Origin: a virus
Virus record (IMG/VR): IMGVR_UViG_3300025669_000095
Coordinates: 1-38,173 of that record
Strand: one strand, 5' to 3'
Length of the DNA stretch: 38,173 nt
Of this stretch, positions 1 through 38,173 are shown in pieces. Positions within the stretch are counted from its first letter, which is position 1. Every line of letters starts with the position of its first letter. The notes below the pieces were generated by a model. It saw only the letters and a program-made list of their open reading frames with translations. It was not told the DNA's origin and ran no database searches. The translations under genes and the position numbers were made by a program.

Positions 1-177
1 TCCCTCATAGCTACTTCAATCTGCTTCTCAATCACTTGCTTTTAATAAAAGTTCATCGTCTGGTGTTTTCACAGATAATAAATCTTCTAAAATTAAAAGC
101 TGGTCCCTATCATCGTAGGGAGTTTTGTTAATGTTAGATTCAGATAATTCGCTAATGCTTCTTATTGCTTCATTCAT
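1..177 (-). CDS. small hypothetical protein at the left edge (start of late leftward operon)
   Basis: Fifty-nine codons are visible, starting at the ATG at 177-175 and open to base 1 when TGA is read as Trp (two TGAs near the C-terminus, in SDW and ADW). The protein is acidic and helical (MNEAIRSISELS start) with no family I recognise. It lies just downstream of a consensus promoter on the same strand. If the window ends are joined, the next codon is TAA from bases 38173-38171, giving a complete 59-aa protein that overlaps the start of the scaffold-like gene. That closure is inference. Confidence 0.65.
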
Positions 178-197
178 TATATTGCTTTTATAAGTGT

Positions 198-226
198 ATT
201 ATAACACATTTTTACTTATTTGTCAA
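198..226 (-). promoter_or_regulatory. consensus sigma70-type promoter, leftward
   Basis: On the minus strand TTGACA (226-221) and TATAAT (203-198) are separated by exactly 17 bases. It fires toward the gene starting at 177. If the genome closes on itself, it is the promoter of the scaffold, capsid and tail operon. Confidence 0.85.
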
Positions 227-288
227 GGGCTTTGTCTTTATTATCTCTATTATGATCGCTTCTTCGTTTGTTTTATCTTCTGTCATAA

Positions 289-2124
289 TTATAATTTTAT
301 TATTAGATTTCTATAATCCTCTATGTCTGCTTCATCCATTCGCTTAAAGATGTCGCCATTATCATCTAGCATTAGTATTGATGTTTTAAGTGTTACTGTT
401 TCTTCTACCTTTGCTGTAATATCTTTCTTTTGATGATATGTTTGATAACCTGTCTTTGATATATATATATCAAATGGTCCATACGATTCATAAAGACTAT
501 CGTAGGTACTTCCATCTGGGTCGTGTGTAATATTTGTCGTCTTTACTTCCATAATTATTCCTACTAAGTCATCTACATCAGGAGTAACTAAAAAAGGTTC
601 TGTTATAGTAAGCTCTGTAGCTGTATTTGATAATATTTTTGCTTTTTGATTTTTGCCATCTCCTGTTGCTATATATACATTGTAGCCAAGTCATTCATCA
701 GTTGTCCAGCTTTTTGAACTATCTATTATTGTTGTTGAAGTAGCTCCTGTAATTGTTATCTTTTCTGAAAACAAACTACCAGAAGCGTCTGTTGTATAAC
801 TTGTTTTTCCTGCGAAATCAGTAATAGCATTTCCGTTTTTATCTTTTATTATTATTGAAGCGTTTTCTATTGGGTTACCACCCTCATCTAATACCTCTAA
901 AAGATAACTATTCCATAACTGAATAGTTGAATCATAACCAGTCACGCCCCAACCAATTGCTGGATTTCCATTATCTTCTGTTGTATTAGGAAAAGTGCAA
1001 TCAATAAAATTATCTGTTAAGTTGGCGTGTGAAATAGCAATTTGTATAGATGAAGAAAGACAGTTAAAAGTATCAAGTCTAGAATTTACCCCATATGGTA
1101 AATTAGATGTTGTGCATTCAATATTTGACCATAATCTACAATCATTATGAACAGTAGCAAAACTACCAACTAGTTTTAATCCAGAAACAGGGATATCTTT
1201 CCTACAAAATCAAGAACCATAATTCCTAAAAGTTATGTCTTTTCCTTTTCCACCATTAAAGTTAATATAAGGGCTTGCTCCACAAACATAGCTTGAGTAT
1301 AGTGGATTTGGAACAGTACAACCATCTATAGTACAATTATAAAGTTCAGTATTATTACCTATCCAAAATTCACGAGTTCTTCCAGCTAAACTAGAAATAA
1401 ACTTTACTCCACCAATTGCCTGTCCTGAAGTGGATAAAGTTCCATATCTTATTCGTGAACCAGTATAACCATAACTTCTAAAATAACCGATAGGAATAAA
1501 AGTAATATTTTGAAAAAGTAATTGAGCTGCTACCGAAGTGTCTGGTCTAAAATTACCCATAATCAGTAAAGTAGCATTATCCCATTTACAATAATCTGTC
1601 CAACCATCAGCAACCGCAGCATCATAAAAGTCTTGAGGAGTAATTGGGTCGTTTTCTGTTCCCCCAGAATAAACACAATGCCCTACTCCGTAGGTTCTTG
1701 GTTCTATCCCCATTGGCAAGACTTTGGTAGGATTAACTACTGAAATAAGAGAAATAGCATGGAAAGTTTCTGTCCCATCATCAGAATAACTACCTGTTGT
1801 TGGAAAATTATATTTTAACCAAGAAGAGGGTAAGTGATATTCATTTGATGTTGTTCTTCTAAAAACTATATACATAGAAGCTCCTGCTGATTCTGTCCAA
1901 GTTAAATCAACTGTTTTGTTTGTAGTATCCGTTGTTATTGAAAATTCGTTACTAATTCCACTTTTAGTACCAGTAGAATCAGATGTAGTTGAAACACCAT
2001 TTCCTACAGCAAGAACTACATAGTAATAAGTAGTATTAGCGGTTAAACTTCCCCCTGCTGATAAGCTTCCTGATAAATCAGTAATAGCAGATGGTGGTTT
2101 TGTAAATGTAATTACTTTAGCCAT
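289..2124 (-). CDS. tail fibre / adhesion protein (FnIII-like, parallel-repeat, Ig-like carboxypeptidase-type domains)
   Basis: A 611-aa protein from the ATG at 2124 to the TAA at 289, joined across in-frame TGAs at 1210-1212 and 691-693 read as Trp. Residues about 5-130 resemble a fibronectin type III unit (paired beta strands, DLTW and YSDDGTE turns). The middle is rich in short N/C/G repeats like beta-helical fibre shafts. Residues about 395-470 look like a carboxypeptidase-regulatory-type domain (LDEGGNPIENASI, TTDASG), and another small beta domain follows. This fits a receptor-binding fibre. Its ATG lies inside the end of the preceding 80-aa gene, so the two are translationally coupled. 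The exact fold and receptor are unknown. Confidence 0.7.
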
Positions 2125-2359
2125 TTGTATCTTTTAATTTTTTTAACAATTCTTCTTCTATCATAGTATCTTCATATAAAGGTCATTCAATGTATTTTTT
2201 TAAGTTTTCTGGTGTCTTTGCTAATTCGTCGTGTATAAGCTTTATCCCTTTATTGTAATTTTGTTTTTCAGCTAACTCTGCTTCTAATTCAGAAAGAGAA
2301 TAAGTTACAGTTGTTTCTGTTACCACTTCATAGTGGTCATCATCTATTTTTTTTATCAT
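2117..2359 (-). CDS. small hypothetical protein, possible fibre assembly partner
   Basis: An 80-aa charged, helical protein starting MIKKIDDDHYEVV. One in-frame TGA is read as Trp (YIEWPL). It sits between a DANR-motif protein and the large fibre and overlaps the fibre start by 8 bases. Small proteins of this kind beside tail fibres are often assembly factors or chaperones, but only position supports that here. Confidence 0.6.
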
Positions 2360-2368
2360 AATATTAGT

Positions 2369-2752
2369 TTAAAAAGTATTAGCGTATGTATCATAAGTGA
2401 TTGTTGCTCTGTCTGTTCAAGCAGTAGAAGCATCACTTGTTCCTGTTGAGTAGGTAGTTGTTCCTGTGGAGGCTACCAGACGCTTCATTATCCATTCTCC
2501 TGTTTTGTTTTCCTTTAAGATGTAGGTTGTGCCAGCTTCTGTTAGAACTGCAAATAAACCGTAGCCCTGATATACTTCATCTTCTGTTACTATTGTTACA
2601 CTATCTACTGTGCTGTCTAAGGGTTCTATTGTAGTCTTTACTCTGTTAGTAATAGGATCTACTCTTATGTTAATTATGTCTTGTGCTGAGTCATCTGTTA
2701 TTCCTGCAATTACACCTTTGTGGTTTGCATCTATCTTAATTGAGTTTGCCAT
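2369..2752 (-). CDS. DANR-motif structural protein (fibre-associated)
   Basis: A 127-aa protein with one in-frame TGA (STAW-TDR). Its N-terminus (IDANHKGVIAGITDD, then VDPITNRVKT) matches a motif recurring in the genes at 33754-34005, 33306-33752 and 32341-33306. The rest is beta-rich with an LTEAGTTYIL segment. The ATG overlaps the end of the coiled-coil gene by 17 bases. It is probably a virion protein of the fibre region; the function of the motif is unknown to me. Confidence 0.65.
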
Positions 2753-3200
2753 TGGTTATTCGTTTAAGGATTTTTTCTTTCTGATTAAGCATTGATTCTT
2801 TAATGTTAATCGCAGTCTCTCTCCCCTCTAATGTAGTTTCTAAATTCTTTAATGCTTTTAGTTTAGTTGCATAATCTTTCTTATCAAACTGTAAGTCTTT
2901 AATCTCTGTTATCTCTTTATCTTTTCTTTCTAATAACATTTCTTGTATCTCTTTTGCTTTATCTATTTTTGTTTGTATCTCTTGCTCTACATCTTTCTTT
3001 GCAGTAATAATTTCGTTTAATAAATGTAGCTGTACTCTTTGGTCTGCCACTTGATTATCTATCTTGTTCTTCTCCTTGTTACTCTCAAGTAATAACTCAT
3101 CCATAGTTGCATCACAACATACTGAAAAGTTATCTAACTGTTCTTTTAAAAACTTCTCTTTGTTCTCAAAGAACTTTGTAATAAATTGTTTGTATTCCAT
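2736..3200 (-). CDS. coiled-coil protein of the fibre operon
   Basis: A 154-aa protein almost entirely charged heptads (K/E-rich from about residue 60 to 150). No TGA is needed. The start ATG is preceded by AAGAGGATT, a moderate Shine-Dalgarno like that of the gene upstream. The C-terminal part (LEGRETAINIKESMLNQKEK) resembles that of the 221-aa coiled-coil protein at 34216-34881, which also precedes a DANR gene. It may be a trimeric fibre or baseplate spacer. Confidence 0.65.
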   Translation of the reverse strand: MEYKQFITKFFENKEKFLKEQLDNFSVCCDATMDELLLESNKEKNKIDNQVADQRVQLHLLNEIITAKKDVEQEIQTKIDKAKEIQEMLLERKDKEITEIKDLQFDKKDYATKLKALKNLETTLEGRETAINIKESMLNQKEKILKRITNGKLN

Positions 3201-3214
3201 AATCCTCTTATTGT

Positions 3215-3478
3215 TTAATTTTTTGGTTCAAGGTATCTTTTGCATAATCCTGTAAATCTATCGGCAAAATAACCGTCGTGTCCGTGCTTTGGTGTTATAG
3301 CGTGGGCTACTTCGTGTAAAAAAAGTGCATATTCATTTGGAGTACATATTATTATATGAGAGTTTTTTAAACAAATCCCATCACCACCACCAGTATTCTT
3401 AATTTCTCAATCGGTAATATTGTTATCAATTACAACCATTTTTTGTCATTCAACGAAATGTTTTGTTGCTTCTATCAT
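3215..3478 (-). CDS. putative zinc metallopeptidase-like protein (HExxH)
   Basis: An 87-aa protein with two in-frame TGAs read as Trp (FVEW-QK, TDW-EI). It carries LHEVAHAITPKHGHD: HEVAH fits the HExxH zinc site and the later His could be a third ligand, as in small SprT/WSS1-like phage peptidases. It is the first gene after the leftward promoter at 3500-3528, with GAGGATT upstream of its ATG. It may process a virion protein or attack the host envelope. Metal-peptidase identity is inferred from the motif only. Confidence 0.6.
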
Positions 3479-3499
3479 AATCCTCTTGTTGTTTATTGT

Positions 3500-3528
3500 A
3501 TTATACCATATTTTGTGTGTAATGTCAA
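3500..3528 (-). promoter_or_regulatory. consensus promoter, leftward (fibre operon)
   Basis: On the minus strand TTGACA (3528-3523) and TATAAT (3505-3500) have a 17-base spacer. It is divergent from the rightward promoter 28 bases away. Confidence 0.85.
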
Positions 3529-3556
3529 GGGGGTATTGATTAATTGAGTTTGCCTA

Positions 3557-3585
3557 TTGACATTTGAAACTTTATGTGTTATAAT
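3557..3585 (+). promoter_or_regulatory. perfect consensus promoter with extended -10, rightward
   Basis: TTGACA (3557-3562), a 17-base spacer and TATAAT (3580-3585), with TG one base upstream of the -10. This is the most consensus-like promoter in the window, yet there is no gene for about 350 bases downstream, which points to a transcribed RNA. Confidence 0.88.
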
Positions 3586-3591
3586 AGGGTT

Positions 3592-3930
3592 AATTGTTGG
3601 AGAGGTAAACTTGCTGAGACAATTCAAAAAAAGAAGCAATGCTCAAAAGCGTATCCCATAAGCATACGAATAAACGTTATGCACCTTTGGAGAGAAAACC
3701 GAAGGATCAAGTGGGTGCTGGCGGGTCAACGTCTAGTCTAATATAAGAACAAGAAACAAAACTTGTAGTGTAAAGAAATATAATTTTCGCGTCCGTCATC
3801 TTTCTTTATTCTTTAAAACTTATATAATGACGGAGAGGCGTTAGCCCTCCCAAGCACCGAATCTTTTTTCCCAAAGAGAGGGAACAGACAGGTGGGACTC
3901 AAAGCAAAAAAAAATAAACATTACACTGTG
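3592..3930 (+). ncRNA. putative structured non-coding RNA or long leader
   Basis: About 340 bases without a convincing ORF follow a perfect promoter. Stems visible by eye: CGTAT/ATACG (3650-3668), CCTTTGG/CCGAAGG with an 8-base loop (3684-3705), CCGTCAT/ATGACGG closing a 27-base loop (3793-3833), and GGAG-A-GGC / GCC-CTCC with a GTTA loop (3832-3850). The region is locally richer in G and C than its neighbours. It matches no RNA family I know; the ends are approximate. It could be a free RNA or the leader of the 3937 gene. Confidence 0.5.
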
Positions 3931-3936
3931 AATCCA

Positions 3937-4146
3937 ATGCATAATCTAAAAGCAGATATATTAAGATTAATTAAAATCTTTGACAACGTGCCAATGGATT
4001 TTTTAAAAAAATATAAATGAGAAACTAATGATCATCAAATTATTGAGGTTGTTAATCTCTTTATTAAAACAGGTGAAATCCTTGTTAAAAATGATTTATT
4101 GTATACCGCTAACAGTAAGTACATTTCTTTAATAGAAAGTAGTTAA
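3937..4146 (+). CDS. small hypothetical protein downstream of the structured RNA
   Basis: A 69-aa protein (MHNLKADILRLIK start) with TGA as Trp at 4018-4020. A GTG at 3928 in the same frame is an alternative start; neither has a clear Shine-Dalgarno. Helical with a short beta hairpin near the C-terminus, compatible with a small winged-helix regulator, but no family is recognised. Convergent with the leftward gene ending at 4156. Confidence 0.5.
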
Positions 4147-4155
4147 CATCTAAGG

Positions 4156-4362
4156 TTAATCTAATTCTGCAACAACATCTTCATCCTGACAAAAGAATCC
4201 ATCTGAGTATGGTTCTAATACATAACTGTGAACTAATATCTTAGTTCCTTTTTTTATTCCTTCTATTATCTCACAAGGAATTATATCTGAATTAGAAGTA
4301 CACACTAGCTCTTGTTCTGTGTTTACTTTCTTTACATATATATAGTTGTTAATTGTTTTCAT
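4156..4362 (-). CDS. small hypothetical protein after the methyltransferase
   Basis: A 68-aa protein with an SH3-like beta pattern (MKTINNYIYVKKV, then KGTKILVHSYVLEPYSDG). Its ATG follows the methyltransferase stop almost directly. The N-terminus (MKTINNY) resembles that of the 57-aa protein at 6194 (MKTINYY). Function unknown. Confidence 0.6.
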   Translation of the reverse strand: MKTINNYIYVKKVNTEQELVCTSNSDIIPCEIIEGIKKGTKILVHSYVLEPYSDGFFCQDEDVVAELD

Positions 4363-4363
4363 T

Positions 4364-5605
4364 TTATTTGATTAATCTTTTTATAATTTCTTCTACTACA
4401 TTTATTGTAACTGCATTTCCACATTGTTTATATCTTTGAGTATCGCTTACTCCCTCAGTTCAATCATCTGGGAATCCTTGTAGTCTTTCACATTCTTTTG
4501 GTGTTAGTCTACGGATATTATAACCATCATATATGCCATGATTATCTTGTCCAGTTAATGTAAAACTAGGTTCTCCATCTTCTTTGAATCTTCTTCCGTT
4601 TTGTCTTTTGTTAATTCTATCTGGAGTCTGGACTGGAACACATTCTCTTTTTACTATCTTTGGGTCTTTATAATCTCTGGACAATAAGGTAGGACTATTT
4701 TCATATTGCCACTTAAATTCTCTTCTTGATGAATTAGAAACTGCACATACCATATTCTTTTGATCCCCACCACCACAGTTTGTAGATAAAGTTGGACACT
4801 CTTTATATTTATATGTCTTAAGTACTCTTTTGTTATTTTCATATCTAGGTCTATCTCTAAGAATCATAGGAACATTGTTGCCACCAGTACCCATTGATTG
4901 AGTTAGGGTAGGTGTGATGTCTTTCTTATCTACTAGAGAGCCACTAGCACCAAAGCCTCTAGCAGATGACTTTATTTTTTTTATAAATTGTTGCCCCCCT
5001 GCTGTACTTCCTGTTCTTGTTGATACAGTTGCAGCGGTGTGAATTTGTTTGGACTCAATATTCTCTTTTGCATCATCTCCGAAAGGAAATACTTCTGGTC
5101 TACTTGTTCCTCTAAAATGTCCGATAATGAACACTCTCTCCCTGTTCTGTGGGACGCCGAAATTCTTGCTGTTAAGCACTTGCCATTGGATGTCATACCC
5201 CAACTCATCAAGCGTGGAAATGATGGTAGCAAATGTCTTGCCTTTGTCGTGAGATAATAACCCTTTAACATTCTCAAGCAACAGAAGGCGTGGTTGTTTT
5301 TGTTTAATAATCCTTGCGATTTCAAAAAACAAAGTGCCTCGTGTGTCTTCAAATCCTTTTCGCTTACCTGCAATACTGAAGGATTGGCAAGGAAATCCTC
5401 CCACAATGAGGTCAAAGTCTGGTAAGTCGTCTGCATTGATTTTTGTAATATCTCCATAGTTTTTATGATTAAAGTTTTTTTCGTATGTTTGTATTGAGTA
5501 CTTATCAATCTCCGAGTAACCAATACACTCAAACTCATTGTTAGTTGCTTGGTCTATTCCTAATTCAAATCCCCCAATTCCTGAAAATAAGGATAGATAT
5601 TTCAT
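4364..5605 (-). CDS. DNA C5-cytosine methyltransferase
   Basis: A 413-aa protein transferring a methyl group from S-adenosylmethionine to C5 of cytosine. Motif I is FSGIGGFELG (7-16), the catalytic PCQ is at 72-74, ENV at 111-113 and QNRERVF at 153-159. The variable recognition region follows, and motif X (RYKQCGNAV) lies near the end. TGA at 4460-4462 interrupts GFPDDW-TEG, a place where this family has Trp; reading on restores motifs IX/X. The length is normal for the family. It is in an early leftward operon with the probable small terminase and could protect phage DNA from host restriction. Target sequence unknown. Confidence 0.95.
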
Positions 5606-5607
5606 AG

Positions 5608-6048
5608 TTATTTATTTAATTTATCTTGGATTATATTATCTGCTAAGTTATCCGCAATACTTTGTAACTCTTCTGTTTTAAACTCTATACTATTATCTAT
5701 CTTCTGTTCTGTTCTTTCATTTAAGAAATCATAATTATTGATTGCTATAAATTGTGCCATTGAACTATTAAGTTTCTTCTCTCCTCCTTTTTCTAATAAT
5801 CTATTCTTCAAAACATCTTTAATCTTTTTAGTAAGGTGTTCTATTTCTTTATTACTATATAAGTCTTTCCAACTTCCAACTTGTGTTGTTGTGTAATGTT
5901 CACTCTCTACTATTTGATTTAAACTTCAAATCTTTTTATCTGTTAATATTTTTTTTAAGATCCTTTGCAATTCTTCTAAACAAAAATCTTCAGTATACTG
6001 ATTTATTTCTGTTGTCTTTTTTAATTGTTTTGCTTTTTCGTATTTCAT
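5608..6048 (-). CDS. terS: probable terminase small subunit
   Basis: A 146-aa protein from the ATG at 6048 with one in-frame TGA (KKIW-SLNQ). The pattern resembles gp3-like small terminases: an N-terminal helix-turn-helix-like part, a central VGSWKDLYS segment, then LKNRLLEKG and a SSMAQFIAINNYDFLNE stretch followed by charged helices (this family typically has FxLKNxxG-W-DK there). It would bind the packaging site and recruit the large subunit. Oddly it lies 17 kb from the large terminase and on the opposite strand. The assignment rests on pattern, not alignment. Confidence 0.5.
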
Positions 6049-6066
6049 ATTTTTTTCTTATAAATT

Positions 6067-6095
6067 AGTATAGCATATTTTTATATATTTGTCAA
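6067..6095 (-). promoter_or_regulatory. leftward early promoter
   Basis: On the minus strand TTGACA (6095-6090), a 17-base spacer and TATACT (6072-6067). It lies about 20 bases upstream of the terS-like start and back to back with the rightward promoter at 6131. Confidence 0.85.
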
Positions 6096-6130
6096 GGATT
6101 TAAATGAATTATTTCACTGTCGCTATACAC

Positions 6131-6159
6131 TTGACAGATTAAATTTAATTTGTTAGTAT
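6131..6159 (+). promoter_or_regulatory. rightward early promoter
   Basis: TTGACA (6131-6136), a 17-base spacer and TAGTAT (6154-6159). It starts the long rightward operon; the first ATG is at 6194. Confidence 0.82.
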
Positions 6160-6193
6160 CTTAGTGTAAGAAAAAATAAATATAAAACGTATT

Positions 6194-6367
6194 ATGAAAA
6201 CAATAAATTATTATGCTAAGAACAATTATGGTAATACTCAATATTACATACAAGGAGACTTAGCTAAGATCATATCCAATCTTACAGGAAAGAAAACTGT
6301 TAGTAAACAAGATATGGTTAATTTAGAAAAGTTAGGTTTTGAGTTCGTACAAGTTATACAAAATTAA
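6194..6367 (+). CDS. small hypothetical protein
   Basis: A 57-aa protein (MKTINYYAKNNYGNTQYY start), first gene after the rightward early promoter. The C-terminal half has a helix-like KQDMVNLEKLGFEF. The upstream context is A/T with TATT before ATG and no Shine-Dalgarno. Possibly a host-takeover factor by position only. Confidence 0.6.
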   Translation: MKTINYYAKNNYGNTQYYIQGDLAKIISNLTGKKTVSKQDMVNLEKLGFEFVQVIQN

Positions 6368-6382
6368 TAAATAAATAATATT

Positions 6383-6622
6383 ATGAAGAAACAACCAGCG
6401 ATGACAATTTACCCAATCAAAGGTAGTAGAAGTAAGAACGGTAAGAAGTTACAAGCTTTGGTATTAGAAGCATTTAACAAATACCCTGAAGTATCTATTA
6501 TGGCTTTCCAAAAGAAACACATAATTATAAGGGAAGATATTGCAGAAGAAGGAGAATGCCTAATTGATATTAAAAAGTCTAAAAATGATTTGTGTAAAGA
6601 TTGTGTAGTAGAAGTTAAATAA
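6383..6622 (+). CDS. small hypothetical protein
   Basis: A 79-aa basic protein with a beta-rich C-terminal half and two cysteines (LCKDC). No TGA codon. The start is preceded by AATAATATT, the usual A/T context here. No family recognised. Confidence 0.6.
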   Translation: MKKQPAMTIYPIKGSRSKNGKKLQALVLEAFNKYPEVSIMAFQKKHIIIREDIAEEGECLIDIKKSKNDLCKDCVVEVK

Positions 6623-6640
6623 ATAATTAAAAATAATATT

Positions 6641-6850
6641 ATGAAAAACTATTCAAACAGATATGAAACTTGAAGTAAAGATAGATTAGCTCATTCAATC
6701 TATTATAACATTATGATCCTAATAGGATTAATAATCTTAGGAGTTAAGTTCAATGTTCAACAACACCCCTTACTACAATGTATAATGTTAGTAGCGATGA
6801 TGTTATATATAGTTGGTATATATATAAAGATAGAAATTTTAAAAGAATAA
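6641..6850 (+). CDS. small membrane protein
   Basis: A 69-aa protein with one TGA as Trp (YETW-SKD). Two hydrophobic segments, about residues 24-36 (MILIGLIILGV) and 46-62 (CIMLVAMMLYIVG), predict a membrane hairpin. Early-operon position; function unknown. Confidence 0.6.
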
Positions 6851-6851
6851 T

Positions 6852-7058
6852 ATGGATAAACTATTAGATTGTATCCAATCTCAAATTGACGAGATTGATG
6901 AAATGTTAAAAAGAACAGCTGGGGAAGATGAAACAGATAACTGAGTTGACTTAGAAAATGAAAAAGATAAATTGTTAAAGGTCGCAACTTTTATAAAAAC
7001 ATTGTGAAATAAAACACCAGCTGTAATTCTAGCAGCTTGTAAAAATCACAAACAATAA
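6852..7058 (+). CDS. small hypothetical helical protein
   Basis: A 68-aa protein starting one base after the previous stop. Two in-frame TGAs are read as Trp (DNW-VDL, TLW-NKT). Acidic and helical; no family recognised. It precedes the recombination genes. Confidence 0.6.
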
Positions 7059-7068
7059 ATAAATTATT

Positions 7069-7575
7069 ATGGAACAAACAAAAAAGACATTATCTTTGAA
7101 ACAAAAGATAGTTAAAATCTCAAACGAATTGAGATTAAATAAAGACGGACAAAATGATTATAGTAAATATAATTATTTTACACCTGATAGTATTCTAATT
7201 AAGTTAAATCCTTTATTAGAAAAGTATGACTTATTCACTTGCTTTGGTATGAGGTGGAATAGAGATATTGAAATGTATACTTCTATTTTGGAAATAGAAG
7301 ATAGTAATGCTGGCGGCAAGGTAACATACGAATTAGACTTACACCCTAGCATACTAGCTAAGAGTGGAAAAGTTGGACCACAAGACGCAGGATCTACAAT
7401 GACATATTCTAAGAGATACCTATTAATGAATGCTTTTAATATAGCAGATGACAAAGCAGACCCAGATAGTAATGAGATTACAAAAAAGACAGCAGAGAAA
7501 GAAGAGAAAAAGGTCGCAGAAACTACAGAAAAAATTAATGCTAAATTAAATGACTTATCCAAAGCCAAAATTTAA
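7069..7575 (+). CDS. erf: ERF-family single-strand annealing recombinase
   Basis: A 168-aa protein matching the ERF superfamily: YNYFTPDSIL near residue 35, a central beta region, and the GSTMTYSKRYLLMNAFNI segment (about 107-125) followed by DDKADPD. The C-terminus is a charged linker. It should anneal complementary single strands in recombination-dependent replication or repair. Length is typical for short ERF proteins. It overlaps the next gene, a PD-(D/E)XK nuclease, by 26 bases, the usual annealase plus exonuclease pairing. Confidence 0.88.
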   Translation: MEQTKKTLSLKQKIVKISNELRLNKDGQNDYSKYNYFTPDSILIKLNPLLEKYDLFTCFGMRWNRDIEMYTSILEIEDSNAGGKVTYELDLHPSILAKSGKVGPQDAGSTMTYSKRYLLMNAFNIADDKADPDSNEITKKTAEKEEKKVAETTEKINAKLNDLSKAKI

Positions 7576-8239
7576 TGATAAGAATCACTCTTACTATATA
7601 GATAAGGAGAGATTGTTATCACCCACAGGAATCATATCAATATTAGATAAGAGTGGACCTCTTATGTATTGAGCCGTTGGTTGCTGTATTCAATACCTTA
7701 AAGACAATCCTAATGACTGGGTTGGGGCAAGAAAGGAGTGGAGGAACATTAGAGACCACGCTGCTAATATTGGAACTATGGTACATAACTACGCAGAACA
7801 ATTTGCAATAGCTATGGTAAATGGTAAAGAGTTTCCAGAACTACCTAGTAATGCAAATGCACTACAAGGAGTAAATGCTTTTGTTGATTGGTATAGGGAA
7901 AACAAGATTAAATTTATAGAAGCAGAAAGGATAGTTTATTCAAAGAAATATAACTATGCTGGAACACTAGACGGTATAATTGAGTTCAATGGAAAACTCA
8001 CACTACTTGATTACAAAACTAGTAAAGGTGTGTATGATACTTTCTACTACCAGTTAGCTGCTTACCTATTTGCTTACGAGGAAGAAACAGGTAATAAGAT
8101 AGAACAGATTATGCTTGTAAGATTTGATAAAGAAACTGGAAAGTATGAAGTTCACGAAATACCAATTGACGATGTTCGTGGTAAATACTTTGAAATATTT
8201 AAAGGTCTACTAAATGTTAAAAGATTATTAAAAAAATAA
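7550..8239 (+). CDS. PD-(D/E)XK nuclease (RecB/Cas4-like phage exonuclease)
   Basis: A 229-aa protein from the ATG at 7550, inside the erf gene. The N-terminus (HSYYIDKERLLSPTGIISIL) and LMYW-AVG (TGA at 7670-7672) match the start of phage RecB-like nucleases, where that Trp is common. Catalytic-type residues: Glu82 in VHNYAE, Asp141 in GTLD, Asp154 and Lys156 in LLDYK, then YQLAAY. It probably processes DNA ends for the ERF protein. A start at the internal ATG 7778 would lose the N-terminal domain. Confidence 0.85.
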
Positions 8240-8253
8240 TTTTAAATAAAATT

Positions 8254-8496
8254 ATGAATTTAAATGATGATAAAATTATAGGTGAAAATGAAAAAGCTAT
8301 ATTTTATACTAATTTAATGTGTAAAGAATATGATGACGGATACAGAATAGTGGCCGCAGAACTTAAAAGTAATAACTACAAATCTTATCTTCTTATAAAA
8401 AATAATCATATAGTCTACGAGAACCAATCCATTGATGCTATTGGTTGTAGATTAGATGCTAACAGAATATTAGATTTAGAGAACAAATTAAAATAA
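8254..8496 (+). CDS. small hypothetical protein
   Basis: An 80-aa alpha/beta protein (MNLNDDKIIGENEKAIFY start) between the nuclease and the SSB-like gene. No TGA and no recognised domain. Confidence 0.6.
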   Translation: MNLNDDKIIGENEKAIFYTNLMCKEYDDGYRIVAAELKSNNYKSYLLIKNNHIVYENQSIDAIGCRLDANRILDLENKLK

Positions 8497-8504
8497 ATAA
8501 AATT

Positions 8505-8579
8505 ATGTTAGAAATAGCAGGTGGAATACTATTAGCCTTTGGGTTAATAATGTGAGTGTCTAGTTGATTAAATAATTAA
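8505..8579 (+). CDS. 24-residue membrane peptide
   Basis: A short gene with the usual A/T start context and two in-frame TGAs as Trp (MLEIAGGILLAFGLIMW, then SSW). It is essentially one transmembrane helix. Spacing (8 bases after the previous stop, 9 before the next ATG) suggests a real gene, but it is short. Confidence 0.45.
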
Positions 8580-8588
8580 AATAAAACT

Positions 8589-8963
8589 ATGGAAAGTATA
8601 AAAAAAGAAATTACAATAAAAACAATTTACAAAAACACAGAGAGAAAAGACGGAACAAAGTTGGTGACGAGCAAGGGAGATCCTTATATGAAAGTTACGA
8701 TTAAAACTATTAATGACACAACCCTTTATAGAAATTCATTTAGAGAAAGTGATATTAGTAGATTATGAGATGACGGTGAAACACATCAAGTGTTAGTTGA
8801 ACAAAATGGTGAATACTTAAACTTTACACCAGCCGACGCTCCTAATAATACAGATAAACTATTAAGAGAAATCTTAAAGGAAATTAAAGAAATCAAGAGA
8901 AACAAACCAACAACAGAAGTAAATCCATTTGATGGACTAGATGAAACCGAACAGGCTATATAG
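8589..8963 (+). CDS. ssb: probable single-stranded DNA-binding protein (OB-fold-like)
   Basis: A 124-aa protein with one TGA as Trp (SRLW-DDG). The pattern SKGDPYMKVTIKTI ... FRESDISRLW ... HQVLVEQNGEYLNFTP resembles small phage OB-fold SSBs, and the C-terminus is acidic (NPFDGLDETEQ), like SSB tails. It is next to ERF and nuclease genes, as expected for a recombination module. Ends with TAG. The fold is inferred. Confidence 0.5.
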
Positions 8964-9192
8964 CTGTTACGGACTAAGACAAGTCCACAAACACAGGTTT
9001 ATGCAATTAAAGGATTGAGCCAGAGAAAATAAAGGAGCATTACCCACATACTCACAGACACAAAAGTTATGGGGTTATTCAAGTTCTGGTTCAGTCTCAT
9101 ATATGCTCAAAGTTTTGTTGGTTAATGGGTATATTAAAAAGCAATCTTGGTTTGCGCTAACAGCTAAAGGTAAAAAAGCTAAATATAAATAA
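8941..9192 (+). CDS. small winged-helix DNA-binding protein
   Basis: An 83-aa basic protein overlapping the previous gene by 23 bases, with TGA as Trp in LKDW-ARE. Residues about 40-75 (TYSQTQKLWGYSSSGSVSYM, then LKVLLVNGYIKK) follow a LexA/MarR-type winged helix: recognition helix, then L..NGYI into the wing. Likely a transcription regulator of the early region. Confidence 0.6.
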
Positions 9193-9196
9193 AATA

Positions 9197-9547
9197 ATGA
9201 TTAAATATACAAAAGAGATGTGAAGTGATTTTGAAAATAAAAATGATTGAGTAGAAATTGAAGTAGCAAAAAATGAAAAAGGCTTATATGTTTGTCCTAC
9301 TTGTGGGGAAGTTCTTGATAAAGATGCCATACATAGTGAAACCAAAGGAACAACCAGATATAATATAAGTTTAAATGACGAGGGGGGTTTAGATTACGAT
9401 AAGGTAGACCCTAATGACAGAGATACCGATTGTTGTTTTTATTGTTCAGATTGTTTTTCTAAAATAGATGTAGACGAGGACGAAGTGGTAGAGATGTTAG
9501 AACATAATTATAAAATAATAAATAAAAAATACTATGAAAAAATATAA
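9197..9547 (+). CDS. zinc-ribbon-like small protein
   Basis: A 116-aa acidic protein with two TGAs as Trp (EMW-SDF, NDW-VEI). Cysteines occur as CPTCG and, about 55 residues later, CCFYCSDC, suggesting a zinc-binding fold. Its end overlaps the next gene's start by 14 bases. No specific family recognised. Confidence 0.6.
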
Positions 9548-9887
9548 TTTTTGTAAAGACACGTTATTTGAAATTAGAAAAGCAACATTTATAGTTGATG
9601 AGTTGTATCCTAACCAAGCAGCAGAATATTTGGTACAACTAACTTCAATCTTTGGAACTATACTTGATGTGATCCGAGAGAGAGAGGGAATATTTAATAA
9701 TAAAAAGTTAGATATTTTCAAAGAGGAAGAGAAAGCAAACAGAGCTAAATTAATAGCAGAAGCTTCACCTGAATATATTTCTTTTAGAGAGGCAAAAGAT
9801 ATGAAAGAAGAAGCAGACTGTTTAATTAAATCTTTGAAATATTATTTAAGGGGAAAAGAGTCAGAATATAAAAATACATTAAGCTAA
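9534..9887 (+). CDS. hypothetical helical protein
   Basis: A 117-aa all-helical protein (MKKYNFCKDTLFEIRKA start), last gene before a regulatory gap that contains a dyad, a promoter and a terminator. No recognised family. Confidence 0.55.
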   Translation: MKKYNFCKDTLFEIRKATFIVDELYPNQAAEYLVQLTSIFGTILDVIREREGIFNNKKLDIFKEEEKANRAKLIAEASPEYISFREAKDMKEEADCLIKSLKYYLRGKESEYKNTLS

Positions 9888-9900
9888 TACTACAAATTTT

Positions 9901-9924
9901 AAACTGGTCGAATTCGACTAGTTT
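9901..9924. promoter_or_regulatory. 24-bp near-perfect inverted repeat
   Basis: A dyad of two 12-bp arms (AAACTGGTCGAA and TTCGACTAGTTT) with one G/T mismatch, 13 bases after a gene end and 21 bases before the -35 at 9945. There is no T-run after it, so an operator or a processed 3' hairpin is more likely than an intrinsic terminator. Confidence 0.6.
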
Positions 9925-9944
9925 AGGAAATACTTTGAATTAAT

Positions 9945-9973
9945 TTGACATCTACTAAAAAAAATGTTAGAAT
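9945..9973 (+). promoter_or_regulatory. promoter of the replication gene leader
   Basis: TTGACA (9945-9950), a 17-base spacer and TAGAAT (9968-9973), just upstream of a short leader that ends in a terminator. Confidence 0.85.
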
Positions 9974-10008
9974 CCTAGTAGAACTAGAGGGACTAAAACT
10001 ACTACACG

Positions 10009-10050
10009 AAACCACACCGAATTAGACACTTTATTTTGGTGTGGTTTTTT
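10009..10050 (+). terminator. intrinsic terminator / attenuator before the replication gene
   Basis: A ten-base-pair stem (AAACCACACC with GGTGTGGTTT) with a 19-base loop and six Ts. It lies between the promoter at 9945 and the initiator gene at 10065, so it would stop a transcript of about 70 bases. An upstream stem (TAGTAG/CTACTA, about 9977-10005) makes attenuation plausible. Confidence 0.8.
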
Positions 10051-10064
10051 AAAAAAAATATATT

Positions 10065-10775
10065 ATGAAAGGAAAAGAAGAAATAAAATTTTACACAACT
10101 ATTTTTCATGCAGCAAGAATTAAATTAGGTTTAACTTTTTTAGAATATAGTTTAGCCGATTTAATATATGTGTTAAGTACTAATCCAAAAAATAAATGTA
10201 ATGGCTGATGTAATGCCTCAAAAGATTATTTAGCTAAGACAATAGGAGTTACAAAACAAGGAGTACACAAAGCTTTAAAAAAACTTATAGAAAAAGATAT
10301 TGTAACTAAACACGAAAACAAAAGATTTCTAAAAATAACTCAAATTTGGTATGATAATGTTATAGTAAACAAAGTAGACTTTACAAATAAAACAGTAAAC
10401 AAAGTTTACACTAACAGTAAACAAAGTTTACACAATAATAATAATATAACTAAAAAAGATATATATAAATATATATCTTATGACTCTCAATTTTTCAAAG
10501 ACGAAATTAAACGAGTTGAAAAGAAGAAAGACAATAGGAGCAAAGAGATCACAATTACAATTCTTGATTATATGCTTTACAAGGAAATGGAATACCCAAC
10601 AAACAAAGCTTACTTAAATGATTACAAGAGGTATATGAAACCTGCTTCTATAATAATAGACTACCCAGAGAAAGATTACCAAGCTACTGCAAAGTACTTT
10701 GATAACAAGAACATTAGCTGAACTCTGGAAACAATAGCTAAACATATAGCTAACAAAGAATATAAACTAAAATAA
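10065..10775 (+). CDS. replication initiator-like winged-helix protein
   Basis: A 236-aa protein with TGAs read as Trp at 10206-10208 (CNGW-CNAS) and near the C-terminus (NISW-TLE). The N-terminal ~100 residues match the winged-helix domain of phage and plasmid initiators: LTFLEYSLADLIYVLS, then SKDYLAKTIGVTKQGVHKAL and KKLIEKDIV. The central linker contains direct DNA repeats (see origin). The C-terminal helical part has YPTNKAYLNDYKRYMK, as in lambda O-like proteins. It likely binds the internal origin and recruits host helicase. No phage polymerase or helicase gene is visible. Confidence 0.7.
10364..10478. other. putative replication origin: iterons plus AT-rich palindrome inside the initiator gene
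   Basis: Two identical 21-base repeats (10391-10411 and 10413-10433), each with a GTAAAC-AAA-GTTTAC dyad, and a partial third copy at 10364-10375. Next comes an AT-only stretch with a perfect palindrome of 10-bp arms (10457-10478). The 22-base spacing puts the copies in different reading frames, so the DNA rather than the peptide is conserved. Initiator-internal iterons next to an AT-rich element are the lambda-type origin design. Confidence 0.7.
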
Positions 10776-10779
10776 CATT

Positions 10780-11229
10780 ATGCCAAGAATACAATCACAA
10801 GTAGAAGAAGTTGTAAAACCTAAAATGTTCAGAGAGATGACAACACAAGAACTTAAAGAGGTCGTACAAGAAAACAAATTCGTTTACGATAAATACAAAC
10901 ATTGTTATACTGGCGACAAAGTGTTTGTAGAAAATATACCAATGCAAAAACCTGTCTATATTAGATTATTAGATACTTTAGAAGCAGAAGGACATATAAG
11001 ACGATTACAAGATTTGGGAAGTTCTAGAAGTTATGTACCTAATCAATTTGGACTTCATATAATAAGATCTATATATAAGTATTTAGAAGCCCAATGGTAT
11101 ATCCAAGAACATAGCAATTATTACGACAAACAAGAGTTCACAAATACACCTAACCTGCCTTTAAAAGGGAAAATAGGCTCTCTTAAGGGTATTGTGAGTG
11201 AGTTAGACATATCAGATTGCCCCATATAA
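10780..11229 (+). CDS. hypothetical protein, possible DNA-binding
   Basis: A 149-aa protein (MPRIQSQVEEVVKPK start) directly after the initiator gene. A segment near residues 60-95 (PVYIRLLDTLEAEGHIRR, then Y.PNQFGLHII) could be a winged helix. No TGA codons. Function unknown. Confidence 0.6.
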   Translation: MPRIQSQVEEVVKPKMFREMTTQELKEVVQENKFVYDKYKHCYTGDKVFVENIPMQKPVYIRLLDTLEAEGHIRRLQDLGSSRSYVPNQFGLHIIRSIYKYLEAQWYIQEHSNYYDKQEFTNTPNLPLKGKIGSLKGIVSELDISDCPI

Positions 11230-11243
11230 ATTAAAAATATATT

Positions 11244-11498
11244 ATGAATAAACAAAAAATACATTACGAGTATGAATTGAGTGTAAACAAAAATCAACTT
11301 GGTGATACAACTTTTCAAATCTTAAACAGGATGGAAGAACTAGCAGAAGCTATCAAAGCTTATTCACTAGCTTCATTTGAAGATAAGAGCTTTCTTCTTA
11401 TAAATAATCTTACACAAGATTTGATAGATCTATACCAATACGAAGCAGTTTGTAAAAGAGAGGTTGAAAGATATGAAACATTAATTAATAATAAATAA
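11244..11498 (+). CDS. hypothetical helical protein, weakly MazG-like
   Basis: An 84-aa protein with NRMEELAEAIKAYSLASFED followed by LTQDLIDLYQYE. The EELAEA ... D-rich helix pattern is reminiscent of all-alpha NTP pyrophosphatases, but the acidic metal ligands are incomplete, so I do not assign that activity. Confidence 0.55.
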   Translation: MNKQKIHYEYELSVNKNQLGDTTFQILNRMEELAEAIKAYSLASFEDKSFLLINNLTQDLIDLYQYEAVCKREVERYETLINNK

Positions 11499-11502
11499 AA
11501 TT

Positions 11503-11835
11503 ATGTTTAAAAAATATATAAGAAAGGTAGTAAAAAACAATGCAATATGATTTTCAAGAGAAATATCAAGAGAAGAAATAGAAAAGTTTGCAGAAGCGAT
11601 TGGGTATAGAAAAGTTTGCAATAGAGCTGGTTCTCTTACAGGTTGAGTTAAAAAGCCTACAACTATAACAAAGGCAGAAGCCGAAAAGAAGTTAGGTGTA
11701 AAAATAGTTATAGAAGAAGAAACAATAGAAGAACTTAACGAAAGATTGGAAGAGAATGGAAAGAAGATGAAAGTTAGAGATTATCCTGTGAGAATTAGAA
11801 ATGAAGCGATAGGATATAAAAAAAGTAAAAATTAA
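11503..11835 (+). CDS. hypothetical protein
   Basis: A 110-aa basic/helical protein visible only with TGA as Trp (NAIW-FSR and LTGW-VKK). The upstream context is A/T like its neighbours. A KAEAEKKLGVKIVIEEETIE segment follows. No family recognised. It is the last recoded gene before a cassette in standard-code style. Confidence 0.6.
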
Positions 11836-11842
11836 GAAATAG

Positions 11843-11978
11843 TGGAATAAGGACTATAAATTAGATACCTTATTCCAATAAGAAGACAAAGGTTGGAATA
11901 CTGACTAACTTAGGCTTTGTAATAACTTACAGAGCTGGAGGTAGAAATTATTCTACTTAGTACATTTAAAAGGAGGTT
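11843..11978 (+). promoter_or_regulatory. structured leader with three hairpins and a strong Shine-Dalgarno
   Basis: Stems: a perfect 10-bp TGGAATAAGG/CCTTATTCCA with a 15-base loop (11843-11877), ACAAAG/CTTTGT (11886-11920), and GTAGAA-ATTA-TTCTAC (11941-11956). AGGAGG (11971-11976) then lies six bases before the ATG at 11982. The first stem could end the upstream operon, though it lacks a T-run. No clear promoter. Confidence 0.5.
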
Positions 11979-11981
11979 ATA

Positions 11982-12158
11982 ATGTTTGATTGGAATGACA
12001 ATGACTTAATTGTGATTTATCGTAAAGAGTACACTATTACTTATCGTAGAGACAGAATCTTAGAAGACGGAACTGTGTCAGCTGTAATTAATTACAAAGA
12101 TGGCAGAAAGAAGTATGTTATCTTGGATACCACGAAAGGAAGTAATTATGTTGTGTAG
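11982..12158 (+). CDS. small hypothetical protein of the standard-code cassette
   Basis: A 58-aa beta-rich protein (MFDWNDNDLIVIYRKEY start) with AGGAGG at ideal spacing. Its Trp is TGG and its stop is TAG; there is no in-frame TGA. It overlaps the next gene by 11 bases. Unlike most genes here it looks adapted to Shine-Dalgarno initiation. Confidence 0.65.
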   Translation: MFDWNDNDLIVIYRKEYTITYRRDRILEDGTVSAVINYKDGRKKYVILDTTKGSNYVV

Positions 12159-12354
12159 CTTAAGGTCAGCAATGGGATTTAATTGTGAGTGTCCCTATGA
12201 TGTTGAAATGTGTAAGTACAACTTTTACGAAGAAGGAGATTTTATGTATGAGTATTGTCCACTAGATGTTGACGATGAAGGATTTTGTATGGCTGTTCGT
12301 TTGAATATGAAAACCCACGAAAGTGATATGGTTTTAGTGGAGTTGGTAATATGA
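12148..12354 (+). CDS. cysteine-rich small protein ending in TGA
   Basis: A 68-aa protein from the ATG at 12148 (AAAGGAAG upstream). The longer frame from 12100 has no ribosome site and overlaps the previous gene more. Six cysteines (MLCSLRSAMGFNCECPYDVE) suggest metal binding. It ends GTA-ATA-TGA, with that TGA forming an ATGA overlap with the next ATG. In code 4 it would read through by about 24 residues to a TAG. The overlap suggests TGA was, or still is, a stop here. Confidence 0.55.
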   Translation: MLCSLRSAMGFNCECPYDVEMCKYNFYEEGDFMYEYCPLDVDDEGFCMAVRLNMKTHESDMVLVELVI

Positions 12355-12590
12355 AAAAACAAAAACCTATTGGAAAGAAAAAATGTTATTTCTGTAATGC
12401 TACAAAGAATTTGGAAAGACACCATATAGTTCAGCAAAGGTTTGGAAAATATTACAAAGGTAATGTTGATGAACCAGAAAATTTAGTATGGTTATGTCCC
12501 AAACACCACAAGTTGTATCATATGTTAACGGATGTTATGTTAGATACTTTATTACCATACATCTCAGTTAAAAAGAAGGTAAGAAAATGA
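12351..12590 (+). CDS. HNH endonuclease-type protein 1
   Basis: A 79-aa protein with CYFC near the N-terminus, LERHHIVQQRFG, ENLVWLCPKHHKLYH: the Cys pair, central HH, Asn and C-terminal His of a zinc-binding HNH (beta-beta-alpha metal) nuclease. Trp is TGG. It stops at a TGA that overlaps the ATG of its paralogue (ATGA). Cassettes of small HNH proteins are often mobile in phages. Whether it cuts DNA is inferred. Confidence 0.7.
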   Translation: MKKQKPIGKKKCYFCNATKNLERHHIVQQRFGKYYKGNVDEPENLVWLCPKHHKLYHMLTDVMLDTLLPYISVKKKVRK

Positions 12591-12799
12591 AACCAAGTGA
12601 AAAGAAGTGTTGCTTTTGTGGATCTACAAAAAATCTAGAAAGTCATCACATTATCTTTAAGGAATATGCGTCTAATTATGAGCCAGACATAAACCATACA
12701 AGTAATTTGATATGGATGTGTCCACATTGTCATCATAAGTTTCACATATTAGTTGGAATTATGTTATCGTTCTTAACAAATCAGGACTGTGGATATTAA
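12587..12799 (+). CDS. HNH endonuclease-type protein 2 (tandem paralogue)
   Basis: A 70-aa protein with CCFCGSTKNLESHHIIFKEY, then NLIWMCPHCHHKFH, the same layout as the preceding gene (both have KNLE-HHI and a CPxHH/CHH end). It is a tandem duplicate, diverged. It ends with TAA and uses TGG for Trp. A TGGTAG/CTACCA hairpin follows, then the tRNA. Confidence 0.7.
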   Translation: MKPSEKKCCFCGSTKNLESHHIIFKEYASNYEPDINHTSNLIWMCPHCHHKFHILVGIMLSFLTNQDCGY

Positions 12800-12841
12800 G
12801 CCTCAATAGAGTTGGTAGCCTCTAAAAAACTACCACCAAAT

Positions 12842-12916
12842 AGGCGATTAGCTCAGTTGGTTTAGAGCGCATTCCTGATACGAATGAGGTCAAAGGTCCG
12901 AATCCTTTATCGCCTA
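12842..12916 (+). tRNA. trnI: tRNA-Ile (anticodon GAT)
   Basis: A complete cloverleaf: acceptor AGGCGAT/ATCGCCT (7 bp), D stem GCTC/GAGC, anticodon stem CATTC/GAATG with loop CTGATAC, T stem AAAGG/CCTTT, discriminator A. No encoded CCA. The T loop is TCCGAAT rather than TTCGAAT, an unusual change at position 55. It lies immediately after the HNH cassette. Confidence 0.9.
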
Positions 12917-12937
12917 CATATAAATTAAAAATATATT

Positions 12938-13165
12938 ATGATATACGGATACACAATGATGGTAAAACTTGTTAATGCAAGTGCCATATTATCTTTTATG
13001 GAAGGTGATGAAATAAAACAAATAATGGAAATTCCAGTAGAAGGAGAAAGCCCATTAACAGAAGAAGGAAAAGTAGAAGATCTAGAAAGTAAAATAGGAG
13101 AAAAAACCCCCAATGGAGAATATGAGTTTGTTGGGTATAAAGATTTAGTAAAAGTAATAAATTAA
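12938..13165 (+). CDS. small hypothetical acidic protein
   Basis: A 75-aa protein (MIYGYTMMVKLVNASAILSF start) with an acidic C-terminal half. The A/T-only start context returns here after the cassette. No TGA; no family recognised. Confidence 0.55.
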   Translation: MIYGYTMMVKLVNASAILSFMEGDEIKQIMEIPVEGESPLTEEGKVEDLESKIGEKTPNGEYEFVGYKDLVKVIN

Positions 13166-13181
13166 ATAAATAAATATAATT

Positions 13182-13343
13182 ATGTTAAATATAGTGATGG
13201 CGGTCTTAATGTTTAGTCTAGCTAGTTATCATTTCCTTACCTATAAAGATAGTGGCGATAGCCTTTACCTGGTATTGTACATATCTTCTGTACTCTCTTG
13301 TGCTTATTTAATTATAAGTGTTGTAAATTACTTAATAAAATAA
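13182..13343 (+). CDS. small membrane protein
   Basis: A 53-aa protein with two hydrophobic segments (MLNIVMAVLMFSLASYHFL; LYLVLYISSVLSCAYLIISV) separated by a short polar turn. Same spacing and start context as its neighbours. Function unknown. Confidence 0.5.
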   Translation: MLNIVMAVLMFSLASYHFLTYKDSGDSLYLVLYISSVLSCAYLIISVVNYLIK

Positions 13344-13352
13344 AAATATATT

Positions 13353-13769
13353 ATGAAAGAGATTATGGGAAAAACTAAGTTAGATAAATTTGAAGATTGA
13401 CTTGAAGAATATAAATTATTAGATAATATTTATTGATTCTTTAAATTAAACATAGAAAGTGTTTGGTCGGCAATTAGAAGTTTTAGGTATTTCTTAAAAA
13501 ACAAAGTTTACGATTACCAAGTATATAATCTTGATAACAATATAGCTAAGTTTGTATTACCAAGATTGAAACTACTAAGAAAAGATATAAATGGTTATCC
13601 AGAAAGTGTAGGTTCATTTGAAAACTGATTAACAATTCTAGATAAAGTTATCTGGTCCTTTGAAAGAGAATTAGATTGAACAGATTATCAAAAAACAAAA
13701 AAAGATTTTAAGAAATATGAAGAGGGAATAGAATTATTTGGAAAATATTGAAGACAATTTTGAGATTAA
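13353..13769 (+). CDS. Trp-rich phage protein of unknown function
   Basis: A 138-aa protein visible only when six TGAs are read as Trp; two more Trp are TGG. The segment FVLPRLKLLRKDINGYPES ... FENW-LTILDKVIWSFERE resembles a widespread family of small hypothetical phage proteins with PRLK and a Trp before a final helix. Role unknown. The high TGA load makes it a good test of the recoding. Confidence 0.65.
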
Positions 13770-13831
13770 TATTTAACTAAATATGAACTAGATGTAAGGT
13801 TAAAGCTTATAACCAGTAGATATTTCAGTTA

Positions 13832-13893
13832 TTAGGAAATTCCTAACAACTCAATTCTATTGAATACAGAGCAACAGTTCGGAAATACCGAAC
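13832..13893 (+). repeat. pair of covarying short hairpins
   Basis: TTAGG-AAATT-CCTAA at 13832-13846 and TTCGG-AAATA-CCGAA at 13878-13892 (one more G-C pair outside). The stems differ by compensating A-T to C-G changes while the loop stays nearly the same. They lie in a 149-base gap with no other ORF. Perhaps an RNA-protein binding element. Confidence 0.55.
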
Positions 13894-13918
13894 AGTTAAA
13901 ATAAATTAAATAAATATT

Positions 13919-13993
13919 ATGAAACTACAACATTTAACATTGAGCCATTGAGAAGCAGTGCCAAATAAAGAAATAAGGAATAAATCCAACTAG
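13919..13993 (+). CDS. 24-residue possible peptide
   Basis: ATG after a typical AAATATT context, one TGA as Trp (LSHW-EAV), stop TAG. Short, with no recognisable features; kept only because start context and spacing match real neighbours. Confidence 0.3.
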
Positions 13994-14043
13994 TAAGGAT
14001 TACTTACCAGTTCAAAAAAATTAAATAAATTAAATAAATAAAT

Positions 14044-14259
14044 ATGAACTTTATAAAAAGAATATATGAAATAAGGAGAATCAAAAGACGAATTAGAACA
14101 GCACAAACAAACTTGTTTGTTTTTAATGGATTACTACACGACGCAAAGAGAATAAAAGGGCAAGAGGAAAACATAAAAAGTTTTAATGAAAGTATAAGTC
14201 AGAATATAGATGATATGGAGGACTTAGTATTTCAATTACAACAAATAACTAATCAATAA
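14044..14259 (+). CDS. small coiled-coil protein
   Basis: A 71-aa basic, helical protein (MNFIKRIYEIRRIKRRIRTA start) with heptads through the second half. No TGA. Unknown function. Confidence 0.55.
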   Translation: MNFIKRIYEIRRIKRRIRTAQTNLFVFNGLLHDAKRIKGQEENIKSFNESISQNIDDMEDLVFQLQQITNQ

Positions 14260-14268
14260 ATAATTAAT

Positions 14269-14466
14269 ATGAAAGAATTAAACAAAGATTTTTACGCCAA
14301 CCTACCAGGAATTATATGCGTTATGTTAGAAGATGGTGTTATACCTGAATTAAACAAAGACCCAAGATTTCCAGAAGTATGAGAAGAGTATAGACAACAC
14401 GTTCTTACATCAACTATGGATGAAGTAAGAATGCCATACTATATATTTAAAAAATTAAATAAATAA
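14269..14466 (+). CDS. small hypothetical protein
   Basis: A 65-aa protein with one TGA as Trp (PEVW-EEY). No domain recognised; standard local spacing and A/T start context. Confidence 0.55.
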
Positions 14467-14471
14467 ATATT

Positions 14472-15047
14472 ATGAATTACGAAAAAAGGGCAGATAAGAT
14501 TATAGAAAAATTTAGTAGCTACACAAGTGGTGTAAGAATGCTAATGTTAATACAAAGAGGTAAAGAAGGTGGAAAAGGAGAAACTAATAACAAAAAAACA
14601 GTAAGAAGAATAACAACAAATTCAGGAGAATTCAGAAATAGTCTTATAGAGCTATTAGAGATTAAAGAAAAGAAAAAGGGTATTTATAGAATATATTCTT
14701 GTGTTAATAGTAGGAATATAAACAAGGCAATAAGAATATTTAAACAAAGACAATTAGATGCAGATTATTTTGCAGAAGACCAAAAGTATAAGTTTTATAC
14801 AGATATAAAAAATAATTGAATAAGTGCGGTAATGAACCCCTCTACAAAAGAAACTTCTTTATTTATATTAGATATAGACGAAGGGCAAGATGTAAAAGAA
14901 GTAAAAGAAAGGTTATCTCAAATAACTAGAAACTACACATCATATGAAACAAAGAATGGGCATCATATAGTTTCAATGCCATTTAATCCAGAGTTGTTAA
15001 AGGGAGTACATATACTTAAAGACGGACTATTACTATTAGATTATTAA
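14472..15047 (+). CDS. hypothetical protein with primase-like (AEP-type) motifs
   Basis: A 191-aa protein formed by reading the TGA at 14817-14819 as Trp (KNNW-ISAV). The C-terminal half has LFILDIDEG (about 134-142), then ETKNGHHIVSMPF (about 164-176) and a final LLLLDY. A D-x-D strand followed by a G-x-H strand is the arrangement of archaeo-eukaryotic primase-type folds, but the order and spacing are only suggestive and the N-terminal half is unrecognised. It could act in replication. Confidence 0.5.
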
Positions 15048-15065
15048 ACAATTAAATAAATAAAT

Positions 15066-15233
15066 ATGAAAACAAACAAAGACCCTAGAATAAGAGCTAA
15101 AAAAAGTTTCTTAACAAGATACGGTATGACAAGAACCGACTGAACTAACAAAAAGAAAGGATTAAGGAAGGAAGGTAAGGGAATTCAAATTGCAGAGATA
15201 ATGGCAAAAGCATATAAAAAATTTATTAAATAA
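15066..15233 (+). CDS. small basic protein
   Basis: A 55-aa lysine-rich protein with one TGA as Trp (RTDW-TNK). Possibly nucleic-acid binding by charge only. Confidence 0.5.
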
Positions 15234-15238
15234 ATAAT

Positions 15239-15538
15239 ATGAATATAAACATAGATGAAGTTAGGGAACTTCTAAATAAACCCAGAAGATTCTTCCAAGA
15301 ATTGTTAGATGAAGTAGAAAAGAAATACAGGGGGGTAGACAAGGAAGAATTGTTAGATGAAATACAAAGTTGAGGTATGCATTATGAACCACAGGGAAGA
15401 ACAGAGAGCAGGTGTTTAAGACGAGTTGTGGAAGTTGCTAAGTTTCTTGAAGATAGTCAGTATAATGACTATGACCACTCAACAGTTTGTAAAATAATGA
15501 ATGATTTAGCAGAAGAAATAGGAAGAGTGTTTAGGTAA
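15239..15538 (+). CDS. hypothetical protein
   Basis: A 99-aa protein with one TGA as Trp (IQSW-GMHYEPQG). Its middle (GMHYEPQGRTESRCLRRVVE) recalls replication-protein G-x-YEP segments, but this is too short to assign. Acidic helical N-terminus. Confidence 0.55.
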
Positions 15539-15553
15539 ATTAAATAAATAATT

Positions 15554-16111
15554 ATGGAAGACAAAAGAAAAATTGAAGGATGAATTATTGATGAAGCAGA
15601 TATTTCAAAGAAAGATTGAAAAGAAATAATGAAAAAATGAGTTATAGCTGAATCTAAAATTAGTAAAAAAACTGGTTATATAGAAAAGAAAGTTAAAACA
15701 GGATTGTATATGATGATGTTAGATAAAAGAAACAATAGATATGAATGTTGTGTTCTAGAATATCCAGAGCGAGAAGATGTTAAAGCAATTACTAAAACAC
15801 AAATGAAAGAAAAACTAGAAGATTACTTTTTCAACGCTAAGCCAAAGATAGAAAGATATAGGATAGAAATGAGTAAAGCTCTAGACTTCAGATGTCCAAT
15901 ATGTGGGACTAAAGAACAACCTACAACTAGAAAAGAAGAGCACAAAGTACATCATCAAGTATTATGAATGGTATTTACAACTACACAGATTAAAGATGTG
16001 TGGAAATGTCCACATTGTCATAACGAGTTTACTTCTGGGGAGTATGACTCTGCGAGAAGAAGCAGTAGAAGACTTATAAATGAGAAATATAATATGTATC
16101 AAGATGAATAA
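15554..16111 (+). CDS. zinc-binding HNH-like protein
   Basis: A 185-aa protein with four TGAs as Trp (EGW-IID, KDW-KEI, KKW-VIA, QVLW-MVF). The C-terminal part has CPICG, EEHKVHHQVLW, then KCPHCHNEF: a Cys-pair ... HH ... CxxC arrangement like HNH/zinc proteins. The N-terminal half is unrecognised. It resembles the other HNH proteins here but in recoded form. Confidence 0.55.
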
Positions 16112-16129
16112 ATTAAATAAATAAATATT

Positions 16130-16345
16130 ATGGATAAAGTAAGACATCTGTTTCAAGAATATTTCCCACCTTCGTTAATTTTTAACAAAGATTTATCTGA
16201 ACACCAAGAGAGTTGTAAAAATCTTGATTACAGAGAGATAATTAATTTTTTAAAAGATGTGGATGTGGAGATAGAAATAATTAAAACAGAAAGGGACGAA
16301 TATAAAAAAGTGTGTGATAATTTACAAAATAAATTAATTAAATAA
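16130..16345 (+). CDS. small hypothetical protein
   Basis: A 71-aa protein ending in a helical, coiled-coil-like segment (DVEIEIIKTERDEYKKVCDN). No TGA; no family recognised. Confidence 0.55.
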   Translation: MDKVRHLFQEYFPPSLIFNKDLSEHQESCKNLDYREIINFLKDVDVEIEIIKTERDEYKKVCDNLQNKLIK

Positions 16346-16347
16346 AT

Positions 16348-16689
16348 ATGGATAGAACATTTAACTCAGGAGCAAGTAGAGATACAGACTTAGGAAAGCT
16401 TGATTATGAGGGGTCCCTATCTCCAATAGTATTAAAGAAGTATGTAGAATATATGCAACGAAATAACAACACCAAATCAGGAGTCAGGAAGTGTGATAAC
16501 TGAAAAGGATTGTTTGGAGACAAGCACCAAGAAGTTTGTATGAAATCACTTATGAGACATACAATGGATGTATGGTTATTCCATAAAGAGTTTCAAGGAA
16601 GAGATAATATGGAAGACGCATTGTGTGGGGTTATTTTCAACGCATCTGCCATTTTGTATAAGATTGAAAAGGATAAATTAAACAAATAA
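16348..16689 (+). CDS. dATP/dGTP diphosphohydrolase family protein (MazZ/DUF5664-like)
   Basis: A 113-aa protein starting FNSGASRDTDLGKLDYEG, then SLSPIVLKKYVEYM, CDNW-KGLFG, SLMRHTMDVWLFH and ALCGVIFNASAI, all in the order of the DUF5664 dATP/dGTP diphosphohydrolase family. TGA at 16501-16503 encodes the Trp of the family's DNW-KG motif, strong evidence for the code. Family members hydrolyse purine dNTPs; MazZ in Z-genome phages removes dATP and dGTP. No PurZ gene is visible, so modified DNA is not implied. Confidence 0.8.
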
Positions 16690-16695
16690 ACATAC

Positions 16696-16724
16696 TTGAT
16701 TTAAAACGACAAGTATGCTATAAT
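16696..16724 (+). promoter_or_regulatory. promoter of the metallophosphoesterase unit
   Basis: TTGATT (16696-16701), a 17-base spacer and TATAAT (16719-16724). The gene's AGGAGG and ATG follow at about 16747 and 16757. Confidence 0.82.
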
Positions 16725-16756
16725 AAGAATAGCAACATTTAAAATAGGAGGTTAAT

Positions 16757-17914
16757 ATGACTATTAACAAACAAATCGTGTTAGGAGCATTAGAGACTTT
16801 TAGTACCCTTGAAGACGTTATTAAAGCAACTAAATATACCAAAAAACAATTGTACAATTTAGGTTGTCGTAATAAGGACGTTCATACACTTTTACAAACA
16901 CTTACTAAGACAAAGAAAGTAAGTAAAAAGAAACCGAGTAGAGAGGAATTGAAGAAAGAAGAGACTATTAATCTTCATAGATTTCAATCCCAAATGAAAG
17001 ACTTCGCAAAAGACTTACCACTATTGGAAGAATGGAAATGTAAAAAGAAAGCAGGTAAAAACAACGAAGAGTGGATATTATTATTTTCTGACTTACACTA
17101 TGGACAAGTAGTTAAACCAATTGAGATTGGAAACTTCGCAGAATACAATCCAAAGAAAGCAGAAGAAAGATTAATGTATCTCTCTAAGACAATACAACGC
17201 CTTACTAAGTATCACACAAACCCACCAGAGACACTCAACGTATTCTTCTTAGGAGATATGATTGATAGTGTAATCCTAAGGGCTTCGCAACTAGCAACAA
17301 CAGAGTTTGGACTAGTGAAACAGATTATAGGTTGTATCGGATTGGTATCAGAGTTCCTTGTTTCCCTTACAGGTAGTTTCAAGCACATCAACTGTTATGG
17401 TATCGGTGGTAATCATTCTCGTATTACCAAGAGCTTCGCAGATAGTACCCCACAAGATAATTTTGACATTCTAATTTATGAAATGGTAAAACAAAAAGTT
17501 GCTAACATTTCAAAGATTAAAATTCAGTATCCAGAAAGTACTCATATGATAGTAAAAGTCAAAGGATATTCCTACTGGCTAGCTCACGGAGATACAATGA
17601 GAGGTTGGATGGGCTTACCTTTTTACGGAGCAAACAGAGAAAAGTCAGGTATTCAAAACTTGTTAAACATTTTTAAAGAAGGTGTTGATTATATGACTAT
17701 AGGGCACTTTCATCAAGGAGCAAACTTTAACAACATCTTTATGAACGGAAGTTTTGTAGGAGGAGATAACTATTCAGTTGGAAGACTTAGAAAGATGAAT
17801 ATTCCAGAGCAAACGTTAATAGGAGTTACAGAGAAGTTTGGTGTCGTATGGACTAGACCTATACAATTAGAGGTTCGTGGAAAGCTCACAAAACCTCGTA
17901 TTTACGGAGGCTAA
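16757..17914 (+). CDS. calcineurin-like metallophosphoesterase (Mre11/SbcD-type nuclease candidate)
   Basis: A 385-aa protein with all two-metal phosphoesterase motifs: SDLH (111-114), GDMID (166-170), GGNHS (217-221), AHGD (276-279) and GHFHQ (316-320). The N-terminal ~50 residues look like a helix-turn-helix, so it may act on DNA. It probably hydrolyses phosphodiesters, perhaps as a repair or packaging nuclease. It has its own promoter, a perfect AGGAGG and its own terminator. All five Trp codons checked are TGG with no TGA, unlike neighbours where TGA dominates. This suggests recent acquisition from a standard-code genome. Confidence 0.85.
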   Translation: MTINKQIVLGALETFSTLEDVIKATKYTKKQLYNLGCRNKDVHTLLQTLTKTKKVSKKKPSREELKKEETINLHRFQSQMKDFAKDLPLLEEWKCKKKAGKNNEEWILLFSDLHYGQVVKPIEIGNFAEYNPKKAEERLMYLSKTIQRLTKYHTNPPETLNVFFLGDMIDSVILRASQLATTEFGLVKQIIGCIGLVSEFLVSLTGSFKHINCYGIGGNHSRITKSFADSTPQDNFDILIYEMVKQKVANISKIKIQYPESTHMIVKVKGYSYWLAHGDTMRGWMGLPFYGANREKSGIQNLLNIFKEGVDYMTIGHFHQGANFNNIFMNGSFVGGDNYSVGRLRKMNIPEQTLIGVTEKFGVVWTRPIQLEVRGKLTKPRIYGG

Positions 17915-17919
17915 TGCCG

Positions 17920-17957
17920 AGATAGATACTGGAACACTAATCTGGTATCTATCTTTT
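17920..17957 (+). terminator. intrinsic terminator with a degenerate second copy
   Basis: A perfect 10-bp stem (AGATAGATAC/GTATCTATCT), a 15-base loop and a T-run, directly after the metallophosphoesterase stop. A degraded copy of the same ~32-base unit follows at about 17963-17994 with the second arm decayed. Confidence 0.85.
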
Positions 17958-18005
17958 CCCCAATAGATACTCAAACATCAATTTGGTATAAATTAAATTC
18001 ATAAT

Positions 18006-18209
18006 ATGAGACCATTTACATATACACAATTAGATCATATTAACACAAGAATGTTATCAAGAGTGAAAGAAGTTAAGAAAATAATTAAAAGCAAAAAGCC
18101 AATAGACAAAGCAAGAATAGAAACTTTAATCAAAGAACAAAAACAAGATATGGATATAGCAAAAGCATATATCAAATATATAGACGATGTATATAAAAGT
18201 AAAAAATAA
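18006..18209 (+). CDS. small helical protein before the chaperonin
   Basis: A 67-aa basic, all-helical protein (MRPFTYTQLDHINTRML start) ending two bases before the chaperonin ATG, so probably co-translated. It is not GroES-like (no beta barrel or mobile loop). Confidence 0.6.
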   Translation: MRPFTYTQLDHINTRMLSRVKEVKKIIKSKKPIDKARIETLIKEQKQDMDIAKAYIKYIDDVYKSKK

Positions 18210-18211
18210 AA

Positions 18212-19723
18212 ATGAAAAAAATATTATTTGGAAAGGAAGCAAAAGAAAGTTTGCAAGAAGGTGTAAATCTTATAAATGATAGTGTGAAATTTACACTTGG
18301 GTCACAAGGTAGAAATGTTATGTTAGACAGAGGTATTGCCTCTTACATAACTAACGACGGTATTACAATTAGCAGAGATGTAATGTCTAACAACCCAGCT
18401 GCTGAATTAGCAATTAAAACTATTAGAGAAGCAAGTGCTAAAACAAATGAAGAAGTAGGAGACGCAACAACTACCTCAATCTTACTTGCTAGTGAAATAT
18501 TTAATCAAGGACTTAACTACGAAAACCCAGTTCAACTTGCAAAGGAAATAAAAGAAGCCTTAGTAAAAGTAGTTAAGAAATTAAAAGAACTTGCTATACC
18601 AATTCAAGATAGCGACTTACTTAAAATAGCAACAGTATCAGCCAAAGACGAAGTGATAGGTAAGATAGTATCAGACACTGTAAGAGAGGTTGGGAAAGAC
18701 GGTATCATAACTGTTGAAAGAAACCCAAAGAACTGTATAGAAAAAGAAATAGTTAATGGACTACAAATTGAAAGTGGTTATATCTCTCCTTACTTTATGA
18801 CAGATATGTCTAAGCAAAAAGCAGAGTTAGTAGACGCTAGTATCCTTTTAACAAATCACAAGATAATTAGTTTACAAGCCATTGCTCCTATATTAGAAAA
18901 AATGATAGGAACAGGATCTAATACAATATTTATAATAGCAGACGATGTTGAGGATGTTGTTTTAAGAGATTTAATTGAAAACAAACTTAAAGGAATATTA
19001 AAAGTTATAGTAGCTAAACTTCCTAAATATAGAAAAGATATTTTTGAAGATATAGCAAAGATAACTGGTGCTACAATTATTGATAAAGAAGCTGGAATGA
19101 GATTAGAAGAAGCTGAACTTAAAGACTTGGGTTTTGCTAATAAGATTGAAAGTTATAAGAATAGAACAATCATCGTAGACGGTAAAGGAGATAAGATTGA
19201 ACTAACAAAATACATTTCTACACTAAACACTTCTATTGAAAATATTAAAGACGAACTTGAAAAAGATAGAATCAAAAATAGAGTAGCTAAATTATTAGGA
19301 GGAATAGCAGTAATTAAAGTTGGAGCTACAACAGAGATAGAACAAAACTCCCTTAAAGATAAAGTTGACGACGCTATTAGAGCCACACAATCAGCTATGG
19401 AAGAGGGTATTGTAGGTGGTGGTGGAATTGCCTTACTTAGATGTATGTTATATGACAAAAAAACAGATGGAGAAAAAGTATTAAATAAAGCTTTAGAAAA
19501 ACCATTAAATCAAATATTAGAAAACAGTGGAGCAAACTGTGATGTATGTGTTACTGGGTGAGAAGGCTTTAACGCTAATAATGGTAAAGTAGAAGACTTA
19601 CTTGAAGCGGGTATAATAGATCCTGTTAAAGTTGTAAGAGTAGCCTTAGAAAACGCAGTATCAGTTGCCACCCTATTACTTACCACAGAGGTTGTAATAG
19701 CAAACGAACTTGACAAAAAGTAA
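18212..19723 (+). CDS. groEL: GroEL-like group I chaperonin
   Basis: A 503-aa protein homologous to 60-kDa chaperonins over its whole length: SQGRNVMLD and NDGITISRD, the ATP site [13 protein letters not shown] (Asp kept; the usual GDGTTT has Gly, here Ala), an apical domain, [17 protein letters not shown] with VDDAIRATQ (catalytic Asp), [14 protein letters not shown], and [20 protein letters not shown] near the end. TGA at 19559-19561 is in-frame (VTGW-EGFNA). The Gly-Met tail of cellular GroEL is missing. No GroES gene is visible, so it may use the host co-chaperonin or none. It probably folds capsid or other phage proteins. Confidence 0.93.
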
Positions 19724-19738
19724 AAAGTGTGTTAGTAT
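19710..19738 (+). promoter_or_regulatory. promoter of the RNA locus (inside the chaperonin 3' end)
   Basis: TTGACA (19710-19715), a 17-base spacer and TAGTAT (19733-19738). It overlaps the last codons of the chaperonin gene and fires into a 600-base gene-free region. Confidence 0.8.
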
Positions 19739-19820
19739 AATAATGAGTCTAGACATAGACGATGTCCAGATGTGGACAAGGAGAACCCTACCTAAGAATT
19801 ACAAGTGGGAAACTTTAAAG

Positions 19821-20066
19821 TTAAACCTTATTAAAATGGAGTGGGTCATAGATGTCCTTATAAGGCGGATAGCTGAGTCTAGTAGAGTGTGAAGGTGCCA
19901 TCCTGCATCTAAAACAACGGTCAGCCATTAGTAGACGAAGGTCTATTGATATGAGTACTGGTAAACCTTGTTAAAATTGTATGGGTTTTAAAGGCATAAA
20001 CAAGGCGGTTATATGGAACTAGATACTGTGAAACATTCCACCCTGCGTGGAGTAACAGACCATATA
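19821..20066 (+). ncRNA. tandemly duplicated structured RNA with covariation
   Basis: Two ~107-base units (19821-19928 and 19961-20066) align with shared blocks (TAAACCTT, TTAAAAT, AAGGCGG, CTAG, GTGAA, CCTGC). Stem 1 is CCTTAT/ATAAGG in copy A and CCTTGT/ACAAGG in copy B, with identical 34-base spacing. Stem 2 is ATAGCTGA/TCAGCCAT in A (one mismatch) and TATATGG/CCATATA in B, with 44 and 43 bases between arms. A small hairpin lies inside stem 2. Between the units is TAGAC-GAAG-GTCTA. I know no matching family. The transcript probably begins near 19745. Confidence 0.65.
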
Positions 20067-20070
20067 TATG

Positions 20071-20129
20071 GTTCGTATTGTGTGAATAACACTCCAGACG
20101 TGGCATAGGTGAAATTCCTATTACGAACC
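20071..20129 (+). ncRNA. tRNA-like cloverleaf with a truncated anticodon arm
   Basis: Acceptor GTTCGTA/TACGAAC (7 bp, perfect), D-like stem GTGT/ACAC, a stunted CCA-GACG-TGG in place of the anticodon arm, and T stem ATAGG/CCTAT with a 7-base loop TGAAATT. Only about 59 bases and no usable anticodon. It lies five bases before the tRNA with anticodon CAT and could be a tRNA mimic or a degenerate tRNA. Confidence 0.6.
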
Positions 20130-20134
20130 TCCTT

Positions 20135-20205
20135 TGGACTGTAGAGAAGTAGTATCTCGTGAGGCTCATAACCTTAAGACATTGGTGCAATTCCAATCGG
20201 TCCAA
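20135..20205 (+). tRNA. tRNA with anticodon CAT (Met, or Ile if modified), unusual
   Basis: Acceptor TGGACTG/CGGTCCA (one G-T), D stem GAGA/TCTC, anticodon stem TGAGG/CCTTA with loop CTCATAA, T stem ATTGG/CCAAT. The D loop (AGTAGTA) lacks the GG pair and the T loop is TGCAATT instead of TTCxAxx, so the usual D-T loop contact seems lost, as in mitochondrial-type tRNAs. No encoded CCA. Confidence 0.65.
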
Positions 20206-20211
20206 CATCTA

Positions 20212-20240
20212 TTGACAAAATAACAAAAGTATGGTATAGT
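20212..20240 (+). promoter_or_regulatory. promoter of a ~50-base transcript
   Basis: TTGACA (20212-20217), a 17-base spacer and TATAGT (20235-20240). A terminator follows at 20273, so the product would be a very short RNA beginning near 20247. Confidence 0.75.
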
Positions 20241-20272
20241 ATAGATATGTTTTTCATAATAACAATCCAAAC

Positions 20273-20294
20273 AAGCCACGAAAGTGGTTTTTTT
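20273..20294 (+). terminator. intrinsic terminator with GAAA tetraloop
   Basis: AAGCCAC-GAAA-GTGGTTT stem (one G-T pair) followed by a T-run. It separates the RNA locus from the lysis operon promoter three bases later. Confidence 0.82.
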
Positions 20295-20296
20295 GG

Positions 20297-20325
20297 TTGA
20301 CAAATAAACTAAAATGACTTATAAT
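20297..20325 (+). promoter_or_regulatory. perfect consensus promoter of the lysis region
   Basis: TTGACA (20297-20302), a 17-base spacer and TATAAT (20320-20325). The ATG at 20332 lies at the expected start of transcription, so the mRNA may be leaderless. Confidence 0.85.
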
Positions 20326-20331
20326 AATAAT

Positions 20332-20772
20332 ATGAAGTTCTTAAAAACTTTAATAGTAAGTGTATTAGTATTCTTGGTTTTGTATCAAGGTGCAACTGCT
20401 ATTGACTATATGATTTCTGGAAAGCAACTAGCAATAGAGAATCAAATTGCACAAGTCGCTGCTAAGTATAAATTTAAAAATGTAAATTTCTTAATTAAGT
20501 TAGCAGACATTGAAAGTGGTTTAGATCCTAATATAAAAGTGTTAGATACAAACAACAGATACTCGTATGGGTTATTGAATTTCCAAATGGAAACTTACAC
20601 AAGTTTATGTGTAGATAGATATGGAATAGATACAGATATTTATTCATTAGAAAACCAAGTTGAATGTTATATAAAAATTCACCAAGATTTAGGTGAAAAC
20701 TTTATTACTGGAACAGGCGGTTGGTACAACTCATCAATTAAAATAAATCGTGTTTGAGGGTTGACACCATAA
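20332..20772 (+). CDS. exported lytic transglycosylase-like protein (SLT/lysozyme fold)
   Basis: A 146-aa protein from the ATG at 20332; the upstream in-frame ATG at 20314 lies inside the promoter and is rejected. An N-terminal signal sequence or anchor (LKTLIVSVLVFLVLY) is followed by the catalytic-type segment IKLADIESGLDPN (Glu61) and YSYGLLNFQ, typical of soluble lytic transglycosylases. TGA as Trp near the end (NRVW-GLTP). It likely cleaves peptidoglycan glycan strands at lysis, next to a peptidase-type endolysin and holin. Its end overlaps the next promoter. Confidence 0.72.
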
Positions 20773-20789
20773 ACTTTATTTGATACAAT
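20761..20789 (+). promoter_or_regulatory. promoter of a small RNA
   Basis: TTGACA (20761-20766) inside the transglycosylase stop region, a 17-base spacer and TACAAT (20784-20789). It transcribes a ~90-base region that ends in a terminator. Confidence 0.8.
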
Positions 20790-20795
20790 ATATAT

Positions 20796-20885
20796 GAGCG
20801 TAAAGGTATTCTGGTTCCGACTGGGGTACTCTTGAAAGCTCACAATTCAGTTATTTTAGAGGGGGTCATCGCCCCTTCTTTTTTT
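20796..20885 (+). ncRNA. putative ~90-base small RNA
   Basis: Bounded by the promoter at 20761 and the terminator hairpin at 20859. Internal pairing includes GAGC (about 20796) with GCTC (about 20838) and GGTA/TAC inside. A possible 21-residue recoded ORF (ATG at 20794) covers the same bases, so a leaderless micro-peptide is an alternative. No family recognised. Confidence 0.5.
20859..20885 (+). terminator. intrinsic terminator
   Basis: AGGGG/CCCCT stem with a 7-base loop, extended by a G-T pair, followed by a T-rich tract. Confidence 0.78.
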
Positions 20886-20899
20886 AGTAAAATAAACCC

Positions 20900-20928
20900 T
20901 TGACAAATAATTTTATTTATGGTATATT
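20900..20928 (+). promoter_or_regulatory. promoter of the HNH-endolysin-terminase operon
   Basis: TTGACA (20900-20905), a 17-base spacer and TATATT (20923-20928); ATG at 20950. Confidence 0.82.
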
Positions 20929-20949
20929 AAAGTAGATAAAAAATATATT

Positions 20950-21351
20950 ATGAAAAAAACTAAGTTGAAAAGAAAATCTAAATCAACTAGAAGAAAGACG
21001 ATTGATAAAGCTGACAAACTTTTACAAAATTGAATGCGAGTAAAACACGCTGGTGAAAGGTGTGAAATCTGTGGAGAGCCTTTTCAAGTCAGTCATCATT
21101 ATATAGCTAAGTCGCAATCTACTATATTAAGATTTGATGAAGAAAACCTTATACTAGTTTGTAATAAATGCCACTTTAAAATACATAGAACTACACAAGG
21201 ACACTATATAGGGGGTCTAATTGCCTTTATAAGAGGTTCTAAGTGGCTTAACTACATTACCACTCAAAAGAACATTTTAAAGACCCTTACAACAAAGGAT
21301 CTAGAAGAAAAGATAGAATATTATAATAATAAAATTAACAATGAAATATAA
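20950..21351 (+). CDS. HNH endonuclease-type protein (possibly packaging- or recombination-related)
   Basis: A 133-aa protein with a basic N-terminal tail, one TGA as Trp (LLQNW-MRV), then CEICGEPFQVSHHYI, ENLILVCNKCHFKIH: CxxC ... HH ... N ... CxxC-H, a zinc-bound HNH fold. The C-terminus is helical. HNH proteins near terminases often help packaging; NinG-like recombination proteins have a similar layout. Its end overlaps the endolysin start by 11 bases. Confidence 0.7.
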
Positions 21352-22366
21352 ATTAGGAGCTATTATCAATAGACAATTAAAAGATAAAAGAAATTATTCA
21401 AGTAACGAACTTGCTTTAACTTCTTTTGTTAATTGAACAGATATTGACAGAGAACACACTAGACATTATAATGTTTATAATCAGGGACAAGTGGGTTCGT
21501 GTGTGGCAAATTCCATTGCTAAAATATCAGAAATACAACACCTAGCCGAAAGTGGAATTCACATTAAATTTGACCCCAACTATATATATACTCAGAGGAG
21601 TAATACTACTGCTGGTATGGGCGTTAATGACGCTTGTAAGATAGCACAAAGTGGTTGTTGCCCTCTGATCTTTGGGGTTTCAGAACCTACCAAAGAGCTA
21701 GAGGCTTTACCTAAATACTACCTAGATTACTATTCCAAAGAAATGGAATTTTCATCTCAAACTTTTTCACTTGGTAAATACTTTTGATTACATAACGACA
21801 TAGAAGAGATAGCAAATGCTATTGAAACCTATGGTTCAGTTATGGTTTGATTTGGGTTTGGAAGAAACAATAAATGGTGGAGTGAAAAACCAATTGTAGC
21901 TAATAATACAAAACCTTATCACCATTCAGTAGTGGCAGTTGATTATGGAATTGAAGACGGAAAAAGATGTCTAATTATAGAAGATAGTTCAGGACCAGAA
22001 ACAGGATTTAATGGAAATCAAAGAATAATTACAGAAGACTTTTTAAAAGCAAACTGTTATGTAGCAATAGCTTTTGCTTGGAATACACACGAACAATTAA
22101 CTCACTATGCTCCTTTTACATATGATTTAGAATATACAATGAGAAGTGAAGAAGTCAGAAGATTACAAGTTATCTTACAAATGATAGGTTGTTTTCCAGA
22201 CAGTGTAGATGCAACTGGTTATTATGGAACTATTACAAAACAAGCAGTATTAAAATTCCAATTAGAGTGAGAGGTTATTGATAATGAAGATAGTTCTGGA
22301 GCTGGTAGACTTGGACCACTTTCAAGAGAAATGTTAAATGAAGTAATATCATCCTATGAAAATTAA
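21341..22366 (+). CDS. endolysin: papain-like cysteine peptidase plus peptidoglycan-binding domain
   Basis: A 341-aa protein with four TGAs as Trp (FVNW-TD, KYFW-LH, MVW-FGF, LEW-EV). The papain (C1) triad is visible: QGQVGSCVANS (Cys54), YHHSVVAVDYG (His194/195) and IIEDSSG (Asp215). From about residue 265 it has EEVRRLQVILQMIGC ... GYYGTITKQAVLKFQ, a PG_binding_1-type repeat that anchors to the cell wall. It should cut peptide cross-links in the host wall. A C1 peptidase as an endolysin catalytic domain is uncommon. No signal peptide, so release depends on the holin-like protein downstream. Confidence 0.8.
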
Positions 22367-22493
22367 AACAATTACTTATAAGGTAAAAGGTAAAGTAAAG
22401 AAAATTAAAAATATAGTATATGATAATCGCAAAGAGGCTGATTATGATAGACTACGCACACTAGCACAAAGGTCTTTTAATAAAGTTAAATAA
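22356..22493 (+). CDS. small basic protein
   Basis: A 45-aa lysine-rich protein overlapping the endolysin end by 11 bases (MKIKTITYKVKGKVKKIK start). No family recognised. Confidence 0.5.
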   Translation: MKIKTITYKVKGKVKKIKNIVYDNRKEADYDRLRTLAQRSFNKVK

Positions 22494-22498
22494 GTATT

Positions 22499-22672
22499 AT
22501 GGAGGATGATTATAATGAAGAACTAGAAGTAGCCGATATGAGAATAGATGAGTTAACAGAAGAGTTAAAGAAAGCAAAACTAGCCTTGTTAGAAATGACA
22601 AAAGATAGAGATAGACTTAAGGGGGGTTTGTTAGCATTAGCTTTGTTTGACTATAATAAAATTAAAAAATAA
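22499..22672 (+). CDS. small coiled-coil protein of the lysis cassette
   Basis: A 57-aa protein with an acidic coiled coil (ADMRIDELTEELKKAKLALL). Between endolysin and holin; role unknown, perhaps a holin partner. Confidence 0.5.
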   Translation: MEDDYNEELEVADMRIDELTEELKKAKLALLEMTKDRDRLKGGLLALALFDYNKIKK

Positions 22673-22673
22673 T

Positions 22674-22832
22674 ATGACAATATTTAAATCAGCAACTAAA
22701 ATAGTTTTATTACTATTCGCAGTTGCAACAGTAGTAGGTTTATTTTTAGGTAAAGTAGATGGTCAGACCTTTAATGGTGCTTTACTTATGATATTAGCTT
22801 TCTACTTTGGACAAAAGAATAAAGCAGAATAA
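22674..22832 (+). CDS. holin-like membrane protein
   Basis: A 52-aa protein from the ATG at 22674 (the upstream in-frame ATG at 22647 lies inside the previous gene). Two transmembrane segments (IVLLLFAVATVVGLFLG; FNGALLMILAFYFG) with a short loop and a charged QKNKAE tail, as in many phage holins ending AFYFGQK. It would make membrane lesions that let the endolysin out. Confidence 0.65.
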   Translation: MTIFKSATKIVLLLFAVATVVGLFLGKVDGQTFNGALLMILAFYFGQKNKAE

Positions 22833-23023
22833 TGATTGTATTTATAATTATTGCAACTATATGTATGTGTTTGAATATCTATATGCTATATATAGTTTCA
22901 AGTAATATCAATATAAGTAAACAAATCAAGAAAGTAAAATCAAAGGTTCTTAGGAAAAAGGCAAAGATTTTAAAATCAAAAGTAAGCCAAAAGAAATGGG
23001 AAGAATCAATTTGGAAGAATTAG
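22832..23023 (+). CDS. spanin-like or membrane-anchored basic protein
   Basis: A 63-aa protein starting in a TAATG overlap with the holin-like gene. One N-terminal transmembrane segment (MIVFIIIATICMCLNIYMLY) and a very basic helical tail. Resembles small lysis accessory proteins, but no diagnostic motif. Overlaps the terminase start by 28 bases. Confidence 0.5.
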   Translation: MIVFIIIATICMCLNIYMLYIVSSNINISKQIKKVKSKVLRKKAKILKSKVSQKKWEESIWKN

Positions 23024-24564
23024 CCAAAAGAAATATAATTGTTTTTCTTGACTATTACAACATAACAACAGAGAGTGGTGAGCCGCTAGATTTTTTTAAT
23101 CATCCATACTTAGTGGATATCTTTTTAGATTTCTCACCTAAACAAGTTTGATTAAAAGCAGCTCAGTTAGGACTTTCAACTACTGCTATTTTAAAGACTT
23201 TTTTTATAGTAGCAAAGATGGGCTTAGATGTTATTTATTCTATGCCTGCTGCTTCTGATTTAGATGACTTTGTAGGTGGTAAGTTAAATCGTATTGTTAA
23301 TATGAACGAACGACTTAGAAAACTTATAGGAGGAACTGACAACATTAAAAGAAAACAAATAGAAAATGGTGTAGTTTATTTTCGTGGTACTATGACTGAG
23401 CGTGCTGCTATCTCGGTATCAGCAGACTTATATGTTTGCGATGAAATGGACAGAAGTGATCTAAAAGTTGTAGAACAATACAAGTCTAGACTTAATCACT
23501 CCAAGTTTGAATGAGAGTGGTATTTTTCTAACCCTAAGATTATGAACGCTGGGGTACATAAGAAATGACAAATCTCAACACAAAACCATTGGTTTGTTAA
23601 ATGTTCTCATTGTGGTAAATGACAATATATGTCTTTTCCGGATAGTTTCCACGAAGCAGACCCTTCTGATAAATTAGACTTTGATAGATATATTTGTAAA
23701 CATTGTGGTAAAACAATTTCATCTAACGAGATAAGAAATGGTAAATGAATTAAGAAACACAAGGAAGCCAAGTTTAGTGGTTATTGAATGCCTCTTTGAA
23801 TTAACCCTTTAAAATCAGCTAAAGATATTTTAGAAGATTATAGAAATAAACCGTCTGATTACTTTGCTAACTTTGTATGTGGTTTACCTGCAAAAGACGA
23901 AGGTGGTGAAATTAGTGAAAATCTAATCTACCAGAATTGTAATAATATAAAACAAGAACGAGAGGGTAGAGTTATTATAGGATGTGATAGTGGTATAACT
24001 AAACACTATACAGTAGGGGATTCTAATGGTATATTTGAGTATGGAAAGACTACGAGGATGTCTGATGTTGAAAACTTCCTTTTAAAGTATCCCAATAGTT
24101 TACTTGTTATGGACGCTATGCCTGATATAACAGCCCCAAGAGAATTAGCAAACAAATACCCTAGTAGAGTATTCTTGTGCTTTTATACAGGAACTTCCAA
24201 CAATACAGAACTGATTAAATGAAATTCTAAAGACCACAGAGTTAATGCTGATAGAAGTGGGCTTTTCCAAATCCTTGTAGATGAACTAAATGCAGGTTCA
24301 ATTATATTTGAAAATGTAGCAGAGTATTGGGCTGACTATGTAAAACATTTTAATTCAACTTATAGAATAACAGAAAAGAACAATAGAGGTATGGATGTTA
24401 TTAAATGGGAGTGTGCCGACGGTATGGACCATTGACTTCACTCACTTATATATTGAAGAATTGGTATGGATAAAAATACAGTACAAGCAAAAATCCTTAC
24501 TAATAAAAGAAAGGTTAGAACATCACCTACAATTAAACAAAGTTTATTAAATAGAATAAAATAA
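22996..24564 (+). CDS. terL: terminase large subunit (GpA-like)
   Basis: A 522-aa packaging motor protein with about ten TGAs as Trp. The ATPase has a lambda-gpA-type deviant Walker A (LKAAQLGLST, about 53-62, lysine upstream of the usual place) and Walker B YVCDEMD (about 146-152). A zinc ribbon follows (VKCSHCGKW ... YICKHCGKT), then the RNase H-like nuclease with IIGCDSG, LLVMDAM and CADGMDHW supplying acidic residues. Several TGAs fall at typical Trp positions (NGKW-I after the zinc ribbon). Length is normal. It pairs with the next gene by a TAATG overlap. Confidence 0.92.
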
Positions 24565-24902
24565 TGTTAAGAATAAAAGATTTTGATAAGTGTAGACATC
24601 TTCTACACGACTATATAATAATCCACGAAACTAGCAAACTTCTAATAGAGAGGTGTAAGTTTTGTGGTAAGAAAGTAAAGTTTTTTAAAAAAAATGGTAA
24701 AGTAATGGACTTGTATAGGTATGGTCAATGCCATGTAAGAGACCAATTACAATTTCGTGGTAACACAAAATATCTTTATAAAAAGATATATGGTAAGCAA
24801 GGACAAGATAGAATTAATGAAATGGAAAAACAACATTATAGGAAAATGGAAGATGCAGAGTTGTTAAAAGGTTATGAGGGATTGATAAGAAAATGGTTAT
24901 AA
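24564..24902 (+). CDS. small zinc-finger-like protein after the terminase
   Basis: A 112-aa basic protein with His/Cys spacing (CRHLLHDY, CKFCGK, QCHVRDQL) suggesting a zinc-bound fold. Its stop lies in the shared terminator. Function unknown; position suggests a packaging or head role. Confidence 0.6.
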   Translation: MLRIKDFDKCRHLLHDYIIIHETSKLLIERCKFCGKKVKFFKKNGKVMDLYRYGQCHVRDQLQFRGNTKYLYKKIYGKQGQDRINEMEKQHYRKMEDAELLKGYEGLIRKWL

Positions 24903-24930
24903 AGAAGCCCCCTGTAAAGGGGGTTTTCTT
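24901..24930. terminator. bidirectional intrinsic terminator between convergent operons
   Basis: CCCCCT-GTAA-AGGGGG with A-rich and T-rich flanks on both sides, serving the rightward terminase operon and the leftward structural operon, whose last stop codon is at 24929. Confidence 0.85.
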
Positions 24931-26947
24931 ATTCTTTAACAATTCCTGTTGCTGTAACTGCTTTCTTTGCTCCACGAATAGCCGAGCCAAGAGCTGGACT
25001 ACCAAGATTGATACCTTGCTGTGCAACTTTCTTACCAACGTTAGATGTTAAGAATGCTGCTAATCCTGCTTCGCCTACTAATTTAACTACAAGGGCTTTT
25101 AACATACTAGGATGTATAAAGTAACCTAATCCTATTGCCATATCTGCTAGTTTGTTGTTTAAAAAGGCTGTCTGTGAGCCAGATAAAATTTTATCTGCTG
25201 CACCAAATTTTCTACTAATAGTTTTAATATCTTGTAATGCTTGAAATGTTTTTGGTGGTAACATTTCTTTTAATTTAACTACTCCATATTTATCTAAACT
25301 ACTACTAAATTTGGCTGGACTAAACTTACCGCTCTTAGATGATTTTTCAAATAGATCACGAACAATAGAATTTCCTGCCTGATATACACTATCTTCTCCT
25401 ACTACTCCTTTTAATCTTTTAATCTGTTCTATACTTGTATTTGTTGCTATAAGTTTTCCTGCAATTAATTCTGGTTGTTGTGCTAGTCTGGTAACATCTT
25501 TACCTATCTTACTATTAAGAAGTTGTATATTTTCTTTATAATATTTATTTGCAGCATCAATTGATTGTGATACTTCTGGACTTGCTGTTTTATAAACTTC
25601 GTCAACTGAGCCTTGTAATTGTGCTATAACTTTTTTTAATACTCCCTTGTCTCCTGTTGCAAGTGGGTCTGTGAATAGTTTGCTTTGTGATTGTAGGTTT
25701 TTAATAACTGCCATTGCCTCTTCTGTTGTTATTCCACCTTTCTTTAATTTCTTTGCTAGACTTTCTAGTTTTGTTAAACTTGAACTTCCACCCAATATCT
25801 TAATTGCTTTTTTTTCTTGTGTTGATATTTCTTTTATGAAGTCAACAACTTCTGGTGCTTGTATCTTAACTTTTTTGAGACCAGAGCCACTTAAAACACT
25901 ATCGGCATTACTATATAGTACTGCTTTTGTTCTGATAAATTTTTGTTTAAAAGATTGAAAACTTTCTAATATCTTTTGCCCTGCTTCTACTTTATTACCA
26001 GAAGAAGTTCATTCATCTGCTAATCTACCAAGAGTTTCAGATGTTTCATCTATTTGTTTAATAATCTTTTTACCAAATCAACTTTTTCCTGCAATGCCTT
26101 CCATTAAAGGTGCTACCTTAGAACTAGATATTGTAGAAAATGGTAAGTCTTTAGCTTTAACGCCAAGTCTTTGTGTTGCGTCTAATACATTTTTACTTGC
26201 TCCTTTAACTAATTGTTTTCCTTTACCTAATGTTGCACCAAGTGCTTCTCCACCAACTCCTGTTGCCGCATCAAAAGCTGTATCTTTTACCATTTCCTTT
26301 GAAAACTCTGCAATCTTTTGTTTTGTTGTTAAATCTCTTCTTTCTGATATGTTGTTGAAATTTCTTAAAATATTAGCTGGTAACGATGCTATAACTTCTG
26401 GTCCTGCTATTTGTGTAAGTATTGTTTTAGCTGCTGGTAATAATGTTTTTGCTGCTATTTGCTTTCCTGCTACTTTATAAGCCACTGCTTGTCCTGCACC
26501 TATAGCTGTTCCACCTACTATTGCTCCTGTTGTTGCAATCATTTCAGCTGCACTTAAAGAAGCGTCTTTTGCTGATACTTCTTTTCCTACTAATTGTTCT
26601 ACATCTTTTCAGTTTCTTCTGCCCTCTGCTATATCTTTTTGTATCTGTTCAAATTCTGGGCTTCTTGCCAATGCTACTTGTTTAAGATAGTCTGTCATTT
26701 TTCCTCCACCTAAAAAGTCTACGATACCTCTTGCTAAGTTCTTTTTTTCTGGTGCTTCCTCTTGTTGTTGTGGTTGTTGATAAGCAGTTCCTATTCCTTG
26801 TTGGGGTAGTTTAGGTTGGTCTGTACTTGGTTTAGCTCCACCCTTAACAAGTTCTTCGTATGTATAAGACTTTTGTTGTGTTGGTTGCTGTGGTTCATTA
26901 ACAGGCTTTGCACCCATTTTCACCAACTCTTCATATGTGTATGCCAT
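24929..26947 (-). CDS. large internal virion / ejection-type protein
   Basis: A 672-aa protein joining three fragments across TGAs (RRNW-KDV, GKSW-FGK, DEW-TSS). The N-terminus repeats YTYEELVK-GAKP (residues 3-15 and 28-40), then a Q/P-rich linker. The middle is Ala/Gly-rich with a hydrophobic stretch (IATTGAIVGGTAIGAGQAVA), the rest long helices with a second Gly/Ala-rich region near the end. Such Ala-rich, helical proteins at the end of podovirus structural operons often enter the host envelope with DNA. Placement supports that; no catalytic domain is seen. Confidence 0.6.
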
Positions 26948-26961
26948 ATTAATTTTTTAAT

Positions 26962-28266
26962 TTATTTATAAGTTCCATCTGGTTGCATTCTAACTACTGT
27001 ACCGTCTGCAAGTTCCATAGTTGGTGGTTGAGCTGATTTTGTTTCATTAAGAGATTGAACCGCAGAGCCTCACCGTTGTAAGCTACTTTTAATTATACCA
27101 AGTTGTTCCCTAAATGCTTGTGGACTTTGACCTTGGTCTAAAGCACCAAGAGCACTCATAAGTAATTGTCCCTCCCTATCTGAAACTTGTCCTAAAGCAC
27201 CACCTGTTGTTGAAGCTGCTCTCATTTCTGTTAACGACCCAAAAGCTATATTTGATTTAAGTGTATCTAATTTTGCATTAAAATCACGAGCTTTTGAGCG
27301 TGGTCAATTTTGCATTAAAGAACCATATCCAGTTGTAAATTCACTAATCATTGGAAGAAGCTCATCTATTTTACCAAGTGCGGTTTCTGTAAGTTTTTGT
27401 CCATAAAGATTTTCGTTTTTTGGATTAATATAATCTTTATATGGACCCATTACCTCCTCTCCTCCTGCTAACTTCCACTCTTTATAAGATGAAGGCATAC
27501 CAGTAAAACCATCGTTTGTATTTTCTTCTGGTGTAACTACTCATTCATTAGTCTTTATATTATATAACCCACCTTGTACTGATTTAATAGCTGAAAAATC
27601 TTCATCTTCTGGCTTAGGTGTTCCCGAAGCAATCACTTTTCCTGTTGTAGGGTCTACTAATGTTGCACCTTGTGCTAATGATACAGGTTTAGTTGATTCT
27701 GCTTCTGTTGGTTTTGTAAACAAAGCCTCTCCTGTTGGACTATAAGTTGTATCTCCTATTGTAGTTGCTTGGTTTGCTGTTCTATTTGCTAATAGACTAG
27801 CTACTCTTGACTGTAAGGGTTGTAGTTGTGCTAATGCCTCTCTACTTAAATAATTCTTCCTGCCTGTCATTGCTCCAGCACTAACAGGCTCTCCACCTAT
27901 CATTGTTTGTCCGCCTAGTGTTTGTCCTGTAATATCTGCTATTCTTGTATTCAATCCTTTTTCTTCTTCTGTTTGTTGTGTAGATTGTAAGTAAGATTGT
28001 ATTGCTGCAGTTTGTGGGTTTACAGTTGGCTCTGGTACTGTTGGAGTTGGTGTTGGTGTTGGTTGTTGTGCAAATTGTAAATTATTTCCAGCATTCATAT
28101 TACCTATATCAGTATTGATATTACTCAAAACAGACCTGTCAATCCCTTGTAAAAGAGCAGGTGCTGGTGGTGTTGGAGCTTTGTAGTTTTGCAAAGGCTT
28201 CTTTGCTTTCAAATTGTTGATGTCATCGTTCACTGCCTTTAAGACATCTCTTGTTATTTTAGCCAT
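26962..28266 (-). CDS. internal virion / tail-associated protein
   Basis: A 434-aa protein with three TGAs as Trp (TNEW-VVT, QNW-PRS, LQRW-GSA). The N-terminal 100 residues are Pro/Thr/Gln-rich (PTPTPTPTVPEP), followed by helices (LSREALAQLQPLQSRVASLL) and long low-complexity segments. The start overlaps the previous stop by TAATG. It probably belongs with the next protein in the ejection complex. No specific family identified. Confidence 0.55.
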
Positions 28267-30017
28267 TATTGTTTGTATTTAGTTTTTATTGTTGAATTTA
28301 GTGCGACTTCTCTTATTATAGGTGTGTCCCCACCTGATCTAATTTCTATTCTAAATTGAATCCATTGACTATCTATATCTATTGGTAATTCTTTTACTCC
28401 TGTATCTGTAGCACTAATTGTATCTAGTAATATAAAGTTATTTGGTTTGAAGTAGAAACCATCTGTTGCTGTAATTCCTGTAATTGTATCGTCTACTGTA
28501 ATCGTATATGTTGGTGTTGAAAATGATATTGTTTTAATTGTTGTGATAATTCCCCCACCAATTCCATTTAAAATCTCTATCTCATCTCCTACTGCTAATT
28601 CTGAACAACCTGTATCTGTAGAAGTGAAACTTGTTGTATCTGCTCAAGTTCCTGTTCCTGTTCAATTAAATTCTTCTTCTGTTCTGTATTTAACTATAAT
28701 ACTTCCACCTGTTTTGTTGTCTGATTTAATAAACATTTTATCCCAAGTTTCTTCTATCTCTGTTGCTTCTAATCTAGGTGTTATTATATAACCACGACTT
28801 GCGTGATAACTTGTTCCTGCTAATGTTTGGTAATCAAGATATTGTATTGTATAATCGTTATCGTCATTTTTTGTTCTTGAACCATAAAATAATGTTTCTT
28901 GGCTATAATTATCTCCTATATATAAACCTTTAATTGCAGATGGACTTGTTATATATTTCTGTCCATAATCAAGTATTGAAGCTGATTTGCTTTCTGAAAC
29001 TGATGAAAAGTGATGCAAACTTTCTCCGTCGTATTTTCATATTCCTGCTGGTGCGTTTTCCATTGTTCTTTGTATTCCCCAAGTATAAGGGCGAGTATCT
29101 ACCATAATATATAAACTATCACCTATAACAGCCATACCATTCCTATGAATTGGTTGGTCTGCGTGTGTTGAACTATGGTAAAGTAAATAATCCTCATTAT
29201 ATCAAGGAAAGGTCGCAACTCTTGTAAAGCCACCACCATTAAATTTAAGTAAATCCCCTCTATCTGTTGTTATATGTAATACATCATCAACTAATGCACC
29301 TGAATAAACCATACCTGCATTTAAAATGTATTCATAGTTAAAGTTATCTGAACTACCATCTCAACTAAATACTGCACTCTTTTGACTTCTGTTTGTTCCA
29401 GCTGTCTTTGTTCCTATTCAGTACTTGTCTGAAGCACTAATTATTCAAAGTATTTCATAAGCTTCTGGTAAGTTAACTACATCTTTAAAAAGGTCTTCTC
29501 TTATATTTATAGCACTAATTGTATGGTTATCACCTACTAACATAAGGTTATTAAATCCTACACACAAAGGATGAGCCTTTGCTGATGTAAGTGAATCACC
29601 ACCTATTACAGTTGTTCACCAATCTACATCTATTGCTGTTCCATCGTTTCATTCTGATATATCACTAGCCGCAGAAATATAAGCCATATTATTAAACATA
29701 ACTACACTTGATGTGTCATCAGAGGGAGGATAAACTCCACCTTGTACTACCTTAGCCCAGCCTGTTGCATCTCCTGAAGCTACAAACATAGCGTCTGTTG
29801 ATGTAGGACATATTGTAACCCCTTTAAAAGAAGCGAAGTCTGTTGGTATTCCTATTCCTGCTGTTCCCCTATGGTTATCTGCCAATAACCCTCTTGGAGC
29901 AAGTCTTAAATCTCCATATTTGAAATCCATATTAAAAGAACTCCAAATGTTTCCAGAGTATTTGTTTTCATTTAGTTGTTGTATTACTTTTGCTTTTGAA
30001 GGAATTATTATATTCAT
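28266..30017 (-). CDS. beta-propeller-like tail protein (tail tube/nozzle position)
   Basis: A 583-aa protein assembled across about ten TGAs read as Trp (for example WW-TTV, ILW-IIS, FSW-DGS, FPW-YNE, GIW-KYDG). The repeating pattern of short beta strands ending in W/Y-x-x-G/D and segments like VIGDSLYILVD and GIW-KYDGESLHHF resembles beta-propeller tail proteins. By order (after the 286-aa connector and a 201-aa protein) it matches the tail tubular B/nozzle place of T7-like podoviruses. TAATG overlaps bind it to both neighbours. Confidence 0.6.
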
Positions 30018-30622
30018 TATCGTATTACTTTATAAAGTTTATATACTCCATTAACTGTTGAGTTTGATAAATAGATATTTAATGAAGTTAGGTTTGCTCT
30101 TGAGTATGAAACTGAAAAGCAAGCTTCTGATTGATAAGCACCTCCACTATTTCCACAATTTTCTTTTACTGTAATCATTCTTCTGTCGTTTGATTCTGTT
30201 GATAATCTAGCGTCTATGTCTATAACTGCATTGTATCTTCCTTTAATAAGATTACAGTTATACAATAAAGCCATTCTGTCTGTATCTGTTGCTCCTGTAA
30301 CATCGTGTGAAGAGGCTCCACCAGTTCAAAGTGTATAGTGTTCTATAAATGATAAACCGTCTGAAACTATATTATTATTAAAAGCTATGTAGTTTCCACT
30401 AGGTGCTTCGTCATCTATATAACACTCAATTACTAATCTATATTTCTTTGTTATATCTCCATTTAATCCTAGTATAATATTATCGCCGTCTTTTAAAGAT
30501 TTACTATCAATTAAAATACCATTACCTTCTGCTATTGAAAGCTCTTTAATATATTCTCTAGTCTTTCCATTTAAACTATCAATAGAAGGCTTATCTAATG
30601 TGTATGGTATTTGTTGTGCCAT
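30017..30622 (-). CDS. structural protein between connector and propeller
   Basis: A 201-aa beta-rich protein with one TGA as Trp (HYTLW-TGG). The N-terminal MAQQIPYTLDKPSID is followed by a jelly-roll-like strand pattern; C-terminal LYNCNLIKGRYNAVIDI. TAATG overlaps at both ends. Virion protein of unknown specific role. Confidence 0.55.
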
Positions 30623-31482
30623 TATGATACTTTAGGATTAAAATTTGGATTAAGTATGTAATTTACTTGGTTAAGTGAAACGCTATTTGTCTTTTGTTTT
30701 TCATTTGCTAACATTTCTTTTACTCCCTCGTTATATAAGCCGTCAAACAATTGAGCTCTTGGTGTCAAACCTTTCTTAGTATAATAAACTGAAGCTGCTT
30801 TGTAAACAGGTATTTCTTGATAATCTTCTGGAAGAACTGAAACTTCCCCTATAGTATATGAAGCTCCTGCAACTGTTGTTCCGTCAAAAGCATATTCTAA
30901 TTCTAAACTGGTTGTACTTGTAAAGGTTTTAATCTTATATCAGTTTTCGTTGTATTTTAAATATCTTCCTACCATACCAGCTGTAAAGGTTGTACCTGCT
31001 CCTGTAACTGTTGCGTCTTCGTCTGTTAGTGTAATTGTTCCTGTTGTATAATCTGCGTTTGACAAACTAACAACTTTCTTTTTATAAACAAAATAAATTG
31101 TATAATCTGCTGTTGAGGGTGTTGGGTAAAAACTTATCTTGTTATTCTGTATGTAAAAATATTGAGGGTAAGTTGAACTTGATTCACTTGCTGTGATACA
31201 ATCTCAATCTACTCTTGATTTAATTTCTGTTGGTATATATTTTTCATCGCTAATAACAAAATAGACATTTTCTAAAACGTCGCACTCTCTTGGTAAATAA
31301 TATTCAACTTGGTCTGCTACTGAAGTATCTGTTGCAGTATCAGTCATAAATCACCAATTCTTAGTTTTAGCCATCTTCCTTATATAATCATTAGTCAAGC
31401 TCATACCTAATGTAATATTAGTAGTTGTGCTATCGTTTGTTAACGATGTATATAGGTCTTGTAAATCTGTATATGTTTTCAT
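30622..31482 (-). CDS. head-tail connector / tail tubular A-like protein
   Basis: A 286-aa protein with three TGAs as Trp (KNWW-FMT, VDW-DCI, NENW-YKI). The arrangement YTDLQDLYTSLTND ... YIRKMAKTKNWWF ... YYLPRECDVLENVYFV ... ISFYPTPSTADYTIYFVYKK is typical of head-tail adaptor proteins in podoviruses (helical N-terminus, then a FYPTPS beta region). It would join the portal ring to the tail nozzle. Ends in a TAATG overlap. Confidence 0.6.
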
Positions 31483-31495
31483 TATATTATATTAA

Positions 31496-32326
31496 TTAGT
31501 TAATGAATTGAAAGAAGTTTGTTGTGTTCCCACCAGCGACGACTGTAAATTTTCCATCTACAATGAACTTAGCAACAGAATTACTTCCACTAGTTGTAAT
31601 AGCATTACCTACTCCTGTTACTGTACAAGTACCGAAATTAGCAGTTACATAACTGATAATAACTACACCTGAACCTCCAGCTCCACCAGTTTGTCCACCA
31701 CCTCCACCTCCACCAGTATTTGCTGTACCAGCATCAGCAGTAGTTTGGGTTGCCCCATCACCACCACCACCTGCTCCTCCTGTACCATCATCTCCACCTG
31801 CTGTTTCTCATACACACCCACCACCACCTCCAGCGTATGTTACTGCTGAGCCTGTAATAGAATTTGATGTACCATCTCCACCATCTCCACCTGATGCTTC
31901 TCCTGCTAATGCTCCTCCTACTCCAGCAGCACCAACTTCGGATGCTCCACCGCCTCCACCACCAGCAGGATAACTTCCAGAAGGACCGCCATCTCCTCCA
32001 TCATTTCCTTGACTGCCTGTTCCACCAGATGCTATGCTGCTAAGGTCACCAGACGCACCACCACCTGAACCACCATCTCCACCATCGTCATTATTATAAG
32101 TTCCACCACTACCTCCACCTGTTGCTGTAATTGTACTAAAAGTAGAGTTAGAACCATTGGCTTCTGCTGCTCCTCCTGCTCCAACTGTTATTGTATATTC
32201 TTGTGCTGTTACGGAAAGTGTAGCATTGTATTGGTAACCACCTGCTCCACCACCACCAGAAGCTCCATTTGATGAACTACCACCGCCTCCTCCACCTGCT
32301 ATAACTAATGCTTTTACTGTTGCCAT
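31496..32326 (-). CDS. glycine-rich tail fibre protein
   Basis: A 276-aa protein with one TGA as Trp (GGCVW-ETA). From about residue 9 to 210 it is dominated by GGGG, GGDGG and GGASG runs. It then ends with GGSGVVIISY, a motif common to glycine-rich phage fibre tips, and a short C-terminal beta domain. Such proteins form polyglycine-helix tips used in receptor binding (as in T4-like fibre tips). Low complexity limits certainty. Confidence 0.65.
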
Positions 32327-32340
32327 ATTTAATGTTTATT

Positions 32341-33306
32341 TTACGCTTGTACTCCTACTGCTATTGCTTCTCAACGAGGTGTTCCTGTTGTTCCATTATA
32401 AACACAACCAACGTAATGTTGTTTGCTTATAACTGTTGTTGTTGGTAAGGTAACTCCTATTGCTGTAAATCCTGTTCAAGTTAAACCTTTAGCTGCTCCT
32501 GCATCTTTAAATCTAACCATTAATGTTTGTCCGTCTGTTGGAGTTCCTGTTAAAGTAAATGTCGTAGCATTTGCTACTGCACTTAAATCATATACATCTG
32601 TTATATCTGTATTAATCACTGCTGTTGCATCGTCTGTTGTTGTTACTACCCTCTTTGTAATTCTTTTATTAGTAAGAGTACTTGTACTTGAAATTGAAGG
32701 AATAACTACTCCCTCAACTGCCAATACACCTGCTGCACTTCTTGCTAATGTTGTATCGCTTGCGTGTCCTAATTCAATATTTCCTGTAGTAGTTATCTTG
32801 TTTACTACAATACTTGGAGTCCCAGTTAAAGCAGTTGCTACTGTGTTATCGCCTGTGTTTGTTCCAGAAGTATTTGCAAGTCTTGTGCTACTAGTAGAAT
32901 CAAAACTTACCTTTGAATCATTAAGTCCTTGTGCTGTTAATCCTGCTAAACCACCTGCTGGTATTGCTACTCCATTTTTAAGTGTCTTAGAGTCTGCTCC
33001 ATCTCATTGTGGTAAATATAAATCTGTATTAGTTGCTGGTCCAACAACATCTCCAGAACCTGCACTTGGGTCTTCGTTAATTCATTTTGATGAGGCTGTA
33101 TCATAAGTAAGTATTTGATTATCAGCTATACTTGTAATAGTAACATCTGATAAGTCTTCTAGGGCTGCTGTTAATATTGCACTTACTTTAAGTCTACCAG
33201 TTGTTGGATCTACTAGTAAGTTTTTTAAAAATTTATCTGCACCATCAGTAACTCCCATTAAGGAGTGCTTTCTGTTTGCATCTATTTTAGAAGTATCGTT
33301 TGCCAT
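32341..33306 (-). CDS. tail fibre protein with DANR motif
   Basis: A 321-aa protein with three TGAs as Trp (SSKW-INE, LPQW-DGA, LTW-TGF). The N-terminus has KIDANRKHSLMGVTDGADK then LLVDPTTGRLKV. The shaft shows SGTNTGDN and other collar-like repeats usual in phage fibres, and the C-terminus is beta-rich (TDGQTLMVRFKDAG). Probable side-fibre or spike. Confidence 0.65.
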
Positions 33307-33752
33307 TATGCTGCGCTTACATTGCCATCACTTGAAATAGGAGACCAAATACAAAAGTATTTAAGTACTCCTGCTGTCAAAGTGTTAGTAGCAATTGTTT
33401 GTATAATATCTGAACCATTTAAAATTATTCCTGATGGATAAGCTTCGTTAGTTGCTGGTGTTGCATCTAATCAAATCTCTCCTGTGTCAATATCTGTACC
33501 TGTTGTTTGTGCTATTGCTATTGCAGTAGCCCCAGAGATACCAGCTTCTATTGTACCGCTTCCTGTTAAAGAAGTTGAACATACTGCCATTAATCTTATG
33601 TTGACTAGTCCTGTTACTGTAAACAATGTTGTTGCACCTGTTGCACCTGTTGTTGATGCACTATAAGTAATAGATTTAGTTGCTGTTAATCCTAAGTTAG
33701 TTATAGGAACTCTGTTTGCATCTCTTTGATATGTACTTGTTATATTTGCCAT
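33306..33752 (-). CDS. DANR-motif structural protein
   Basis: A 148-aa beta-rich protein with one TGA as Trp (TGEIW-LDA). It starts with RDANRVPITNLGLTATK, a divergent copy of the DANR motif. It ends in a TAATG overlap with the fibre gene. Possibly a trimeric spike or head fibre domain. Confidence 0.6.
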
Positions 33753-33753
33753 A

Positions 33754-34005
33754 TTATTCTATGTTTAAGTCAATTATTAAATTACCACTACTATCTACAA
33801 GTAGTGGTCTTTGTATTGTGCCATCAAAGACCGTTGAAGCACTTGTTCTATTTTCATCTATTTTATTTGTCGTGTGAGCAGTACTTGAACTCATTATGCT
33901 TACAGCAACAAGAAGTCTACCTGATGTAGCATCTACTTTAATTGGTGTAGCAATCGTTCCATTGTCTGCTAATCCCACATAACTTCTATTTGCATCTATA
34001 TTCAT
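33754..34005 (-). CDS. small protein with two DANR-motif copies
   Basis: An 83-aa protein consisting of two motif copies: IDANRSYVGLADNGTIATP then VDATSGRLLV, and IDENRTSASTVFDGTIQRP then LLVDSSGNLII. It is the cleanest example of the repeat. TAATG overlap with the upstream gene. Confidence 0.6.
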   Translation of the reverse strand: MNIDANRSYVGLADNGTIATPIKVDATSGRLLVAVSIMSSSTAHTTNKIDENRTSASTVFDGTIQRPLLVDSSGNLIIDLNIE

Positions 34006-34226
34006 TACTTTATGTTTTTAATTATTGATAATACTGCAGTTATAACTCCACCTCCTACAATTCCCCATATAGAGGCTTGTCCAGCTGTATAACTTTGTTT
34101 TTGCTTTAGGACTGTTATGTCTTTTGAATTTGTTTTGGTACATTGAGTTATGTCTTCTTGTTGTTTCTGTATTGAATCTATCTTACCTTCAATGCGACCA
34201 AGACTGCGTTGTATGTTATCTTCCAT
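34005..34226 (-). CDS. XhlA/holin-like membrane protein
   Basis: A 73-aa protein with a helical N-terminus (MEDNIQRSLGRIEGKIDSIQ) and one C-terminal transmembrane segment (ASIWGIVGGGVITAVLSII). That layout fits haemolysin XhlA-type or similar phage membrane proteins. It lies in the structural operon, so a lysis role is not certain. Confidence 0.5.
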   Translation of the reverse strand: MEDNIQRSLGRIEGKIDSIQKQQEDITQCTKTNSKDITVLKQKQSYTAGQASIWGIVGGGVITAVLSIIKNIK

Positions 34227-34881
34227 ATTCTTGTTTTAAAGCCTCTAAAGCTCTTCTACGACTTGTTAATAGTTTATTTTGTTCTGCTAATTGTTCCTCT
34301 CTCCTCACTAAACCTTTCTCTTTAATATCTACCATTACTTTTCTTTCTTGAATTACTTCTTTGAGTCTTCCAAGTTTAGTTAATTCATCATTGATAAGTT
34401 TTGTAATATCAGTCTTGTATTTTGCTACAAGTTGATTTTCTATAATTGTTTTTTCTAATAACTGTTTATTATCAGATTCTAGTTTTGTTGCTTCTGATAA
34501 TCTATTCTGTATATCTTTTGTTTTTAGATCTAAATTTATTTTTGTTAATTTAATACTCTCAAAACTTTCCCTCTGTTTTGCTGTATTTGCTTTCTGTTTA
34601 ATAAGTTCTTTCTTTGAATCTATTTCGTTTTGTTTTGTTCTTTCTATGATTTCTGTCAAAGGGGCTAAGAGATGTCTTCTAGTTTTAGATAATTGTGCTA
34701 TCTCTGCTAAAAGAACATCTCTTTGTTTACTGTGTTGATTCATAAACTCAACTGTATCTTCTCTTATGAGTTTAAGTTCCCTCCTCTTGTTATCAACATA
34801 AGTATTAGCCTCTCTTACTTCTTCGTTACTTAGACTTTTTGGTTGAACTTGCTTTTTTGGTTGTTTTTTTAATATCTTCAT
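34216..34881 (-). CDS. long coiled-coil virion protein
   Basis: A 221-aa protein with coiled coil over nearly the whole length (LLAEIAQLSKTRRHLLAPLT and onward). Its C-terminus (IKEKGLVRREEQLAEQ) resembles that of the coiled-coil protein at 2736-3200, and both precede DANR genes. It overlaps the upstream gene by 56 bases. No TGA. Confidence 0.6.
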   Translation of the reverse strand: MKILKKQPKKQVQPKSLSNEEVREANTYVDNKRRELKLIREDTVEFMNQHSKQRDVLLAEIAQLSKTRRHLLAPLTEIIERTKQNEIDSKKELIKQKANTAKQRESFESIKLTKINLDLKTKDIQNRLSEATKLESDNKQLLEKTIIENQLVAKYKTDITKLINDELTKLGRLKEVIQERKVMVDIKEKGLVRREEQLAEQNKLLTSRRRALEALKQEYGR

Positions 34882-35230
34882 TAGTCTTTTCTTTTAATTC
34901 TTCAAACTCTTCTTCTTCAACTACTTCTTCTTCAACCTCGTTAAGTTCCTCAACTAATCTTGCTGTTTCATCTTCTATTGTCTTTGGAACTAATAGTTCG
35001 TGAATACAACTTTTGATATAGTCAAGCTTTCTGTCATCACTTTCTACTAAGGTTTCTCCTAACCTATTAAAGTGGTCTGTTGCTAAATGTTTAGCAAAGT
35101 GAGCTGCTAGAAAATAAGCAACTTTCTTTGTTTCTCCTGCTTTAAAAGGATATTCAATTCCGTTCCATCTTCCTATAAAGTTGTCTGATGATATATTTTC
35201 AAAGACAACATAATCGTTTGGATTTCTCAT
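34826..35230 (-). CDS. hypothetical structural protein with acidic/basic tail
   Basis: A 134-aa protein. The N-terminal ~95 residues are globular (DYVVFENISSDNFIGRWNG), followed by a Glu-rich run and a Lys-rich end (KKTTKKASSTKKSK). No TGA. In the head-to-tail part of the operon, perhaps a head completion protein. Confidence 0.55.
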   Translation of the reverse strand: MRNPNDYVVFENISSDNFIGRWNGIEYPFKAGETKKVAYFLAAHFAKHLATDHFNRLGETLVESDDRKLDYIKSCIHELLVPKTIEDETARLVEELNEVEEEVVEEEEFEELKEKTNEDIKKTTKKASSTKKSK

Positions 35231-35254
35231 AATTGTTGTTTTAATTTAATACTG

Positions 35255-35313
35255 TACTGGGGGGTAGTAGAGGGGGCTAACCCCCAGTAGAATACTAGCA
35301 ACCGAAGTTGCTA
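35255..35313 (-). promoter_or_regulatory. intercistronic hairpins with alternative pairing
   Basis: On the minus strand TAGCAAC-TTCG-GTTGCTA (35313-35296) is a 7-bp stem with a UUCG loop. Next, one GGGGG can pair with a nearby CCCCC (loop TTAG, 35285-35272) or, as TACTGGGGG, with a later CCCCCAGTA (9 bp). There is no T-run, so mRNA processing or stabilisation between the 157-aa and 134-aa genes is more likely than termination. Confidence 0.55.
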
Positions 35314-35327
35314 ATATCTATTGAGTT

Positions 35328-35801
35328 TTAGTCAATTGCTAAATCTTGTGCAATTGGGTAGTTCAATTCAAAAGTTGCTGCTCCTGTATCTGTATCTCTA
35401 GCAGATCTTCCGATTGCTCCAATTACTACATCACCTGCAACATCAGCATCATCAATTGAGCCTGCTGTTGAAGTTAAGTAAACTTTACCATTGTCTGCAA
35501 AAGATGCTAAACATAATCCTGTTGCTTTACCATAAATTTGGTATCACCCATATTTATCTGCAACTATAGCAGCCATAGCAATAGCTACTCTACCTTGTGC
35601 ATCAGCTACTGCCAATGTTGTAAGATGAGCTTCGTCCATTGTTACCCAACTATTTTCTAATGTACTTGCAACACCTTGTAAGTAAATATATTCATTACCT
35701 GATGTGTCTAATGCTCTTGTTCCTAACTCATATTGTTTTGTTGAATCTATTGTATCTGTATCAGCTTCAAACAATTGAGCTGGTCCTGTTAAATAAGCCA
35801 T
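35328..35801 (-). CDS. small head protein (decoration-type by position)
   Basis: A 157-aa protein with one TGA as Trp (DKYGW-YQI). Beta-rich N-terminus (MAYLTGPAQLFEADTD) and an LTSTAGSIDDADVAGDVVIG segment of the kind seen in capsid decoration or DUF2190-like proteins that follow major capsid genes. Likely highly expressed. Family is a guess. Confidence 0.55.
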
Positions 35802-35835
35802 AATTTTATTTTAAGTTTTATTAAATTTTCCGACT

Positions 35836-36810
35836 TTATGTACTTTGTATTCCAATTGTAGCTGTTGCTACATATGTAGGAGTACAATTAAATACACCAA
35901 CTGCTGTAGAAGTTTTTGTACAACCTATTGAACAAGTACTACCTGTTGTAATTATTTGTCCTACTGTTAATGTTGCTACATCAATTGCAACTGCTGGAGC
36001 TGACCCTAATGAGTTAGCCATAAATATACAATCTTTGAATTCCATTACTCTTTCTACATCTGTTGCACCACCTTTAATCATAGCTGTAGTTGTTCCACCT
36101 GCGTTTTTCCAAAATCTGCAATTATTAAATAATACATCTCTTGAAACTTTACCTGCGGCAACTGTTGCTTTTGTCAAAAGAACTGCTGGTCTTACCTTGT
36201 CTCCTGTAACTGCTGTTGCAAGTGAACCAATAGTACAATTGTTAAATTGTGCTGAGTCTCCGTTTAATACTAACTCTGCGTGAGTATCTGAAGCTTGTTT
36301 ACCTGAGTTGTAAAATTCACAACTATCAAAAACTGTATACTCTCCACCTTCTCCAAATGTTCCTACATTCTCTGTTAATGTATTGCTAGATGAGAATTTA
36401 ATTCCACTAAAGGAATTTCTAACTCCTGTGTTCTTAACTGCAAATACATCTGTTGCTGCTAATGTAACTCCCATATTGATTCTTGAACCTTGTCCGTATG
36501 TTCTTGTGGCAAAGTCTGCTCCTACAAATGCTATTCTACTCTTTGAAATTGTTAACATTTCTGTTAATGTGTGACTCCCTGCGTTTGAAAGAAAGATGAC
36601 ATCATTGTTATTTGTTGTTGCTGATTCGTAGGCTTTACTAATTGTTGCGAATGCTGTTGATGGAGTTTGTCCATTTGAGTCATCCGAACCATTGTCTGCG
36701 TCTACATACCACGCATCTCCAAATACTGATACACCTCCTCCCATTATTGAACTTGATTGCATAAATACTGATTTACCAAGTTGAGGGATATAATCTTCTA
36801 AATTAAGCAT
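35836..36810 (-). CDS. right-handed beta-helix protein beside the capsid gene
   Basis: A 324-aa protein with no TGA. From about residue 35 the repeated pattern YVDADNGSDDSNGQTPSTAF, FISLN-type turns, F-SCEFYN, FNNCTIG, FNNCRFW and FKDCIFM gives successive beta-helix rungs, as in pectate-lyase folds. Next to the capsid it could be a head fibre or spike rather than an enzyme. Confidence 0.65.
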   Translation of the reverse strand: MLNLEDYIPQLGKSVFMQSSSIMGGGVSVFGDAWYVDADNGSDDSNGQTPSTAFATISKAYESATTNNNDVIFLSNAGSHTLTEMLTISKSRIAFVGADFATRTYGQGSRINMGVTLAATDVFAVKNTGVRNSFSGIKFSSSNTLTENVGTFGEGGEYTVFDSCEFYNSGKQASDTHAELVLNGDSAQFNNCTIGSLATAVTGDKVRPAVLLTKATVAAGKVSRDVLFNNCRFWKNAGGTTTAMIKGGATDVERVMEFKDCIFMANSLGSAPAVAIDVATLTVGQIITTGSTCSIGCTKTSTAVGVFNCTPTYVATATIGIQST

Positions 36811-36840
36811 GTTTCTAATTTATATTTTTTATTGTACGAC

Positions 36841-37866
36841 CTATACTCCTGTTATACCTGTAAGTACACCTTGTCTTTTAGGATTCTCTGAAATGAATTC
36901 TCCACAAAGATAAATATGTGTAACCCAAGCACTTTGGTTAGTTGGTGTTAACCAACCGGGTATGTAAGTGAAACCAAAACCACTATTCTTTGAATAATCA
37001 TTACCTACTATATCTGTATCTGCTGTTGCAATAGTTGAAGTATCAATCATTTGCATTGAATAGAAATTTAAGAATTTCTCATTTAACATATAAAGATAAC
37101 CTGAAGTACATTTTTCGTCTGCTAATACTGGGATTCCTTTATAATCTAATGTTGTATAACCTGAAGAAGCTGCTAAACCACCAGCATATAAAGATGGGGT
37201 CTTATAGATTCTATCTTGAGGTTGTAGTAATTTCTCATAGTAAGAGAATACACTTGGAGTTGTATAAATATCTGTAGGCTGAACTGCACCACTAGTTATA
37301 TTGTTATAAAGAGTTGCTAGTTTGTCTAAAGAAAGTGTACCACCTGAAGCTGTGTCTACTCCACCAATTGTTGGGTAAGTTGCTCTGGATTGTCCACCGT
37401 ATGTTGCAACTGTTCCACCATCATCTACTATATCTTGTAAGCCTAAAAATTGCTTTGAGTCTGTTGCATTTGAGCTATATAAAGCTGTACCAATTGCATC
37501 AGCTGCATCTTGTGCTTTTGACTTTAATTCTGTTTTAATAAGATCCAATACTTTTTGTTTACCAGCAGTTTGGTTAACTGTTGCTTCTGTCTTAAGTATT
37601 GTAACTGATTTTTCATAAAATTTAGGGTCAAAAGAAATCTTAATTCTATTAGATGTTGCAGTTGTTGTGTGAACTTCTGCACCACTAAAGAATCCTCCAT
37701 CTGTTGTAGCTTCAAACTTAACAGGGAATTGCATTTGAGTTCCAGTAAATCTCTTACTGTTTCTTAATGTTCTTCCTGTAAGCACGTTGCTATCTAATAT
37801 TGTGTCAACAACTTTTGGCATAAGTTTACTTTCTGTCAATGTTGTGACTCTATTATCAAAAGCCAT
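36841..37866 (-). CDS. major capsid protein (HK97-fold type)
   Basis: A 341-aa protein typical in size and layout: N-terminal arm (MAFDNRVTTLTESKLMPKVV), E-loop-like beta region (GTQMQFPVKFEATTDGGF), the long spine-type helix, YTTPSVFSYYEKLLQPQDRIYK in the A-domain, and TLDYKGIPVLADEKCTSGYL with MLNEKFLNFYS near the end. Ends with TAG. Forms the icosahedral shell. A scaffold-like gene lies just upstream. Confidence 0.78.
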   Translation of the reverse strand: MAFDNRVTTLTESKLMPKVVDTILDSNVLTGRTLRNSKRFTGTQMQFPVKFEATTDGGFFSGAEVHTTTATSNRIKISFDPKFYEKSVTILKTEATVNQTAGKQKVLDLIKTELKSKAQDAADAIGTALYSSNATDSKQFLGLQDIVDDGGTVATYGGQSRATYPTIGGVDTASGGTLSLDKLATLYNNITSGAVQPTDIYTTPSVFSYYEKLLQPQDRIYKTPSLYAGGLAASSGYTTLDYKGIPVLADEKCTSGYLYMLNEKFLNFYSMQMIDTSTIATADTDIVGNDYSKNSGFGFTYIPGWLTPTNQSAWVTHIYLCGEFISENPKRQGVLTGITGV

Positions 37867-37881
37867 AATTCGTTAGTTTAG

Positions 37882-38173
37882 TTAATTAATGCTTTCCCAA
37901 TCTGTTCCAGCGATTTTTGAAATAACTTTACTAGGCTCTACGTCTGAAGATGTTTTCTTTGCAACTTCCTTTTTAATAGAAGCTGTACTTTTCTTAGGGT
38001 ATTTTAGTTTATAAATATCATATGCCTTATCCATATTTATTGAACCGTCTGAGTTAGTTGGCAAGTATTCTGATATTACTTTCATTAAAGTATTTCTATC
38101 AAATGTTGCACCGCTAGCTTTTAGGTCTTCAAAGGCTGTATCTATAATCTTACTATACTCTTCACTCTTCTTA
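37882..38173 (-). CDS. scaffold-like protein, open at the right edge
   Basis: Ninety-six residues plus stop are visible upstream of the capsid gene: charged, helical, ending TSSDVEPSKVISKIAGTDW-type, consistent with a small scaffold. If bases 38173 and 1 are joined, an in-frame ATG at 8-6 gives a complete protein beginning MRDKKSEEYSK, whose start overlaps the preceding 59-aa gene. An alternative internal ATG lies at 38085. Scaffold identity is positional. Confidence 0.55.
   Translation of the reverse strand, partial: KKSEEYSKIIDTAFEDLKASGATFDRNTLMKVISEYLPTNSDGSINMDKAYDIYKLKYPKKSTASIKKEVAKKTSSDVEPSKVISKIAGTDWESIN

Follow-up and report, generated by a model that had tools for sequence, protein, structure and literature searches.

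Two noncoding copies of a 106-nt element at 19821-20066 of this phage genome look as though selection has kept a common RNA fold in them. The window, a virus record analyzed over its whole length of 38,173 bases, comes from a virus of bacteria (phage), and the two units lie in it between a promoter-like site and a pair of tRNA elements. We judge the chances to be about even that the units form a phage-encoded, tRNA-linked structured noncoding RNA with two paralogous domains, which is freed by host tRNA processing and acts in trans. The main features of the locus are as follows.

18212-19723: GroEL gene, upstream of the duplicated RNA region
19710-19738, plus strand: predicted sigma-70-like promoter, TTGACA-N17-TAGTAT (consensus scan, 10/12)
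19747-19778, plus strand: two leader hairpins, GUCUA-gaca-UAGAC and UGUCCA-gaug-UGGACA (probability 0.99 and 0.95 in the 389-nt fold)
19821-19926, plus strand: unit 1, 106 nt, homologous to unit 2
19927-19950, plus strand: inter-unit 10-bp hairpin, AUUAGUAGAC-gaag-GUCUAUUGAU (probability 0.93)
19961-20066, plus strand: unit 2, 106 nt, homologous to unit 1
20070-20129, plus strand: tRNA-like element (acceptor and T-arm scan)
20135-20206, plus strand: tRNA-Met (CAU), CCA not encoded (ARAGORN; Rfam 59.7 bits)
20273-20290, plus strand: intrinsic-terminator-like hairpin and T run, the first downstream on this strand (scan)

Other genes near the RNA locus include a lysozyme-like frame, an HNH nuclease, a papain-like/peptidoglycan-binding protein and a GpA-type terminase.

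Duplication and shared fold of the two units

The original prediction described tandem units of about 107 bases. Two diverged copies are indeed present, but each is 106 nt long and their starts lie 140 nt apart. The units align without gaps over 106 columns with 50 differences (53% identity), and are most alike over a core (19822-19907 versus 19962-20047) of ~62% identity. Their local alignment score is 54, as opposed to a mean of 19.9 (sd 3.1) and a maximum of 41 in 2000 dinucleotide shuffles, and the alignment confirms the units as a real direct duplication that appears old and diverged. Five blocks, TAAACCTTRTTAAAAT, TGGGT, AAGGCGG, CTAG and CCTGC, are kept at fixed spacing in both units. 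No third copy was seen within the window.

Both units follow one plan, a hairpin (S1) and then a stem (S3) that encloses a second hairpin (S2).

19826-31/19860-65, plus strand: unit 1, S1
19872-76/19921-25, plus strand: unit 1, S3
19893-98/19905-10, plus strand: unit 1, S2
19966-72/19999-20005, plus strand: unit 2, S1
20010-16/20060-66, plus strand: unit 2, S3
20035-41/20047-53, plus strand: unit 2, S2
20026-29/20055-58, plus strand: unit 2, extra helix CUGU/ACAG

It had been claimed that two stems change on both sides while still pairing, and this holds only in part. S1 keeps the same register in both units, CCUUAU/AUAAGG in unit 1 and CCUUGUU/AACAAGG in unit 2, and has one double-changed pair, A-U to G-C (19830/19861 versus 19970/20001), but its other five pairs are invariant. 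S2 is AGGUGC/GCAUCU in unit 1 and AUUCCAC/GUGGAGU in unit 2, and since its registers differ between the aligned units, S2 is not clean covariation in this alignment. The helix that comparison of the units supports best is S3, GCUGA/UCAGC in unit 1 versus the 7-bp UAUAUGG/CCAUAUA in unit 2. When GCUGA/UCAGC is set against UAUGG/CCAUA, with a one-base register shift, three of the five pairs are double-changed and none is G-U; a joint helix of this quality arises in 1.1% of column shuffles.

The joint base-pair probability summed over changed pairs is 6.93, a value reached by 0 of 600 column shuffles, in 3 of 1000 neutral simulations and in 1 of 1000 permutations that redistribute the substituted letters over the changed sites, for a comparison of two copies in one genome, where n=2 cannot pass an R-scape-style test. 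The compensatory-change signature that was first proposed therefore beats chance, but it comes mainly from S3, the helix that the prediction did not include. When the units were folded alone, base-pair probabilities for S1, S3 and S2 were 0.36, 0.84 and 0.75 in unit 1 and 0.88, 0.90 and 0.91 in unit 2, and the minimum-energy fold of unit 2 alone is S1 followed by S3 enclosing S2, with S1 one pair shorter. Built from just unit 2, a covariance model recovers unit 1 at 29.6 bits, as the next-best match in the window. A contact between the S1 and S2 loops is possible in both units, where GGGU can meet ACCC or AUCC with a G-C to G-U change (a weak match, found by eye).

In local folding energy the region does not stand out from the genome, and in a nested fold of the full 389 nt the helices of the units have low, mostly near-zero probability. 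Because this nested fold prefers other pairs and the energies are ordinary, the proposed structure would require that the domains fold independently or co-transcriptionally, or that pseudoknots or partners take part, and what argues for it is the comparison of the copies, not energy. The joint-fold test scores about equally high on the reverse complement, and the strand is thus assigned from the promoter and the tRNA elements nearby.

Promoter and tRNA context of the proposed RNA

The original prediction also gave the element its own promoter and placed it directly upstream of tRNA-like elements, and the locus agrees on both counts: the promoter-like site precedes the leader hairpins, and unit 2 is followed by the tRNA-like element and then by tRNA-Met. 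The tRNA-like element combines a fully paired 8-bp acceptor stem (GGUUCGUA/UACGAACC), a 5-bp T-arm with a 7-nt loop (AUAGG-UGAAAUU-CCUAU) and a small D-like hairpin, and its anticodon arm is reduced to a 3-bp stub, CCA-GACG-UGG. A standard anticodon arm (5-bp stem, 7-nt loop) is absent from 20070-20129, and ARAGORN makes no call there. A strict acceptor and T-arm scan of the window matches only this element and the two true tRNAs; the same scan over 1.83 Mb of other loci gave two other matches, probably by chance. Tested as tRNAs, units 1 and 2 have no RF00005 match and yield only poor cloverleafs with ARAGORN at a lowered threshold. The tmRNA, tRNA-intron and mitochondrial-type ARAGORN modes report tRNA-Met only, and a tmRNA was found neither by tmRNA model match nor by ARAGORN call. 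Alternatively, CCAUAUA, which forms the 3' side of S3 in unit 2, can pair with the acceptor start ACCAUAUAUAUGGU of the tRNA-like element, and in a fold of 19961-20133 S3 and the tRNA-like fold are both near 0.6. Because of this alternative pairing, S3 and the tRNA-like fold may form jointly.

The transcription, processing, stability and trans action that we infer for this RNA would run as follows. A single transcript would start near 19745 and carry, in order, the two leader hairpins, domain 1, the spacer hairpin, domain 2, the tRNA-like element and tRNA-Met. Host RNase P would cut at the 5' side of the tRNA-like element, near 20069/20070, and at that of the tRNA, and a two-domain RNA of ~325 nt with a defined 3' end would be released. 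By analogy with GOLLD, ROOL and T4 RNA C/D, the released RNA would act in trans during infection. Our guess is that it serves as a decoy for, or helps to take over, the translation or RNA-processing machinery of the host, because the same transcript would carry a tRNA as well as a tRNA mimic.

We favor a noncoding RNA because of the duplication, the compensated changes, the double changes in S3 and the tendency of each unit, strong in unit 2, toward the common plan when folded alone. The same reading is drawn from a regional GC content (0.41) nearer that of the tRNAs (0.43 and 0.47) than that of the genome (0.32), from the lack of a gene-like frame, and from the dedicated promoter-like site and in-line tRNA elements. 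It is further suggested by the large phage RNAs found near tRNA islands (PMC12286853) and by a similar layout in the phage record MG269973. Against it stand the lack of a homologue in the collections searched, a nested fold that prefers other pairs and the ordinary energies.

In MG269973, minus strand 8213-7958, a promoter-like site is found with an unannotated, strongly folded RNA (z -3.25) which GTACGGCCTG/CAGGCCGTAC closes; an anticodon-less tRNA-like element with an encoded CCA follows this RNA immediately. The sequence of the MG269973 RNA is unrelated to the units, so that the likeness is one of layout only, and a search for its sequence relatives gave chance-level matches only. If true, the parallel of a structured RNA and an anticodon-less tRNA mimic would make this layout recurrent in the phage group. 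The tRNA-like element of MG269973 carries G3-U70 and A73 together with its encoded CCA, which we take to be the alanine identity set, and in this Saccharibacteria phage the element may mimic a tRNA that accepts alanine.

Alternative readings of the region

TGA is frequent in-frame in the phage genes. Among the TGA positions aligned to related phages, tryptophan is found at 23 of 49 and glycine at 2 of 49; on this alignment UGA is tryptophan in the phage genes, and on the same counts a reading of TGA as glycine was dropped. The phage also uses TGG alongside TGA for tryptophan, no tRNA with a UCA anticodon was found in the window despite this code, and the nearest relatives of the phage show little or no sign of in-frame TGA use. 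With TGA read as tryptophan, the leader and unit 1 could be protein-coding and unit 2 a broken copy.

19743-19928, plus strand: leaderless frame of 62 codons (ATG 19743, stop 19929, TGA as Trp)

The ATG of this frame follows the -10-like hexamer by 4 nt, an arrangement also seen for the small frame behind the 20761 promoter, and the translations of the two units in the frame are alike (BLOSUM 47), but a minus-strand frame gives equally high similarity between the units. Moreover, the codon usage of the frame is below that of every gene window of the phage, its third-position GC is 0.48 versus 0.21, the differences between the units are spread flat over the codon positions (14/17/19) and unit 2 has a TAA in frame. 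Both tblastn and Pfam were empty, and the best PHROGs match has an E of 0.22. A frame with gene-like codon usage was found on neither strand of the RNA region, where the longest minus-strand frame crosses tRNA-Met. Coding through both copies had been named at the outset as a result that would count against an RNA; by these measures the region does not look coding, and we regard a protein here as highly improbable.

The units could instead be a cis-acting leader that modifies RNA polymerase, as in HK022 put-like antitermination, or that otherwise governs whether transcription continues into the tRNAs and, past the terminators at 20273 and 20858, into the lysis-type genes. HK022 likewise has two related two-stem RNA copies in one phage, putL, just past the promoter PL, and putR, which have sequence in common (PMC9378689), and the present units are two related two-helix elements just past a promoter with terminators downstream. 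Such a leader seems unlikely to us, however, as the units do not have the put form of ~70 nt with two stem-loops, one per operon in two operons: they are 106 nt long with a large S1 loop (26-28 nt) and a branched second stem (S3/S2), and both are on one transcript. An Rfam match is also lacking, and the downstream genes have near-perfect promoters of their own (20297, 20761 and 20900), so that read-through is not needed. A dying tRNA/RNA array, with the duplication and the tRNA-like element as functionless leftovers, would account for tandem copies, a tRNA-like element without an anticodon and the lack of homologues; yet decay would be expected to leave neither compensated changes nor an acceptor of 8 bp and a T-arm of 5 bp without mismatch, and the units have no tRNA score even at E up to 10, which makes decay quite unlikely. 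We think it very unlikely that the region acts as DNA, in the form of two protein-binding, packaging or replication sites near the terminase. Conserved blocks with fixed spacing and the score of the reverse complement, about as good in the joint-fold test, would suit such sites, whereas a long-range S3 with compensated changes needs a folding strand, and the location between a promoter and a tRNA also speaks against them.

Relatives, known systems and the phage

That the element matches no known RNA class was part of the original prediction, and this is upheld by Rfam. At the gathering level cmscan finds the tRNA only and leaves units 1 and 2 without a match, and at E up to 10 on 19680-20330 it adds weak matches that lie outside the units. 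Glycine riboswitch, T-box, twister, group I intron and CRISPR tracrRNA were weighed by eye and set aside, with no support from the Rfam scan. The proposed covariance-model search of Rfam and metagenomes, run in part, gave no further member. Tight motif scans, which reach close matches only, covered IMG/VR and 84,980 prokaryote genomes with DNA patterns from the conserved blocks (four over IMG/VR, one over the GTDB genomes); their matches were read by eye as chance, and no remaining candidate exceeds 15.9 bits (E 0.59) by RNA model. By blastn, INPHARED gave only tRNA-Met matches and marginal matches elsewhere, and PLSDB gave no match.

Among named phages, the capsid protein is closest to those of the Saccharibacteria (TM7) phage DolZOral124_53_65 (MG269973; 32% identity) and MW202566, and the major capsid alignment led to 63 related phages from IMG/VR. 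The GroEL and lysozyme-like protein baits found no relatives in IMG/VR; the TerL bait found one 4-kb relative, and TerL is common to five related records. No such RNA is present in the stretches upstream of TerL in related records L034 and L035, or beside the tRNA-Met of related record L032. Across 32 virus records, either relatives or controls, covariance models of the copies detected no additional member, and RNA models over ~1.2 Mb of related-phage sequence found nothing convincing. In the collections searched, which may lack records very near the window, and within the reach of these scans (close matches), the RNA thus appears to be an orphan known from one virus, and it is not established as a new family, a status that the prediction tied to further hits with covariation.

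The RNA is most likely of the phage tRNA-locus noncoding kind and is not a GOLLD or ROOL member. Large unrelated phage RNAs occur near tRNA islands (PMC12286853). GOLLD is phage-encoded, noncoding and structured, adjoins tRNAs including tRNA-Met and is of unknown function, and ROOL, a phage or prophage RNA near tRNA islands, has many pseudoknots and likewise no known function (PMC12286853). With its neighboring tRNA-Met the present RNA also sits at a phage tRNA locus. Another mark of GOLLD and ROOL is a homo-oligomeric RNA cage. However, many GOLLD members exceed 800 nt and have a conserved 3' region, and ROOL has its own conserved sequence and structure, whereas the present RNA has two small paralogous domains that the GOLLD and ROOL Rfam models leave unmatched, both at the gathering level and at E up to 10. 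T4 RNA C and RNA D, small stable non-tRNA RNAs inside the T4 tRNA cluster transcript, resemble it by general description as RNAs within a phage tRNA transcript; to our knowledge no description presents them as paralogues that share one fold. The RNAs of type III toxin-antitoxin systems (ToxI type) are short, tandem structured repeats; in contrast, the present units are 106 nt long and are followed by a tRNA rather than a toxin gene.

We tentatively raise the possibility, although we doubt it, that this is the first of a new phage RNA class, in which tandem small, possibly pseudoknotted domains would be released by a built-in tRNA mimic without an anticodon, from a lineage that reads UGA as tryptophan and is related to one attributed to Saccharibacteria. 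Large structured RNAs such as GOLLD and ROOL have repeatedly come from phage tRNA loci, and a small, duplicated, modular RNA would be simpler than these to synthesize, probe and test. With the paralogue pair, one genome supplies its own structural comparison, and the tRNA mimic that lacks an anticodon points to a processing route that can be tested.

In related phage record L003 (2314-4008), a long insertion with intein-like sequence splits the matched halves of the terminase. Downstream of the RNA locus, a promoter-like site at 20761 (11/12) is followed by a well-folded stretch of ~90 nt (z -3.24) and a terminator, within 20761-20880; this stretch belongs to no Rfam family and has a possible 21-codon leaderless frame. 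Within 20212-20290, another promoter-like site (11/12) has a terminator only ~35 nt behind it and could give an RNA of ~50 nt. At the near-consensus promoters at 19710, 20212, 20297 and 20761, an ATG lies 4-6 nt past the -10 hexamer, and leaderless mRNAs may perhaps be widespread in this phage.
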